Positions 1 to 64,000 of a stretch of 64,000 nt of DNA are shown in pieces. Under the pieces are notes generated by a model. The model did not search any database. It had not been told where the DNA came from and was given only the letters and a program-made list of their open reading frames with translations. The stretch comes from Desulfosporosinus sp. Sb-LF (GTDB taxonomy: Bacteria > Bacillota > Desulfitobacteriia > Desulfitobacteriales > Desulfitobacteriaceae). The translations under genes and the position numbers were made by a program. How positions within the stretch are numbered: the first letter of the stretch is position 1; every line of letters starts with the position of its first letter. The DNA lies in the NCBI RefSeq assembly GCF_004766055.1, contig NZ_SPQR01000005.1, positions 248,001 to 312,000 of the forward strand, written 5' to 3'.

Positions 1-239
1 TAAACGGCCTCAGTTCTCCCTTAATCTCACATAGATTGAAGTCAAAATATATCCACGAAAAACGTTTTTCAAGGTTTGATTTATGCATTAATTCTTAAGG
101 AATGTCTGTTAATCTGGTTTAAACTCAATGTATTCTCTCTTAGTAATTTTTGGAGTAATGTCCAATAACATCTTGTTGAACACATAGTTAATACACAGTA
201 AGGTAATATAGGAAACCACATTTTAAAGGAGCGTATATA

Positions 240-674
240 ATGTTACTCATTAAGAAAATTGCTATTACAACGACACTCATAGTTGGACTATCCGCAGGAG
301 TAGTACTCGCTGACGATCCAAGTTTTGTTAATGCTTTAGTTCAAAGCCTTACAGCAAAGATTACAGCATTGGTCACTCCAAATGTTCAATCGGCCACGGG
401 GTCTTTGAATGACACTAGCAATCAATCCGAGCAGGACATCCAAAATTATAACAATCAATACATGCAAGACGTGACAAGTATTCTTTCTCAATTCACATCC
501 AATTATGCTACTCAAAAGCAAAACGACCTGAAAGGTCAAGTTCAGACTTACAAGGCACAGATGGATGCACAAAAACAGCAATTGATCCAAAACGCCGAGA
601 ATAGCATTCAGCAACAAATTGATACTCAATATAATAATAATAAAAATAAAATTCTGAACGACTTGTCCAAATAA
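240..674 (+). CDS. Small secreted coiled-coil protein, unknown function
   Basis: I do not recognise the family of this 144-residue protein. Residues 1-24 form a classical Sec signal peptide: two lysines at 5-6, a hydrophobic core, and a V-L-A cleavage site before Asp-Asp. The mature part has no cysteine and no membrane segment. It is rich in Gln, Asn, Lys and Ser, and residues about 60-144 look like a long helical, probably coiled-coil segment with repeated Gln-Lys/Gln-Asn patches. The start is an ATG preceded by AAAGGAG at a good distance. A perfect terminator follows, so the gene is probably transcribed alone. It probably acts outside the membrane as an assembly or surface protein, but this is inference from composition only. 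Confidence 0.75.
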   Translation: MLLIKKIAITTTLIVGLSAGVVLADDPSFVNALVQSLTAKITALVTPNVQSATGSLNDTSNQSEQDIQNYNNQYMQDVTSILSQFTSNYATQKQNDLKGQVQTYKAQMDAQKQQLIQNAENSIQQQIDTQYNNNKNKILNDLSK

Positions 675-694
675 TAAGTAAAAGTCTATATACG

Positions 695-742
695 GATTTT
701 AGCCCATTCCTGTTGGGACCAGGAATGGGCTAAAATCTTTTT
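695..742 (+). terminator. Rho-independent terminator of the secreted protein gene
   Basis: An 18-bp perfect inverted repeat (695-712 with 720-737) with a 7-nt loop is followed by five T. It lies 20 nt after the stop codon of the secreted coiled-coil gene. This is one of the strongest hairpins in the window. Confidence 0.9.
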
Positions 743-1063
743 ACAGAGGTCTTTCCAAGATCGAGCTGGTAGTGGCCGGGAACCGCGTAGACAATTTGGG
801 GAAGCTTGTAAATGGGGACAGTTGTCTCCAAATTGAACTTAAAGACAAACGCTAAAAACCGCATGAAGTAAGGATTCTGACCATCGGTTCCGGTAGAACA
901 CAATAATTGCGGTGTCTGTGTTTATCTTGGAAATACTCTGAAACATAAATCGTCCCAAATATTGCCATATCCGAGTCCCTTAAGCTAAACTATGTAGTAT
1001 AAATACATAACAAATCAACATCAGCACATAATAACACTCATTACCTGAAGAGGAGATGAGCTA

Positions 1064-1159
1064 ATGAAACGAACAAATAGGCTCAAAAATCAGCTGAGTC
1101 GCCGGTCAAGTACTATAGTAAACGCATTAAAAAGAATAGCTCAGTTGCCAAAGACCTAA
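1064..1159 (+). CDS. Possible 31-residue basic peptide
   Basis: An ATG preceded by GAGGAG with 8-nt spacing opens a 31-codon frame ending in TAA. The peptide is very basic (9 Lys/Arg), with a short amphipathic C-terminal half and no cysteine. The good ribosome-binding site is the only support. There is no family recognition, and short frames like this arise by chance, so this is a candidate only. Confidence 0.3.
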   Translation: MKRTNRLKNQLSRRSSTIVNALKRIAQLPKT

Positions 1160-1222
1160 ATAATTAAAAAACTCAAGTAGTTCTGCAAATTTAGGACTTT
1201 ACAAAATGGTTAATAAATACGC

Positions 1223-1253
1223 AAAAAGGCCCGGCAAATAGCCCGAGGCCTTT
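1223..1253 (-). terminator. Probable terminator of the GntR regulator gene
   Basis: Arms AAAGGCCCGG (1225-1234) and CCGAGGCCTTT (1243-1253) pair with one bulge. On the minus strand the hairpin is followed by five U (complement of 1223-1227). It lies 130 nt beyond the stop of the regulator gene and would close the LUD operon. Confidence 0.6.
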
Positions 1254-1382
1254 GTTAATGCGCTTTACGCAAGTCGACTGTAGTAATATTGGCTGTACCT
1301 TTAGACCAATTCGAAAAGCGTTTTTGCGTGCGCGAATCAAAGAACTACTTAAAAATTATCATAAGGACTGTAATTGAGCAGC

Positions 1383-2081
1383 CTAGTAGCCCTCGCCCCT
1401 TGACCCTTCTAAATGCTTTTTCATAAGAATCCTTGCTTGTTCTGAGTTGTGATTCACAATAGCATCATATATGGAGATATGCTCTTGAATCGTGCATAGT
1501 CCCCCGATATCATGGCTAAAACGGAGTGTTCCAACTTTCTTAATGAGTTCTAAAATATGGACTACAAACGTTTGTAGCAGTCGATTCATCATCGAATTGT
1601 GAGAAGCTTGAGTCACCAAAAAGTGAAAACGCATATCCGCTTTAGCATAAGCATCCAGATTGTCTAAATTAGAATTCATCTCACGAAGGGCCTGGGAAAT
1701 TCGCTGCAAGTCTTCTTCTGAGGCACGTAACGCGGCTAAACCCGCACATTCAACTTCAAGGGTAATCCGGGTCTCCCAAAGTTCCTCTATTCTTGTTGGC
1801 TCGACCGATAAAGCTAGTGCCAAAGGGCTGATTACTTCATTTAGCTGAGCATCGCGGATGAACGTACCATCTCCCGGCTTGATTTCAACCCATCCTAAGA
1901 ATTCCATGGTTCTTAAGGCCTCACGCAACGTTGTTCGGCTAACCCCTAACTCGCCTGCCATTTCACGTTCACCCATCAGTCGATCACCAGGACGGAGCTT
2001 TTCTTCAATTATCAAGTGTTTGATTTGTTTTAAAACTTCTTGATACGTGCGTTGAGGTTTCGTAATTTTTTCAAACTGCAT
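1383..2081 (-). CDS. GntR/FadR-family transcriptional regulator (LutR/LldR-like)
   Basis: This is a 232-residue DNA-binding repressor or activator of the FadR subfamily. Residues about 10-75 are the winged helix, with the recognition helix in LGVSRTTLREAL. Residues about 95-220 form the all-helical FCD ligand-binding domain, with Asp/His metal-site residues (the DMRFHFLVT region and later His residues). It sits last in a same-strand run behind two LUD-domain oxidase genes with only 26 nt between stop and start. This is the usual position of LutR/LldR-type sensors that respond to lactate or another 2-hydroxyacid. A TGGT-N3-ACCG palindrome in front of the first oxidase gene is its most likely operator. 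The ligand is inferred from context. Confidence 0.88.
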   Translation of the reverse strand: MQFEKITKPQRTYQEVLKQIKHLIIEEKLRPGDRLMGEREMAGELGVSRTTLREALRTMEFLGWVEIKPGDGTFIRDAQLNEVISPLALALSVEPTRIEELWETRITLEVECAGLAALRASEEDLQRISQALREMNSNLDNLDAYAKADMRFHFLVTQASHNSMMNRLLQTFVVHILELIKKVGTLRFSHDIGGLCTIQEHISIYDAIVNHNSEQARILMKKHLEGSRGEGY

Positions 2082-2107
2082 TGGAACCCCCCCGTAAGTG
2101 CGTCGAG

Positions 2108-3121
2108 CTAAACTTGTATACCCGTAGGACAGTTCTTATTACATAATGTGCAATCTCCACAATCCTCATTGGCTTGTTTGGATCCCTCTAAGAAAGTCGC
2201 TAAGACTTTTGCCCTTTTCCCGGTATAATAATAGCCCCGCTCCAATCCTTCTTTGAGATAGTTTGGACAATCAACCAAACAGCCTCCGCAGTGCAGGCAT
2301 TTTAACGAATCCCACTGCTGATTTTCGGCCGCTGTCAAACGTCCATTATCGAGCAAAATAACATACACTTCTTTGGGGCCATGCATACCTTGGACCATCC
2401 TGAACTCGATATCAGCCGTTCTGCTAGGTCCATTGATAAAGGAAATATAATTCAGGAGATCTCTTCCCATGCCATAGACACTGATCGCTCGACAAACGGC
2501 CAAAGCATCTTCTAGTGAGGGAACGATTTTATCGATTCCTGCCACCACGATATGGTTATACGGAAGATTCGATGTGAACCGGACATTTCCCTCACTTTCT
2601 AACAGGGTAATGGTTCCATTTTGTTCAACAATAGCCTCAGCGCCGGTTATTCCATACTCCATATGGGCTACTCGTTCCTTGATCTCTTCCTTAATCTGAG
2701 CTACCTGTTCCTTGTTGGAGATTGGCGTATTAATACTGGCAATCCAAGGGTGCACGTCAACCTTTGTCCCTGCAATTCTTTCCCCTAGATCCGTATCAAG
2801 CATTTCAACCCTATTTGATTTCAAAGACTCCCTAAGAGCAATTTCGGTGAAAACAGAGTTTTTACTCATCGCTACGCTCTTATTACCCGCTAGAATCTTT
2901 AAAACTTGCTCCTGAGCTTCCGTAGCATCCTTGGCAAAAATCACATGACACCCTTTACTTTTGAGAGAAGCAACTGCCTTTTCAACTGATGCTTTGAGAT
3001 TCGTTGCTACTTTACTTTTGATGTCCTGTACTTGGCTAGCAAGATTAGGATACTCTTGAAGAAGCGTATCACGGCGAGTACTAATTTTCTTTAAGATAGT
3101 TTGAGCTTTCGTACTACTCAT
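2108..3121 (-). CDS. LUD-domain iron-sulfur protein (LutB/LutC-like)
   Basis: This 337-residue protein has a LUD (lactate-utilisation, DUF162) domain over about residues 40-250, with the typical GITGAEAIVEQNGTI and PSLEDALAV segments. Two C-terminal Cys clusters follow (CLHCGGCLVDC and CGDCTLCNKNC), likely for two [4Fe-4S] centres. It lacks the CCG domains found in LutA. The first ATG, at 3130, has its Shine-Dalgarno immediately adjacent. The ATG at 3121, nine bases past GGAGGAG, is the better start. It lies 5 nt behind the larger LUD protein and is surely co-transcribed with it. It probably forms an electron-transferring complex with that protein in cytosolic 2-hydroxyacid oxidation. The exact substrate is not shown by sequence. 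Confidence 0.85.
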   Translation of the reverse strand: MSSTKAQTILKKISTRRDTLLQEYPNLASQVQDIKSKVATNLKASVEKAVASLKSKGCHVIFAKDATEAQEQVLKILAGNKSVAMSKNSVFTEIALRESLKSNRVEMLDTDLGERIAGTKVDVHPWIASINTPISNKEQVAQIKEEIKERVAHMEYGITGAEAIVEQNGTITLLESEGNVRFTSNLPYNHIVVAGIDKIVPSLEDALAVCRAISVYGMGRDLLNYISFINGPSRTADIEFRMVQGMHGPKEVYVILLDNGRLTAAENQQWDSLKCLHCGGCLVDCPNYLKEGLERGYYYTGKRAKVLATFLEGSKQANEDCGDCTLCNKNCPTGIQV

Positions 3122-3126
3122 TCGTC

Positions 3127-5289
3127 TCATCTCCTCCCATAGGCTCGGCTTAGAATCTGAACCACGTGAGAAACTTTTTGTTTCATTTGGTGCTGAGCAA
3201 TCCCATCACGGAAATGCACCATGCATCCAGGACAACTCGTTGCTAGAGTGGTGGCCTCGGTATCGGCAACGTTCTTCAATTTTCCTTCGTTAATCCGTTG
3301 TGAGAGTTCATAGAAGCTCAAGCTAAACGATCCACCAAATCCACAACACGCATCAGCATCCGTCATTTCCACATAATTCATTCCTGGGATCTTTCTCATA
3401 ATTTCCCGCGGCTCCTTTTTCACGCCCATACTTCGAGCGAGATGACAAGGATCATGATAAGTTACCGTTTCAGTGACTATTTGCTTCGGAAGCTTTAGTT
3501 CAATATCTTGAACAAGAAATTCATTAATATCTTTAACCTTCAATGCAAGTTTTTCAACCTTTTCTCGAAGCTCAGGAGACTCCCCTGCAAACAGCTTAGG
3601 ATACTCTTCTTTGAACGCCACGGCACAACTTGGGCATACAAAAACCAAAGCATCGATGTCAAACGAACTATAACTCTCGATGTTCTTTAGAGCCATGGCT
3701 TTGGCATGAGCTAGGTCTCCGCTGACAATACTAGGGATCCCACAGCAAACATCCTCTTTGGCGAGTTTAACCTCAACGTTATTTTCTCCTAAGACATGAA
3801 GAAGTGCTTCTCCAAGATCTGTCTCAGTGTAATTCACGACGCACCCAGGATAAAAACCAACTTTTTTAATCGGCTTAGCAATTGTCTTAGGTTTGGCGAT
3901 TTTCGTAAAGGACTTACCAGAGAAGCGGGGTATTACACGTTCTTGCGGCAACCCGAAGGAATTAAACGTCAAACGGGAAGTCATCCCTTTATCCGATTCC
4001 TTTAAGGCCAGTTTCCCAAAGGTTGTTGCGAGCTTACTGACTGTTGGTAGTGTCTGGGGTTTGGTAAGCATGGAAAAAATCAAATCCTTCTTCCAACCGA
4101 CCCCTTCTTTTGCCACGGCATCTTGCCGAAGCTTCCATAACATACCGGGTGTCGCCATCTGTACTGGGCAGGCAGTTTGACACTTCTGACATCCGATACA
4201 GAGAGATAGGCCATTTTCTTCAGACTTTTCTAGGTCGCCATGAAAGGCAGCAAAGACTAAGCCACGTCCCCCAAGATACTTATAGCCGTATTTACCACCG
4301 ACCTCCGCATAGACTGGACAGAAGTTCAAGCAGCTTCCGCAGTTGATACAGTAAAGGGATTCTTGAAATCCTGCATCGATCGCTTCCTTACGGCCATGTT
4401 TTAATAAAACGATGTGCATTTCTTTAGGGCCTTGACCGTGTGAGTATTCCTCAAGATCAGGATCAAGGGATTCGCTTACGCCTGAAATCACCGAGACATA
4501 GGTCCCGATATCCTGACCCACTCCGTAGACTGCCGCCGCTCTCACAACTTGCATGGCATCTTCAAGGGTCGGAACGATTTTCTCTACACCTGCAATGACG
4601 ATATGAACTTTAGGCATCATCGAAACCGCACGAATGTTCCCTTCGTTCTCAGTTACGAAGATACTTCCTGTATCCGCTGCAATCGCATTTGCTCCCGAGA
4701 TCCCTACATCTGCTTTAACCAAAAAATCACGAAGTCCCTTGCGGGCAGATACGACCAAGGCTTCGGGAGTGCACTCTAACGTTGTTCCAGCCTCTTCAGA
4801 AAAAAGCTCGGTGATTGTTTCGATAGGAATATGGATAGCTGGAGCCAGTGAGTGACTTGCTTCACATTTTGCAAGCTGATTAATTCGATCTCCGAGATCA
4901 GTTTCTACGACCGTGACACCACGATCCTCGAGGTAATGTGAAATATTGATTTCTTTACCCGCATTTGACTTGGACTTAACGACCAAGCCCTCCTTCGGTA
5001 TGAGGCTCGCAATATAGCTCTGAGCTTCCTCAGTCGTTTCAGCAAGATAGATTTTACAGCCCTTTCCTTCTAACGATCGTTGAGCTTTGGCAATTACTTC
5101 ATCAAGATGATCCAAGCTATATTCTTTGATTTTGCGCAAACGATTGGAAAGATCGGGGTAATTGGGAACCATGTTTAGCATCGCGGGGCGAATCGCATCA
5201 AAAGCGCGAAATCTCCCTTTCCGCGATTCCATATCACGAAGCCCTTCAGTGACCTTACTTTTTACGAGTTTATAGGTGTGACTTCCCAT
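3127..5289 (-). CDS. LutB-LutA fusion: LUD, 4Fe-4S and CCG-domain oxidoreductase
   Basis: A 720-residue fusion joins two proteins that are separate in the Bacillus LutABC system. The N-terminal ~300 residues are a LUD domain (VGISGANAIAADTGSI, PTLEDAMQV). Two ferredoxin-like Cys motifs follow (CINCGSCLNFC and CIGCQKCQTAC). The C-terminal third holds two cysteine-rich CCG repeats (PGCVVNY ... CCGIPS and HDPCHLA ... CCGFGG), as in LutA, GlcF and heterodisulfide reductase subunit B. The family oxidises L-lactate or related 2-hydroxyacids in the cytosol. The start ATG has GAGGGGAG ten bases upstream. It is first in an operon with the second LUD protein and the GntR regulator. No lactate permease or FAD-type dehydrogenase is nearby, so the substrate is open. 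Confidence 0.88.
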   Translation of the reverse strand: MGSHTYKLVKSKVTEGLRDMESRKGRFRAFDAIRPAMLNMVPNYPDLSNRLRKIKEYSLDHLDEVIAKAQRSLEGKGCKIYLAETTEEAQSYIASLIPKEGLVVKSKSNAGKEINISHYLEDRGVTVVETDLGDRINQLAKCEASHSLAPAIHIPIETITELFSEEAGTTLECTPEALVVSARKGLRDFLVKADVGISGANAIAADTGSIFVTENEGNIRAVSMMPKVHIVIAGVEKIVPTLEDAMQVVRAAAVYGVGQDIGTYVSVISGVSESLDPDLEEYSHGQGPKEMHIVLLKHGRKEAIDAGFQESLYCINCGSCLNFCPVYAEVGGKYGYKYLGGRGLVFAAFHGDLEKSEENGLSLCIGCQKCQTACPVQMATPGMLWKLRQDAVAKEGVGWKKDLIFSMLTKPQTLPTVSKLATTFGKLALKESDKGMTSRLTFNSFGLPQERVIPRFSGKSFTKIAKPKTIAKPIKKVGFYPGCVVNYTETDLGEALLHVLGENNVEVKLAKEDVCCGIPSIVSGDLAHAKAMALKNIESYSSFDIDALVFVCPSCAVAFKEEYPKLFAGESPELREKVEKLALKVKDINEFLVQDIELKLPKQIVTETVTYHDPCHLARSMGVKKEPREIMRKIPGMNYVEMTDADACCGFGGSFSLSFYELSQRINEGKLKNVADTEATTLATSCPGCMVHFRDGIAQHQMKQKVSHVVQILSRAYGRR

Positions 5290-5315
5290 GGTTTAACGTC
5301 TCCCCTCTTCGGTTT

Positions 5316-5330
5316 ACTGGTTGGACCGGT
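5316..5330. promoter_or_regulatory. Candidate operator for the GntR regulator
   Basis: ACTGGT-TGG-ACCGGT is an imperfect palindrome containing TGGT-N3-ACCG. It is close to the TGGT-N3-ACCA type bound by FadR-subfamily regulators such as LldR. It lies 27 nt upstream of the LutB-LutA start. Assignment to the neighbouring regulator is inference. Confidence 0.45.
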
Positions 5331-5339
5331 TTGAATAAT

Positions 5340-5394
5340 AAAAAACCCTTCGTAGGGAATAATCCCCACGCCTATAGCCCAAGGGGGGGATTAT
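5340..5394 (-). terminator. Terminator region between liv and LUD operons
   Basis: On the minus strand a 9-bp stem (5386-5394 with 5359-5367) is followed by a small CCCT-loop-AGGG hairpin and a run of U. It lies just after the livF stop and probably ends the transporter transcript. Confidence 0.55.
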
Positions 5395-5433
5395 CGAATA
5401 ATGGATAAGTCCGTCCTGACAAATACGTTAAGA

Positions 5434-6150
5434 TTAGGTATTTGCCTTCGCTCCGCCTAGATAAGCTTCCATGACACGAGGATTTTTGGCAACCTCTTCG
5501 GCCTTACCATATAGGACGATCTTCCCTGTTTCGAGAACATAGGCATAGTGCGCTATCTTTAAGGCCTGACGTACATTTTGCTCAACAAGGAGAATTGTCG
5601 TACCTTCCTTGTTGATCTCTTGAATAACCCTGAAGATATCTGCAACAACCAGAGGGGCTAAGCCCATGGAAGGTTCATCAAGCAAGAGAAGCTTAGGTCT
5701 AGCCATCAGTGCACGGCCGATTGCCAGCATTTGTTGCTGTCCTCCAGAAAGTGTTCCTCCCAATTGTTGCTTACGTTCCTCTAAGATCGGAAAACGTTTA
5801 AAAACCTTCTCTAAATCCGCCTGAACTTCTTTGTCATTTCTCTGATAGGCTCCCATTTCCAAATTCTCAAGGACCGTCATTCCCGCTAAAATATTCCGAC
5901 CCTCTGGGACCAGAGACATCCCTAAGTTTACAATTTTGTGAGGGGCCAAACCCTGAATCTCATGGCCTAGGAGCTTAATTTGCCCAGACAGAGGTTTGAG
6001 AAGCCCAACAAGAGATTTCATCGTGGTTGTTTTACCGGCTCCGTTCGCCCCGATGAGGGAAACAATCGAGCCTTCGGGCACGCTGAGGTCAATCCCTTTG
6101 ATTGCTTTAATACTACCATAACTCGTTGACAAACCGCTGATGTTCAGCAT
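5434..6150 (-). CDS. livF: Branched-chain amino-acid ABC transporter ATPase LivF
   Basis: This is a 238-residue cytoplasmic ATPase of the LivF type. Visible motifs are Walker A GANGAGKTT (about residues 34-42), the LSGGQQQ signature, Walker B LLLLDEP and the switch histidine region (LLVEQNV, as usual for LivF). It pairs with LivG to drive import of branched-chain amino acids or related amides and acids through LivH-LivM. It is last in the livJHMGF order and starts 2 nt after livG ends. LivF-family importers also move urea or short amides, so the substrate is inferred only. Confidence 0.95.
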   Translation of the reverse strand: MLNISGLSTSYGSIKAIKGIDLSVPEGSIVSLIGANGAGKTTTMKSLVGLLKPLSGQIKLLGHEIQGLAPHKIVNLGMSLVPEGRNILAGMTVLENLEMGAYQRNDKEVQADLEKVFKRFPILEERKQQLGGTLSGGQQQMLAIGRALMARPKLLLLDEPSMGLAPLVVADIFRVIQEINKEGTTILLVEQNVRQALKIAHYAYVLETGKIVLYGKAEEVAKNPRVMEAYLGGAKANT

Positions 6151-6152
6151 CT

Positions 6153-6914
6153 CTACGCCTCCTCCCGACCCAAATACGCTTCAATGACCAATGGGTTTTG
6201 CTGAATCTCGGCCGGAGTACCTTCAGCAATCTTTTGTCCGAAATTAATGACCACGAGTCGGTCACAGACGTTCATGACAAGGTTCATATCATGTTCAATT
6301 AATATCACGGTTTTCCCCATTGTTTGTATCTTCTTAATCAAAAGACGCAAGTCTTCGGTTTCATTCTCATTCATCCCTGCCGCGGGTTCATCGAGAAGAA
6401 TCAACTCAGGTTCTGTTGCAAGCGCCCTGGCAATTTCTAATCGTCGTTGCTGCCCATAGGGAAGCGACCCTGCTGGAGAATCCGTGTCATTTTCAATGCC
6501 GACTAATTTAAGGAGAGCCTGAGCTCGTTCTCTGGTCCTATTCTCTTCCTTGCGCTGAGCGGGAGTGCGCCATAACCCTTTCCACACTCCGGCTTTCGTT
6601 CGACAATGTGCCCCAACCATAACATTGTCCAACGGACTCATATGGCCAAACAGACGGATATTTTGGAAGGTCCTAGCTAAGCCTAACGCCGTAACCTTAT
6701 ATGGGCGTATTCCTAACAAACTCTTACCTTGGTAGGTAATGCTTCCCTCAGTAGGAGGGAAAATTCCGGTGATTAGGTTAAAGAGTGTCGTCTTTCCAGC
6801 ACCATTTGGGCCGATAATCCCTATAATTTCCCCGTCATTCACTTTAAAACTCACGTTACTTAAAGCAGCCAAACCGCCAAAGCTTTTTCCCACTTGATCA
6901 AGGACTAACGTCAT
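6153..6914 (-). CDS. livG: Branched-chain amino-acid ABC transporter ATPase LivG
   Basis: This 253-residue ATPase has Walker A GPNGAGKTT, the LivG-typical signature LPYGQQRRLEIARAL, Walker B LILLDEPAAGMN and the switch region LIEHDMNLV. The C-terminal LivG tail (IQQNPLVIEAYLG) is present and complete. Its ATG overlaps the livM stop by 4 nt (ATGA), which indicates translational coupling. It forms the heterodimeric motor with LivF on the inner face of the membrane. Confidence 0.96.
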   Translation of the reverse strand: MTLVLDQVGKSFGGLAALSNVSFKVNDGEIIGIIGPNGAGKTTLFNLITGIFPPTEGSITYQGKSLLGIRPYKVTALGLARTFQNIRLFGHMSPLDNVMVGAHCRTKAGVWKGLWRTPAQRKEENRTRERAQALLKLVGIENDTDSPAGSLPYGQQRRLEIARALATEPELILLDEPAAGMNENETEDLRLLIKKIQTMGKTVILIEHDMNLVMNVCDRLVVINFGQKIAEGTPAEIQQNPLVIEAYLGREEA

Positions 6915-7855
6915 TTTTTAACCCTCCTTCCGAGCTTACCTTTCCAGAAACGAACCGTCTCCTCACTAATGAGTCCTTGAGGCCGAAAGGCCATCATAGC
7001 CACCATTAGCGCCCCGTAAATCATAAGACGGTATTCTGAAGCCGAACGCAACAGTTCAGGAAGCAAGGTTAGGAGTAATGCTCCGACGATAGGTCCTATA
7101 ATTAAGTCACTTCCACCCAAGACTGCAAACGTAAGGATTTCAACAGTACGGTTATAGGCAAAATCCTTCGGCCCGATAAAAAAGGTTAAATGGGCAGATA
7201 GACCGCCGGCAATCCCAGCGATTAAAGCCCCTAAGGCAAAGGCAAGCAGTTTATAATACGTTGTATTAATCCCCATGGCCTCAGCCGCCGCCTCATCCGC
7301 TTTAATCGCAGCAAACGCCCGACCGACTCTTGACCGGTTTAGTCTGGTACAGAAAAATACCAGAAAAGCGAGGCTGAGTATTAGAACAACTAAAACCATC
7401 AAGTTACTCGTCTGCTGAGCGGTTAATCCTCCAATTCCCTGTGAAAAACCTAAGGACGAAAATACTTTGCCAATCTTTGCCCCAAGGGTTGGTATACCAG
7501 ATATCCCCAGCGCACCGTTCGTAATTTTCAAGTTCAAAATAATGACTCGAACAACTTCTCCGAATCCAAGCGTGGCAATCGCTAGGTAAATCCCGGTGAG
7601 CCGCAATGCAGGAAATCCAATAATAATTGACATGAAACTTGCGGCAATACCACCGATTGGGATGGCCAAATAGAGGGGTAAACCTGCTTTTACAGTCAGG
7701 ATCGCACAGGTGTAGGCTCCAATGCTCATAAATCCAGCATTCCCCAGTGATAACTGCCCGGTCGATAGCGTCATGTAAATGCTCACCCCAAGGATAGCAT
7801 TCAGCAAGACAAATATAGCAATTTGAAGATAATATTGGTTCAATAAAACGTCCAT
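6911..7855 (-). CDS. livM: Branched-chain amino-acid ABC transporter permease LivM
   Basis: This 314-residue permease of the LivM/LivH family has about eight to ten hydrophobic helices. It carries the typical SLGNAGFMSIGAY segment near the N-terminus and the EAMGINTTYYKLLAFALGA coupling region that docks on the ATPase. The C-terminal MAFRPQGL motif is conserved. It starts directly after livH and overlaps livG by 4 nt. It forms the membrane channel with LivH. Confidence 0.95.
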   Translation of the reverse strand: MDVLLNQYYLQIAIFVLLNAILGVSIYMTLSTGQLSLGNAGFMSIGAYTCAILTVKAGLPLYLAIPIGGIAASFMSIIIGFPALRLTGIYLAIATLGFGEVVRVIILNLKITNGALGISGIPTLGAKIGKVFSSLGFSQGIGGLTAQQTSNLMVLVVLILSLAFLVFFCTRLNRSRVGRAFAAIKADEAAAEAMGINTTYYKLLAFALGALIAGIAGGLSAHLTFFIGPKDFAYNRTVEILTFAVLGGSDLIIGPIVGALLLTLLPELLRSASEYRLMIYGALMVAMMAFRPQGLISEETVRFWKGKLGRRVKK

Positions 7856-8743
7856 TTAGAAACGCCCTCCTTGCCGGGTCGAAGACCCAAAAAGTCCTTG
7901 AGGACGAATAAACAAAATTAGGATAATCATGCCGAAGGCTACAGCATCTCTATAGGAGGATGCGCCGTAAGCTACCGTAAATACTTCGGCGATTCCTAAA
8001 ATCAGGCCTCCCAGCATCGCTCCGGTGATATTTCCCATTCCACCAAGGATCAAAACTGCGAGCCCTTTCAAGCCCATGCTCAAGCCCATCGTCGGCTCCA
8101 CTGCATTAATAGAGAGTCCAACCAGAACTCCTGCAATTCCTCCTAATGCTGAAGCAAGTGCGACGGTGAGTAAGATAATTTTGTTCGTGTTAATACCGAG
8201 GAGGTTGGCTGTTTCGATGCTCTCAGCAGTTGTCCGGATGGCTTTGCCAACACGGGTTTTAGACAGCCAAAAACGAAGAACAAACATCAAGCCGAAGGAT
8301 ATTACAAGAATTACAATTTGGACGAGAGTAATTTGAACCGGCCCAAGTTGCATTTGGACTCCTGATAATGCTCCAGAAGGAAAAGCCTGTGACTGAGGAC
8401 CAAAGATCTTTAAAGCCAGATTTTCAAGAAAGATTGACACCCCGATTGTGCTAATTAAAGGAGCCAGATCGGAAACGGCCCGGCGTCTCAAGGGACGCAG
8501 GGCTATCATTTCCATAAGAATACCTAGCAACGCACAGGCCACCATGGCACCAGCCATGGCCACAAAGATATTTACCTTCAGATAAGTCACCAGAAACAAT
8601 CCGACGAAAGCTCCGAACATAAATATCTCTCCGTGAGCCATATTGATGATGTTTAGGACCCCCATAATGAGGGTATATCCCAAAGCGACTAATGAATACG
8701 TGCTTCCCAATGTCAAGCCATTGACCAATTGTTGCCAGAACAA
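7856..8743 (-). CDS. livH: Branched-chain amino-acid ABC transporter permease LivH
   Basis: This is a LivH-type permease of about 295 residues with multiple membrane helices. It shows NGLTLGSTYSLVALGYTLIMGV near the start (split by family-typical Gly/Ser), the NMAHGEIFMFGAF motif, the ANLLGINTNKI ATPase-docking segment and a C-terminal IRPQGLFG. A GTG at 8752 touches its own Shine-Dalgarno. A TTG at 8743 lies 8 nt past GGAG and matches family N-termini better, so I use it; the difference is three residues. It is in the operon livJ-livH-livM-livG-livF. Confidence 0.93.
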   Translation of the reverse strand: MFWQQLVNGLTLGSTYSLVALGYTLIMGVLNIINMAHGEIFMFGAFVGLFLVTYLKVNIFVAMAGAMVACALLGILMEMIALRPLRRRAVSDLAPLISTIGVSIFLENLALKIFGPQSQAFPSGALSGVQMQLGPVQITLVQIVILVISFGLMFVLRFWLSKTRVGKAIRTTAESIETANLLGINTNKIILLTVALASALGGIAGVLVGLSINAVEPTMGLSMGLKGLAVLILGGMGNITGAMLGGLILGIAEVFTVAYGASSYRDAVAFGMIILILFIRPQGLFGSSTRQGGRF

Positions 8744-8761
8744 GACCTTCACTCCTAAAGT

Positions 8762-9913
8762 TTATTTTAACTCCGTAAACTGACCGTCCTTGACGATCAA
8801 AACAGTAGCGTTCATCAAAGGGTTCCGCTTATCGTCAAAAGCGAATTTTCCAGTTACACCTTGAAAATCCTTAATGGTCGCTAGGCTGTCGCGTAGCTTT
8901 TTGCGATCTGTGCTTGATCCGGCTTTTTCCAAAGCATTGGCATAAATGTAAAGCGCATCATAAGATTGAGCTGCAAACTGGTCGGGTACTTTATTATATT
9001 TAGCTTTATAGTCTGCAACAAACTTTTTAATTTTTTCATTTTCCTTACCTGGGTACCAAGGGCTAGCCACAATCGCCCCTTCGGCTGCTTTTCCGGCTAT
9101 TTTAATTAGCTCTGGAGAGTTAAAGCCATTCGTTCCGACAAAGGGAACAGTAATTCCAATTTCTCTGGCTTTCTTTAAAACGAGGGCCGCTTCCTGATAG
9201 AGGCTTGATACCATCACAGCATCTGGCTTTAACGAGGAAATTTTAGTCAACTGAGCGGAAAAGTCTGTATCTTTATCAGCAAAAGTCTCGGTAGTGACGA
9301 TTTCCACTCCATTATCCTTGAGGGCTTTCTCCATCGTCTTATAGCCGGACACGGCCCAGTCGTTATTACTAGAATACATGACCGCTACCTTTTTTAAGTT
9401 ATATTTCTCAACTGCCTTCTTAACGGCTTGAGGAACTGCTGAAGACTCTGGCAAAGCATTCCGGAAGACATACTCCCCGAGATCCGTTATCCCTTCAGCT
9501 GTCGTTGAAGTTCCCATAATTGGAACTCCTGACTGGTTAGCAATCGGGCCGGCCGCAAACATTTCTCCACTTAGGGTCGGTCCAATAAGTCCTACGACAT
9601 TATCTTTATTGATTAATTTATTAACCGCATTAATCGCTTCAGTATTGTTCCCACGGGAATCCTCGAAAACAAGGTCAATTTTGACCTTGCCTTGGGCATT
9701 GATCTCATCCTTAGCGAGATCCAGACCCTCCTTTTGTGACTGACCATACGCGGCTCCGCCCCCAGTCATATAGGCGACGACACCAATCTTAGCAGCTCCT
9801 CCACCTTGTGAACCAGAATTAGTAGCGGGAGCAGCTCCCCCACATCCGGCTGTAGTCAGCAGCAGTGTTCCAATCATCATTCCAGTTAAAATTTTTGTAA
9901 GACTTTTTTTCAT
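8762..9913 (-). CDS. livJ: Branched-chain amino-acid-type substrate-binding lipoprotein LivJ
   Basis: This 383-residue periplasmic-binding-type receptor is anchored as a lipoprotein. A Lys-rich start and hydrophobic core lead to the lipobox TTAG before Cys24. The rest is a two-lobed leucine-binding-protein fold (VVAYMTGGGAAYGQSQ, VGLIGPTLSGE, VAVMYSSNNDWAVSG). An upstream in-frame ATG would add 45 residues lacking signal features. The ATG at 9913, preceded by AAGGAAGGTG, is the real start. It captures the ligand outside the cell for LivHMGF. The ligand cannot be read from sequence. The gene has a long 5' region with two terminator-like hairpins. Confidence 0.94.
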   Translation of the reverse strand: MKKSLTKILTGMMIGTLLLTTAGCGGAAPATNSGSQGGGAAKIGVVAYMTGGGAAYGQSQKEGLDLAKDEINAQGKVKIDLVFEDSRGNNTEAINAVNKLINKDNVVGLIGPTLSGEMFAAGPIANQSGVPIMGTSTTAEGITDLGEYVFRNALPESSAVPQAVKKAVEKYNLKKVAVMYSSNNDWAVSGYKTMEKALKDNGVEIVTTETFADKDTDFSAQLTKISSLKPDAVMVSSLYQEAALVLKKAREIGITVPFVGTNGFNSPELIKIAGKAAEGAIVASPWYPGKENEKIKKFVADYKAKYNKVPDQFAAQSYDALYIYANALEKAGSSTDRKKLRDSLATIKDFQGVTGKFAFDDKRNPLMNATVLIVKDGQFTELK

Positions 9914-10074
9914 TGTTACAATTACACCTTCCTTAATTTGATTGTGTTTTATAATAGACTTATTATTCGTCGCATAATATGGAATACCTTCATGGTTATA
10001 AAAAAAACTACGAAAATTGTAACTCTTAGGTTTGTGGCAATAACGCATTTGTTACCCATCAGCTTAATAGGACC

Positions 10075-10099
10075 AAAAATCCCGCAAGTGATTGCAGGG
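10075..10099 (-). terminator. Terminator-like hairpin in the livJ leader (proximal)
   Basis: On the minus strand CCC-U-GCAA, loop UCAC, UUGC-GGG is followed by AUUUUU. It lies about 165 nt upstream of the livJ start, just after a candidate promoter (AGTAAA at 10135-10140 and ATTCTA at 10111-10116 read as TTTACT-18-TAGAAT on the minus strand). It could be an attenuator or a 5' stabilising hairpin. Confidence 0.45.
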
Positions 10100-10149
10100 T
10101 TTACTCGGATATTCTAGTTTAATGAAGTGGTAACAGTAAACATATAAAA

Positions 10150-10174
10150 TGTCATGTTTTGTCGAATTATGACA
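10150..10174. promoter_or_regulatory. Inverted repeat upstream of livJ promoter
   Basis: Arms TGTCAT (10150-10155) and ATGACA (10169-10174) are perfect complements separated by 13 nt. They lie directly upstream of the candidate livJ -35 box. This is a possible activator or repressor site; no cognate regulator is recognised. Confidence 0.3.
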
Positions 10175-10214
10175 CAGATTTATGGCACCACATTACGATG
10201 AGGCTTATATTTCC

Positions 10215-10241
10215 GAAAAAAAATCCCCTCGCAAGGAGGGG
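10215..10241 (-). terminator. Terminator-like hairpin in the livJ upstream region (distal)
   Basis: On the minus strand CCCCTC, a 5-nt loop and GAGGGG are followed by A and nine consecutive U/T-rich bases (complement of 10215-10224). It is a good intrinsic terminator pointing toward livJ, with no gene immediately upstream that needs it. Confidence 0.6.
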
Positions 10242-10243
10242 GA

Positions 10244-10639
10244 GTGAAGGAAGGAAGAAAGAAATGAGAAAAGCCTCTATATGAACCGCTATAGAAACGG
10301 GTAATTATTGATTATATTCGAGTGAGTAATCCAGGCTTCATTGTTGAAGAGCCAAGCTCTTGATAAAGATGGCACAATACCTATCAACATTAGAAGGATC
10401 CGGGGATAATCATCCATTTTAATTATCATAAACTATATTTGTTACCCTTCCATGAACTTTGTGTAAAGAATATGTTAAACCTTATAATGGTAAATTTTTT
10501 ATCTTTAAAGGTCATAGTCAGGAATACATCTTCTGCAATTATTCAACTAGTAACCAAATGGCTCCGCAATTAGCGGAGCCATACATTTTCTTGTTATTTC
10601 CCGGGTTGGGCTAAATTTTTTGCTGGTGCTTTCATTTCC
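10244..10639. other. 396-bp stretch without a gene
   Basis: No frame with a ribosome-binding site is convincing. It holds a 6-bp hairpin (AAGAGC/GCTCTT at 10347-10361) and the hairpin at 10558-10582. Otherwise it is AT-rich and unassigned. Confidence 0.5.
10558..10582 (-). terminator. Hairpin after the small exported protein gene
   Basis: A perfect 10-bp stem (10558-10567 with 10573-10582) with loop AATTA lies 57 nt past the stop of the 10640-10978 gene. The U tract on the minus side is weak (UUUGG), so termination may be partial. Confidence 0.5.
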
Positions 10640-10978
10640 TTATATCCCTTTAGTAGTTAAGTTTTCCATATCGTATGCATTGCCATTCCAATGTACTATC
10701 ATCGTAAACCATATACGTTTACCTTGTTGATTGTCGTTTTTAAAATCAACATAACTGGCAACCTTATATCTGTTCCCACCTAAATTTTCAACATCACTAT
10801 CAGTTAGTAGCGCAAATTTATTGTTACTCTGAGTTAGTAATTGATTGTTGAAAATGAACTTAGAAGATTCAAATACATTAACCATTGTTTTGCCTGATTC
10901 AGTATATCCTACCTTAAAGAATACCGTTGAAGACACAACAATTAAAATAAGTAGTAGAAATAAGTTTCTCTTTTTCAT
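10640..10978 (-). CDS. Small membrane-anchored or secreted protein, unknown
   Basis: This 112-residue protein is not recognised. After Met-Lys-Lys-Arg-Asn comes a hydrophobic stretch of about 17 residues (LFLLLILIVVSSTVFF), a signal peptide or an N-terminal anchor. The extracytoplasmic part of about 85 residues has no cysteine and ends in a beta-rich segment with VASYVDFKNDN and IWFTMIVHWNGNAYDMENL, reminiscent of small NTF2-like or DUF4878-like domains. I cannot confirm either. A GTG at 10990 is an alternative start four residues earlier. The gene is isolated, divergent from the hydrogenase operon, and followed by a hairpin. It is AT-richer than its neighbours. Confidence 0.6.
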   Translation of the reverse strand: MKKRNLFLLLILIVVSSTVFFKVGYTESGKTMVNVFESSKFIFNNQLLTQSNNKFALLTDSDVENLGGNRYKVASYVDFKNDNQQGKRIWFTMIVHWNGNAYDMENLTTKGI

Positions 10979-11318
10979 GATCTCTTCCACCCTTTATTTT
11001 AATTTTATGTCCACGGTGCTTAAATGGACATAAGGCAATCGTCACAATCGAAGGCCAAATAGTCCTAGGTATTTAGTCTTATTCAGAATGTAAAGGGTAG
11101 ATTATTCTTGCACCACCTCTTGTTCATTCCCCCTCTAAATCTTTATCTAAATACGTATATATATAAAAGGGGCATAATGCCCAATCAAAAAGAGCCCGTG
11201 ACCCGGACTCTGGTGGATGAAGCTTATTCACGTTTCTTTTTAAAGATTAAGATCAAGCCTTTATAAGGCTGAGGCGATTGCCCAGGACGGTATAGTTAAC
11301 TTGTCAATCAATTTGAAT
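10979..11318. other. Intergenic region upstream of the hydrogenase operon
   Basis: This stretch of about 340 bp contains no gene. It includes a perfect 13-bp palindrome GGGCATAATGCCC (11170-11182) and a hairpin AGAG-C-CCG / CGG-A-CTCT (11192-11211). Either could be a regulatory site or a leader structure for one of the divergent genes. Confidence 0.45.
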
Positions 11319-11347
11319 TTGCTCATGAATATCATCTCTAATATAAC
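11319..11347 (+). promoter_or_regulatory. Candidate promoter of the hydrogenase operon
   Basis: TTGCTC (11319-11324), a 17-nt spacer and TATAAC (11342-11347) give a sigma-A-like promoter about 98 nt before the chosen ATG. It lies inside the upstream in-frame extension, which argues against the longer reading frame. Confidence 0.35.
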
Positions 11348-11444
11348 TTACCCCGTTTCCATAAGTTTTAAACATGGGGCTAAAAAAAGTTTGTATGATA
11401 ATATTTCTCCTTTTGGAAATAATACCCTCCCAAGGGGGAGTAAC

Positions 11445-12563
11445 ATGCTAAGTCGACGGGACTTTTTGAAGTTAGTAGTTAAAGGAGCCGTCCTCGGTAA
11501 CTTTTATCAGCTCATCGCCCCTTCGCTGGCACAAGCAGTTGCGGCAGGTGAGGTTAAAAAACTTCCCGTGGTGATGATTGAAACAGGCACTTGTACCGGG
11601 GATAGTATCTCCCTTGATAATATTTGGACACCAACCTTTTCCGATATCCTCTCTAATATTGCCGATTGGCGCTACGATTGGAGCATGAATCAGGCTCAAG
11701 GAAATGCAGCCTACCGAATTCTTCAGGAAACGTATGAAAAAATGCCCAACGAATATATTCTTATCGTTCAGGGATCCATGATCCAACGTGACGAAGGCCA
11801 TTATAACCATGTTGCTTATGATAAGGGTAAGCTGATTACAGGGTTGGAACTTGTTCGTCGCACAGGGTTAAAGGCCAAGTACGTCGTCGCCATTGGGAGC
11901 TGTGCCACTTATGGCGGCCCAGTTTCCGGTTACCCTAACCCAAGTAAGGCAACTGGGGTGCAAAACATTCTTCCCGAACGAAAGGTCATCAACATCTCCG
12001 GATGCCCCGCCCATCCTGATTGGATTATGGGGACTCTACTCCACTTAGCCTTATACGGTGAACCAGAACTTGAAAAATTCGGGAGACCTAAACTTTTTTA
12101 TGGAGAAACTGTTCATAACCAGTGCCCTCGCAGGCGCGACTATGACCAAGGCATTTTTGCGACGGATATTGGACAGAAAGAATGCCTTTTTCGTGTCGGT
12201 TGCAAAGGTCCGGTCACCTATGCTGACTGCCCAATACGCCGTTGGAATGACCGATTCAATTGGCCAATCGGGTGTAACACGCCGTGCATCGGATGTACTG
12301 AACCTGGTTTTCCGGATTTGATGTCACCGTTTACCGTTCACTCACCTGACATCCCCTTCCCTGGAGGAACAAAAGCATCGACTAACTCAATTGGACTTGG
12401 GGTATTAGGATTGACCTCTGTAGCCATTGTAGGGCATATTGCCACGTCTCTCTATAAGGGAAGAATCCAAAAAAATTTACTGAAATCCTCTGTCAAGGGC
12501 AAGCATCGATTTGCCGTCAAAAAGGTAAAGACCTTCCATCAGTATAGGGTGAAGAAGGAGTGA
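11445..12563 (+). CDS. hyaA: [NiFe] hydrogenase small subunit, Tat-exported
   Basis: The 372-residue small subunit carries electrons from the active site of the large subunit through three Fe-S clusters. Residues 3-9 (SRRDFLK) start a Tat signal, so the heterodimer is exported folded. Cluster ligands seen are C50, C153 (GSCATYGG) and C187 (GCPAHPDW) at the proximal site; HNQC and CLFRVGC at the distal site; YADC and CIGC at the medial site. The usual second proximal Cys is Asp53 (CTGD), and there is an extra Cys277 just before CIGC. A C-terminal membrane helix (about 308-330) anchors the enzyme. The start is the ATG at 11445, four bases after GGGGGAG. A TTG at 11301 would bury the Tat motif. 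The large-subunit GTG overlaps its stop. Confidence 0.95.
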   Translation: MLSRRDFLKLVVKGAVLGNFYQLIAPSLAQAVAAGEVKKLPVVMIETGTCTGDSISLDNIWTPTFSDILSNIADWRYDWSMNQAQGNAAYRILQETYEKMPNEYILIVQGSMIQRDEGHYNHVAYDKGKLITGLELVRRTGLKAKYVVAIGSCATYGGPVSGYPNPSKATGVQNILPERKVINISGCPAHPDWIMGTLLHLALYGEPELEKFGRPKLFYGETVHNQCPRRRDYDQGIFATDIGQKECLFRVGCKGPVTYADCPIRRWNDRFNWPIGCNTPCIGCTEPGFPDLMSPFTVHSPDIPFPGGTKASTNSIGLGVLGLTSVAIVGHIATSLYKGRIQKNLLKSSVKGKHRFAVKKVKTFHQYRVKKE

Positions 12564-13963
12564 CCATTCTGGAGAAGAAAACCATCTTTCCTGTGACCCG
12601 AATCCACAATCCTATGTTATTAGAAGCTTGGCTCGAAGACGGGGAAATCAAGGATGCCTTTATTTCCGATACGCTTTATCGTGGATTCGAACAAATTCTA
12701 CTAGGTCGTTCTGCCATGGATATGCCTTATTACACTCAGCGTATCTGCGGTATCTGTTCTTCCGCCCATGCCATAACAGCGTCACTGGCCGTGGAGCAGG
12801 CTTTAGGGATGTACGTTCCTCCCAATGGGCTGTTGGTACGTAATCTGATTCTGGCCAGTGATTTCATCCAGAACCATATTCGCCATCTTTACCTATATAC
12901 CATGCCGGATTATTTCCGCGGCCCGGATATCGCTCCCTTTATTCCCCATTCAGAATCAGACCTACGTTTATCTAGTAAAGAGAATACCCTTATGACTGAA
13001 CACTATTTCAGGTCCTTAGAGGTATCTCGAGCTGCCCATGCCGCCTTCGCGGTTTTCGGCGGCAAGGCACCGCATGGCCATGGGATTGTTCCGGGTGGTG
13101 CCAGTATGGAAGTGGATGCGGATCGGGTGAACCGTTATCGAGGGTATTTAATGGAGATCATGAGCTTTATCGATGATGTCGTGCTGCCTGATGTTACTCT
13201 GATTAAGGAGCGTTACCCAGAGTACGTCAACCTTGGCAAAGGAGTCGGGAATTATATGTCTGTCGGAGGCTTTCCAAGCCCTGAGGGAAGTACCCTTTTT
13301 CCTCAAGGTGTAATACTCCAAGGAAAGCGAGAAAGTTTTAACGAAAAGCAAGTGACGGAAGATGTGACAAGTGCTTGGTACAAACCCCACGGTCCACTTC
13401 ATCCCATGGAAGAGGATACCGTTCCCGACCACAACCAGTCCAAAGGATACACTTGGGTTAAATCTCCTCGTTACCGCGGCCAACCTGTAGAAGTAGGACC
13501 TTTGGCGCGGGCAATTATTGCCAAAGAAGAGGTCATCGGTCTTGGCGCCCTAGCCCGAACATGGGCGCGCTCGCTGGAACTCAAAAAGATTGCGGAAACT
13601 GCTCTGAAATGGCTCAATCGTCTTGAACCTGGGTCTGAAACCTATGATGGTCGAAAAGGGCAAGATTCCGGGGTAGGCATTGGGCTCCATGAAGCCATGC
13701 GTGGGACCTTAGGGCATTGGATCTCCGTCAAAAATGGGCGTGTCGATCACTATCAAATCATTACACCGTCTGCTGTCAACTTTGGTGCACGTGATGAAAC
13801 AGGAACCCGCAGTGTCGGAGAAACATCGTTACTGGGATTAAAAATAAAATCCGAAGACCTTAAGGAAGCGGGTCGAGTCATTCGCTCTTTTGATCCTTGC
13901 TTTTCTTGCAGTGTTCACATCATTGACGGAGAAAAATTACACGCCTTGAATATTCAAGTTTGA
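12560..13963 (+). CDS. hyaB: [NiFe] hydrogenase large subunit
   Basis: This is the 467-residue catalytic subunit that oxidises H2 at a Ni-Fe(CN)2CO centre. The N-terminal L1 motif RICGIC holds C63 and C66. The C-terminal L2 motif DPCFSC holds C447 and C450, followed by S-V-H453. The last 14 residues after His453 are the tail removed by a maturation endopeptidase, so the enzyme is of the processed type. No hyp or endopeptidase gene is in the window. At 467 residues it is shorter than Desulfovibrio-type large subunits. The GTG start overlaps the small-subunit stop (GTGA), so translation is coupled; AGAAGGAG lies upstream. Confidence 0.96.
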   Translation: MTILEKKTIFPVTRIHNPMLLEAWLEDGEIKDAFISDTLYRGFEQILLGRSAMDMPYYTQRICGICSSAHAITASLAVEQALGMYVPPNGLLVRNLILASDFIQNHIRHLYLYTMPDYFRGPDIAPFIPHSESDLRLSSKENTLMTEHYFRSLEVSRAAHAAFAVFGGKAPHGHGIVPGGASMEVDADRVNRYRGYLMEIMSFIDDVVLPDVTLIKERYPEYVNLGKGVGNYMSVGGFPSPEGSTLFPQGVILQGKRESFNEKQVTEDVTSAWYKPHGPLHPMEEDTVPDHNQSKGYTWVKSPRYRGQPVEVGPLARAIIAKEEVIGLGALARTWARSLELKKIAETALKWLNRLEPGSETYDGRKGQDSGVGIGLHEAMRGTLGHWISVKNGRVDHYQIITPSAVNFGARDETGTRSVGETSLLGLKIKSEDLKEAGRVIRSFDPCFSCSVHIIDGEKLHALNIQV

Positions 13964-14067
13964 TAAACATAACCAAAGTGTACTGCAATGTGTTGAATGA
14001 TAACAATGAAAGGAGGGAGGGCGATTCCTCTCTGGAATGAATTGAGAAAAGTCCCTGCCCAGCGATC

Positions 14068-14724
14068 ATGAAGCAACCCAGCAAACTAAGAAAACCTGTC
14101 ATGAAACAACTTCAAGAGGGCTACGTTAAAGGTGAAATCATACCGACTCAGTCCCTTTGGGTGAGGATCTTTCATTGGGGATTCGCCCTTAGTTTCACGG
14201 TCGTCCTTTTAACTGGTCTAGAATTACATAAACCGGCAAGTTTTTTGGCCTTAAACTATGGTAAACTATTTATTGCACATGTAGTGTTTTGCTGGTTAGC
14301 CCTTGGTTTTTTGTCAATACGTATTGTGAATGCCCTCATCCGGCGAGATAATTCCCTAATCCCAAAGATTCAAGATCTCAAGCAATTTCCTAAACTCATG
14401 GCGTATTACTTTTTCCTTCGTTCGTCTCCTCCGCCAAGCAGAAAGTATAACAGCGGGCAATTAATAATCTACTTCTCGTGGTTCTTCCTTTTCCTAGTTG
14501 CCAGTCTTCTCGGCCTAGCATCGTATTGGCAAGGAAAGCATCTGATTTGGGTTTGGCACTTGGTGGGAGGCTTTCAAATCCTTCGTTGGATAAAGTTTAC
14601 AATCACTATTTACTTTCTTGCTACAATCCCTGTTCACATTTATCTTAGTCTAACGGAAGACATCAGTCGTCTTCAGGCCATGATCACAGGTTTTGAACGG
14701 AAACCCCCGCCCAACAACCGATAG
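14068..14724 (+). CDS. hyaC: Hydrogenase cytochrome b subunit
   Basis: This 218-residue integral membrane protein has four hydrophobic helices. Histidines placed for two b hemes are H36 (IFHWGF), H71 (IAHVVF), WVWHLVGG and IPVHIYL. It would take electrons from the small subunit and reduce quinone. It lies 104 nt behind the large subunit on the same strand. The start is uncertain: the ATG at 14068 has no close Shine-Dalgarno, while a strong AAAGGAGGGAGG lies 50 nt upstream. An ATG at 14101 would lose 11 polar residues. The C-terminal tail is short and cytosolic. Confidence 0.88.
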   Translation: MKQPSKLRKPVMKQLQEGYVKGEIIPTQSLWVRIFHWGFALSFTVVLLTGLELHKPASFLALNYGKLFIAHVVFCWLALGFLSIRIVNALIRRDNSLIPKIQDLKQFPKLMAYYFFLRSSPPPSRKYNSGQLIIYFSWFFLFLVASLLGLASYWQGKHLIWVWHLVGGFQILRWIKFTITIYFLATIPVHIYLSLTEDISRLQAMITGFERKPPPNNR

Positions 14725-14771
14725 TTAAAATTTTCCTTAAATAATATGATACTTTTTGGTTAGAGTTTGGG

Positions 14772-14777
14772 TATAAT
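14772..14777 (+). promoter_or_regulatory. Candidate -10 box of the murC promoter
   Basis: TATAAT at 14772-14777 lies 38 nt before the murC start. No good -35 box is spaced correctly, so this is a weak call. Confidence 0.3.
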
Positions 14778-14814
14778 GGGGGGTAGAGTTTATACATAGA
14801 AGGGACGATAAGCC

Positions 14815-16167
14815 TTGGCATTACATATTCATTTCGTCGGTATAAAAGGCACCGGGATGAGCGCTTTAGCCCAAATCAGCGCTCAAATTGAGGATGCAAC
14901 CATTTCAGGCTCTGATGTAGAAGAGTGTTTTTACACAGACAGTGTTCTGAAACGTGCTCAAATTCCCGTTTTGGGTTTTTCCCCCATCAACGTAGAAAAC
15001 GCAGATTTGGTGGTCACTTCTGCCGCCTATACTAATCAACATCCGGAAATAGCCCGTGCGCTGGAGCTAAATATTCCGATCTTAACTTACCCCCAGTACC
15101 TCGGACGCTTACTTTCTAAGAAACGCGGAATTTCCGTCACTGGGACGCATGGCAAAACGACGACGACTGCCATGATGGGCCTTGTAATGCTCCAAGCTGG
15201 ATTAGATCCCACCATTGTTGTTGGTAGTGATGTTCCGAGCATTGGTGGAAATGCACATTCCGGAAAAGGGGAATTTTTCCTAGCAGAGTCCTGCGAATAT
15301 CGGCGTCATTTCCTCAATTACTCTCCCGAACATTTGGTGATTACTAACATTGAATTTGACCACCCTGATTATTTCACAGACATTGAGGATGTTATTGACG
15401 CATTTTCTGAACTAGCGAAGAAAATACCGGCTCACGGTCATATTTACGCCTGGGCTGAAGATCCGAACCAGAAATCTCTAATATCTTCCGCGCCAATCAC
15501 GACCTTTGGGCTCTCGGAAACTGCAGATATCCGGGCAACAGAAATCGTCTTCAAAGACGAAGGTAGTTCTATGAAAATCTTGCACCGAGGGCAACATGTC
15601 GGTAACCTAGATCTCCATGTCGCTGGAAGACATAACATTATCAATGCTTTGGCAACGATTGCCGTCTGCCATGAAATCGGTATCCCTATGGAACAAATCT
15701 TGTCGAGCCTAGGCCTCTTCAATGGGACGAAACGTCGCTTTGAACATATCGGTAGCAACACCAACGGTGCTATGATCGTCGATGACTATGCTCACCATCC
15801 AACTGAAATCCGCACGACACTGGAAGGGGCACGACTTTCCTTCCCAGATCGACGCATCCGCGCCATCTTCCAGCCTCATACCTTTAGTCGAACAGAAAAA
15901 CTTCTCAATGAATTCTCGCAATGTTTTCAAGGAGCGGACGAAGTTGTTGTCGCAGATATTTTTGCTTCAGCACGTGAACAAGATCATTATACCGTTTCCG
16001 CCTTTACCTTAGCCGAAATGATCCAACAACAAGGAATTAAAGCTCGGTACATCGGACCGTTAGATGACATCAAAACCTATCTTTCACAAACACTCGCACC
16101 CGAGGATCTCGTCCTTACGTTAGGGGCAGGAGATATTTATAAAGTTGGTTTAGAAATTATCAGTTAA
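14815..16167 (+). CDS. murC: UDP-N-acetylmuramate--L-alanine ligase MurC
   Basis: This 450-residue cytosolic Mur ligase adds L-Ala to UDP-MurNAc, the first peptide step of peptidoglycan synthesis. The N-terminal Rossmann motif is HFVGIKGTGMSALA. The ATP loop is [12 protein letters not shown] (about residues 109-120). The central domain has NIEFDHPDYF, and the C-terminal domain has GTKRRFE, DDYAHHPTEI and QPHTFSRT, all typical of MurC. The start is TTG at 14815 behind AGAAGGGACG. It stands alone, ending in a bidirectional terminator shared with the convergent NAD-salvage operon. Mpl is the closest alternative, but the DDYAHHPTE and RRFE context fits MurC. Confidence 0.93.
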   Translation: MALHIHFVGIKGTGMSALAQISAQIEDATISGSDVEECFYTDSVLKRAQIPVLGFSPINVENADLVVTSAAYTNQHPEIARALELNIPILTYPQYLGRLLSKKRGISVTGTHGKTTTTAMMGLVMLQAGLDPTIVVGSDVPSIGGNAHSGKGEFFLAESCEYRRHFLNYSPEHLVITNIEFDHPDYFTDIEDVIDAFSELAKKIPAHGHIYAWAEDPNQKSLISSAPITTFGLSETADIRATEIVFKDEGSSMKILHRGQHVGNLDLHVAGRHNIINALATIAVCHEIGIPMEQILSSLGLFNGTKRRFEHIGSNTNGAMIVDDYAHHPTEIRTTLEGARLSFPDRRIRAIFQPHTFSRTEKLLNEFSQCFQGADEVVVADIFASAREQDHYTVSAFTLAEMIQQQGIKARYIGPLDDIKTYLSQTLAPEDLVLTLGAGDIYKVGLEIIS

Positions 16168-16181
16168 TTGGGACTGCATTA

Positions 16182-16220
16182 AAAAGAGGTTAGCCACCTA
16201 ATGAGTGGCTAACCCCTTTT
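16182..16220. terminator. Bidirectional terminator between murC and the nucleotidase gene
   Basis: GGTTAGCCAC (16188-16197) pairs with GTGGCTAACC (16205-16214), flanked by AAAAAG on the left and CCTTTT on the right. It serves both convergent transcripts. Confidence 0.88.
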
Positions 16221-16254
16221 GATTTTCTACGTTTGATGATGCCTTGCATTTTTC

Positions 16255-16836
16255 TCAAATCGTTTTGCAGTTGGCATTTCCTTGGGATTGAATCCCCTTA
16301 ATGCCTACTAGGATATCGTCCCAACTGTGACAGCGTGAAATCCCCTTGGAAAGCTCCTTTTGATTATAGCTGGTATCTAGCAACAATACCGGAACTCCGC
16401 TCTCAGCGATCAATTTCGCATTGACGTGATAGTCTTCGATAAAAACCTCGATTCCCCATTCCTTGACAGCGTCAACTTTACTTTTAAACCCTGTAAAGAG
16501 AACATGTTCATGCGGAATTCCACTCATCGTAAGCCAGCGCAGCGTGACATCCTTTTCCTCAATGGTTCGAGCGGTAACATAGATCAATTCATGCCCCTCC
16601 CGGAGAAGGGCTTCAAGCCCTTCCTTAGCGCCAGAGACAGGTTTAGGCATCGTCAGCAAACGTTCCGCATTCCCGACGAAGAAATTGTTCATGTCCTCTC
16701 TCGGGACGTCAAAAACCAAATGCATATCATAATCGTCAATGACCGTTATGTTCTTGCCAAAGTGTCGATTTAACTCATCTAACCAAGACGGGTAACTATC
16801 AGAAACGACACCGTCAATATCTACTCCAATACGCAC
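16255..16836 (-). CDS. HAD-family 5'(3')-nucleotidase (NT5C-like)
   Basis: This 193-residue cytosolic HAD phosphatase has motif I DIDGVVSD (residues 5-12), motif II in YVTARTIEEK, the conserved Lys in GFKSKVDAV and motif III EVFIEDYHVNA. This arrangement is that of 5',3'-nucleotidase, cytosolic type C. It would dephosphorylate nucleoside monophosphates. Its GTG start lies 1 nt after the nadE stop, with AAGGGG inside nadE, so it is co-translated with NAD-salvage enzymes. A substrate such as a nicotinate or nicotinamide mononucleotide is possible but inferred from position only. Confidence 0.85.
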   Translation of the reverse strand: MRIGVDIDGVVSDSYPSWLDELNRHFGKNITVIDDYDMHLVFDVPREDMNNFFVGNAERLLTMPKPVSGAKEGLEALLREGHELIYVTARTIEEKDVTLRWLTMSGIPHEHVLFTGFKSKVDAVKEWGIEVFIEDYHVNAKLIAESGVPVLLLDTSYNQKELSKGISRCHSWDDILVGIKGIQSQGNANCKTI

Positions 16837-16837
16837 G

Positions 16838-17611
16838 TCAGTCTAACCCCTTTAGTTTAGGAAGTTCTAATTGAGGAGGGAGATGACGCTTATGCTCACT
16901 CTGACGATGTAACGTTTCGATTCGTTCTTGTACCTCAGGGGCAACCTCTCCTCCCAGTAAGTAACGGTCAATCAGATCATAGGTTAGCCCCAGTTCTGTT
17001 TCATCCGTCTGCCCAGGCCAAAGTCCGGCTGTGGGTACTCGTTTAACAATTTCTGGGGGAAGTCCCAATACCCTTGCCCAGGCGCGTACCTCAGTCTTCG
17101 TGAGAGAACTAATCGGTAAGAGATCCACACCACCGTCTCCATATTTTGTAAAATACCCAATATAGCTCTCTGGAGCATTATCTGTCCCTACCACCAAGTA
17201 ATTAAGGGCATTTGCCACAGCATAGAGGGTTGACATACGCAACCGGGCCTTTAAATTTCCCTGACTCATTTTTTCCCCGACTAAAGCATATCTTTGACTT
17301 TCCAAACCCTTCTTGACGTGTTCGAAGATCTGAGTGTGGGCATCACCCAAGTCCACTTCCAACGGGCTGATCTCAAAGCCCTCTGCAATCCAATAAGCAT
17401 CTTCCTTGTCATCCGGATTAGAATGACTAGGCATAATTACTCCAAGGCAATTATCCGGAAATGCTTGACTACAAAGTCCCGTAACCACCGCAGAGTCAAC
17501 GCCCCCAGAGATCCCCACTACAACACCTTTGGCATTCGCTTCGGTAACCTTTTCACGCAACCACTGCACGGTTTGGTTGATACGGCCAGTTATTTCTTCA
17601 TCTGTCCACAT
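16838..17611 (-). CDS. nadE: NH3-dependent NAD+ synthetase NadE
   Basis: This 257-residue enzyme makes NAD from nicotinate adenine dinucleotide, ATP and ammonia. The PP-loop SGGVDSAVV is at about residues 36-44. Downstream motifs GTDNAPESYIGYFTKYGDGG and LTKTEVRAW bind the substrates. There is no N-terminal glutaminase domain, so it needs free ammonia. A longer frame from 17647 would overlap pncB. The ATG at 17611, after GGAGTGGAG, leaves a single base between the pncB stop and this start. It is the middle gene of pncB-nadE-nucleotidase. Confidence 0.95.
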   Translation of the reverse strand: MWTDEEITGRINQTVQWLREKVTEANAKGVVVGISGGVDSAVVTGLCSQAFPDNCLGVIMPSHSNPDDKEDAYWIAEGFEISPLEVDLGDAHTQIFEHVKKGLESQRYALVGEKMSQGNLKARLRMSTLYAVANALNYLVVGTDNAPESYIGYFTKYGDGGVDLLPISSLTKTEVRAWARVLGLPPEIVKRVPTAGLWPGQTDETELGLTYDLIDRYLLGGEVAPEVQERIETLHRQSEHKRHLPPQLELPKLKGLD

Positions 17612-17612
17612 A

Positions 17613-19067
17613 TTACTCCACTCCTTGATTCTTTGCTTTAATTTCATGATTGATTGCTACGAGAAGTTGGTGTTTTAAGTTAAAAAGATCTGTCGACAAA
17701 TCGACAATATAGCTGTGCGGATTCGCTAAGCGTTTAACTTCATCCCAGAAAGTATCCAATTCTTTTTTGGCATAAGTTTGAATCTCTTTAAGCTTAGGTA
17801 ATTCATAAACCCGCTTTCCATTTCTGAACACCGGAACTAAAAGTTCTCTAGTTCGAAAATCCCTTAACGTTTTCCGCTTCCACGTCTGAACAGGATCAAA
17901 AATGGTCAGAGATTCCCCTTCGAAAACTTCATCTTCCAGAGCAATGAGATCGGCCATAGCTTTTCCCCCTCGGTCGTAAAAACGCACCACCTTTTTTACA
18001 CCTGGGTTCGTGATCTTAGTGATGTTCTCCGAGACTTTTAAACGCGGAAGAAAAACACCCTGTTCTTCTTCAGCGGCCAATTTGTAAACCCCCCCTAACG
18101 AAGGGTTATTTCCAGATGTAATGAGATTCGTTCCAACGCCCCAGGAGTCAATCACTGCGCCTTGGGCGCGAATGGCGAAGATTGTGTCCTCATCTAAATC
18201 ATTAGAGGCCACAATGATTGCATCCTTAAGTCCTGCATCATCAAGCATACGTCGAGCTTCCCTAGACAAATAGGCTAAATCTCCACTATCCAGACGAATT
18301 CCTTGGAAGTGATGTCCTTCCTCTTCCAGTTCATGCCCCACCTTGATCGCATTTGGAACCCCCGATTCTAGAACATTATACGTATCCACAAGTAGTAAGC
18401 ATCCATCTGGGAAGGTGCGTGCATACGCTCGAAATGCCTCCAATTCCGAGGGAAAACACTGAATCCAGCTGTGGGCCTGAGTTCCTGAAACAGGGATACC
18501 GAATCGTTTTCCTGCCAAAACGTTCGACGTAGATTGACATCCCCCGATGAAGGCTGCTCGTGCCCCCAAAACGCCTGCATCCGGTCCCTGCGCTCTCCGC
18601 AAGCCGAATTCCATGACTGGCCCCCCGGCTGCCGCCGTTACCACACGTGACGCTTTCGTTGCGATAAGGGTCTCAAAGTTTACTATATTCAAGATAGCGG
18701 TCTCTATAAGTTGTGTTTCGAAAATGCGCCCTTTCACGCGGATCAGTGGTTCATATGGAAAAACTGCAGTCCCTTCCGGTATGGCATCGATGTCTCCCGT
18801 AAAATGAAAGTTACGCAATTCGTCGATAAAGTCTTCGTTAAAAAGGTTTAGACTGCTCAAATACGTTAAATCTTTCTCACTAAAGTTGAGAGTTTCAAGA
18901 TAATCTACGACTTGTTCGAGTCCTGCCGCCAGGGCATACCCCCCTTTAAACGGCAGTGTGCGAAAGAAAACATCAAATACGGCTTCTTTCTCACGACATC
19001 CGTTGACCCAGTAACCCTGCATCATCGTTAATTGATAAAGGTCTGTAAGCATTGTAAGATTTTCCAT
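17613..19067 (-). CDS. pncB: Nicotinate phosphoribosyltransferase PncB
   Basis: This 484-residue enzyme converts nicotinate and PRPP to nicotinate mononucleotide, the entry step of the Preiss-Handler NAD route. It shows the N-terminal LTDLYQLTMMQGYW, the conserved EFGLRRAQGPDAG and SGTQAHSW segment with the phosphorylatable His, the PRPP-binding RLDSGDL, and GVGTNLITS. Length and motifs match the clostridial/Bacillus long form. It is first in the operon with nadE. GAGG lies 11 nt before the ATG. The promoter must lie in the intergenic region that also holds the DnaA-box cluster. Confidence 0.95.
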   Translation of the reverse strand: MENLTMLTDLYQLTMMQGYWVNGCREKEAVFDVFFRTLPFKGGYALAAGLEQVVDYLETLNFSEKDLTYLSSLNLFNEDFIDELRNFHFTGDIDAIPEGTAVFPYEPLIRVKGRIFETQLIETAILNIVNFETLIATKASRVVTAAAGGPVMEFGLRRAQGPDAGVLGARAAFIGGCQSTSNVLAGKRFGIPVSGTQAHSWIQCFPSELEAFRAYARTFPDGCLLLVDTYNVLESGVPNAIKVGHELEEEGHHFQGIRLDSGDLAYLSREARRMLDDAGLKDAIIVASNDLDEDTIFAIRAQGAVIDSWGVGTNLITSGNNPSLGGVYKLAAEEEQGVFLPRLKVSENITKITNPGVKKVVRFYDRGGKAMADLIALEDEVFEGESLTIFDPVQTWKRKTLRDFRTRELLVPVFRNGKRVYELPKLKEIQTYAKKELDTFWDEVKRLANPHSYIVDLSTDLFNLKHQLLVAINHEIKAKNQGVE

Positions 19068-19244
19068 GATAATAGCCTCGCTTCATACTCTCCAACATAG
19101 CTTGTTAGAACGATTAGGTCATTCATTAATAGCATGCAAGAAATGGATTAAACCATGCGTGAGAATTTCGACCTTTCAGACGTCATTTCCTGCATAAAGT
19201 CTAAAATTAAAAACAAAAGGTTACTATTATTTACGCTTGCAAAG

Positions 19245-19286
19245 AGACAAGCCTTCAATTTAAGGCTTGTCTTTCAACTTTTTTAC
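19245..19286 (+). terminator. Orphan plus-strand terminator
   Basis: AGACAAGCCTT (19245-19255) pairs perfectly with AAGGCTTGTCT (19262-19272) around a 6-nt loop. A T-rich stretch ending in TTTTTT follows on the plus strand. No plus-strand gene precedes it; on the minus strand it could be a weak argH terminator. A short RNA starting after 19068 is possible. Confidence 0.7.
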
Positions 19287-19311
19287 ATAGTTAGGAACGA
19301 ACTACGAAGAG

Positions 19312-19426
19312 TTATCCACAAGTATCCACAAACAAATGTCGATTATCCACCGTCTATCCCAAGCTTATCCACGATAAAATCCACCGTATTCTGATATTAT
19401 CCACAGAGTTATCCACACTATGCACA
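19312..19426 (+). repeat. DnaA-box cluster, seven sites in one orientation
   Basis: Three exact TTATCCACA boxes (19312, 19397, 19409) and four one-mismatch variants (GTATCCACA 19322, TTATCCACC 19343, TTATCCACG 19365, CTATGCACA 19418) lie within 115 bp, all reading the same way. Start-to-start offsets from the first box are 10, 31, 53, 85, 97 and 106 nt, close to whole helical turns. DnaA binds this 9-mer. No dnaA, dnaN or rpmH gene is near, so this is not the standard oriC context. Confidence 0.8.
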
Positions 19427-19621
19427 GGTCTTTGATAATTTTTGTGAAAAACCAAGTTTGGAAACCCATCAATGAAGCATGGTACAAACTTTTGGTAAAC
19501 CCCATACGGGTATTTGTTATTACTTTTCTGATTCCAATCCAAGTTTACCCTCGTTAACCCCTCAGCATTCTCTTCATGTTGACATTTTCGTCAAATTATT
19601 TTAATGAAATATGGTTCGACA

Positions 19622-21004
19622 CTACCAGAGTAATTCTACCAACATCTCTCGACTTACTCGAATTCCTTCAGCAACCGTCTCCGGCGAAGGGCCCCCTGTG
19701 ATCTTTCGATTGCGAACGCAATACTCAATCCCGATTGCTTCAAATAAATCCTCTTCAAAAACGGAGGAAAGCTCCTGATAGTCGCTTAAACCTAACTCTT
19801 CTAACCCAATTCCTTGTTTACTACAGTGTAATACAATCCGTCCGACTAACTCATGCGCCTCCCGGAAAGGTACTCCTTTCTTGGCCAAGTAATCTGCCAG
19901 ATCCGTTGCATTCGTAAATCCACCTTTAGCTCCCCAAGCCAAGGTATCACGGTGTATCTGCATAGTCCGGAGCATCGGTTCTACAACCAACAAACACTTT
20001 TGAATCGTATCCACAGCATCAAAGACCTGTTCTTTGTCTTCTTGCATATCTTTGTTATAAGCGAGTGGAAGTCCCTTCATAACAGTTAAGAGGGCCATTA
20101 AATCACCATAAACTCGACCAGTTTTTCCCCTTACCAATTCTGCCACATCTGGGTTTTTCTTTTGGGGCATGATACTCGACCCTGTTGAATACCCATCATC
20201 CATGGAGATAAACTGAAATTCCCCGCTGGACCAAAGGACGAGTTCCTCGCAAAGTCTGCTAAGGTGCATCATAAGGATAGATGCACCTGCGAGAAATTCT
20301 ATTGCAAAATCGCGATCGCTTACCCCATCTAAACTATTTAAGGTGACTCCATCGAAGCCCAGTTCCATGGCTACTTTTTCTCGGTCGAGTGGAAACGTTG
20401 TTCCCGCCATTGCCCCTGAACCGAGTGGGGAGCTATTCAAACGCTTTCGTGTGTCTTTAAGCCGCCCAAGGTCACGCAAAAACATTTGAACATAGGCCAT
20501 CATATGATGGGCAAACGTAATCGGCTGTGCCTTTTGCATATGTGTATAGCCAGGCATCCAAGTCTCAAGATGCTCTTCTGCTAAACCAAGAAGCGTCTGG
20601 AGCAATTTATTCACCAAAAACTTAGTCTGGTCAATCTCTTCCCTCAAATAAAGTCGCAAGTCCAAGGCAACTTGGTCATTCCGGCTTCGCCCAGTATGAA
20701 GTTTTTTTCCTACAGACCCAATTCGCTCAGTCAAAAGTTTCTCTATATTCATATGGATATCTTCTGCACCGATCTCAAACTCCACATTTCCCGCTTGAAT
20801 ATCTTCTAAGATCCCTTTTAGTCCCTCTATTAAATGGTTGGCTTCATCCTCCGAGATAACACCCACGCTTCCTAGCATCCTCGCATGGGCTATACTTCCT
20901 TGGATATCTTGCTTGTACAAGCGTTGATCGAAGCGTATTGAGGAATGAAAATCTTCCACCAATGCATCCGTAGTCTTTTCAAAACGTCCGCCCCAGAGCT
21001 TCAC
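19622..21004 (-). CDS. argH: Argininosuccinate lyase ArgH
   Basis: This 460-residue enzyme of the fumarase/aspartase superfamily cleaves argininosuccinate to arginine and fumarate. The signature loop GSSIMPQKKNPD with the catalytic Ser is at about residues 277-288. HTGRSRNDQVA and TPYTHMQ-like GYTHMQKAQP are also present. The start is a GTG at 21004 giving the family-typical Met-Lys-Leu-Trp-Gly-Gly, placed behind GAAAGGAAG. The GTG six codons earlier has no ribosome-binding site. It is last in argF-argG-argH on the minus strand. Confidence 0.97.
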   Translation of the reverse strand: MKLWGGRFEKTTDALVEDFHSSIRFDQRLYKQDIQGSIAHARMLGSVGVISEDEANHLIEGLKGILEDIQAGNVEFEIGAEDIHMNIEKLLTERIGSVGKKLHTGRSRNDQVALDLRLYLREEIDQTKFLVNKLLQTLLGLAEEHLETWMPGYTHMQKAQPITFAHHMMAYVQMFLRDLGRLKDTRKRLNSSPLGSGAMAGTTFPLDREKVAMELGFDGVTLNSLDGVSDRDFAIEFLAGASILMMHLSRLCEELVLWSSGEFQFISMDDGYSTGSSIMPQKKNPDVAELVRGKTGRVYGDLMALLTVMKGLPLAYNKDMQEDKEQVFDAVDTIQKCLLVVEPMLRTMQIHRDTLAWGAKGGFTNATDLADYLAKKGVPFREAHELVGRIVLHCSKQGIGLEELGLSDYQELSSVFEEDLFEAIGIEYCVRNRKITGGPSPETVAEGIRVSREMLVELLW

Positions 21005-21151
21005 ATTACATCTTCCTTTCACTATGATTTACTTCTATTTTTGGGTCAAGCCAATTGTACGTTTGTACACGCTCAATTCTAACATGCTCTTTAGCACTAG
21101 TGCTTTTCAGTTAAATGCTTATAGTTGCAACAGTCTCATACTTACGAAGAA

Positions 21152-21170
21152 AGCGCCGAGTATCGGCGCT
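21152..21170 (-). terminator. Hairpin between argG and argH
   Basis: AGCGCCGA (21152-21159) pairs perfectly with TCGGCGCT (21163-21170), with outer GAAGA/TCTTC pairing beyond. The U tract after it on the minus strand is short (UUUCUUC), so it may be a partial terminator or mRNA-processing hairpin inside the arg operon. Confidence 0.5.
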
Positions 21171-21181
21171 GATCTTCGCAC

Positions 21182-22390
21182 TTATTTACGCAACCCTGAT
21201 TGTTTCTCCATTAGCGCTCTTACTTTTAGTGGCAAACCAAAGAGGTTAATAAATCCTCCAGCATCCTTCTGGTCATACACGCCGTCTTCGCCAAAGGTAG
21301 CATACGCTTCATTATATAGAGAGTAAGGAGATTTCACGCCCGCTAAGGCACAATTTCCCTTGTATAATTTTATACGCACCGTACCTGTAACGTTTTTCTG
21401 GGTTACATTGACAAAAGCATCCAAAGCCTCACGTAGCGGAGAATACCATAATCCGTCATAAACAATTTCAGCATACTTTAAGGCTATTTGCTCTTTGTAA
21501 TGGAGCGTAAGGCGATCAAGTGTGAGATGTTCCAAAGCCTGATGCGCCATATAAAGAATCGTTCCGCCTGGTGTCTCATAGACGCCGCGTGATTTCATCC
21601 CGACCAGGCGGTTCTCCACCATATCGACGATTCCAATCCCATTCTTTCCGCCCAACTCATTAAGGGTTTCCAGTAAGGCAACCGGTGCGATCTTCTGCCC
21701 GTTCAACGATGTAGGAATCCCTTGCTCAAACCCAAACTCAAGATAAGTTGCTTCATCAGGCGCATCCTCGGGAGAAACTCCTAAAAGATAAAGGTCCCGT
21801 TTAGGTTCATTCCACGGATCTTCTAGATCTCCACCCTCATGGCTCAAATGCCACAAGTTGCGATCCATGCTATATGGACGATCCTTAGTCACCGGAACAG
21901 GAATTCCACGAGCTTCAGCATAATCGATGCAATCTTCTCGAGACTTGAGATCCCAAATCCGCCAAGGAGCAATAATTTCCAAATCTGGATTAAGCGCTTT
22001 GACACTCAGTTCAAATCGAACTTGGTCATTTCCTTTGCCAGTTGCGCCGTGGGCTATTGCAACTGCACCCTCTTTTTCGGCGATTTCAACTAACCTACGA
22101 GCAATCAGAGGACGGGCAAACGAGGTCCCTAGAAGATACTTCCCTTCGTATACCGCTCCAGCTTTTAACGTTTGAAAAATGAATTCTGAAACAAACTCTT
22201 CTCTCAGATCTTCTATATACAGCTTGCTCGCACCACTTTTAATCGCTTTTTCTTGCAGCGGAGCCAACTCTTCCCCTTGTCCAAGATCTGCCGCCATGGC
22301 AATAACTTCATACCCGTATGTTTCCTTGAGCCAAGGAATAATAATGGACGTATCCAACCCTCCCGAATAGGCTAAAACGACTTTTTTCAT
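21182..22390 (-). CDS. argG: Argininosuccinate synthase ArgG
   Basis: This 402-residue enzyme joins citrulline and aspartate using ATP. The N-terminal PP-loop AYSGGLDTS is at residues 6-14. [14 protein letters not shown] and [15 protein letters not shown] follow in the usual places. The ATG at 22390 sits 9 nt after GAGGGAGA. An earlier in-frame ATG at 22411 would add seven unusual residues and lacks a Shine-Dalgarno. It lies 111 nt after argF and 177 nt before argH; both gaps hold repeats or hairpins. Confidence 0.97.
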
Positions 22391-22450
22391 AGTTGATCTC
22401 CCTCTTTTCATAAATTCCTAATCAATGGAAGATTTCCTCCGTAGAAATCA

Positions 22451-22476
22451 TATACAAGTCAAGTATGCAAGTCAAG
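22451..22476. repeat. Tandem 13-bp direct repeat upstream of argG
   Basis: TATACAAGTCAAG (22451-22463) is followed at once by TATGCAAGTCAAG (22464-22476), one mismatch. On the minus strand it reads as tandem CTTGACTTG units, which include TTGACT -35-like hexamers, so duplication may have created or strengthened an argG promoter. Confidence 0.6.
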
Positions 22477-22501
22477 AACCGTTCCGTCCCTTTCATTCTA
22501 A

Positions 22502-23455
22502 TTACATTACTACCGCCATGATTGCCTTTTGAGCGTGCAGACGGTTTTCTGCCTCATCAAAGACAACCGACTGCACCCCTTCAATCACCTCATCCGTAAT
22601 TTCCTCACCACGGTGGGCTGGAAGGCAATGCAAAACAATGGCCGATGAGTCTGCTTGTTTTAGCATGTTTGAATTAATTTGAAACCCTTCAAAAGCCGCT
22701 TTACGCACCTGGGCCTCTGCCTCTTGACCCATACTTGCCCAGACATCCGTATAAAGTACATCCGCACCTTTGACAGCTTGTATGGGATCATCGACCACTT
22801 CTACGCATCCACCATTGGCTTTAGCATCTGCTTGGGCTAGAGCGACAACCGTCGGGTCTGGCTTATATCCTGGAGGAGAAGCAATTACTACATGCAAACC
22901 CATCTTTGCTCCGCCGTACATCAGAGAATGGGCCATGTTATTGCCATCTCCAATGTATGCCATCTTTAGGCCTGCTAGGCGACCTTTGTGTTCCTGAATA
23001 GTCATAAGGTCTGCCATGACCTGACAAGGATGAAGCAAATCTGTCAGTCCATTGATAATCGGGATTGAGGAAAATTCCGCCAAATCCAAGACTTCCTGAT
23101 GGCTAAAGGTACGAATCATGATCCCATCCACCATCCGAGAAAGCACTCGCGCTGTATCAGCAATCGTTTCGCCTCTTCCCAGCTGAATATCCCGTCCGCT
23201 AAGAAAAAGTGCATGCCCCCCAAGTTGGTACATCCCGACTTCGAAGGAAACCCTCGTCCGTGTTGAAGACTTTGTGAAAATCATTCCCAAGGTTTTGCCT
23301 TGAAGTACTGGATGAGGCCGCCCCGCTTTTTGTTCCTCTTTAAGTTTTCTAGCTACATCTAAAATGCAGCTTAATTCGTCTTGAGTATAATCATGAAGTG
23401 AAATAAAATCTCGTCCTTTAAAGATTGACTGATCTATTTTTTTTATATTGTTCAT
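22502..23455 (-). CDS. argF: Ornithine carbamoyltransferase ArgF
   Basis: This 317-residue enzyme condenses carbamoyl phosphate with ornithine to citrulline. It has the carbamoyl phosphate loop STRTRVSFE, the HPCQVMADL motif and the ornithine-site HCLPAHRGEEI with its Cys. The ATG at 23455 is preceded by GAAGGAGTG. The frame stays open for 18 more codons upstream, but those codons overlap the promoter and operator. It heads argFGH and is probably repressed by ArgR through the palindromes at 23475-23533. Confidence 0.97.
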   Translation of the reverse strand: MNNIKKIDQSIFKGRDFISLHDYTQDELSCILDVARKLKEEQKAGRPHPVLQGKTLGMIFTKSSTRTRVSFEVGMYQLGGHALFLSGRDIQLGRGETIADTARVLSRMVDGIMIRTFSHQEVLDLAEFSSIPIINGLTDLLHPCQVMADLMTIQEHKGRLAGLKMAYIGDGNNMAHSLMYGGAKMGLHVVIASPPGYKPDPTVVALAQADAKANGGCVEVVDDPIQAVKGADVLYTDVWASMGQEAEAQVRKAAFEGFQINSNMLKQADSSAIVLHCLPAHRGEEITDEVIEGVQSVVFDEAENRLHAQKAIMAVVM

Positions 23456-23474
23456 ATCACTCACTCCTTCAATG

Positions 23475-23510
23475 TGCATTATTATACTTTTATATGCATA
23501 ATAATGCAAT
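23475..23510 (-). promoter_or_regulatory. argF promoter with overlapping ArgR-like boxes
   Basis: On the minus strand TTGCAT (complement of 23504-23509), a 17-nt spacer and TATAAT (complement of 23481-23486) form a sigma-A promoter about 26 nt from the ATG. TGCAT/ATGCA arms at 23495-23508 overlap -35, and TGCAT/ATGCA arms spanning 23475-23498 cover -10. The minus-strand TTGCATTATTATGCAT resembles the ArgR/AhrC box of Bacillus. Confidence 0.65.
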
Positions 23511-23535
23511 ACTAAAAATCACTTTTTTTAGTATG
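23511..23535. repeat. Inverted repeat just upstream of the argF promoter
   Basis: ACTAAAAA (23511-23518) and TTTTTTTAGT (23523-23532) form an AT-rich hairpin or a third operator half-pair beside the ArgR-like boxes. Flanking TGCA on both sides extends the symmetry imperfectly. Confidence 0.45.
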
Positions 23536-23667
23536 CAATATTTTTCGAATGATAATCCAACACTAGTATAGTTTAAGCAGGATATATAAGCTATAATCAC
23601 GAAGGAAAACTGTTAAACTTATTTTTTGCTTCGTGATCTCTAATTCATTTTCATGGACTTTTGGAGA

Positions 23668-23722
23668 AGCGAAAAACCCCGAGCCCTGGAATTTAAACAT
23701 TCTGGACCTCAAGGGGTTTCGA
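23668..23722 (-). other. Long hairpin between argF and the zinc-ribbon gene
   Basis: CGAAAAACCCC (about 23670-23680) pairs with GGGGTTTCG (23713-23721), with an inner CTGGAAT/ATTCTGG stem. Read on the minus strand it ends in GGGGUUUUU like a terminator, but no minus-strand gene lies directly before it. Read on the plus strand it sits 35 nt before the ATG of the membrane protein gene, where it could be a leader element. Confidence 0.5.
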
Positions 23723-23756
23723 GAGTATCTAATATTAAAAAAGAGGAGGTATTAGC

Positions 23757-24947
23757 ATGCCCTGGTCTGAACGTCTGAAATTAGCTTGGACGACATTTAA
23801 ACGAGAAGCGCTTCCCTTGTATGGCTGGACCCTCATTTTCACAGGGATCTGTACTATTGTGATAGTTGCCATGGTGGTAGGAGTCTTATTCCAGTTACGT
23901 TGGGCATTCCCCCAGCTACAAAGCATTGGAGAATCCTTTTCATCAGGGATGCCTATCCCAGGGATACCTCCTTCTCAAGGTTTAACCCCTTTTGCTGGCC
24001 CGTTCAGTTCTCCACATCAAGATCCCTTTGCCGCCTTCGGTAGATTAGGTAATGTTTATAACATTCTATCTGCATTTGGAAGTCTAGTAGGAACTTTTTT
24101 GTTAATCATTATTTTCGTTTGGTTAGCCGGATGTGCCTTTTATACAGGATTGTTCAACTTGACCACCAAAGCTTATCATGAAAAAGTCACCTTTAGGGAT
24201 TTTCGTTTAACGGGTTTTTTCCGTTTCCTCGGCTGGCAAGGAGTGCTCCTTTTGATTAAAGTGATCCTCTTGATCATCGGCCTGATAGGCGCCTTCTCCC
24301 TGATTCACTTTAAAGTCGCGCTTGCCGCTTTCTTTATTGCATATGGCCTCTTGATTGTCATTGTTGTACTATTTGCCTTGCCTTGGCTAATGACATCTGC
24401 CATTTACCTCTTAGCTAACCGCAACGAAAGATTTGGTGATGCATTTAGGGGCAGCTGGCGATTCTTCCGAAGACACAGGGGCTCCCTTTGGGGATACCTC
24501 GGAACCGTTATTTTGATTGAGATCGCGGTTCAAATTTTAAGTAAGATTTCACAAGGAATCGCAGGAGTAGTCACTCTTGTAGTTAGCCCCTTTATCGCAG
24601 TCCTAGCCATTGTTTGGGTTTTGTCCCTTAAAGATGGCGAACGTCTTGAAACACCGGCACCCATACCGATGCAAACACTGGCATCCACTATAACTTCACC
24701 AGCCGCTCACCTACCAACCGTCAGTGACTCAATTTCTGGACCTCAGCCGCCTGAGACAGAAGTTGAAGTTAAATTGGAAACCACCCCTGGATTTAGAGAA
24801 TCCAAGATATCCTTAGAGAAAACGGAGACCCCAACCCTTTCTGAACCCCTGCCCTCGTTTTCTGAAGAAAAACCCAGATATTGCCCCTCCTGTGGAAAAG
24901 TCAATTCAGGTACGGCGTATTGTCCACAATGTGGGACAAAACTCTAA
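23757..24947 (+). CDS. Multi-helix membrane protein with C-terminal zinc ribbon
   Basis: This 396-residue protein has about six membrane helices (near residues 22-45, 105-135, 160-190, 190-220, 250-275 and 275-295). A Pro/Thr/Glu-rich cytosolic linker of about 80 residues follows. It ends in a zinc ribbon, YCPSCGKVNSGTAYCPQCG, with four cysteines. The membrane part resembles the DUF975/glycerophosphodiester-phosphodiesterase membrane-domain type, and I cannot name a function. The ATG is preceded by GAGGAGG. It is the only plus-strand gene inside the arginine region, is monocistronic, and ends in its own terminator. Confidence 0.75.
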   Translation: MPWSERLKLAWTTFKREALPLYGWTLIFTGICTIVIVAMVVGVLFQLRWAFPQLQSIGESFSSGMPIPGIPPSQGLTPFAGPFSSPHQDPFAAFGRLGNVYNILSAFGSLVGTFLLIIIFVWLAGCAFYTGLFNLTTKAYHEKVTFRDFRLTGFFRFLGWQGVLLLIKVILLIIGLIGAFSLIHFKVALAAFFIAYGLLIVIVVLFALPWLMTSAIYLLANRNERFGDAFRGSWRFFRRHRGSLWGYLGTVILIEIAVQILSKISQGIAGVVTLVVSPFIAVLAIVWVLSLKDGERLETPAPIPMQTLASTITSPAAHLPTVSDSISGPQPPETEVEVKLETTPGFRESKISLEKTETPTLSEPLPSFSEEKPRYCPSCGKVNSGTAYCPQCGTKL

Positions 24948-24968
24948 CAGGCTTAGTTACCTACGCTC

Positions 24969-24989
24969 TGCCATGATGGCAAGTTTTTT
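24969..24989 (+). terminator. Terminator of the zinc-ribbon membrane protein gene
   Basis: TGCC (24969-24972) and GGCA (24978-24981) form a short hairpin with loop ATGAT, followed by AG and six T. It starts 22 nt past the stop. Confidence 0.6.
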
Positions 24990-25051
24990 GTGTCGCGGAA
25001 TACTAAAAGGAACCTAAATGAAACTTATATTTTCTGACTGGTATTAAAGAA

Positions 25052-25090
25052 AGACGCCTGCTCGACAAATCATCCAGCAGGCATCTTTTT
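25052..25090. terminator. Terminator downstream of yitT (copy 1 of a repeated hairpin)
   Basis: GCCTGCT (25056-25062) pairs with AGCAGGC (25076-25082), with outer AAGA/TCTT pairing and T runs on both strands. It ends the minus-strand yitT transcript and may back up the plus-strand gene. Its sequence is nearly the same as the hairpin at 26043-26080. Confidence 0.8.
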
Positions 25091-25949
25091 AGTGAATTGC
25101 TTTCTTTTTAAACCTTCCACCCATTACTTCATGCACGCTACTAATCGTGACAAAAGCATTATCATCAATTTCATCAAGAATCGATTTTAACTTAGAGATT
25201 TCTAACCGTGTAACCACGCAATATAGGACACCCTTTGATTCCCCTGTAAATCCACCTTCACCTTGCAGCCGAGTAACACCTCTTCCTAGTCTAGCCATCA
25301 GTACTTCAGCAATCTCTTCATATTTATCCGAAATAATCATGACTTCCTTAGATTCATCTAACCCCTCTACCGTAAGGTCAATGACTTTAAAGGCAATGAA
25401 ATAGGCAACGAGTGAGTACATAGCTCTATCCCATCCAAATACTAAGCCCGCGCTGCTTAGTATAAAGAGGTTAAAAAACATTACTATTTCTCCAATGGAA
25501 AATGCTGTTTTCTTGTCTAGAACTATGGCAATAATTTCTGTCCCATCTAAAGAGCCACCATAACGAATGATTAGCCCCACTCCAATTCCTAGGACAATTC
25601 CGCCGAAAACAGACGCTAAAAATACATCATGAGTAATTCCAGGTACCGGATGTAAAACACTGACCCACATAGACAACATAGCAACCGAAAAAATTGTGGA
25701 GACAGTGAACGATTTTCCAATTTGTAAATATCCAAAGATAAAAAATGGAATGTTGAGAACAAATATGAATAAACCCACAGGCCATTTAGTAAGAAACCCA
25801 GCCATGATGGAAATGCCCACAATTCCACCATCAATCACGTTATTAGGAATTAGAAAAATTTCCAAGCCTATTCCCGCAAGAGCAGACCCCAGGATTAAAA
25901 ATAAAACTCGTTTAACGGTTTTCTCAATCCGTTTCTTTTTGCTAAGCAA
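25089..25949 (-). CDS. YitT-family membrane protein (DUF161 + DUF2179)
   Basis: This 286-residue protein has five or six helices in the N-terminal 190 residues (LILGSALAGIGLEIFLIPNNVIDGGIVG is the family hallmark). A C-terminal DUF2179 cytosolic domain of about 90 residues follows, with GRGVTRLQGEGGFTGESKGVLYCVVTRLE. YitT proteins are conserved in Firmicutes and their transport role is not settled. A TTG start follows AAGAGGTG. It lies between carB and the argFGH block and has its own terminators on both sides, which are copies of one another. It breaks an otherwise continuous arginine region. Confidence 0.92.
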   Translation of the reverse strand: MLSKKKRIEKTVKRVLFLILGSALAGIGLEIFLIPNNVIDGGIVGISIMAGFLTKWPVGLFIFVLNIPFFIFGYLQIGKSFTVSTIFSVAMLSMWVSVLHPVPGITHDVFLASVFGGIVLGIGVGLIIRYGGSLDGTEIIAIVLDKKTAFSIGEIVMFFNLFILSSAGLVFGWDRAMYSLVAYFIAFKVIDLTVEGLDESKEVMIISDKYEEIAEVLMARLGRGVTRLQGEGGFTGESKGVLYCVVTRLEISKLKSILDEIDDNAFVTISSVHEVMGGRFKKKAIH

Positions 25950-26042
25950 TATTCATTCACCTCTTTCCGGTCAAAACATTAGCATTTACCATAACTATAT
26001 GTCGACGATAAACTTCTAATCCGCGCATCATTAATTATGCAC

Positions 26043-26080
26043 AAAATGCCTGCTCGACAAACCGTCCAGCAGGCATTTTT
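26043..26080. terminator. Terminator downstream of carB (copy 2 of a repeated hairpin)
   Basis: GCCTGCT (26048-26054) pairs with AGCAGGC (26068-26074), flanked by AAAAT and ATTTTT. It begins 10 nt beyond the carB stop on the minus strand. The 7-bp stem and half the loop (CGACAAA) are identical to the yitT-side hairpin. Confidence 0.85.
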
Positions 26081-26089
26081 CTTCTCCCC

Positions 26090-29000
26090 TTACAACGCCA
26101 AATACTCCTGCAACGATAGAACCTGGGGCGTAGTCTGACTCCGAATTTCTTGCAAAGCTCGCACGACGGCTTTCGCCGTGTCCATAGACGTAAAGCAGGG
26201 AACCCCATGTTCCGCCGCTAACCTTCTCAGCATATAACCCGTGTGTTCCGGCTTTTTCCCTTTGGTAGGAGTACTGAGAATAAAGGAAAATTCCCGTTGC
26301 CGAATTGCTTCCCGTAGGGCCTCGCTCGATTCGCTCACCTCTTCGACCTCTACACCACACAGAGCCAGGGCCTTGGCCATATCGCCCGTCCCTTTGACTC
26401 CAAACCCCAGCTGTGCTAATTGCCGGGCTAAAGTTATGGCCTCTGGGCGATCTTTTTCTGCCACGGAAACCAGTATATTTCCATCATTCGGAAGGGGAAT
26501 ATGAGAAGACGCAAAGGCCTTCGCTAAAGCGTGCCCAAACTGAGTGTCCATCCCTAGGACTTCGCCCGTTGATTTCATCTCAGGCCCCAAGGATGTTTCG
26601 ACTTTAGTCAACTTTTCGAACGAAAAGACGGGAGCCTTCACGACCACGAACGGTACCTCTGGAGCAAGACCGTGTTTGTAACCCAACTCCTTCAATGTTT
26701 TACCTAGGGCAACTTGAACCGCCAAATTCACTAACGGAATTCCTGTGACTTTGGAGAGAATAGGCACTGTCCGGCTCGCCCTCGGGTTCACTTCCAGCAC
26801 AAACACCTTGCCCCGAACGACGACAAATTGAATATTGATAAGTCCTTTGATGCCAATTCCCTCAGAGATACGGCATGTAATATCCTGAATCTGTTCGATT
26901 TCAGCAGGCGTTAAACTTTGAGGCGGATAGACTGCCAAACTATCCCCCGAGTGAACTCCCGCGCGCTCGATATGCTCCATAATGCCCGGGATCACGGTTA
27001 TTTCACCGTCTGAGACCGCATCCACTTCAACTTCTTTTCCTTCAAGATATCTATCCACCAAAATCGGGTGTTCCGGAGACAGGTGAATAGCCCGTCTTAA
27101 ATAGTCATCAAGTTCACTGAGCGATTCCACCACTTGCATGGCGCGCCCCCCAATGACGTAAGAAGGACGAACGATCACGGGGAATTCGAGTTCCTCCGCA
27201 ATTCCTTTAGCCTGATCAATGGAAGTCACGCTGCGTCCTTCAGATTGAGGAATCCCTAGACGACCTAGGAGCTGAGCAAAGCGTTCCCGATCTTCTGCCA
27301 TATCAATCGCATCAACGGGTGTACCCAAAATTTGCACTCCGGCAAGATTGAGTCTCCCTGCCAAATTAACGGCTGTTTGCCCTCCAAATTGAACTAAAAC
27401 TCCATCCGCTTTTTCCTTATTCAATACATGAAGCACATCTTCGACGGTCAACGGCTCAAAATACAATTTATCCGCAGTATCAAAATCCGTCGAGACTGTT
27501 TCCGGATTATTGTTAATCATAATCGCTTCCACACCCGCTTCTTGCAAAGCCGCAAGGGCATGGACAGAGCAATAATCAAATTCAATTCCTTGCCCGATCC
27601 GGATAGGCCCGGAGCCTAGGACGACGACTTTGGGACCATTACTGATCTCCACCTCATCTTCGTCGTCATAACTAGAATAGTAATAGGGCGTTGCCGAAGC
27701 AAATTCAGCTGCACAGGTATCGACTGTCTTGAAGACCGGAATGATTCCGGCCGCCAAGCGCATGGAACGAACTGCTTCCTCTGAACGCCCAGTGAGCTTG
27801 GCTATCGCTAAATCCGAAAATCCTTGGACTTTAGAAAAACGCAATAACTCAGTGGTTAACTCTCCACTTTGTAACCGTTTTTCGAGGGAAACAAGTTCTT
27901 TGATCTTAGACAAATAGAAGGGATCAATTTGCGTAAGCATTTGTACCTCAAGAATGGTCCAATCCCGTCGAAACGCTTCGGCAATGGCAAAAAAACGTTC
28001 ATGATCCGTTCGAACAAGCTTATCTTCAATCTCCATCTCAGTCCAGCGCCCAGAAGCCGAGATCCGAAGTCCTACACTGCCGATTTCCAAAGAACGCGCC
28101 GCTTTTAACAGTGCGCCTTCTAGAGTCCGTTCCATGGCCATTACCTCTCCGGTCGCTTTCATCTGCGTACCAAGGCGATGATCCGCCGCAGGAAACTTAT
28201 CGAACGGCCAACGAGGGAATTTAACCACTACATAATCAAGAGCTGGTTCAAAACAGGCACTGGTATGCCCTGTGACCGGGTTTGTCAATTCTGGGAGGGT
28301 AAATCCTACCGACAGAAGTGCTGCCATCTTGGCAATGGGATAACCCGTCGCCTTCGAAGCGAGCGCACTGGAACGGCTAACCCGTGGATTCACTTCAATC
28401 ACCACATATTCCCGGCTCGTCGGATTCAAGGCAAATTGCACATTACACCCGCCGTTAACCCCCAAGGCCCGAATAATCTTCAAGGATGACGCCCGCAACA
28501 ACTGATACTCAACATCTGTTAGGGTTTGCGACGGTGCCACCACGATGCTATCCCCAGTATGAATTCCTACGGGATCAATATTTTCCATATTACAAATCGT
28601 GATGCAATTATCCGCATCATCTCGCATGACTTCATACTCGATTTCCTTCCAACCTGCCACACTCCGCTCCACGAGACATTGTCCAATCGGGCTGGACTGC
28701 AATCCTCTCTGTAAAACTTCTTCCAGGTTCCTGGCATTTTTGACAATCCCTCCGCCCGTCCCACCAAGGGTATAAGCTGGCCGAATAATCAACGGAAATC
28801 CCTGCTGATTGGCAAACTCTTCTCCTTCTTCTAGGGTCGTCACGATCACACTTTTCGCCACGGGTTCTCCTAGTGAAAGCATCGTTTCCTTAAACGCATC
28901 GCGATCTTCCGCTTTGTAAATGGTTTCCGCATTACAGCCGATGAGAGCCACGTCATAACGCTTTAAAACCCCAGTGCGCTCCAATTCCATCGCTAAATTA

Positions 29001-29287
29001 AGTCCTGTTTGGCCACCCAAGGTTGGCAGCAATGCATCGGGCCGCTCTTTACTGAGAATCCCCTCTAAAGACTCTGGCAGCAGAGGTTCAAGATAGGTAG
29101 TATTGGCTGTTTTTACATCCGTCATGATGGTTGCCGGATTACTGTTCACCAGGACAACTTCTAAACCCACTTCACGAAGGGCCTTACACGCTTGAGTCCC
29201 GGCATAATCGAATTCTGCGGCTTGCCCAATCACAATCGGACCGGATCCGATGACAAGGATCTTTTTCCACGCCGGGTTAAGAGGCAT
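26090..29287 (-). CDS. carB: Carbamoyl phosphate synthase large subunit CarB
   Basis: This 1065-residue enzyme makes carbamoyl phosphate from bicarbonate, ammonia and two ATP. It has two homologous ATP-grasp halves, each starting with GSGPI-(V/R)-IGQ (about residues 14 and 555). There is an oligomerisation segment in between and a C-terminal MGS-like regulatory domain (about 930-1065). The ATG overlaps the carA stop by 11 nt behind GGAGGGC. The arg-gene setting suggests a role mainly in arginine supply, though pyrimidine synthesis uses the same product. A hairpin terminator follows. Confidence 0.98.
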
Positions 29288-30455
29288 GATGCGCCCTCCA
29301 TTTCTGCATTAATTGCGCGAACTCATCAAAGAGATAAAGGGATTCACTCGGTCCTGGTCCGGCTTCCGGATGATACTGAACTGAGAAGACAGGCAAATCT
29401 CGATGTTTTACCCCTTCCACACTTTGATCGTTGAGATTACGATGAGTTATATATAAAGGAGTTTGCTCCAGACTTTCCTCAGCAATAGCATACCCGTGGT
29501 TTTGCGAGGTGATCGTCACTCGTTTTGATTCTAGGTCTTGGACCGGTTGGTTTCCACCCCGATGCCCAAACTTCATCTTATACGTGTCCCCCCCTAAAGC
29601 GAGTGACAAGAGTTGATGTCCTAGACATATTCCGAAAATAGGGCGTTTCCCTATTAGGCTACGGATCGTCTCAATCCCCACAGCCACTTCCTTAGGATCT
29701 CCCGGCCCATTCGACAGAAAGACGCCATCCGAATCAAGGGCTAAAATTTGCTCTGCAGATGTGGTATGGGGAACGACCGTCAGATCAAAACCACTCTCTT
29801 GCATGGCATGTAAAATATTTCTCTTGATCCCGAAATCCATCACAACAACATGAAACGTTTTCTTCTCGGTTTGATCAGACGATGAAGGTTCAGCCGGTGG
29901 AGTATTTGCGGTGTTTGCAACTACTGCTGCGATTTTATCACGTACAGCGGGTAAAGCAGGTAAGGTATAAATTTCCGCGGTACTAACTTTTGCCACAACA
30001 TCGGCTGGCACAAGCCACGCCTTCAACCTTGGAACCCACTCACCCAAGTGCTCAATCTCAGTTGTAATCACTCCGCGTAAAACTCCATGTTCTCGAATGA
30101 TCCGCGTTAAAGCACGGGTATCTATCCCTTTAATCCCCACAACCCCCGATTGCGCCAACGTCCTGGAAAGGTTCTTCTCCATCTGCCAGTGACTGGGATT
30201 TCGGGCCGCTTCTTTCACAATAAATCCCTGAACCTGAACCTTCTCCGATTGGTCATCCAGCCTATTTATTCCGTAATTTCCTACGAGTGGATAGGTCATA
30301 CATACCATTTGCCCCGCATAAGAGGGATCGGTTAACACTTCTTGATAACCTGTCATCCCCGTGTTAAAGACGACTTCTCCCAAAGCCTCCCCAGTTGCCC
30401 CAAAGGACTCTCCCATAAAAATCTTACCAGTCTCAAGTACGAGTGCTGCTTTCAT
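29277..30455 (-). CDS. carA: Carbamoyl phosphate synthase small subunit CarA
   Basis: This 392-residue glutaminase subunit releases ammonia from glutamine for CarB. The N-terminal CPSase_sm domain ([32 protein letters not shown]) spans about 1-150. The class I glutamine amidotransferase domain has the nucleophile in [13 protein letters not shown] and the His/Glu pair in [11 protein letters not shown] linker of about 25 residues around 190-215 is rich in Pro/Ser/Thr. The start follows GGAGGG, and the stop overlaps carB. It follows argD by about 107 nt in the same direction. Confidence 0.98.
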
Positions 30456-30562
30456 TCCAACCCTCCTCGGGAAAAATCAATCGTCATTTTTATAGTCCTC
30501 TACTACTTCTAGATTTAGTTACCTAGCTAACGCCGTCTAGTATCTGACTTCCGACCTCTGAA

Positions 30563-31771
30563 TTACTTCCAAATCGCCTCGAAGACTTCATCCAGAATCC
30601 CCAAGGCCTTATCCATTTCTGGTTTCTCAACAATAAGGGGAGGAAGGAAACGCAAGATCTTACCGCCAACACAATTAATCAAAAGTCCATCTTTGAGGCA
30701 AGCCTCGACAATCTCCGGCCCCAGCTTAGAAACAGGCCATCCTAAGATAAACCCTTTTCCTCGGACAGGGCCACCCGTTTGATATTTCTGGGCTAGTTGT
30801 TCAAGGCCCTTTTGGAAATACGCCGAACGCTCCTGAACCCCTTCTAAGAATCCATCGGCAAGCATTACATCTAATACAGTGCACCCTGTCGCTGTAGCCA
30901 GTGGGTTCCCCCCAAACGTTGAAGCATGATCGCCAGGTTGAAAGGCCCGGGCTACTTCATCAGTCGCCAGCATCGCACCTATTGGCACCCCACCACCCAA
31001 GGCTTTAGCTAAGGTCATGATATCTGGAGTTACACCGCTCCATTCATAGGCAAAGAGCTTTCCGGTCCTCCCAACACCGCACTGAACCTCATCGAAAATT
31101 AACAAGGCCCCATATTGGTCACACAGCGCACGCGCTTCCTGGAGAAACTCTATTGATGCGGGGATTACGCCCCCTTCACCCTGAATAGGTTCGATAAAAA
31201 TCGCTGCCGTAGTTTCACCGATCTTAGACCTTAGACCCTCGATATCATTTAAGGCTGTATATGAGAACCCTACCGGAAGCGGATCATACCCTTCTTGGTA
31301 TTTTGTTTGCCCGGTCAGCGTGAGGGTTGCCAAAGTCCGCCCGTGAAATGAGTTTTCAAGGGTAACCACTTCGTATTTATGCGCCCCGAATTTTTTCCTA
31401 GCATATTTCCGCGCAAGTTTAAAGGCGGATTCATTCGCCTCTGCTCCACTGTTGCAAAAAAACACTTTATCCGCAAATGAATGCCTCACCAAGCGCTCTG
31501 CCAAAGCGACTTGATTCGCTATCCAGTAAATATTTGATGTGTGCAATAGTTCTTTAGCCTGTTCTTGAACAGCATGAACAATTGCCGGATGGCTATGCCC
31601 CAGCGAGTTTACCGCTAGTCCTGTCACAAAATCCAAATATCGTTTTCCCTCTGGATCCCATACCCATGCACCCTCCCCTTTGACAATCGTCATTGGTAGG
31701 CGCCCATATGTATTCATTACCACATTTTTCCCACGCTCAACGATTGCTTCGGTTGATAAGCCTTCCAACAT
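30563..31771 (-). CDS. argD: Acetylornithine aminotransferase ArgD
   Basis: This PLP enzyme of about 402 residues interconverts N-acetylglutamate semialdehyde and N-acetylornithine. It shows the fold-type I motifs NSGAEANESAFKLARK, FHGRTLATLTLTGQ, LIFDEVQCGVGRTG and the Schiff-base Lys in LAKALGGGVPIGAM. The frame opens at 31789. I prefer the ATG at 31771 because GGGG-UAUAGAG precedes it, whereas the first ATG has nothing. It follows argB by a few bases and precedes carA. Confidence 0.96.
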   Translation of the reverse strand: MLEGLSTEAIVERGKNVVMNTYGRLPMTIVKGEGAWVWDPEGKRYLDFVTGLAVNSLGHSHPAIVHAVQEQAKELLHTSNIYWIANQVALAERLVRHSFADKVFFCNSGAEANESAFKLARKYARKKFGAHKYEVVTLENSFHGRTLATLTLTGQTKYQEGYDPLPVGFSYTALNDIEGLRSKIGETTAAIFIEPIQGEGGVIPASIEFLQEARALCDQYGALLIFDEVQCGVGRTGKLFAYEWSGVTPDIMTLAKALGGGVPIGAMLATDEVARAFQPGDHASTFGGNPLATATGCTVLDVMLADGFLEGVQERSAYFQKGLEQLAQKYQTGGPVRGKGFILGWPVSKLGPEIVEACLKDGLLINCVGGKILRFLPPLIVEKPEMDKALGILDEVFEAIWK

Positions 31772-31795
31772 CTCTATACCCCATTTCAATACTTT

Positions 31796-32692
31796 TTAGC
31801 TTCGGAACATCGTACCAATTCCGCCATCTGTGAACAATTCTAATAAAATAGCGTGGCTTAAACGCCCGTCAAGGATATGGACACTTCCCACTCCATTTTC
31901 TAAGGCTGAGACCGCACACTCTACTTTAGGTAGCATTCCACCACTTAAAACCCCTTGGCCCACCAGTTGATCGACTTCTCCTCTGGAAATCGTCGAAATA
32001 AGAGAGTCCTTATCTGAAACATCACGCAGGATTCCACTCACATCGGTCAACAGTAACAATTTGTCTGCTCGAAGAGCCTCTGCTATCTTTCCTGCAGCGG
32101 TATCGGCATTGACGTTGTAGGTTTCTCCCTCTTCTCCGCTGGCCACGGGTGAGATGACTGGGATATAGCCCTGTCCGAGTAAGGTTTCTAAAATATCAGG
32201 GGTAACACTCTGGATTTCCCCGACATACCCCAAATCGACCTCTTCCATTTCGCCTTGACTATTAGGCATCTGCATAGGTTTCTTTCCAGCTATGAGTAGT
32301 TGTGCATCTTTACCAGACAAACCGACAGCCTTCCCGCCAAAACGATTGAGAAGAGAGACCATCTCCGTATTTAATTTCCCTAACAAAACCATTTGAGCAA
32401 TCTCCATGGTTTGCGCATCAGTCACTCTCAAACCTCTCACAAACTGACTTTCGATCCCCACCTTCTTCAACATAGAGTTGATTTCCGGTCCCCCTCCATG
32501 CACCAATACGGGACGAATTCCTACGGAATGCAAAAGCAGCACATCCATAATGACGGATTCCTTTAAAACAGGGTCTACCATTGCATGCCCGCCATACTTG
32601 ATGACTACGGTTTTCCCCGAAAATTTCTGAATATATGGAAGGGCTTCCACTAAAACTTTCGCTTTACTTAATCCTTGTTCCATAGGGGTCAT
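31796..32692 (-). CDS. argB: Acetylglutamate kinase ArgB
   Basis: This 298-residue amino-acid kinase phosphorylates N-acetylglutamate, the usual control point of arginine synthesis. [19 protein letters not shown] and ITDVSGIL-like [10 protein letters not shown] mark the nucleotide and substrate sites. The N-terminal extension of about 20 residues before the kinase core is the type linked to arginine feedback inhibition in other species; that is family knowledge and is not shown here. The ATG follows GGAGGTGAAG. There are 196 nt between argJ and this gene, without recognised sites. Confidence 0.97.
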
Positions 32693-32888
32693 ATCTTCAC
32701 CTCCAACTTCAACCCTTTGAGACTTCCACGACGTGTAGCATGTAACGTTATCTAGCGATTTATGATTTAATAACTAACGTGTAGTTTGAGAAGATGTATC
32801 TTGGCTGAAACTAATACCCGTGTGACTAAACTTATTTCTTACATTTATCACTTAATTATCAATAACTTGCAGCTTTTAACTTTCGTGA

Positions 32889-34148
32889 TCAAGTTCTGTA
32901 ACTCCCATTGATTGTGACATACTCGTGAGTGAGATCGCATCCCCAGGCTGTTGCCTGTTCTTCACCAGAGTTAAGGTTCAGACTGATCTTCACTTCATTC
33001 GCGCTTAGAATCTCTTTAGCCTGCTCTTCTGAAAAACTGACACCTTTTCCCGCTTGAGCAACGATAATATCTCCCAGAAAGACATCGACTTTGTTCGGAT
33101 CAAACTCTGCTCCAGAGTACCCTGCCGCCGTCAAAATCCGTCCCCAGTTGGCATCCTCTCCGAATAGGGCTGCTTTAACCAAGCTAGAACCACAAATACT
33201 ACGCGCAATCATACGAGCATCGCCTTTTGTTTTAGCTCCCGATACTGTTACTTCCATATACTTGCTGGCTCCTTCTCCATCTCGAGCAATATCCTGAGCC
33301 AACTGAATACAGATCGCTTTCACCATTTTTTCAAATTTTACCCAATCTTCTCCGCTCGGAGCTACTCCGGAAGCCCCATTTGCCAGAATAAGGACCATAT
33401 CATTCGTGCTCGTATCCCCATCGACGGTGACCATATTGAAACTCCCATCGACCGCCTCCCGCAAGATCCGCTGTAATTCTTCAGCCTGAATACTCGCATC
33501 CGTCGTCAGAAAACCCAACATTGTCCCCATATTCGGATGAATCATTCCAGATCCTTTCGCGATAGCTCCAATATGAATCACGCCTCCCTGAGAACAGGGA
33601 AGCTCATAGGCATATTCTTTTACCCTTGTATCAGTTGTCATAATCGCGAGTGCTGCACGATGAGCCCCTTCAGTTGCAGTCTCGTTTTGCCCACGAATCC
33701 CCTTTACTACGTCTCCAAGGAGCTCTGCACTTGCCGCTCGAATACCATTTAAAACTCGCTCAACTGGCATTTCGACTCCAATTACGCCAGTTGAAGCCAC
33801 AAGCACATCCTCAGGTGGAACTGCCAGAAACATAGCGGCAGTTTGAGTCATTGCTAACGCTGCTTGGTCCCCGAATTCTCCGACACAAGCATTAGCATTG
33901 CCACTGTTGATTACAATCGCTTGGGCCAAACCGTTATTCAGATGACGTTGCGTTAAATACAACGGGTGTGCTTTAACCAGGTTTCGAGTGTAGACACCGG
34001 CGGCTTGCGCTTGTACCTCTGAAAAAATTAAGGCCACATCATATTTATTTTCATACTTTATTCCCGCTTGGACGCCGACAGCATGAAACCCTTTAGGGGC
34101 TGCTACACCACCATTGATTAATTTCCAAGCCTTTTCAGCATTATTCAC
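32889..34148 (-). CDS. argJ: Bifunctional ornithine acetyltransferase/N-acetylglutamate synthase ArgJ
   Basis: This 419-residue Ntn-type enzyme transfers acetyl from N-acetylornithine to glutamate, closing the acetyl cycle and replacing ArgE. Self-cleavage would occur before Thr in AIMTTDTRVK, the conserved site. An N-terminal GVQAGIKYENKYDVALI and a C-terminal CDLTHEYVTINGSYRT complete the family pattern. The start is a GTG at 34148 behind AAGGAGAG. It lies between argC and argB. Whether it also accepts acetyl-CoA cannot be told by eye. Confidence 0.97.
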   Translation of the reverse strand: MNNAEKAWKLINGGVAAPKGFHAVGVQAGIKYENKYDVALIFSEVQAQAAGVYTRNLVKAHPLYLTQRHLNNGLAQAIVINSGNANACVGEFGDQAALAMTQTAAMFLAVPPEDVLVASTGVIGVEMPVERVLNGIRAASAELLGDVVKGIRGQNETATEGAHRAALAIMTTDTRVKEYAYELPCSQGGVIHIGAIAKGSGMIHPNMGTMLGFLTTDASIQAEELQRILREAVDGSFNMVTVDGDTSTNDMVLILANGASGVAPSGEDWVKFEKMVKAICIQLAQDIARDGEGASKYMEVTVSGAKTKGDARMIARSICGSSLVKAALFGEDANWGRILTAAGYSGAEFDPNKVDVFLGDIIVAQAGKGVSFSEEQAKEILSANEVKISLNLNSGEEQATAWGCDLTHEYVTINGSYRT

Positions 34149-34281
34149 TAACTTACACTCTCCTTCATAGACCTTTCTTAAAAAGCATTCGTCCCATAAA
34201 GCAGAAATCGTGACTCTAAAAACTTACACGCCTCCAGATTCTCAATTTCTTTTGGCTAAATTGCTTTAATACGTGAGACCG

Positions 34282-35307
34282 TTAAGGCCAAAGGGCGGTC
34301 CCTTGAAGTCCCTGACCTTCAGGCCAACCCATGATTAGATTCATATTTTGAACAGCCTGTCCTGCAGCACCTTTAATTAGATTATCAATGGTTGCTACGA
34401 TGACAGCATTACCCGTTCTATGATCGAGTGTCAATTGCAGGAAAGCATGGTTGCTTCCACTGGAAAATTTCGTCTGTGGCCAAGTGCCCTGTGGCAAAAG
34501 ATGAATGAATTCTTCCTGTCCATACTGTTCCTGCCAGCACTGGCGAAGGTCTTCCTCTTGGACTCCTTCCTGAACCGCGGCATAAATCGTGATCAACATT
34601 CCCCGCGTCATAGGGACTAAATGCGGAGTAAAATTAACGGTTAGTGGCTTACCTGCAGCGCGAGAGAGCTCTTGTTCTATCTCGGGGGTATGACGATGAT
34701 TTGCCACCCCATAAGCCTTAAAATTCTCATTGACCTCAGCATAATGGTTACCCAGAGATATCCCTCTCCCAGCCCCTGATACACCAGATTTAGCGTCAAT
34801 TACCAGGTATCCTGTTTGAAGCAACTCTTTGCGAAGCAAAGGGACTGACGCTAATAAGCTAGCCGTAGGATAACAACCTGGATTGGCTATTAAGGATTTT
34901 CCTCGAATTTGCTCACGATATAACTCAGGTAGACCGTATACAGCCTCCTTAAGGAGCTCTGTTGCCGGATGCTTAATTTTATACCATTCCTCATAAACCT
35001 GCGCTGAATTCAGCCGAAAGTCTGCTCCTAAATCAATGACCTTTATTTTGCGCGCCAAGAATGCACCTGTTCTTTCAGCTGTCAAACCATGAGGAAGAGC
35101 ACAGAAAAGCACATCCAAGTCCGGCACGTTTTCATCCTCTAAAATTCCCACATTTTGACCCAGCCAATGTGGATAGACCACGTCATACTCTTTTCCAGCG
35201 ACGCTGGACGAAGCAAGATACATCTCGCTCACTTCTTCATGTCTATGCAACAACCGCACCAATTCCTGCCCTGCATATCCTGTTGCCCCGAGAACTCCGA
35301 CTTTCAT
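34282..35307 (-). CDS. argC: N-acetyl-gamma-glutamyl-phosphate reductase ArgC
   Basis: This 341-residue NADPH-dependent reductase makes N-acetylglutamate semialdehyde. The N-terminal Rossmann motif is GVLGATGYAGQELVRLL. The catalytic Cys is in NPGCYPTA, and GVSGAGRG and HRHTPEIEQEL follow. AAGGAGG is 8 nt before the ATG. It is first in argC-argJ-argB-argD-carA-carB and is driven by a promoter overlapped by an ArgR-like box at 35345-35374. Confidence 0.97.
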   Translation of the reverse strand: MKVGVLGATGYAGQELVRLLHRHEEVSEMYLASSSVAGKEYDVVYPHWLGQNVGILEDENVPDLDVLFCALPHGLTAERTGAFLARKIKVIDLGADFRLNSAQVYEEWYKIKHPATELLKEAVYGLPELYREQIRGKSLIANPGCYPTASLLASVPLLRKELLQTGYLVIDAKSGVSGAGRGISLGNHYAEVNENFKAYGVANHRHTPEIEQELSRAAGKPLTVNFTPHLVPMTRGMLITIYAAVQEGVQEEDLRQCWQEQYGQEEFIHLLPQGTWPQTKFSSGSNHAFLQLTLDHRTGNAVIVATIDNLIKGAAGQAVQNMNLIMGWPEGQGLQGTALWP

Positions 35308-35344
35308 ATCTTGCCCTCCTTATCTGGTTTAGCTTATTTTTATA

Positions 35345-35374
35345 ATTATACATATATACGTATAAAAATTCAAT
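35345..35374 (-). promoter_or_regulatory. argC promoter with ArgR-like box
   Basis: On the minus strand TTGAAT (complement of 35368-35373), 17 nt and TATAAT (complement of 35345-35350). The box TTGAATTTTTATACGT over -35 matches the Bacillus-type ARG box (TTGAATTTTTATTCAT) at 14 of 16 positions. The architecture is the same as at argF. Confidence 0.7.
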
Positions 35375-35384
35375 CCTCTATAAC

Positions 35385-35408
35385 AAAAAAGAGGGATTCG
35401 CTCCCTCT
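35385..35408 (-). terminator. Terminator of the amidohydrolase gene
   Basis: AGAGGGA (35390-35396) pairs with TCCCTCT (35402-35408). Six U follow on the minus strand. It lies about 100 nt after the stop and just ahead of the argC promoter. Confidence 0.88.
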
Positions 35409-35508
35409 AGTATGACAAATTATTTTAACCTAAAAAACAACCTATAATACAACCTACAATACAATCAATTTCTAAATATCCGTCGATACAAAATCTAAAT
35501 TACTATTT

Positions 35509-36675
35509 TCACGAATGTAATCGAAACTCCTTCTTAATCCTTTGAAGAAGTTTTTTGTCATTCAAAACGTCCCAGCCTGTCAAAGCGAGTGTTTGCATTG
35601 CTAACATAACTAATCTTTCTCCGTCTGATGAGAGAGCGGCTTGAGCAAAATCCCGCGTATGTGGGATTTCTGTGCCTGTTCCTAACGTCAAATAGGGATG
35701 AATCGACGGAACAGCCCGACTAACATTTCCCATGTCCACAGACCCCATAGCGGTTTGAGGAGGAGCTATATAATTAATACCCATTTCTTGAAGGTTTTTC
35801 ATAAAACACCCTGCCAGGGTCACATTCGTATGCATTTCATCATAGGAAAACTCAAATTTCTTCCAAGTCATCTCTGCCGAAACCATGGAAGCTGCCCCTT
35901 CAGCACAGCGAATCACGAGCTCTCTCAATTCATCCAAGTCTTTGCGTTTTTGGGCCCTAAGATAAAAGCGTGCCACCGTGCGGTCTGGAACAATATTTGG
36001 CACGTTTCCCCCCTCGGAAATAATTCCATTAATTTTCATGTTCGGCGAGATCTGCTTTTTAAGGGCATTGATTCCGACGAAGAAGTTGATCATAGCATCT
36101 AACGCATTAATTCCAAAATTTGACGCGGCGACAGCATGAGCGGCTCGGCCATGAAATGTAAATTCCAACGCATCCAAAGCAAGACTAGAGATAATCGGAA
36201 CGTTTTGACTACCGGGATGAAACATAATTGCAGCATCAACATTCTCAAATATCCCCTTTTCCACCAACGTCACTTTTGCTCCACTAGTTTCTTCGGCCGG
36301 GCTACCGATCACTAAGATCTCACCCGGTATTTCCAAACTCTTACTCAAGATAACTGCCGCACCAGCACTGGCTGCACCTATTAAGTTGTGCCCACAGCCA
36401 TGCCCCACACCTGGCAAGGCATCATATTCCGCTAAAAAAGCTATTCGAGGACCTGGACGCGCACCTGAATATCGCGCTAAAAAAGCTGTCTCCACCTCGG
36501 CAATACCACGTTTCACTTCAAACCCATGTTTCTGAAGAAAACGGCATAGTACTTCGGAAGCGAAGTATTCCTTATATCCCAATTCTGGATGCTCCCCGAT
36601 CTGGAGAGCGACCTCCCATACTTCCTTACGCAGGAATTTTGCCTGATCCTTGAAAAATTCCTTAATAGCATCCAT
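35509..36675 (-). CDS. M20-family amidohydrolase/aminoacylase
   Basis: This 388-residue metal-dependent hydrolase is of the M20 peptidase family, close to AbgB/PM20D2 types. It shows AEYDALPGVGHGCGHN with metal ligands, the catalytic Glu in GSPAEETSGAK, and the lid/dimerisation domain with FHGRAAHAVAASNFGINALDAM. Such enzymes cleave amide bonds in acylated amino acids or small dipeptides. The nearby arginine genes raise a role in N-acyl-amino acid use, but it has its own transcript and terminator, so this is speculative. It is not ArgE by motif context, and the ArgJ route makes ArgE unnecessary. Confidence 0.88.
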   Translation of the reverse strand: MDAIKEFFKDQAKFLRKEVWEVALQIGEHPELGYKEYFASEVLCRFLQKHGFEVKRGIAEVETAFLARYSGARPGPRIAFLAEYDALPGVGHGCGHNLIGAASAGAAVILSKSLEIPGEILVIGSPAEETSGAKVTLVEKGIFENVDAAIMFHPGSQNVPIISSLALDALEFTFHGRAAHAVAASNFGINALDAMINFFVGINALKKQISPNMKINGIISEGGNVPNIVPDRTVARFYLRAQKRKDLDELRELVIRCAEGAASMVSAEMTWKKFEFSYDEMHTNVTLAGCFMKNLQEMGINYIAPPQTAMGSVDMGNVSRAVPSIHPYLTLGTGTEIPHTRDFAQAALSSDGERLVMLAMQTLALTGWDVLNDKKLLQRIKKEFRLHS

Positions 36676-36868
36676 GGGTGTCTCATCTCTCTTCTCTTAT
36701 TCTATCTCTAGTTTCCCTTCACGTCCTGATGCGAGCATACACTAATAGTTTAATTCATGTTCAGTTTTTTAGATAGTGGGCTTCTCGTAGCTAACCGAAT
36801 TCATACTCCAAAAGTTTCAGGGACTTGGATATTTATGATAACAGACACTATTGTGCCCCTATAGGAAA

Positions 36869-36912
36869 AAAGAATAAGCATTTTGCTGTGCCCTACAAAA
36901 TGCTTATTCTTT
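36869..36912 (-). terminator. Strong terminator overlapping the stop of the MltG-like gene
   Basis: A perfect 17-bp stem (36869-36885 with 36896-36912) with a 10-nt loop is followed by U7 on the minus strand. The stem includes the stop codon of the upstream gene. Confidence 0.93.
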
Positions 36913-37405
36913 ATTTTTTCAATAATCGATGAATCAATTCCTCTAAGGTTAAACCTAGGGACAGATTGAATGTCCCAGATCTAAACTTGCTTTCGGCCCC
37001 CATTTGATGAGCACTGTCCAGAAAGGCCACTTTATCTTTAATAAAGCCTTGAGCAACCAACAAATCTGCAATACGTTCTGCACTGGCTCCTTCCGGAATA
37101 ACAAAACTCCGCTCTATTGAGGTTGAGCTTTGGGTGTTAGACAACTGACTTTGCGGAGGTTGAGTAACAGCCGGGGATAAATTAGATGTAGAAGGTGGAG
37201 TTAAGGTCGAAGATTGAGGTGATGCAGGGGGCTTTGTAGATGCTGAAGGTTGAGTTGATGAAGAGGGAATAGATTGTTCTTTTGCGGGTGACCCCAACAA
37301 TGCTGTCACGGGTTGTCCTTGAATTGGGGTAATAGCCAGAGTTAATAGTGCACTCAAAATAAGCCCTGAACCTAAACCGAGCCAATAGGAACGAGTTATT
37401 TTCAT
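36911..37405 (-). CDS. Membrane-anchored protein with MltG (YceG)-like LysM domain
   Basis: In this 164-residue protein, residues about 8-28 are an N-terminal membrane anchor. Residues 35-98 are a Pro/Ser/Thr/Gln-rich low-complexity linker. The last 65 residues (IPEGASAERIADLLVAQGFI, FRSGTFNLSLGLTLEELIHRLLKK) resemble the LysM-like N-terminal module of the endolytic transglycosylase MltG. The catalytic YceG domain is missing, so it can at most bind or localise at the wall. It overlaps the upstream membrane-HTH gene by 4 nt. A GGAGGAG ribosome site is present. Sporulation-linked expression is likely from its neighbour cwlD, but inferred. Confidence 0.75.
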   Translation of the reverse strand: MKITRSYWLGLGSGLILSALLTLAITPIQGQPVTALLGSPAKEQSIPSSSTQPSASTKPPASPQSSTLTPPSTSNLSPAVTQPPQSQLSNTQSSTSIERSFVIPEGASAERIADLLVAQGFIKDKVAFLDSAHQMGAESKFRSGTFNLSLGLTLEELIHRLLKK

Positions 37406-37896
37406 CTGGCTCCTCCTTTAGGCTGCATTTGCAAAACCATGGTTACAGCATCTTGGCTTAATGATAAATGATGTGCTATTTCAGGAATACTTTGACCACG
37501 TTCAGCAAGTACCAAGACTTCTTGATATTTAGGCGACATATTACTTTGATGTTGGAGCTTTGGTTGTGGTTGAGTCGATTCAGACTGAGGTTTTGGGTTA
37601 GGTTGAGTTTGATTATAGGTTCGAAGGACTTGATCCTTAGCATTTAAAACATAGAGTTTATTGTTTTTTTCATTACCTTCAGTTTCTTTTGGAGCAGCTT
37701 CTTCAACCTGTTTTGTTCTTTGTAGTTTCTGATCAAGGCCATGAACCTGATCTTGAACCTGGAGAATTTCTCTTTTCAAATATGCAAGCCCCTTTAAGGC
37801 GGTTATAGTTTCCTCGTTAGGTGGATCTTGCCAGCGCCAACCCAAGAACAAACAGATAATACCTACAATAACTAAGATGATCGGCAAAAGACCCAC
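37402..37896 (-). CDS. Membrane-anchored protein with C-terminal helix-turn-helix
   Basis: This protein of about 164 residues has one N-terminal membrane helix (LLPIILVIVGIICLFLGW) and a predicted coiled-coil (about 35-65). A Gln/Pro-rich linker follows, then a C-terminal HTH-like segment EVLVLAERGQSIPEIAHHLSLSQDAVTMVLQM. This layout matches the DUF6115-type proteins of Firmicutes. The frame starts at an ATG at 37914, but AAGGAGG lies inside it and is spaced 6 nt from a GTG at 37896, so I use the GTG. It overlaps the MltG-like gene by 4 nt, and the two form a small operon. Confidence 0.7.
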   Translation of the reverse strand: MGLLPIILVIVGIICLFLGWRWQDPPNEETITALKGLAYLKREILQVQDQVHGLDQKLQRTKQVEEAAPKETEGNEKNNKLYVLNAKDQVLRTYNQTQPNPKPQSESTQPQPKLQHQSNMSPKYQEVLVLAERGQSIPEIAHHLSLSQDAVTMVLQMQPKGGAR

Positions 37897-38036
37897 AAAT
37901 GTCCTCCTTTCCATTCAGCCAAAATTGACAATGCTTTACGTCAAAAGCATCTGCATTTTTGGCGCATATTAAAGTATTCGCTATAGAAAAATGGTTTTCC
38001 TGCCACTAGCAAACATCATCGAGTATATTCTTCTAT

Positions 38037-38774
38037 TCACTTAGGACTTTTAATTCCTTCAGTTTGTTTGCTGAAATAGACACTTATTCCCTGATAAATA
38101 GCAACTGCCAGCTTTTGTTGATACTCTGGCGTCGTCAATAACTGTTCTTCAGCAAGATTAGACAGAAAGCCTAGCTCAACTGTTACTGCCGCTTGATGGG
38201 CTTTTTTCAAGACATAAATATCCTGATTTCCTTTACTCACTCTTTTGCCATTTGTCATACTATTGAGCTCCTGCTGAATCGCTTGGGCCAATAACTTCCC
38301 TTCTGGTGAATCCCCATGATAAAACGTCTGTGCACCCGTCAATTTAGCGTCTGGAAAACTATTTGCATGAATGCTAACATAAACATCCGCTTGGGAGTCC
38401 CTAGCAAGCTGAATGCGTTGTGCTAAGTCCTCTCGTTTGCGCTTCGCAAGTCCTTGTGACGTTCCGAGATCACTGTCATCTTCACGAACCATAATTGCTT
38501 TAGCTCCACTTTGCTGAACGAGTGCCTGCACACGTTTGGAAACTGCGAGAGTCACGTCTTTTTCCAAAACCTTGGTTTTACCCACTGCGCCTGGATCTAC
38601 GCCCCCGTGGCCAGCATCGATCACCACGACTTTATTCCCCAAAGTCCAGCTCCAGATTTTTTTATCCTGCTCACGAAACCCCCAGCCAAGGGCTAACACC
38701 GAAATAAGTGCAAGCGCGATTCCACCAATAACTGCCTTACGTCGTCTAATACTCACAACCCAGATTGGTTTCAT
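38037..38774 (-). CDS. cwlD: N-acetylmuramoyl-L-alanine amidase CwlD (sporulation)
   Basis: This 245-residue exported amidase removes the stem peptide from muramic acid so that muramic lactam can form in the spore cortex. An N-terminal membrane anchor is followed by an Amidase_3 domain: VVIDAGHGGVDPGA with the first zinc His, Glu in VLEKDVTLA, YVSIHANSFPD with the second His, and the catalytic Glu in VELGFLSN. The ATG at 38774 is 7 nt after GAGGAGG; the ATG five codons earlier is inside that site. A sporulation-sigma-like promoter precedes it. It indicates an endospore former. Confidence 0.93.
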   Translation of the reverse strand: MKPIWVVSIRRRKAVIGGIALALISVLALGWGFREQDKKIWSWTLGNKVVVIDAGHGGVDPGAVGKTKVLEKDVTLAVSKRVQALVQQSGAKAIMVREDDSDLGTSQGLAKRKREDLAQRIQLARDSQADVYVSIHANSFPDAKLTGAQTFYHGDSPEGKLLAQAIQQELNSMTNGKRVSKGNQDIYVLKKAHQAAVTVELGFLSNLAEEQLLTTPEYQQKLAVAIYQGISVYFSKQTEGIKSPK

Positions 38775-38806
38775 TCCCATCCTCCTCACCCAATCTATTC
38801 CGTTTT

Positions 38807-38835
38807 ACCTTATGGGGGAGACATGGGGAATATGC
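38807..38835 (-). promoter_or_regulatory. Candidate sporulation sigma (SigE/SigG-type) promoter of cwlD
   Basis: On the minus strand GCATATT, 14 nt, then CATAAGGT, similar to the SigE pattern (ATATT-14-CATACAnT). It lies about 33 nt from the cwlD start. The -10 match is partial. Confidence 0.4.
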
Positions 38836-38897
38836 GTTGGGCTTGTCAAAAAACGTAAGATTTATACCAAAGGGTATAGAAGTGGACATCGTCAAAG

Positions 38898-38933
38898 AAA
38901 GACCAGCGGATTTCTCTTCTTCCGCCGGTCTTT
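38898..38933 (-). terminator. Second hairpin downstream of rpsI
   Basis: AAAGACC-A-GCGGA (38898-38910) pairs with TCCGC-C-GGTCTTT (38921-38933) with one mismatch, and T-rich sequence follows on the minus strand. It backs up the rpsI terminator and shields cwlD from readthrough. Confidence 0.65.
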
Positions 38934-38980
38934 GTGAAAGCATTTTTCGAGCGTCGATTACCGTCTTTGAAGCTTAAGCA

Positions 38981-39007
38981 AAAAGGAAGGGATAAAACCC
39001 TTCCTTT
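38981..39007 (-). terminator. Terminator of the rplM-rpsI operon
   Basis: AAAGGAAGGG (38982-38991) pairs with CCCTTCCTTT (38998-39007), giving U5 on the minus strand, 40 nt beyond the rpsI stop. Confidence 0.88.
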
Positions 39008-39046
39008 GATTTGCGCATTTTGCACACAGCAAAAGCCATGTATAAC

Positions 39047-39442
39047 TTAACGTTTAGAGAATTGTGGGGCTTTACGAGCTTTCTTCAAGCCGTATTTGCG
39101 ACGTTCCTTCATACGTGGGTCACGCGTCAGGAAACCGGCCCTCTTAAGACTTGGACGAAGACTGGCATCCGCCTTCAGCAAAGCACGAGCAATGCCTAAG
39201 CGTATCGCACCAGCTTGACCAGTGGTGCCCCCTCCGTTAGCGAGAGCAATAACATCATACTTAGCCAGTGTGTCTGTGATGTTAAAAGGTTGTTGAACGA
39301 TCATTTCCAGTGTTTTCTTGCCAAAGTATTCCGCCAATTGACGTTTGTTAATGATGAACTTTCCTTCACCCGGAATAAGGCGAACGCGTGCGATTGCATT
39401 TTTGCGTCGTCCTGTAGCAGCATATTGTAATTGAGTTGCCAT
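39047..39442 (-). CDS. rpsI: 30S ribosomal protein S9 (uS9)
   Basis: This 131-residue r-protein of the 30S head has a C-terminal tail that reaches the tRNA in the P site. It shows the N-terminal [12 protein letters not shown], central [20 protein letters not shown] and C-terminal [24 protein letters not shown]. The last two residues Lys-Arg are the conserved tRNA-contacting end. The start ATG follows AGGAGGAAG. It is second in rplM-rpsI. Confidence 0.98.
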
Positions 39443-39465
39443 GTTTTACTTCCTCCTTCCTAAAT

Positions 39466-39897
39466 CTATTGAATTGTCCAGATTTCAGGTTGTTGAGCTT
39501 GATGGGGATGCGATTCTCCCTTGTACACCTTCAACTTTGTGTACATCTGGGCGCCCAACTTGTTATGAGGAAGCATTCCCTTCACGGCATGTTCCATAGC
39601 TCGTTCAGGCATAATTTGCATTAATTTCTTGTAAGGAACTTCTTTTAACCCGCCAGGAAACCCAGAGTGGCGCCGATACATTTTGTCATTAAGTTTGTTA
39701 CCTGTTAACACCAATTTTTCGGCATTGACGATGATAACATGATCCCCGGTGTCTACATTAGGGGTGAATGTCGGTTTATGTTTACCTCTCAGAAGACGTG
39801 CTGCTTCAGTAGCAATACGACCCAAGGGGATTCCCGCAGCGTCGATGATATACCATTTGCGCTCTTGGTCTTGTGCTTTCGCAAAAAACGTGGTCAT
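39466..39897 (-). CDS. rplM: 50S ribosomal protein L13 (uL13)
   Basis: This 143-residue early-assembly 50S protein has [27 protein letters not shown] and the central [18 protein letters not shown], plus [19 protein letters not shown] near the end. GGAGGG precedes the ATG. A strong promoter about 125 nt upstream and a repeat-bearing leader suggest leader-mediated autoregulation as known for L13 in Bacillus. The leader here is not proven homologous. Confidence 0.98.
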
Positions 39898-40013
39898 GAC
39901 TTTCCCTCCAATTAGCAGTATTCCGTCTTTATTTCACTCGCATGGGGCTCAATCATGCTTGTGGTGTTGCCTCGGGCATGGGGCTCAATCACAGCCTTGG
40001 CATAAAAACTCAT
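39898..40013 (-). promoter_or_regulatory. Leader of rplM-rpsI with duplicated 16-nt element
   Basis: The predicted 116-nt 5' UTR holds the 16-mer GCATGGGGCTCAATCA twice (plus 39940-39955 and 39976-39991). The central CATGC (39954-39958) can pair with either copy's GCATG, giving two mutually exclusive hairpins. This suits an autoregulatory r-protein leader. Confidence 0.5.
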
Positions 40014-40019
40014 ATTTAT

Positions 40020-40048
40020 ATTTTATTTAAATTCTAACCTCTTGTCAA
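40020..40048 (-). promoter_or_regulatory. rplM-rpsI promoter
   Basis: On the minus strand TTGACA (complement of 40043-40048), exactly 17 nt, then TAAAAT (complement of 40020-40025). It is a near-consensus sigma-A promoter. Confidence 0.8.
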
Positions 40049-40102
40049 GTTGTTTTTATTAAAAACGATTCAACAATTCATTTGTAAAGCTATCACTTCA
40101 AA

Positions 40103-40885
40103 TTACTCAACTAAATCCTGAAAAACATCAAAGGGACTATCGTCCGTATAATTCACATGGACAAGAGTCAAGCCCTGTGCTCGTGCAATTACACGCGCGC
40201 GTTCCCGCTTTTGACTGGCAATAATCTCAGGAATCTCATCAGGATGAATCCTACCCTTTCCCACGTCCATAAGTGTTCCAACAATTATTCGTACCATATG
40301 GTATAGAAATCCATCTCCTACACAGGATACTCTTACTAGCCGCTGATCTTCTTTAACTTGGCAGCGATAAATCGTCCGTTCGAACGTCTTACTTGTTCCA
40401 CCTGCTGCTGCAAATGTCTTAAAGTTATGAAACCCCTCCAGAAAACTAGCAGCCTTTTGCATTTTAGTTACATTCATTGGGATGGGCTCATGATAAGCAT
40501 AGAGACGATTGAATACATTCGGAATGGGATTGTTGTCCACCTGGTAATCGTAGCGTTTCCACTTTGCTGACCAGCGCGCATTAAAAGTATCCGGCACGCA
40601 GTCTGCCTTGAGTATGCGTATATCTCTGGGTAACAGACTGTTAATAGCCTTAGGAATTTTTTCTTCCGGAATTCTTGCCGAAGTCGTAAAGTTCACTACC
40701 TGCCCTAATGCATGGACTCCCTTATCCGTACGACCGGCCATTGCTAAAGAAATCTCTTCATCGACTAATCTCGCCCATACTTCTTCCAAGGTTCCCTGGA
40801 TCGTAGGGCCGTGAGTTGCATCCTGTCGCTGGAACCCATGATAGTTTGTCCCGTCATAAGACACTTTAAGCCGAATGTTTCGCAT
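40103..40885 (-). CDS. truA: tRNA pseudouridine synthase A TruA
   Basis: This 260-residue enzyme makes pseudouridine at positions 38-40 of the tRNA anticodon arm. It has KVSYDGTNYHGFQRQ, the catalytic Asp in AGRTDKGVHALGQV, FNARWSAKWKRYDYQ and GDGFLYHMVRIIVGTL. A GGGGCTAGGAG site precedes the ATG. It is downstream of ecfT and upstream of rplM, the usual clostridial order ecfA-ecfT-truA-rplM-rpsI. Confidence 0.97.
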   Translation of the reverse strand: MRNIRLKVSYDGTNYHGFQRQDATHGPTIQGTLEEVWARLVDEEISLAMAGRTDKGVHALGQVVNFTTSARIPEEKIPKAINSLLPRDIRILKADCVPDTFNARWSAKWKRYDYQVDNNPIPNVFNRLYAYHEPIPMNVTKMQKAASFLEGFHNFKTFAAAGGTSKTFERTIYRCQVKEDQRLVRVSCVGDGFLYHMVRIIVGTLMDVGKGRIHPDEIPEIIASQKRERARVIARAQGLTLVHVNYTDDSPFDVFQDLVE

Positions 40886-40916
40886 TAATACTCCTAGCCC
40901 CCACTACGAATGGTTT

Positions 40917-41714
40917 CTATTTCAAGATCAAAAGTAATACTCCCCATACTATCACGAAAAGAGATCCGAGGCGATCTCTTTTCGTCCACTCATGAAGCAT
41001 AAGCGGACGATAGTTTCCCGAACCAAATCCTCTAGCCATTAAGTTTTCGGAAAGTTCTTCCGCACGTCGCAAACTTAAGAGGATTAGCGGTACAATGAGC
41101 TGAATAAACTCCCAAGAGCGTTGGATCCAAGAAGATGGCCACTCGCTCTTTAACACTCGGGCCTTCCAAATGAAAGTTGCCTCTTCGAGAATCAGAGGTA
41201 TAAATCGTAACGTCAAGGTAAGCAAAAGAGCAAAATCTGCAGCTTTTGGCGTAAGGCGGGTAAGCGGATCAAAGAAGTACGCAATTCCCACCCCTTGTTC
41301 AAGGGGCATTGTTACTGCCGTAAAAAGGCGGGTTAAGGCAAAAAGCAAGGCGATACGCCACAACATGTAACCAGCTTGCACTAAACCACTCTGTGACCAA
41401 TGACCATACCAAAATGCCGTGTTTTCCCATTCCCACCCTGTTGCCAATCCGTAGAACAACCCCAGCCATAGAATTACCAGTGTTAGGGAACGATATAATT
41501 TAAGGGGGATACGACCCAATAAAACAAGCCCTAGAAAGGCGCAGGAACTTAAGGTTAGCCCTTGCCAACCAGTCAATGTCATTAGGAGGGATAAAACGGC
41601 AAGTCCCCCAACCTTAAGTCTCGGATCTAGACGATGCATTATACTATTGCTTGGCCAGTAGAGTTCAAAAACTTTAATATTGAGCCCCCCTCTTTCAGAA
41701 GCGAACACCAGCAA
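40917..41714 (-). CDS. ecfT: Energy-coupling factor transporter transmembrane protein EcfT
   Basis: This protein of about 265 residues is the membrane scaffold joining the EcfA ATPases to vitamin- or cobalt-specific S components. It has about five hydrophobic helices. The two coupling helices carry Ala-Arg-Gly motifs: the second (ENLMARGFGSGNY) is plain, and the first is changed to WKARVLKSE. The start is unclear. TTG (41714) and GTG (41708) lie inside the ecfA tail and lack a Shine-Dalgarno. A strong AGAGGGGGG is 6 nt before an ATT codon at 41676-41678, where family homology begins (KVFELYWPSNS). No S component is in the window. Confidence 0.9.
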   Translation of the reverse strand: MLVFASERGGLNIKVFELYWPSNSIMHRLDPRLKVGGLAVLSLLMTLTGWQGLTLSSCAFLGLVLLGRIPLKLYRSLTLVILWLGLFYGLATGWEWENTAFWYGHWSQSGLVQAGYMLWRIALLFALTRLFTAVTMPLEQGVGIAYFFDPLTRLTPKAADFALLLTLTLRFIPLILEEATFIWKARVLKSEWPSSWIQRSWEFIQLIVPLILLSLRRAEELSENLMARGFGSGNYRPLMLHEWTKRDRLGSLFVIVWGVLLLILK

Positions 41715-43260
41715 CTTTAAATCGCTCCTGATGCTCTTTCCAGCACTGGCTTGGGCAGTCTAACACCACATTACCCTTTTCAACGATCCAAAGCCTAGTA
41801 GCATTCGGTAATACCTCTCTTAAATCGTGGGTTACATACAGTATGGTAATGTTGTCCCAAGACGAAATCATGCTCTGAATCCCTGCCCGGCTTGTCGCAT
41901 CGAGACCCAGTAGTGGTTCGTCTAAAAGGAGAATTTCAGGGATCGTCCTCAAAGCGGAAGCCAATGCGACCATTTGCCGCTCTCCACCACTTAGGCGCTC
42001 AGGAGCGACCTCAGCTAAGCTAGCATTGAGGCCAAACTCCTCTAAATAGGATAATCTATCTTCAGTTTTTGACTTCAGATCTTGCTTAACGTCTCCGTAA
42101 AACACCTCATGGTAGACACTACGCCCAATAAGATATTCACCTGCTTCTTGAAGTACAAAACGGACTTTTCTTCGTAACGTATGCACAGTAGACTTTGATA
42201 TAGGGTCTCCGCACACCAAAAGCTGCCCTTCAGTCGGCAGAATTAAGCCTACGACACTCTCTAATAGGGTCGTCTTTCCTGAACCGGAAGGTCCGACTAT
42301 GCCAATAAACTCACCTGCTCTTACAACATGATTGAGCCTCAGGCGGGAATCATAGTTAGCTTGTCTCCATTCAATTAGCGCCCTGTCTTGGCCTTGGTGT
42401 TTATTAGCCCGATTCACCGCAACTTCCTTAACACCCTTACCGCTCGAAATACCCTTGTCTGTCTTATCTACACTATCTACATTAACATCCTTATTTCTCT
42501 TAGCTATAAGATCTTCCTTTGCATCCTTAGCTCCCTTAATCCCCATTGCTGGCATTATTCCGAGGGCATAGAGCGAAAGGTTTTCGCAGTTGTCAAACGC
42601 GACGCTTGGTCTACCTAAGTCCACAACTCTACCCTTGTCGATAACCAAAAGACGATCTGCTTGATATGCTAATTCTGGGTCGTGCGTAATCCAAAGTTGG
42701 CCCGTTTCCCCACGGACTTGGAACAGAAGTTCTAGGATGTTCGCTTGAGCGCGAGTATCAAGCATAGTTAGTGCCTCATCTAAAATGAGAAAGGTTGGGT
42801 GTAATGCCAAAATTGCAGCAACAACAAGTCTTTGCCTTTCTCCCCCCGAAAGTGTCGCAGGAGACTGATCCTCTTTGCCACCTAAACCTATGCTAGAAGC
42901 CAGTTCACGCACCCTATCTGATACTCGATGAATATCTTGCCCTAGGTTCAGAAGTCCAAAGCCCAACTCTTCGGCGACCGTTGCTCCAATCGTCTGCCGC
43001 ATGGGATGTTGTCCAATAAACCCAATTTCCTTCCATCGCTTAACACTACTCCAAGAACAAGCGATACCGTCAACTAAAAGGCGAATCTCCCCATCTTTAG
43101 GTTCGATTAGCCCCGCCAAAAGGCGGGCCAATGTAGATTTCCCAGAACCGTTAGCACCCATCAACGCGATAATTTCGCCTTGATGCCAATCAAAATTAAC
43201 TCCGTTAAATAGTTCACTATAATGGATGTTCTGCACCTCGAGAACTTTTTCAGGTTTCAC
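41695..43260 (-). CDS. Fused EcfA1-EcfA2 energy-coupling factor ATPases
   Basis: This 521-residue protein holds two complete ABC ATPase domains that are usually separate genes in this locus. Domain 1: Walker A GANGSGKST (35-43), Q-loop FIGQHP, signature LSGGERQR (137-144), Walker B ending D161-E162, switch WITHD. A charged linker rich in Lys/Asp/Gly (about 240-295) follows. Domain 2: Walker A GPSGSGKTT (323-331), LSGGERQ (423-429), D447-E448, VTHD. It should act as an internal heterodimer powering EcfT. Domain 1 has DEALT where DEPT is usual. The GTG start follows GGAGGG. Confidence 0.92.
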   Translation of the reverse strand: MKPEKVLEVQNIHYSELFNGVNFDWHQGEIIALMGANGSGKSTLARLLAGLIEPKDGEIRLLVDGIACSWSSVKRWKEIGFIGQHPMRQTIGATVAEELGFGLLNLGQDIHRVSDRVRELASSIGLGGKEDQSPATLSGGERQRLVVAAILALHPTFLILDEALTMLDTRAQANILELLFQVRGETGQLWITHDPELAYQADRLLVIDKGRVVDLGRPSVAFDNCENLSLYALGIMPAMGIKGAKDAKEDLIAKRNKDVNVDSVDKTDKGISSGKGVKEVAVNRANKHQGQDRALIEWRQANYDSRLRLNHVVRAGEFIGIVGPSGSGKTTLLESVVGLILPTEGQLLVCGDPISKSTVHTLRRKVRFVLQEAGEYLIGRSVYHEVFYGDVKQDLKSKTEDRLSYLEEFGLNASLAEVAPERLSGGERQMVALASALRTIPEILLLDEPLLGLDATSRAGIQSMISSWDNITILYVTHDLREVLPNATRLWIVEKGNVVLDCPSQCWKEHQERFKVAGVRF

Positions 43261-43344
43261 GAGATCCCTCCCTTAGCTCGAAAGAAAGTATAACAACATA
43301 GTCGGCTTTTATAGGAACCTGCAGGGGCCGAATGCTAGGATCAG

Positions 43345-43386
43345 CAAAGGCCGGGCTTGCTTAGTAACCTAAGCAACCCGGCCTCT
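43345..43386 (-). terminator. Hairpin after rplQ (end of alpha operon)
   Basis: AGGCCGGG-C-TTGCTTAG (43348-43364) pairs with CTAAGCAACCCGGCCT (43369-43384) with one bulged base. The U tract on the minus side is short, so partial readthrough to the ecf genes is possible. Confidence 0.75.
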
Positions 43387-43397
43387 AACAACTCGTG

Positions 43398-43736
43398 TTA
43401 TACGAGTTCGATGATTACCATTGTCGCAGCATCTCCCCGACGTAAGCCGAGTTTCATGATACGAGTATAGCCGCCCTGACGGTCAGCATATTTCGGCGCA
43501 ATGGTATCAAACAATTTTGTAACAACATCTTCATCCATGAGATAAGCCATCGACGAACGACGAGCAGCCAAATCGCCTTGTTTGCCTAGTGAAATCATTT
43601 TTTCAGCTATAGCATTGAGCTCCTTAGCGCGCGCTTCTGTCGTTTGAATACGTTCATGTCTTAACAGGGAAGTGACAATATTACGCAACATTGCCCCGCG
43701 ATGACCCATGTTTTTTCCCAACTTGCGGTAAGCCAA
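43398..43736 (-). CDS. rplQ: 50S ribosomal protein L17 (bL17)
   Basis: This 112-residue 50S protein starts with the family hallmark [23 protein letters not shown], followed by [11 protein letters not shown]. The C-terminal [21 protein letters not shown] is complete. The start is a TTG behind AAAGGAGGGG. It is last gene of the alpha operon. Confidence 0.98.
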
Positions 43737-43762
43737 TTACATTCCCCTCCTTTTGCACCGAA

Positions 43763-44719
43763 TTAGTCCTCAGCCGGGCGAAAACCTAAACCTAAGTCTT
43801 TAAGTTTAAATTCCACTTCTTCCAAAGACTTGCGACCAAGGTTACGCACTTTGATCATATCTTCCTCCGTTTTTTGGGTCAACTCTTCGACAGAGTTGAT
43901 TCCAGCCCGCTTGAGGCAGTTGTAGGAACGAACAGATAGATCAAGCTCCTCAATCGTCATCTCGAGAATTTTATTGGCTTCCTCTTTTTCCACCAAGATA
44001 TCGCCATCACCCGCATCATTGTCGGGTTTATCATTGAGTCTCACAAAAAGCCGAAGTTCATCACTCAGGATTTTAGCTGCCGTACTAGTGGCCTCTCTGG
44101 GTGAAATACTGCCATTAGACCATGCTTCAAGGGTTAACTTGTCATAGTCCGTTATTTGACCGACCCGAGTATCCTCTACTGTGTAGTTGACCTTATAAAT
44201 CGGAGCAAAGATGGAGTCAATGGGGATAACTCCTATGACATCATCAGGCTTCTTATTTTTGTCTGCAGAAACGTAACCCTTTTTACGTTCAACAGTCATT
44301 TCCATAAACAGCCGACCATCGCGGTCTAATGTCGCGATCTTCATATCAGGGTTCAAAACCTCAATGTCCGGATCTGTGATAATATCTCCAGCCCGCACGA
44401 CGCCTTCGCCCTGAGATTCTATGCGAATAATCCGAGGTTCATCCGTATAGCCTTTGAGCGCGAGGGATTTCAAATTGAGAATAATGTCCGTAACGTCTTC
44501 CAACACTCCCGGAATCGTGGAAAACTCGTGGAGTACCCCTTCAATTTTAACTGATGTTACCGCTGACCCTGGAAGAGAGGATAACAGGATACGTCTTAAA
44601 GAATTCCCTAGAGTTATCCCATATCCTCTTTCTAGAGGCTCAACGACGAATTTTGCATAGGAGTCGTCTTCAGAACGCTCGATACACTCGATTCTGGGCT
44701 GCTTCTCGATATCTAACAG
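43763..44719 (-). CDS. rpoA: DNA-directed RNA polymerase subunit alpha
   Basis: This is the 318-residue alpha subunit. The N-terminal domain (about 1-230) dimerises and nucleates RNAP assembly ([28 protein letters not shown]). The C-terminal domain (about 245-315) contacts UP elements and activators ([32 protein letters not shown]). The frame stays open to 44770, but no ATG there has a Shine-Dalgarno. AGAAGG lies 9 nt before a CTG at 44719, which places Met at the family-conserved first position (Met-Leu-Asp-Ile-Glu-Lys). A CTG start is therefore the best reading. It is between rpsD and rplQ. Confidence 0.95.
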
Positions 44720-44788
44720 CAGAATGCACCTTCTTTCTCGAGAACTTGATAAGCATACCATCCAACCCAAATGGGTAGAACGTCAACA

Positions 44789-45418
44789 TTAACGGGAGTA
44801 TTTCTCCACGATGAGGTGTTCTTGGATCGGCAGTTGAATATCTTCACGAGTAGGTAGTGCGACAATTGTTGCAGAAGCTGCATTAGCATCCAAGCTTAAC
44901 CAACCAGGAACATTACGAGAACCCAAGTTCTCTAGCAGTTGTTTGATTCGAGCTGAACTCTTGCTGCTTTCTTTAACAGCCACGACTTCTCCAGCACGAA
45001 CTGAATAGGAGGGAATATCAACCTTTTTACCATTAATGGTAAAGTGGCCGTGATTTACAAGCTGACGCGCTTCTGGGCGGGATGAAGCAAAACCCAACTG
45101 GAAAATCACATTATCAAGTCGGCGTTCGAGCAAAGTAAGCAGGTTTTCACCGGCAACCCCTTTGCGGCGGACAGCCTCATCAAAATAGCGACTGAATTGT
45201 TTTTCCATTACACCGTATATACGGCGTGCCTTTTGTTTTTCTCGCAATTGAAGACCATACTCAGTAGGCTTCTTCGCGCGGGCCTGACCATGTTGTCCTG
45301 GAGCGTAAGCACGACGGTCGATCGCACATTTTCCGGTATAGCAACGTTCTCCTTTTAGGAATAACTTCATTCCCTCCCGACGACATAAGCGACAGACGGG
45401 TCCAGTATATCTAGCCAT
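44789..45418 (-). CDS. rpsD: 30S ribosomal protein S4 (uS4), zinc-binding form
   Basis: This 209-residue primary 16S-binding protein has [16 protein letters not shown] at its start. Cysteines at 9, 12, 26 and 31 form the zinc site of the C+ form. The S4 RNA-binding domain ([26 protein letters not shown]) is at about 95-160. The ATG at 45418 follows GGAGGTG; the open frame upstream runs into rpsK and is not used. It is in the alpha operon. Confidence 0.98.
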
Positions 45419-45431
45419 GATTACACACCTC

Positions 45432-45821
45432 CTATACCCTTCTGCGTTTCGGTGGCCGACAGCCATTGTGCGGAATCGGTGTCACGTCTTTAATTAAGTT
45501 AACTTCCAAACCAGCAGCTTGTAGTGCACGAATTGCGGCTTCACGTCCTGCCCCCGGTCCTTTTACATAGCATTCAACATCTTTTAAGCCATGTTCCATC
45601 GCAACTTTAGCACACGTTTCTGCCGCCATTTGAGCAGCAAAAGGAGTGCTTTTGCGAGAGCCTTTAAAACCAAGGGAACCCGCACTGGACCAGGAGAGTG
45701 CATTCCCGCTGGTATCCGTAATGGTCACCATGGTATTGTTGAAAGTAGATTTGATATGTGCTATTCCACTTTCAATATTTTTACGTTCCCGGCGTTTTGT
45801 CCGGACAACTTTACGTGCCAT
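45432..45821 (-). CDS. rpsK: 30S ribosomal protein S11 (uS11)
   Basis: This 129-residue 30S platform protein has [39 protein letters not shown] and the C-terminal [16 protein letters not shown]. The asparagine-glycine in HNGC is the site often converted to isoaspartate in other bacteria. AAGGGGGG precedes the ATG. It is between rpsM and rpsD. Confidence 0.98.
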
Positions 45822-45839
45822 CTCGGTTATCCCCCCTTA

Positions 45840-46211
45840 TTACTTTTTACGTTTCGCTCCAACAGTCTTAGCCGGACCTTTACGGGTTCTGGCATTGGTT
45901 TTCGTGCGCTGCCCTCTTACAGGTAGTCCGCGACGGTGGCGAAGGCCACGATAAGAACCAATTTCCATAAGACGTTTGATATTGAGGGAAACTTCGCGAC
46001 GCAGGTCGCCTTCAATTTTAAACTCTTTATCAATAACTTCCCGAAGCTTACTGACTTCGTCTTCTGACAAGTCACGAACTCGGACATCAGGGCTTACGCC
46101 TGTTTTAGCGAGAATCCTATGTGAAGTTGGTAGCCCAATCCCGAATATATAGGTCAGGGCAACCTCCAAACGCTTCTCGCGTGGTAAGTCAACTCCAGCG
46201 ATACGTGCCAT
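45840..46211 (-). CDS. rpsM: 30S ribosomal protein S13 (uS13)
   Basis: This 123-residue 30S head protein bridges to the 50S subunit. It has [52 protein letters not shown] and a basic tail. GGAGGTG precedes the ATG. It is first long gene of the alpha operon after infA and rpmJ. Confidence 0.98.
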
Positions 46212-46303
46212 CTAAAATTTACACCTCCAACAATTCATTTCTGTATCAATATAAATCGGTGCATTGGAGAACTTGCTCCAATCAGCCGCGCAACCGAAAC
46301 TTA

Positions 46304-46417
46304 CTAGCCTTGTCTCTGCTTGTGTTTCGGGTTTTCACAAATAACCATAACCTTACCATGGCGGCGAATAATTTTGCATTTTTCACAGATCTTTTTGACT
46401 GAAGGCCTTACTTTCAC
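46304..46417 (-). CDS. rpmJ: 50S ribosomal protein L36 (bL36), zinc-binding form
   Basis: This 37-residue protein is read from a GTG at 46417 to TAG at 46304. It has the zinc ligands C11, C14, C27 and H32 of the C+ form and the basic [12 protein letters not shown] core. GGGAGAGATTAC precedes the start. It lies in its canonical place between infA and rpsM. Confidence 0.96.
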
Positions 46418-46438
46418 CGTAATCTCTCCCTTTGGTCC

Positions 46439-46657
46439 TTACTTAAATCGATATGTGATTCGTCCACGGGACAAGTCATAGGGGGAAAGCTCCACTGTGA
46501 CCCGATCTCCTGGAAGTATTCGGATAAAATTCATACGAATTTTTCCAGAGACGTGCGCCAAAACCTTGTGTCCGTTGGCTAATTCAACCAGGAACATGGC
46601 ATTGGGCAGTGGCTCTAAGACCTTACCTTCGACTTCAATAACATCTTCTTTTGACAT
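46439..46657 (-). CDS. infA: Translation initiation factor IF-1
   Basis: This 72-residue OB-fold protein binds the 30S A site during initiation. It contains [55 protein letters not shown] in family order. AGGGGTGA precedes the ATG. It is between map and rpmJ. Confidence 0.98.
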
Positions 46658-46693
46658 GCATTCACCCCTCTACTGACAATCCTTGGCTTGGAC

Positions 46694-47440
46694 CTAACAT
46701 CGAGTTAAAATCTCCGGGCCATTTTCTGTAATCGCAACTGTGTGCTCAAAATGAGCCGATGGTCGGCTATCTTTCGTAACAACAGTCCAGTGATCTTTCA
46801 ATGACTGCACCTCATACGTACCCATGTTCACCATGGGCTCAATAGCCAAGGCCATACCTACCTCGAGTCTTGGTCCTCGGCCAGGTTTGCCATAATTAGG
46901 GATCTGAGGATCCTCATGCATGGCTCTTCCAATCCCGTGCCCAACATAATCACGCACTACTGAAAATCCACTCGCTTCCACGTGCGTTTGCACCGCATAG
47001 GAGACGTCGTAAAGGCGATTTCCTACCTTCGCCTGCGCGATTCCCAACATCAGTGATTCTTCAGTCACTCTTAAGAGCTTCAAGATATCTTCACCGACAT
47101 CGCCAATTGGCAAGGTCACCGCCGCATCACCAACATACCCATTAATGACCGCGCCACAATCTATACTAATAATATCTCCAGATTCTAAGGTCCTTAAACC
47201 AGGTATTCCATGAACTACCTGCTCATTTACAGAGGTACACAGCGTAGCAGGGAAACCATTATACCCTTTGAACGCCGGAATAGCACCCTGTGAACGAATA
47301 TAGTCCTCGGCAATGCGATCCAATTCGAGAGTCGTAACACCAGGCTTAACATGCTCACGCATAAGAGCCAGAGTTTCAGCCACGACTCGACCCGCAATCC
47401 GCATGCGTTCAAATTGACTCGCATTTTTCAGCTCAATCAT
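46694..47440 (-). CDS. map: Methionine aminopeptidase type I
   Basis: This 248-residue cytosolic metalloprotease removes the initiator Met. The five metal ligands are seen: the two Asp in SIDCGAVINGYVGDAAV, His in GHGIGRAMHEDPQIPNYG, Glu in LAIEPMVN and Glu in ITENGPEIL. The substrate-guiding His lies in ARFEHT-like SAHFEHTVA. The ATG begins 5 nt after the adk stop with only a weak ribosome site, so it is probably translationally coupled. Confidence 0.97.
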   Translation of the reverse strand: MIELKNASQFERMRIAGRVVAETLALMREHVKPGVTTLELDRIAEDYIRSQGAIPAFKGYNGFPATLCTSVNEQVVHGIPGLRTLESGDIISIDCGAVINGYVGDAAVTLPIGDVGEDILKLLRVTEESLMLGIAQAKVGNRLYDVSYAVQTHVEASGFSVVRDYVGHGIGRAMHEDPQIPNYGKPGRGPRLEVGMALAIEPMVNMGTYEVQSLKDHWTVVTKDSRPSAHFEHTVAITENGPEILTRC

Positions 47441-47445
47441 GATAC

Positions 47446-48102
<657 letters not shown>

Positions 48103-49389
48103 TTATTTCATAAATCCTTGATAGTGCCTCGACATAAGTTGGGATTCAATCTGTTTCATCGTTTCGAGCGCAACCCCAACTACGATAAGTAGGGATGTTC
48201 CACCAAAATAGATGTTCTTGAGTCCAGTGAGTCCGATAACTAGTGTCGGTAAGACAGCGATCAAAGCTAGAAATAAACCACCGGCTAGCGTTATCCGACT
48301 CAATATTTTCGATAAATATTCTGCCGTTGGGCGCCCAGGACGAAGGCCGGGGATAAATCCCCCATACTTCTTCAGGTTTTCTGCCACATCAGTAGGATTG
48401 AATGTGACAGCCGTGTAGAAGTATGTAAAGAATAAGATGAGCGCGCCGTAGAGTAATAGATATGGGATAGAGTTAATTGTACCGTTCATGCTAAACCAAG
48501 TATTGACGAATCTTGCGAACCCGGAGGTTGGTACCCAAGTTGCAATCGTCTGAGGAAACGCAAGCAGGGAAATCGCAAAAATTACCGGGATAACCCCAGC
48601 TTGGTTTACCTTTAAAGGAATATGACTACTTTGACCGCCATATACCCGACGCCCAACAACACGTTTAGCATACTGAACTGACACTCTGCGTTGCCCTTCT
48701 TGTACATATATGACGCCCGCTGTAATAAATATCACGATAATAATCAACCCAAGAATAGATAGGGCGTTGATCTCTCCAACTCGCAACATGTTCCACAGCG
48801 ATTTAATAGCATCTGGGACACGAGAAACAATTCCTGCAAAGATGATAAGGGAAATTCCGTTTCCTATTCCCTTCTCAGTGATTGCCTCCCCTAACCACAT
48901 AAGAAACGCAGTACCAGCTGTCAAGACGAGCGTGATGAGTAGATAAATCGGCCATTTCATTGCTGGACTAGGAATAGACAGCGCGCTGCGAATTCCATAA
49001 GTCAATCCAAAAGCTTGAATAAAGCCAAGAACAACGGTGCTATATCTTGTGTACTGTGTAATCTTCTTGCGACCGTAGTCTCCCTCTTTGGCAAGACGTT
49101 CAAGAGAGGGAAGCACAATCGTCAATAGTTGGAGGATAATAGAGGCCGTAATATACGGCGTAATGCTTAGTGCAAACACTGAGAGTCTCTTAAAGGAACC
49201 TCCGGAGAGTGTGTCCATAAAATCGAACATACCTCCGGATCCAAGCATTTGTTTTAGCGTATTATGATCGATAAAGGGGATAGGGACATGTGCTCCGATT
49301 CGAAAAACCAGAAACATCAGCAAGGTGTAACCGATTTTTTTCCTGAGATCCGCTACATTCCACGCATTCTTCAGGGAATCGATAATCAT
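48103..49389 (-). CDS. secY: Preprotein translocase subunit SecY
   Basis: This 428-residue ten-helix channel protein of the Sec translocon has the plug and first helix region (FMDTLSGGSFKRLSVFALSITPYITASIILQLL). It also has the cytosolic loop GQRRVSVQYAKRVVGRRVYGGQSSHIPLKVNQAGVIPVIFA and the C-terminal GTSLLIVVGVALETMKQIESQL that contacts SecA or the ribosome. GAGGTGG precedes the ATG. It starts 1 nt after rplO. Confidence 0.98.
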   Translation of the reverse strand: MIIDSLKNAWNVADLRKKIGYTLLMFLVFRIGAHVPIPFIDHNTLKQMLGSGGMFDFMDTLSGGSFKRLSVFALSITPYITASIILQLLTIVLPSLERLAKEGDYGRKKITQYTRYSTVVLGFIQAFGLTYGIRSALSIPSPAMKWPIYLLITLVLTAGTAFLMWLGEAITEKGIGNGISLIIFAGIVSRVPDAIKSLWNMLRVGEINALSILGLIIIVIFITAGVIYVQEGQRRVSVQYAKRVVGRRVYGGQSSHIPLKVNQAGVIPVIFAISLLAFPQTIATWVPTSGFARFVNTWFSMNGTINSIPYLLLYGALILFFTYFYTAVTFNPTDVAENLKKYGGFIPGLRPGRPTAEYLSKILSRITLAGGLFLALIAVLPTLVIGLTGLKNIYFGGTSLLIVVGVALETMKQIESQLMSRHYQGFMK

Positions 49390-49390
49390 C

Positions 49391-49831
49391 CTATTCCACC
49401 TCTACTTTTCCACCCGCCGCAACAATTTTATTCGCCGCGGCCGGGCTGACTTTGTCAATTTTGACGGTCAGAGCTTTGGTCAATTCCCCTGTTGCTAGAA
49501 TCTTAACGCCATCTTTGATAGCCTTAATCAGACCAATTTCGAAGAGACTTTCGATGGTTACTTCAGCACCCTCTTCAAAACGTTCTAAATCACGGACATT
49601 AATGGCAATAATCTCTTTCCTCGAGATATTGTTAAAGCCCCTCTTCGGCATCCGGCGAAACAGTGGATTTTGTCCACCTTCAAAGCCTGGTCTGACGCCA
49701 CCGCCTGCCCGGGAGTTTTGTCCTTTGTGACCTTTACCGGACGTTTTGCCATGTCCAGATCCGACCCCACGGCCTAAACGCTTAGGTGCATGTGTTGATC
49801 CCTCAGCAGGCTTTAGTTCATGCAGTTTCAT
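49391..49831 (-). CDS. rplO: 50S ribosomal protein L15 (uL15)
   Basis: This 146-residue 50S protein has a flexible basic N-terminal arm ([27 protein letters not shown]) followed by [17 protein letters not shown]. The globular C-terminal part ends in [26 protein letters not shown] precedes the ATG. It is in the spc operon before secY. Confidence 0.98.
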
Positions 49832-49849
49832 GCTTGCCTACACCTCCTT

Positions 49850-50032
49850 CTATTGAGCTTGACTTTCTACAGTAACCAAGTGCATGCATTTATGAACCAT
49901 CCCTAGAATAACAGGGGTGTCCTCATGAATTGCACTTGATCCGACTTTTCCTAAGCCAAGCGCTTGTAACACTTTGTGCTGCGCTTTGGAATAGCCAATT
50001 GGACTCTTCGTCAGTGTCACTATTACTTTCAT
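49850..50032 (-). CDS. rpmD: 50S ribosomal protein L30 (uL30)
   Basis: This 60-residue protein has [29 protein letters not shown] and [28 protein letters not shown] precedes the ATG. It lies between rpsE and rplO. Confidence 0.97.
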
Positions 50033-50044
50033 GACCGACCCTCC

Positions 50045-50545
50045 TTAACCTAGAACTTCTGCTACGGTCTTACCACGGAGTTTGGCAATATCCTCTGGAC
50101 GTTTGAGAGATTTCAACGCCACCATCGTCGCATTGACCATATTGTGTGCGTTTGCCGAACCCAAAGATTTTGCTAAGATATCATGAACACCGGCAACTTC
50201 GAGTACCGCACGAACAGCTCCGCCAGCGATAACTCCGGTTCCTTTAGAAGCCGGCTTTAATAGCACCTGTCCTGCACCAAACACTCCTAAAATAGGATGT
50301 GTAATTGTAGTTCCATGCATAGGAATGCTGACGAGGTTCTTTTTCGCATCTTCAATTCCTTTTCGAATTGCTTCAGGTACTTCGCCTGCTTTTCCTAAAC
50401 CTGCTCCAACACGGCCATGGCCGTCTCCGACCACAACGAGTGCACTAAAGCTGAAACGACGTCCACCTTTTACTACTTTGGCTACACGGGCAATGTGAAC
50501 AACCTTTTCATTCATGTCCGACTTGTTTGCTTCGAATTTCGCCAA
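50045..50545 (-). CDS. rpsE: 30S ribosomal protein S5 (uS5)
   Basis: This 166-residue protein controls decoding fidelity. The double-stranded RNA-binding part ([29 protein letters not shown]) is followed by [20 protein letters not shown] and the C-terminal domain with [21 protein letters not shown]. The start is a TTG about 11 nt after AAGGAGGG; an ATG ten codons in would cut the N-terminus. Confidence 0.97.
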
Positions 50546-50572
50546 TTTGATTTTTCCCTCCTTTACTCTAGC

Positions 50573-50941
50573 TTAAAAGCTGAGTCCAGCTTCACGTGCT
50601 GATTCCGCCAATGCTGAGATTCGGCCGTGATAAACATTTCCTCCACGATCGAAGACAACTTGCGTAATTCCTTTTTCAAGGGCTTTCTTCGCAACTAATT
50701 CGCCGACCTTTTGAGCTCCGGCAGTATTTCCACCGGAAAGATCAGCAGCTTTGAATTCTGGATCAAGGGAAGAAGCGGCAACAAGAGTCGTGCCGAGCTC
50801 ATCATTGATTACTTGAGCGTAAATATGATTTAAACTCCGGAAAACTGCCAAACGCGGACGCCCAGCATTACCGGCAACAACCTTACGGATGCTTTTATGC
50901 TTTTTAATGCGAATTGCCTTGCGATCAATGCGCTTAATCAA
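50573..50941 (-). CDS. rplR: 50S ribosomal protein L18 (uL18)
   Basis: This 122-residue 5S rRNA-binding protein has [35 protein letters not shown] and [26 protein letters not shown]. The start is TTG behind AAAGGAG. It is in the spc operon. Confidence 0.98.
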
Positions 50942-50995
50942 AGGGAACTCACTCCTTTCACGATTGGCAAGAGATTTGGCCCTTACCTAAATTGT

Positions 50996-51550
50996 TTACT
51001 TCTTACCGCCCTTTTTACCGCCAGTTTTACCGACCTTACGACGAACAACTTCGTTTTCATATCGAATCCCTTTACCTTTGTAAGGTTCAGGTTCGCGTTC
51101 AGATCGTACAACAGCAGCAAAAGCTCCTACGAGTTCTTTATCCATCCCTTTAATCAATATTTTATTGGGCGCAGGGACTTCAAAATCAATTCCTTCAAAG
51201 GGAGTAAGTTCTACTGGGTGAGACTTGCCCACCGTCAAGACGAGCTTATTTCCTTGTTTAGAAGCACGATATCCAACCCCAACCATATCCAATCCCTTGG
51301 TAAATCCGGCCGTAACGCCTTCCACCATATTGGCGATCAGCGAACGGGTCAATCCATGCAACGAACGGTTAAACGGTTCATCATCTGGTCGTGTGACAAT
51401 GATTTGCGCGTTTTCAACAACAATGTTCATTGCAGAATGCATTTCTTTCGTTAAAGTTCCTTTCGGACCCTTAACAGTGACCACATTTTCTTCTATTTTG
51501 AAGTCCACACCACTGGGAATACCAATGGGGCGCTTGCCAATTCTGGACAT
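50996..51550 (-). CDS. rplF: 50S ribosomal protein L6 (uL6)
   Basis: This 184-residue protein near the GTPase centre has two repeated domains. It has [22 protein letters not shown] and the C-terminal [20 protein letters not shown]. It carries a Lys/Gly-rich tail. AGGTGCAG precedes the ATG. Confidence 0.98.
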
Positions 51551-51572
51551 TCACTGCACCTCCGTCGCGAAA

Positions 51573-51971
51573 TTACCAAATGTAGGAGATCACTTCTCCG
51601 CCAAGGCCCTCTTTCCGGGCGTTCTTATCTGTCATTATTCCCTTCGATGTCGAAATGACAGCGATACCAAGTCCACCAAGAACTTTCGGAATTTCATCCT
51701 TCTTCGCATAAACGCGCAGTCCCGGACGGCTAATCCGTTTTAGCCCGGTTATAACACGCTCACGGTTTGGACCGTATTTCAAATACATCCGAATCACGCC
51801 TTGTTTGTCATCCGCAATGAATTCTACGTCTTTGATATAACCTTCTGATTTAAGCAATTCCGCAAGCTCTTTTTTAATACGAGAAGCTGGTACCTCAACT
51901 TTATCGTGGTAAACCATTCCCGCGTTGCGGATACGTGTTAAAAAGTCTGCAATCGGATCTGACATTGACAC
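51573..51971 (-). CDS. rpsH: 30S ribosomal protein S8 (uS8)
   Basis: This 132-residue central-domain 30S protein is the autoregulator of the spc operon in E. coli. It has [16 protein letters not shown] near the start and the C-terminal [30 protein letters not shown] at 51971 lies 9 nt past AAGGGGG and is used; an ATG two codons later is alternative. Confidence 0.97.
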
Positions 51972-51999
51972 TTCAGTCGTCCCCCTTCCTTACGATGTT

Positions 52000-52185
52000 T
52001 TACCAACTAGCCTTCGTGATTCCAGGAAGTTCACCTTTGTGAGCCAACTCCCGGAAGCAAATCCGGCAAATTCCAAATTTCCGCATGTAAGCATGGGGAC
52101 GTCCACAAAGCTTGCAACGGTTATGCGAACGCACTACGAACTTTTGTCCACGGTTTTGGCGGACAACCATTGATGTCTTAGCCAC
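52000..52185 (-). CDS. rpsN: 30S ribosomal protein S14, zinc-binding short form (uS14)
   Basis: This 61-residue C+ form has C24-x2-C27 and C40-x2-C43 zinc ligands (CKLCGRPH and CRICFREL) and the C-terminal [13 protein letters not shown] start follows AGGAGG. It is between rplE and rpsH. Confidence 0.97.
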
Positions 52186-52205
52186 GTGCTTGAACCTCCT
52201 TTACT

Positions 52206-52745
52206 CTAATCACGGTACGGCATTCCGAACCCACGAAGCAACTCACGTGCTTCCTCGTCCGACTTTGCCGTAGTTACGAAGACTACATCCATTCCCCGGA
52301 GTTTATCGATCTTGTCATACTCCATTTCTGGGAAAATCAGTTGTTCCTTGATTCCTAATGTGTAATTTCCACGACCATCAAACGCTTTAGCGGACACACC
52401 ACGGAAGTCACGGACACGAGGTAAAGCCACGTTCAAAAGGCGATCCATGAATTCATACATCCGCTGGCCACGCAGGGTCACTTTACAGCCGATTGGCATT
52501 CCTTCACGGAGTTTAAATGCCGAAATGGATTTCTTAGCCCTTGTGACAATTGGTTTTTGTCCCGTAATCTTCATTAAGTCTCCAACAGCCGAATCAATCG
52601 CTTTGGAGTTTTGAACCGCTTCTCCAACACCCATATTGAGTACAATCTTATCAATTTTGGGGATTTGCATGACATTAGCATAAGCAAACTTCTGCTGTAA
52701 GGCAGGAGCGATTTCGTTAAGGTATCTATCTTTCAGACGAGCCAC
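52206..52745 (-). CDS. rplE: 50S ribosomal protein L5 (uL5)
   Basis: This 179-residue 5S rRNA-binding protein has [47 protein letters not shown] and [33 protein letters not shown] start follows AAAGGAGGG. It is in the spc operon. Confidence 0.98.
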
Positions 52746-52765
52746 TGGGGTCCCTCCTTTCGCGA

Positions 52766-53119
52766 TTAGTGTTTATCCGGTAGATTAACGCCGCAATGTT
52801 TGCAGACGCGTGATTTTCCGTTTTCCGTCACTTTGAAACTGACACGAGTCACGGAATTACACTCTTGGCAAAATAACATAACGTTCGAGCTGGCCATAGG
52901 AGCTTCTTTCTCCACAATACCACCTTGAGGCATGCTTTGAGAAGGTTTTGTATGTCGTTTAATCATGTTTGCCTTCTCAACCACTACGCGACCTTTCTTG
53001 AGAATCACGTCGATAATTTTGCCTTTTTTACCGGCATCTTTACCGCTGATAACCATAACAAAGTCGCCTTTTTTGACATGTATATTCTTAGGTTGTACCT
53101 TATGCTTAGTAGCAGCCAC
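52766..53119 (-). CDS. rplX: 50S ribosomal protein L24 (uL24) with zinc ribbon
   Basis: This 117-residue assembly-initiator protein has a KOW motif ([23 protein letters not shown]) and a C-terminal Cys4 ribbon (CQEC ... CKHC). GGAGGTG lies inside the longer frame and is 6 nt before the GTG at 53119, so that GTG is the start; the ATG at 53134 has no ribosome site. It is between rplN and rplE. Confidence 0.97.
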
Positions 53120-53147
53120 TTTCTTCACCTCCATCTGTCATGGGGTC

Positions 53148-53513
53148 TTAGATAACTTCCGGTGCCAGGGAAATAATTTTCATGTAGTTGTCACGCAGCT
53201 CACGAGCTACTGGTCCAAAGATACGTGTCCCACGTGGACTTTTGTCATCTTTGATAAGAACCGCTGCGTTCTCACTAAAACGAATATAGGAACCGTCAAT
53301 ACGTTTGATTTCTTTCCTTGTTCGCACTATGACGGCCTTAACAACTTCCCCTTTTTTAACAACGCCCCCTGGCGTTGCTTGCTTAACAGAAGCAACAATA
53401 ATATCGCCAATCGAAGCATACCGGCGCATTGAGCCGCCCAGTACTCGAATACACATTAACTCTTTAGCGCCTGAGTTGTCTCCAACTCTAACCCTAGTCT
53501 GTACCTGGATCAT
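53148..53513 (-). CDS. rplN: 50S ribosomal protein L14 (uL14)
   Basis: This 121-residue 50S protein is at the intersubunit face. It has [35 protein letters not shown] and [17 protein letters not shown]. It begins the spc operon after rpsQ. Confidence 0.98.
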
Positions 53514-53549
53514 TCCTATTGACCCCCTTCCGAACTAAATATAATAGTT

Positions 53550-53810
53550 TTAGAGAGCAAGTGATTTCTGAGTGATCTCAACCACACGCCAACACTTATC
53601 TTTACTAATAGGGCGAGTTTCCATGATTGAGACAATGTCTCCTATATGAGCTTCATTGTTCTCATCATGAGCCTTATAGTTCTTAGTGCGAGTGAACGTC
53701 TTCTTATAAATAGGATGACGCTCAGTAATTTCAACAGCTACTACGACAGTTTTATCCATCTTGTCGCTGACTACTTTGCCAATTCGGACCTTGCGCTGGG
53801 CTCTTTCCAC
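53550..53810 (-). CDS. rpsQ: 30S ribosomal protein S17 (uS17)
   Basis: This 86-residue OB-fold 16S-binding protein has [17 protein letters not shown] and [27 protein letters not shown] start lies 9 nt after AAAGGAGG. It is last gene of the S10 operon. Confidence 0.98.
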
Positions 53811-53833
53811 TCTAAAAAGCCTCCTTTCTCAAC

Positions 53834-54037
53834 TTAGGCACGTTCAATTTGTAACTCGCGCTCACGGAGAATTGTTTTACCGCGGGCAATTCCTTTACGA
53901 ACTTCACGAATTCTCATAGGATTGTCGAGTTGTCCCGTTGCCAATTGGAAACGCAAATTAAACAGTTCTGTTTTGAACTCGTCGATTTCCTTTAAAACTT
54001 CATCATTTGTTAGGTCGCGGAAATCCTTAGTTTTCAT
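53834..54037 (-). CDS. rpmC: 50S ribosomal protein L29 (uL29)
   Basis: This 67-residue two-helix protein near the exit tunnel has [22 protein letters not shown] and [24 protein letters not shown]. The ATG at 54037 is 8 nt after GGAGG; a GTG three codons earlier overlaps that site. It overlaps the rplP end. Confidence 0.97.
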
Positions 54038-54464
54038 TTGCGCCACCTCCTTCTAGCTCTACACGGGAAAAAATTTTACATTTAATCGGAAGCTTATGCA
54101 TTGCGAGTCTCAAAGCCTCACGAGCTGTTTCCTCAGCGACTCCGTCTAATTCAAACATTACGCGTCCTGGCTTAACAACAGCAACCCAATATTCCGGTGA
54201 ACCTTTACCACTACCCATACGTGTTTCAGCAGGTTTTGCAGTAACTGGCTTATCCGGGAATATCTTAATCCAAACTTGACCACCCCGTTTAATATAACGA
54301 GTCATTGCAATACGAGCAGCCTCGATTTGACGGTTCGTAATCCAGCCACAATCCAATGCCACAAGACCGTATTCACCAAAAGTAATGGTGTTACCGCGTG
54401 TAGCTTTACCTGACATATGACCACGATGTTGTTTACGATGTTTCACTCTGGATGGGACTAACAT
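54027..54464 (-). CDS. rplP: 50S ribosomal protein L16 (uL16)
   Basis: This 145-residue A-site-region protein has [43 protein letters not shown] and [20 protein letters not shown] with the hydroxylatable Arg region. AAGGAGG precedes the ATG. The last codons overlap rpmC. Confidence 0.98.
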
Positions 54465-55127
54465 CTAGTTTCCTCCTTCCACCTGAGCGACGACCTTTTT
54501 GGCAGGAAGTACCTCACCTTTATAAATCCAAACCTTGATACCAATCTTACCGTACGTAGTATTGGCTTCAGCGAACCCGTAGTCAATATCTGCGCGCAGT
54601 GTGTGAAGGGGTACTTTCCCTTCATGATACCATTCGGTTCGGGCAATTTCGGCTCCAGCCAAACGACCGCTGCATTGAATTTTAATACCTTGTGCGCCTG
54701 TCCGCATTGTCCGGCCAACAGTTTGCTTCATTGCCCGACGGAAGGACACCCGTTTTTCAAGTTGTAATGCAATATTTTCGGCTACCAGCGTGGCATCCAT
54801 TTCGGGTTTCTTGATTTCTACAATGTTTACAGTCACTTGCTTTTTAGTGATGGCTTCGAGCTGTTTGCGCAAGTTCTCAACTTCTTGACCGCCACGGCCG
54901 ATTACGATACCAGGCTTGGCAGCATGAACCGACACTTTAACACGACTAGCTGCTCGTTCAATCTCAACTTTAGGACATCCCGCTTGTTTGAGCTTATTTT
55001 TTACGAACGCACGGATCTTCAAATCCTCATGAAGAAGTTCCATGTAGTTTTTGTCTGCATACCATCGGCTTTCCCAGTCCCGGATAATTCCGATGCGGAG
55101 GCCTTTGGGATTAACCTTTTGACCCAC
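54465..55127 (-). CDS. rpsC: 30S ribosomal protein S3 (uS3)
   Basis: This 220-residue 30S mRNA-entry protein has [23 protein letters not shown] at the start, a KH domain ([19 protein letters not shown]) and the C-terminal [22 protein letters not shown]. The GTG at 55127 is 8 nt after GGAGGG and gives the family N-terminus; the open frame upstream overlaps rplV and is not used. Confidence 0.97.
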
Positions 55128-55131
55128 AGTT

Positions 55132-55473
55132 TTAGCCCTCCTTCTTCTCGCCCACAACCACAGTAATGTGACTCGTCCGTTTCCGGATTTGGTCCGCACG
55201 TCCCATGGCCCGAGGCTTGATGCGTTTTAAGGTCGGTCCTTGATCCACACATATTTCAGTAATAATCAGATCATCAACATTCATATCATAGTTGTGTCCT
55301 GCATTAGCGACTGCTGACTTCAACACCTTCGCCACATCATCCGTGGACCCATTAGGTGTAAATTGAAGAATAGCGAACGCATCACTGACATTTTTGCCAC
55401 GAATCAAATTAACGACCTGGCGCACCTTGCGAGGAGAGATACGTACATATTTTGCCACTGCCTTTGCTTGCAT
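55132..55473 (-). CDS. rplV: 50S ribosomal protein L22 (uL22)
   Basis: This 113-residue protein lines the exit tunnel. It has [21 protein letters not shown] and the beta-hairpin tip region [23 protein letters not shown], where macrolide-resistance changes occur in other species. GAGGAGG precedes the ATG. Confidence 0.98.
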
Positions 55474-55495
55474 ATGCCTTTAGCCTCCTCTCGAA

Positions 55496-55777
55496 TTAAC
55501 GTAAGCCGCTGGATTTTTCGCTTCCAGCATGGCCCTTATAGGTGCGAGTTGGCGAAAATTCGCCCAGTTTATGCCCAACCATGTCTTCGGTAACATAGAC
55601 CGGCACGTGTTTTCGTCCATCGTGAACCGCAATGGTGAGTCCGACCATTTGCGGGAAAATTGTTGAGCGTCTGGACCACGTCTTAATGACGCGTTTTTCA
55701 CCCGATTCGTTCATCGCTTCAACACGATCAAGCAAACGAGTTTCGACGAAAGGTCCTTTTTTAAGAGATCTGCTCAT
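55496..55777 (-). CDS. rpsS: 30S ribosomal protein S19 (uS19)
   Basis: This 93-residue head protein contacting S13 has [52 protein letters not shown] and [21 protein letters not shown] precedes the ATG. Confidence 0.98.
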
Positions 55778-55795
55778 TTATGGGCCTCCTTTCGA

Positions 55796-56623
55796 CTACT
55801 TACTGCGCCGTTTCACAATAAAGCGATTCGACGGATTTTTCTTTTTCCGAGTCTTAGCTCCAAGTGCTGGTTTACCCCAAGGAGTAACAGGGTTACGACC
55901 GATCGAGTTACGGCCTTCACCACCACCATGTGGATGGTCACAAGGATTCATAACGGAACCACGAACTGTTGGACGAATGCCCATCCAGCGTGATCTTCCC
56001 GCTTTACCGATATTAATGTTCTCGTGGTCTAAGTTACCAACTTGTCCAATGGTTGCACGGCATTCAATTCGAATCATACGCATTTCACCGGACGGAAGTC
56101 GTAAAGTTGCGTAAGAGCCTTCCTTCGCCATCAGTTGAGCAGAACCGCCAGCACTACGCACCATTTGCGCCCCTTTGCCAGGTTTCATCTCAATATTGTG
56201 TAGCAAGGTACCCACAGGAATATTTTGCAGTGGTAACGTGTTTCCAACTTTGATGTCGGCATCTGGGCCGGAAACTACCATTTGATCCACTTTTAGCCCA
56301 TTAGGAGCTAAGATATAGGTTTTTAAGCCATCTTGATAGAACAATAAGGCTATATTGGCCGAACGGTTCGGATCATATTCGATGCTAGCTACACGAGCAG
56401 GAATACCATCTTTATTCCGTTTAAAGTCAATGACACGGTACATTTTTTTATGTCCGCCGCCTTGGTGACGAACACTCAATCGTCCATCGTTGTTCCGGCC
56501 TGCCTTTTTGGTCAAAGGCTTGACTAAGGAGCGTTCAGGCTCAGTTCTGGTGATTTCTTCAAACGTCGAAACAGTCATATTCCGACGACTTGGAGATGTC
56601 GGTTTAAATGATTTCAATGCCAT
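55796..56623 (-). CDS. rplB: 50S ribosomal protein L2 (uL2)
   Basis: This 275-residue protein is next to the peptidyl-transferase centre. It has [24 protein letters not shown] and the conserved active-area [21 protein letters not shown] with its His. AAAGGAGG precedes the ATG. It is in the S10 operon. Confidence 0.99.
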
Positions 56624-56657
56624 GAATTTTCATTTTCCTCCTTTGCTTCAAGCTTTC

Positions 56658-56945
56658 TTACAGACCCGCGTAGTTATCAATCTTATCTCCAGCTTTAAGC
56701 GTAGCAATCGCTTTTTTGCGGTCAGATGTTTTTCCAAGATACTTGCCTACCCGTTTCTTTTTACCTTTTACACTGACTGTACGGAGTTCGACAACCGAAA
56801 CCTTGAACATCTTTTCTACCGCTGCTTTGATTTCGATTTTGTTTGCAGCAGGATTTACCCAGAAGGTGTATTTATTTTCCTCGACAAGTCCAACAGACTT
56901 CTCAGAGATTACGGGACTTTTGAGGACATCTCGTGCGTCGCGCAT
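56658..56945 (-). CDS. rplW: 50S ribosomal protein L23 (uL23)
   Basis: This 95-residue exit-site protein docks trigger factor and SRP. It has LKSPVISEKSVGLVEENKYTFWVNPAANKIEIKAAVEKMF and the VGKYLGKTSDRKKAIATL tail. The start overlaps the last base of rplD. Confidence 0.98.
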   Translation of the reverse strand: MRDARDVLKSPVISEKSVGLVEENKYTFWVNPAANKIEIKAAVEKMFKVSVVELRTVSVKGKKKRVGKYLGKTSDRKKAIATLKAGDKIDNYAGL

Positions 56946-57568
56946 TACGCTAACACCTCCTCTGTTTTTGTTACTGCAGCTTTGGTCATCACGAGCACAT
57001 CATAATGTAGTATGTCATAAACATTCATCCCAGCAACATCAGTTGCCTTTACACCCACTATATTGCGAGCGGAACGAAGCACCGCCTCATCAACATCATC
57101 CATTACGATCATAGCTTTCTTGTCTGCATGAAGTGCCTTGAGCACTTTAACCATTTCACGAGTTTTTGCTTCACCCATGCTCAGAACATCCAGGACAATC
57201 AACTGTTGCTCCATAACTTTCGAAGAGAGTGCCGAGTGCAAAGCCAATCGGCGAACTTTTTTAGGTAATTTGAAGCCGTATTTACGTGGTTTAGGTGCGA
57301 ATATAACACCGCCGCCTCTCCACAATGGAGAACGCGTACTACCAGAACGTGCACGTCCTGTACCTTTTTGACGCCATGGTTTTCGTCCACCTCCGCGCAC
57401 TTCACCGCGTAACAAGGCGGATTGTGTGCCTCTCCTAGCTGATGCAAGTTGAGATACAACAGCAGAATGAAGAACGTGGACGTTTGGAGTTATTCCAAAT
57501 ACACTTTCGCTAAGTTCGATTTCTCCGACCGAAGCGCCTTGCATATTTAACACTTGAACTTTCGGCAT
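56945..57568 (-). CDS. rplD: 50S ribosomal protein L4 (uL4)
   Basis: This 207-residue tunnel protein is the S10-operon regulator in E. coli. It has the extended loop [28 protein letters not shown] and [22 protein letters not shown] precedes the ATG. Two structured spacers lie upstream of it in this operon and may be its targets, but that is inference. Confidence 0.98.
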
Positions 57569-57591
57569 TGCTTATTCCTCCTTTCTCAGTG

Positions 57592-58221
57592 TTACTTCGC
57601 CTTGACAGAAGGCTTCAGAATGAGCAACGATTTATTCGCTCCTGGGACAGATCCCCTGATCAAAATTAGGTTTTTATCCATATCAACCCGGACAACTTCC
57701 AGGTTTTGTACTGTTACACGTTCGCCACCCATACGTCCGGGCAGTTCACGACCTTTAAATACTCGAGCTGGGCCCTTCGCGCCAAGGGAACCTGAACGAC
57801 GATGATACTTCGAACCGTGCGCCATTGGTCCACGACTAGCGTTATGACGCTTAATCATTCCAGCGAAGCCCTTACCCTTTGATGTCCCAACGACATCAAT
57901 CTTGTCGCCAACTGTAAACAGATCCACTAATACTTCTTGGCCGATTTCATAGCTATCGACGTCATTAACTTTAAACTCACGAACATACCGCATCGGTTTA
58001 AGCGATGCTTTCTGGAAATGTCCTTTTCGCGGCTTATTACTTAAGCCATCGCGAAGCATTGAGAAGCCAAGTTGAATAGCGTTGTAGCCATCAGTCGCTA
58101 CAGTTTTCTTCTGCACAACTGGACATGGGCCTGCCTCGACGACTGTGACCGGGACTACACGCCCTTCTGCAGTGAAAATTTGAGTCATGCCGACCTTTTT
58201 CCCTAAAATTCCTTTTGACAC
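57592..58221 (-). CDS. rplC: 50S ribosomal protein L3 (uL3)
   Basis: This 209-residue primary assembly protein starts [15 protein letters not shown]. It has [36 protein letters not shown] and [16 protein letters not shown]. The GTG at 58221 lies 8 nt after GGAGG; a GTG three codons earlier touches that site. An unusually long gap of about 190 nt with a promoter-like element separates it from rpsJ. Confidence 0.97.
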
Positions 58222-58351
58222 GAATGCCACCTCCTGAACGCTTTGAAGTGCGCCAGATCTTTCTGGAGCACGAGAGCGTCGTTTTATTTATTTTTGTTAG
58301 TGACTTATCGGCAGCTACTCCACGCTACCGGGTGTTTCACGCAACAAACAT
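58222..58351 (-). promoter_or_regulatory. Structured leader upstream of rplC
   Basis: Two hairpins are visible: GTGC-CCAGA / TCTGG-GCAC (58248-58271, one mismatch pair, 4-nt loop) and CGGCAGC / GCTACCG (58309-58330, one mismatch). They lie between the internal promoter and the rplC start. This could be an r-protein binding leader. Confidence 0.45.
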
Positions 58352-58357
58352 AACGAT

Positions 58358-58376
58358 AGTATATCACATGATGTGA
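58358..58376 (-). promoter_or_regulatory. Candidate internal promoter and operator in the rpsJ-rplC gap
   Basis: On the minus strand TG-A-TATACT is an extended -10 (complement of 58358-58363 plus upstream TG). The perfect palindrome TCACAT-G-ATGTGA (58364-58376) directly abuts it. No -35 is evident, as expected for an extended -10. Confidence 0.45.
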
Positions 58377-58411
58377 CGTTTGGCTACTCATAATAGTAAC
58401 AAATTTACTAC

Positions 58412-58717
58412 TTAGAGCTTGATTTCGATGTCGACGCCAGCTGGTAAGTCTAAACGCATCAGTGCATCCACCGTTTTAGGTGTAGGCTCGAGGATATCAA
58501 TCAGTCGTTTATGAGTGCGCATTTCAAACTGTTCCCGAGAATCTTTATTGACGTGAGGAGAGCGTAGAATGGTGTATATGCTTTTCTCAGTCGGTAGAGG
58601 AATCGGTCCACTGACCTGCGCGCCTGTACGCTTTGCAGTTTCTACAATGCGTTCTGCTGATTGGTCAAGAGTTTTGTGATCAAATGCCTTAAGACGGATC
58701 CTGATTTTTTGGCTCAT
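58412..58717 (-). CDS. rpsJ: 30S ribosomal protein S10 (uS10)
   Basis: This 101-residue 30S protein is also part of antitermination complexes. It has [68 protein letters not shown] and the C-terminal [20 protein letters not shown] precedes the ATG. It heads the S10 operon behind a structured leader. Confidence 0.98.
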
Positions 58718-58743
58718 AACTAAATACCTACCTCCTCATAATT

Positions 58744-58878
58744 CCCGTTATACGGGTTAAAAACGTAAAAATTCCCTGGTTCAAGCGGAGTCACCTGGCC
58801 AGCAACCTTTTACGCCATAGCAGAAATCAGAAGTCCGATGCCGGTAGCCGGAAGAGTAAACTACACTCAATGAACCAG
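58744..58878 (-). promoter_or_regulatory. Structured S10-operon leader upstream of rpsJ
   Basis: CTGGTTCA (58776-58783) pairs with TGAACCAG (58871-58878) across an 87-nt loop that contains a CCGG-TAG-CCGG hairpin (58841-58851). On the minus strand the stem is followed by a U5 run, then a perfect CCCGT-ATA-ACGGG hairpin (58744-58756) ahead of the ribosome site. The layout fits attenuation or r-protein control. Confidence 0.5.
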
Positions 58879-58903
58879 CGCACCATTATCCGACTTCTTC
58901 TGT

Positions 58904-58928
58904 AGAGGAGAAGAGTTTCTTCCCCTCT
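58904..58928 (-). other. Hairpin after tuf
   Basis: AGAGGAGAAGA (58904-58914) pairs with TCTTCCCCTCT (58918-58928), 10 of 11 bp. It lies 25 nt past the tuf stop. No U tract follows, so it is more likely an mRNA-stability or processing hairpin than a full terminator. Confidence 0.5.
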
Positions 58929-58953
58929 ATCTAAATCCTCTAGAAGTGTTCAA

Positions 58954-60156
58954 TTATGCATTAACTTTGGCAACAATTCCTGATCCAACAGTACGGCCAC
59001 CCTCACGGATAGCAAAGCGAAGTCCTTCTTCCATAGCAATTGGAGTGATAAGTTCAACATCAATTGTTACACGGTCACCTGGCATAACCATTTCGGTGCC
59101 TTCTGGAAGAGTGATAACACCCGTAACATCCGTTGTACGGAAGTAGAATTGAGGGCGATAGTTGTGGAAAAATGGAGTATGACGTCCGCCCTCTTCTTTA
59201 TTCAGGATATAAACCTCACCAGAGAACTTTGTATGAGGCTTAATAGATCCCGTCTTGGCCAGAACTTGTCCACGTTCGATATCTTTACGCTCAACACCAC
59301 GAAGGAGCGCACCGATGTTATCACCCGCTTGAGCTTGATCCAAGAGTTTACGGAACATTTCTACACCAGTAACAACGGTTTTACGAGAAACATCAGTCAA
59401 ACCAACGATTTCAACTTCGTCCCCTACTTTGACTCGTCCACGTTCAACACGACCTGTAGCAACAGTACCACGTCCGGTGATCGTGAATACATCCTCGATA
59501 GGCATCAAGAAAGGCTTATCAGTGTCGCGTTCAGGAGTCGGAATGTAGGAATCAACAGCATCCATCAAATTCCAAATCTTACCGCACCATTCGCAGTCAC
59601 GTTGTCCGCAACCACATTGAAGAGCCTTAAGACCTGAACCTGGAACGATGGGAACATTGTCACCATCGAACTCATACATGCTTAAGAGTTCGCGAATTTC
59701 CATTTCAACGAGTTCTAGTAGCTCTGCATCATCAACCATATCTGATTTGTTGAGCCAAACTACAATGCTAGGAACACCAACTTGGCGAGCCAAGAGGATG
59801 TGTTCACGAGTTTGTGGCATAGGACCGTCTGCAGCGGAAACACAGAGGATCGCGCCGTCCATCTGAGCAGCACCAGTGATCATGTTTTTAACATAGTCAG
59901 CGTGGCCTGGGCAGTCAACGTGTGCATAGTGGCGGTTCTCGGTCTCATACTCAACGTGTGCAGTAGAAATGGTGATTCCACGCTCGCGCTCTTCTGGAGC
60001 TTTGTCGATTTGGTCAAATGCCGTTGCCACAGCACCACCAGTTTTTGAGAGTACAACGGTAATTGCAGCCGTTGTAGTAGTCTTACCATGGTCAACGTGG
60101 CCAATGGTTCCAACATTAACGTGTGGTTTTGTACGTTCATACTTTGCTTTTCCCAT
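58954..60156 (-). CDS. tuf: Elongation factor Tu with Cys-rich insert
   Basis: This 400-residue GTPase delivers aminoacyl-tRNA to the ribosome. G1 is GHVDHGKTT (19-27), with DCPGHADYV (81-89) and NKSD (136-139). The G5 element reads SGL (174-176) rather than the usual SAL. Immediately after it is [11 protein letters not shown] with C181, C183, C188 and C191, where most EF-Tu have a short acidic loop. Domains 2 and 3 are normal ([36 protein letters not shown]). The ATG at 60156 is 8 nt after AAAGGAG. It is between fusA and rpsJ. Confidence 0.98.
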
Positions 60157-60203
60157 TTTTTTCACTCCTTTAAAATTAAGTCACTCTATAAATCAGTGAG
60201 ATT

Positions 60204-60238
60204 TCGATGATCGAACTTCGAACCACGAACCTCGAACT
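60204..60238. repeat. Five tandem heptamers between fusA and tuf
   Basis: Units TCGATGA, TCGAACT, TCGAACC, ACGAACC and TCGAACT follow one another exactly every 7 bp in the 85-nt fusA-tuf spacer. Consensus is WCGAACY. Confidence 0.7.
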
Positions 60239-60241
60239 CGC

Positions 60242-62320
60242 TTAAGATCCTTGGCGCTTGGCAATAATGCCATCTGCAATGCCCTTTGGTACTTCTTCAT
60301 AGTGGTCAAATTGCATCACATAAACTCCACGCCCTTGTGTGGCTGACCGTAGATCGGTAGAATAGCCAAACATTTCGGACAGCGGTACAAATCCGCGGAC
60401 AACCTGTGTATTTCCACGTGCTTCCATTCCTTCAATACGTCCACGGCGTGAGCTAATATCTCCAATAACATCACCCATGTATTCCTCAGGAACAGTTACT
60501 TCAACTTTCATCACTGGCTCAATAATTGCAGGGTCAGCCTTGAGGGCACCAGCTTTAAAAGCCATAGATCCAGCAATCTTAAATGCCATTTCTGAAGAGT
60601 CGACATCGTGATATGAACCATCATACACGGTAGCTCGAATGTCAAGTACTGGATAACCAGCAAGAATACCATTTTGTAAGGCTTCTTCAATACCGGCGCC
60701 GATCGGGTTGATGTATTCTCTTGGAATAACACCTCCGACCACTTTGTTAACAAACTCAAAACCGCTTCCGGGTTCAAGAGGAGTAAGTTCGACCCAACAG
60801 TGTCCGTATTGACCACGACCACCAGACTGGCGAACAAATTTCCCTTCGGATTTAACCGTACGTCGAATAGTTTCTTTATAAGCAACTTGCGGGCGTCCTA
60901 CATCGCATTGGACTTTGAATTCTCGTTGTAAACGGTCAACAATAATTTCTAGATGCAGTTCACCCATACCAGCAATAATTGTCTGCCCCGTCTCCTGATC
61001 TGTATGCATTCTAAATGTCGGGTCCTCTTCTGCGAGTCGAGCGAGTGCTCCGCCCATTTTTTCTTGGTCGGCTTTCGTCTTAGGTTCGATTGCTACGTCG
61101 ATAACTGGCTCTGGGAACACCATCTTTTCGAGAACGATTGGTGTCTTCTCATCACACAAGGTATCACCTGTAGTTGTATCTTTTAAACCCACGGCGGCAG
61201 CAATGTCACCAGAACGCACTTCTTGAATATCTTCACGGTGATTGGCGTGCATTTGAAGTATCCGACCAACGCGCTCACGCTTGCCTTTAGTCGAATTGTA
61301 CACGTAAGAACCAGAAGCTAACACTCCAGAATAGACCCTGAAAAATGCCAATTTACCCACGAATGGGTCAGCCATGATCTTAAAGGCCAAGGCCGAGAAG
61401 GCTTCAGTATCAGAGGCTGTTCTATGGTCTTCCGCCCCGGTATCCGGATGTACCCCATTAATGGGTGGTACGTCCAAGGGAGAGGGCATGTAGTCGACAA
61501 CTGCGTCGAGCAACGGCTGAACCCCTTTGTTCTTAAACGCAGACCCGCAAAGAACCGGAATAAATTTATTTCCGATTACTCCACGACGAATGCCGGCACG
61601 AATTTCCTGTTCGGAAATTTCTACACCTTCGAGATATTTCATCATGAGTTCTTCACTTGTTTCAGCGACTGCTTCAACCAGTTTCTCACGATACTCTTTG
61701 GCAAGTTCGACTAAATCTTCAGGAATGACATTGTGATCTTCCGTTGTGCCCAAATCATCCGTGTAGACTGTAGATGTCATCGTCACCAGATCCACAATCC
61801 CCTTGAAATTTTCTTCGCTGCCGATCGGCAACTGAAGCGGGATAGGGTTAGCACCCAATCTGTCAGCAATCATCGAAACGCCACGGAAAAAATCAGCACC
61901 CAAGCGATCCATCTTGTTAATAAAAGCAACACGTGGAACCTTGTATTTATCTGCTTGACGCCAAACAGTTTCAGATTGAGGTTCAACCCCGCCGACAGAA
62001 CAGAACACAGCCACTGCTCCGTCGAGTACACGCAATGAGCGTTCAACTTCTACAGTAAAGTCCACGTGCCCTGGTGTGTCGATAATGTTAATACGATTAC
62101 TCTTCCATTGGCAGGTTGTAGCAGCAGAAGTAATAGTGATACCGCGTTCTTGCTCCTGAACCATCCAGTCCATTGTTGCAGCACCATCATGAACTTCCCC
62201 AATTTTATGCACTCGTCCAGTGTAAAAGAGTATGCGTTCGGTGGTCGTTGTTTTCCCCGCGTCAATATGAGCCATAATCCCGATATTACGCGTATTTTCT
62301 AGTGAAAATTGCCTTGCCAC
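60242..62320 (-). CDS. fusA: Elongation factor G
   Basis: This 692-residue translocation GTPase has [15 protein letters not shown] (17-31 region), [19 protein letters not shown] and [10 protein letters not shown], plus domain IV with [11 protein letters not shown] and [15 protein letters not shown]. The GTG start follows AAAGGGGG. It is in the str operon between rpsG and tuf. Length and all five domains are complete. Confidence 0.99.
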
Positions 62321-62359
62321 TGTTATTCCCCCTTTCTGTCAAACTCAGTGTGCCTCAAA

Positions 62360-62872
<513 letters not shown>

Positions 62873-63292
62873 TTAGGCCTTTTTCGGACGTTTTGCACCG
62901 TATTTCGAGCGTCCTTGTGCGCGCTTTTGAACAGCAGTTGTGTCCAAGGCACCACGAATGACGTGATAACGTACGCCTGGAAGGTCTTTAATACGACCAC
63001 CACGGATTAAAACCACGGAGTGCTCTTGTAAGTTGTGTCCGATTCCTGGAATATAAGCCGTAACTTCAAGCGAATTACTTAAACGAACACGAGCTACTTT
63101 TCGGAGTGCGGAGTTAGGTTTTTTAGGGGTAGTGGTATAAACCCTTATACAAACTCCACGTTTTTGTGAGGATCCTCCTGACGGATATTGCTTGCGCTTT
63201 AGAGAGTTATAACCCCACTGTAATGCTGGAGCAGTTGACTTTTTCGCGGCTGAGGCACGTCCATTACGAATGAGTTGGTTAATCGTCGGCAT
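62873..63292 (-). CDS. rpsL: 30S ribosomal protein S12 (uS12)
   Basis: This 139-residue decoding-centre protein has the [11 protein letters not shown] start, [20 protein letters not shown] with the Lys tied to streptomycin response, and the [18 protein letters not shown] loop. The Lys residues appear wild type. GGAGGTGGAG precedes the ATG. It heads the str r-proteins. Confidence 0.98.
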
Positions 63293-63327
63293 GTCTCCAC
63301 CTCCTTTCTGATCAGATCAATATACAA

Positions 63328-63362
63328 GGAATTGCTTGCAGCAGCATTTAGCAAGCAATTCC
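63328..63362 (-). other. Hairpin between the L7Ae-like gene and rpsL
   Basis: A perfect 12-bp stem GGAATTGCTTGC / GCAAGCAATTCC (63328-63339 with 63351-63362) with an 11-nt loop, lacking a U tract on either strand. It is probably an mRNA-processing, stability or regulatory hairpin in the rpoC-rpsL transcript. Confidence 0.55.
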
Positions 63363-63401
63363 AAACTCTGCAATATGTGCGTATGAATTCTTAACGGGTC
63401 A

Positions 63402-63653
63402 TTAGTCTTCCAATATGGCTGCTACTGCTGTACCTACTTCTATCCCACACGCTTTTCCCAGTTCCTTCATTGTCGGAACCTCAATGCACTCCACCTGATG
63501 GCTTATACACGATTCACGTATGGGACGAACTATATGCGTTTCAGCATCGTTCGCCATATATACACGCCGTACGAGCCCTTTTTCCAGGGCTCGTTGGGTT
63601 TGTTTAAACCCAACTGTTTTTTGTTTGGCGGTTTTGAAGGTTTCATCAAGCAT
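63402..63653 (-). CDS. L7Ae/L30e-like K-turn RNA-binding protein (YbxF-type)
   Basis: This 83-residue protein has the L7Ae fold: GFKQTQRALEKGLVRRVYMANDAET, then VECIEVPTMKELGKACGIEVGTAVAAI. Bacillus YbxF/RplGB homologues bind kink-turn RNA and sit between rpoC and rpsL, as here. The longer frame from 63695 has no ribosome site; the ATG at 63653 follows GGGGGAAAG. Its precise cellular RNA target is unknown. Confidence 0.93.
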   Translation of the reverse strand: MLDETFKTAKQKTVGFKQTQRALEKGLVRRVYMANDAETHIVRPIRESCISHQVECIEVPTMKELGKACGIEVGTAVAAILED

Positions 63654-63723
63654 CAAAATGCTTTCCCCCTTAATCACACTATTGTAGTTTAGCATTTGAG
63701 TACTAGAGTGTCAATAATTGTGT

Positions 63724-64000
<277 letters not shown>

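Follow-up and report, generated by a model that had tools for sequence, protein, structure and literature searches.

The DnaA-box cluster between argH and pncB

The window, a 64,000-nucleotide stretch of Desulfosporosinus sp. Sb-LF (4.27 Mb genome, 30 contigs), contains the leftward-transcribed genes argH, pncB and nadE, and a dense cluster of DnaA boxes occupies the spacer that separates the argH 3′ end from the pncB start (Table 1). NCBIfam profile matches bore out argH and pncB as the flanking genes, as named in a preliminary description of this DNA. The nearest named relatives in a PncB comparison were Desulfosporosinus, Acididesulfobacillus and a Desulfitobacterium.

The preliminary description had counted seven boxes at 19312–19426, all on the + strand and three of them exact, at offsets of 10, 31, 53, 85, 97 and 106 from the first box; we found every position again, and the offsets were correct. 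A further one-mismatch box on the opposite strand lies just beyond the cluster at 19443. The last three boxes of the cluster form a head-to-tail core, which we refer to as the triad.

Table 1 Features of the argH–pncB locus and of the related clusters in the same genome; positions refer to the window unless a contig is given.
Feature	Position	Strand	Details
nadE, NAD synthase	16838..17647	−	TIGR00552; next after pncB
pncB, nicotinate phosphoribosyltransferase	17613..19067	−	TIGR01513, NF006695; cluster upstream of pncB
Promoter-like element of pncB	19166..19193	−	GCAGGAAAT-N10-GGTCGAAA; pattern match in 23/29 spacers
Extra box	19312..19320	+	Exact TTATCCACA; in an insertion occupied in 1/22 aligned spacers (window genome only)
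Conserved box at −75/−74 from the triad	19322..19330	+	One mismatch; GTATCCACA in the window genome, TTATCCACA in most relatives; present in ~79% of 29 spacers
Conserved box-like position at −54/−53	19343..19351	+	One mismatch; TTATCCACC; top-base frequency 0.86
Weak box-like position at −43	19354..19362	+	CTATCCCAA; frequency 0.65; missing from the preliminary count
Conserved box at −32/−31 from the triad	19365..19373	+	One mismatch; TTATCCACG; ≤1 mismatch in ~76% of 29 spacers; frequency 0.92
Triad core, 30 bp	19397..19426	+	TTATNCACA-NNN-TTATNCACA-YTATNCACA; head-to-tail, spacings 12 then 9
Triad box 1	19397..19405	+	Exact TTATCCACA; mean top-base frequency 0.98 (22 aligned spacers)
Triad box 2	19409..19417	+	Exact TTATCCACA; mean top-base frequency 0.98 (22 aligned spacers)
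Triad box 3	19418..19426	+	One mismatch; CTATGCACA; zero gap after box 2; mean top-base frequency 0.88
argH, argininosuccinate lyase	19622..21022	−	TIGR00838, 646 bits; cluster downstream of argH 3′ end
tsaD-side cluster, same genome	L005 1459–1632 (G000:C3:334048–334221)	one strand	Six exact boxes, triad included
comF-side cluster, same genome	L001 1501–1560 (G000:C2:198318–198377)		Downstream of comF and a gene with a CxxC domain; first gap four bases

Chance occurrence had been judged very unlikely, and simulation agreed. None of 400 windows simulated under an order-2 Markov model held four or more same-strand boxes (at most one mismatch) in 115 bp; three, the maximum, was reached in 21 of them, compared with seven observed. 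Exact boxes reached at most two per 115 bp (2/400 windows), compared with three observed. By contrast, the 64-kb window as a whole contains 70 boxes where 56 were expected, and 6 of 100 shuffles reached 70. Because this total is unremarkable, the signal lies in the clustering of boxes and not in their abundance.

Helical phasing, which had been proposed to place bound DnaA on one face of the helix, is real (R = 0.84 at 10.5 bp, P ~0.02) but only modest. The null here consisted of random placements that kept an equal minimum spacing, and for the conserved offsets P was ~0.015–0.04. Phasing to 10.5 bp beats random placement; the support for it is not strong.

Two other readings of the spacer were rejected. 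The minus strand over the cluster folds no better than shuffled sequence (z = +1.24), which does not support an RNA element in the argH trailer, and Rfam gave no match at 18900–19800. A plasmid or mobile origin finds no support either, as the spacer has no plasmid match and is flanked by ordinary chromosomal genes.

Conservation of the cluster and possible control of pncB

Conservation was assessed at 28 of 59 pncB loci, with identity of at least 72%; 31 more distant loci were left out. All 28 relatives carry a same-strand cluster no more than 450 bp upstream of pncB, so that conservation in related genomes, one of the checks proposed for this locus, held throughout. Internal spacing among the relatives is rigid: counted from the first box of the triad, boxes recur at 0, 12 and 21, with more at −32/−31 and −75/−74 and a looser position at −54/−53, where relatives often show TTATCCCCC (two mismatches). 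No box position recurs on the opposite strand of the 29 spacers. Column by column, conservation was 0.86–0.98 for the boxes other than those at 19312 and 19354, compared with 0.56 in the remainder of the spacer; this alignment comprised 22 spacers, with two long ones (L017 and L026) and five from outside the main group excluded. Because the box at 19312 sits in an insertion specific to the window genome, the conserved set comprises six of the seven boxes. Although short 9-mers are common and near-matches in the window exceed expectation, simulation and this conservation together rule out a chance cluster or sequence artefact, to which we assign a negligible probability.

A strong terminator-like hairpin with a T-run occupies 19243..19274 (+ strand); none of the genes found is transcribed into it. 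The location is not kept among relatives: alignment occupancy is low at 19268–19287, and the tail region of the hairpin is absent from the other aligned relatives.

The other well-conserved block of the spacer, at 19148–19193, lies nearer pncB and includes the promoter-like element (Table 1), which we take to resemble the sigma-H promoter consensus. If real, such a promoter would couple NAD salvage (pncB–nadE) to the onset of sporulation. L046 lacks the element, as do five relatives that fall outside the main group. As those five relatives keep the triad without a promoter match, triad and promoter are separable. Where both occur, they are 129 to 294 bp apart with no constant helical phase, and the distance from the triad to pncB itself ranges from ~100 to ~450 bp across relatives while the spacing inside the core stays constant.

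Spo0A-box-like motifs also occur on either side of the cluster: near the argH end, TGTCGAA or a near match lies at 19615–19621 and 19587–19593 (− strand), and many relatives, but not the window, have TGTCGNA at −102 to −105 from the triad. The Spo0A core motif is given as TGTCGAA (PMC3485338).

These distances bear on the proposal that pncB or argH responds to DnaA, with the cluster serving as a DnaA operator for pncB–nadE (or as an element of the argH 3′ end) that would couple NAD salvage, by activation or repression, to replication or sporulation. Such an operator would account for a cluster upstream of pncB in every relative examined and for the sigma-H-like promoter that separates the two in 23 of 29 spacers; gene regulation by DnaA is also known from other B. 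subtilis clusters, for example sda (PMC4447404). It would have to act, however, over distances to gene and promoter that vary with no constant phase, in relatives that retain the cluster without a promoter match, and at a triad that elsewhere adjoins tsaD, comF–hpf, leuA and other genes. An operator of the sda type, at fixed distance, is unsupported because the distance between boxes and promoter varies. Since the cluster is rigid while its distance to pncB drifts, and since its core adjoins unrelated genes elsewhere, control of pncB becomes less likely; the proposal is weakened without being excluded, and we regard it as unlikely but still worth keeping in view.

A three-box core reused at few chromosomal sites

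We searched for the 30-bp core with at most two mismatches. Of 45 family genomes, 43 carried the triad: 38 had two copies, 4 had a single copy and 1 had three, which leaves 2 without any. A phylum sample yielded the triad in 195 of its 398 genomes. The reversed pattern was absent from the matches listed for the phylum sample, and with one extra base separating box 2 from box 3, matches fell to 8 of 396 genomes. A control in another phylum gave a match in 1 of 198 genomes, plus one match to the reversed pattern in a different genome, and another class, mostly of small genomes, gave none in 394; the base composition of these control groups was not matched. The spacing, other-phylum and class controls thus point to a specific triad geometry that is confined to part of the phylum. 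It is not general, as 203 of the 398 phylum genomes and all 394 of the other class lack a match.

The counts in this study all overstate the independent evidence because species of one genus are kin. In particular, the 28 pncB relatives and the 45 family genomes probably overlap widely, so that their counts are not independent.

Within the window genome, exact boxes number 197, compared with 105 for the reversed pattern. Four places alone have exact pairs no more than 25 bases apart: oriC, tsaD (C3:334 kb), comF (C2:198 kb) and the argH–pncB site. A genome-wide box scan with location of oriC had been suggested as a check, and similar density at many intergenic sites as a refutation; similar clustering appeared at few sites only, and the proposal was not refuted. 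The tsaD-side cluster contains the abutting pair TTATCCACATTATCCACA twice. Only one of the 45 family genomes, the window genome itself, has the exact form with four bases in the first gap, at its comF site, and that site therefore cannot be called family-wide.

The cluster does lie away from the usual oriC genes, as first described: dnaA is on a different contig (C2), with an oriC-like cluster directly upstream of it whose boxes are in both orientations. Dense DnaA boxes mark origins, and on that ground alone the argH–pncB cluster might be a second or cryptic replication origin. However, the oriC-like cluster lies elsewhere, dnaA, dnaN and other origin genes are missing at argH–pncB, and the sequence flanking the boxes is poorly conserved. 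Given this gene context and these flanks we do not favour a second origin, which we find scarcely credible.

Among the sites listed for the phylum outside the family, at least 136 from 97 of 188 matching genomes, all 136 were fetched and classed. They fell to comF–hpf (51), tsaD (51, of which 4 through a folate gene only), leuA (5, with or without an ABC-F gene) and elsewhere (29). In the family, 53 distinct sites out of 83 places were classed: 29 at argH–pncB, 23 at tsaD (four of them assigned solely through a folate cyclo-ligase neighbour) and 1 other. Orientation of the triad relative to the marker gene was constant for TsaD (66/66), PncB (28/28), ArgH (27/27), HPF (42/42) and ComF (37/37).

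Close to the triad (within 150 bp), additional same-strand boxes are ~10–20 times as dense as at 0.4–1.4 kb. The contrast holds in all four named contexts, leuA being represented by only 5 loci. Which box is the weaker one depends on context: box 1 at comF–hpf and often at tsaD (TTATNAACA), and box 3 at argH–pncB (CTATRCACA). The base counts per context still included three repeated loci.

Further shared contexts were seen beside fliS and amino-acid ABC transporter genes (L164, L240–L245 and similar) and between pepF and a folD-adjoining gene whose family is unknown (L187, L188, L254–L257). At one locus (L183, G206:C10:134180), the triad lies ~0.4 kb past the 3′ end of a dnaA frame; because dnaA adjoins, this triad may belong to an oriC.

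Arm positions could be measured only in genomes that have dnaA and the site on a single contig. The argH–pncB triad was on the right arm at 9–33% of the arm in all eight measurable genomes, the tsaD triads were at 21–70% (median 31%; 15 genomes plus G239), with 70% in one genome, and the comF triads were at 13–29% (7 genomes); three other triads were at 77–93%. Chromosome length was rounded for three genomes, G398 and G009 are split over contigs, and the tsaD sites of G295 and G056 were assigned through the folate neighbour. The named sites are origin-near in most genomes, not in all. The tsaD and pncB triads point toward oriC and the comF triads away from it, directions that result from an orientation fixed to genes read with the fork.

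Few sites at fixed places, origin-near in most measured genomes, would also suit a role in organising the chromosome, in which DnaA, bound both to oriC and to these sites, would bring them together or tether a domain near the origin. There is no direct evidence for such pairing or anchoring, and arm and fork orientation differ between sites. Differences in fork orientation from site to site are expected in any case, because orientation would simply follow the neighbouring gene. We consider a chromosome-organising role very unlikely.

Proposed extra-origin control of DnaA

Extra-origin DnaA-box clusters are a kind already known, and those of B. subtilis are reportedly the subject of a 2012 study by Okumura. 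Smulczyk-Krawczyszyn (2006) is said, by the title of that study, to have dealt with a Streptomyces DnaA-box cluster outside oriC that is involved in replication control; it is likewise extra-origin and comes from an unrelated phylum, and its geometry was not compared. With several clustered boxes beyond chance outside oriC, the argH–pncB site fits the B. subtilis DBC type as far as sequence goes, and the DBCs, especially gcp/ydiF, likewise consist of several boxes within a non-oriC spacer. The argH–pncB cluster differs from oriC itself, which lies beside dnaA/dnaN.

Presumably, B. subtilis Gcp is TsaD and YdiF is an ABC-F protein. The gcp/ydiF region and the tsaD site of the window genome and its relatives agree in position, downstream of the same gene. 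At three loci (L101, L102 and L108), tsaD and an ABC-F gene converge on the triad, the arrangement of gcp–ydiF in B. subtilis (PMC4447404). Among the B. subtilis regions considered from that paper, argH–pncB and comF–hpf do not appear. A shared gene neighbourhood is descriptive and does not define function. The gcp/ydiF region was bound by DnaA in vitro at ~0.15 µM, which places it among the strongest sites, and preferred ATP-DnaA 16-fold at low concentration (PMC4447404).

The E. coli sites offer a second comparison. Like the argH–pncB cluster, datA lies outside oriC, downstream of genes, with its essential boxes facing one way; its boxes are set around an IHF site, whereas those at argH–pncB nearly abut and have no known IHF partner (PMC5742627). 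DARS1 and DARS2 resemble the triad in having a three-box core with identical spacing at separate loci, but DARS has an inverted box I and a preference for ADP-DnaA, whereas all three triad boxes are on the same strand (PMC5742627). A plain DARS can be set aside, as its box orientation does not fit. By analogy, the triad may be described as combining the one-way boxes of datA with the fixed three-box core of DARS.

We propose an extra-origin role for the argH–pncB cluster, in which its DnaA boxes load an ATP-DnaA oligomer and hold back initiation; we consider this reading probable, with binding, oligomer and function all inferred. The preliminary description had suggested a cluster that titrates DnaA or tunes initiation; comparison supports this well, through conservation and the small number of such sites, and no binding was measured. 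As far as sequence alone can tell, the boxes, the fixed triad, their conservation, their reuse at few sites, their orientation relative to genes and, in the measurable genomes, their place in the origin-near third of one arm are secure. In the inferred mechanism, DnaA, probably in its ATP form, would bind the exact boxes of the triad, whose fixed head-to-tail spacing would aid a short DnaA oligomer that may extend leftward over the phased boxes. Several DnaA molecules held in an early-copied region would leave less free ATP-DnaA, and initiation at oriC would be delayed or damped. Doubling of the site soon after initiation would strengthen this brake.

Evidence from B. subtilis bears on how strong such a brake could be. 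Loss of six extra-origin clusters together caused early initiation (reviews PMC5295017 and PMC13220808). One review states that no cluster playing a significant part in controlling initiation is known from B. subtilis (PMC5295017), and according to the other, tenfold overproduction of DnaA gave no over-initiation (PMC13220808). A strong titration effect is therefore disfavoured.

The triad could instead be a reset site, at which assembled DnaA changes its nucleotide state by hydrolysing ATP as at E. coli datA, an activity that is inferred. One-way boxes like the essential boxes of datA would suit head-to-tail ATP-DnaA (PMC5742627), rigid spacing at several loci exceeds what a plain sink needs, and whether B. 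subtilis has regulators that balance ADP-DnaA and ATP-DnaA remains unknown according to a 2026 review (PMC13220808). Yet datA requires an IHF site (PMC5742627) and B. subtilis is described as lacking IHF (PMC13220808), cooperative binding alone could explain the spacing constraint, and biochemical data are lacking; we hold a reset site to be improbable. A broader reading makes the triad a control module of many Bacillota, present in about two copies per chromosome and altering the nucleotide state or the oligomer form of DnaA, as a counterpart of the datA and DARS said to be missing there. Its proposed sites would be tsaD plus comF–hpf in many lineages and tsaD plus argH–pncB in the window's family. 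We offer this module, sites included, as speculation that is rather unlikely to hold in full.

A literature search, incomplete because most subscription journals lay outside its coverage, returned no paper on the triad or on a DnaA site at argH–pncB or comF–hpf. As a proposed extra-origin site that would restrain initiation, the triad bears on how Bacillota restrain DnaA without the datA, DARS and Hda systems of E. coli. A 30-bp core that is precise to the base pair and sits at few fixed sites in many genomes provides a defined piece of DNA and a small set of sites that can be deleted, and the triad pattern can be used to find such sites in uncultured species. The apparent swap of the second site in one family, with argH–pncB in place of comF–hpf, is traceable on a tree.
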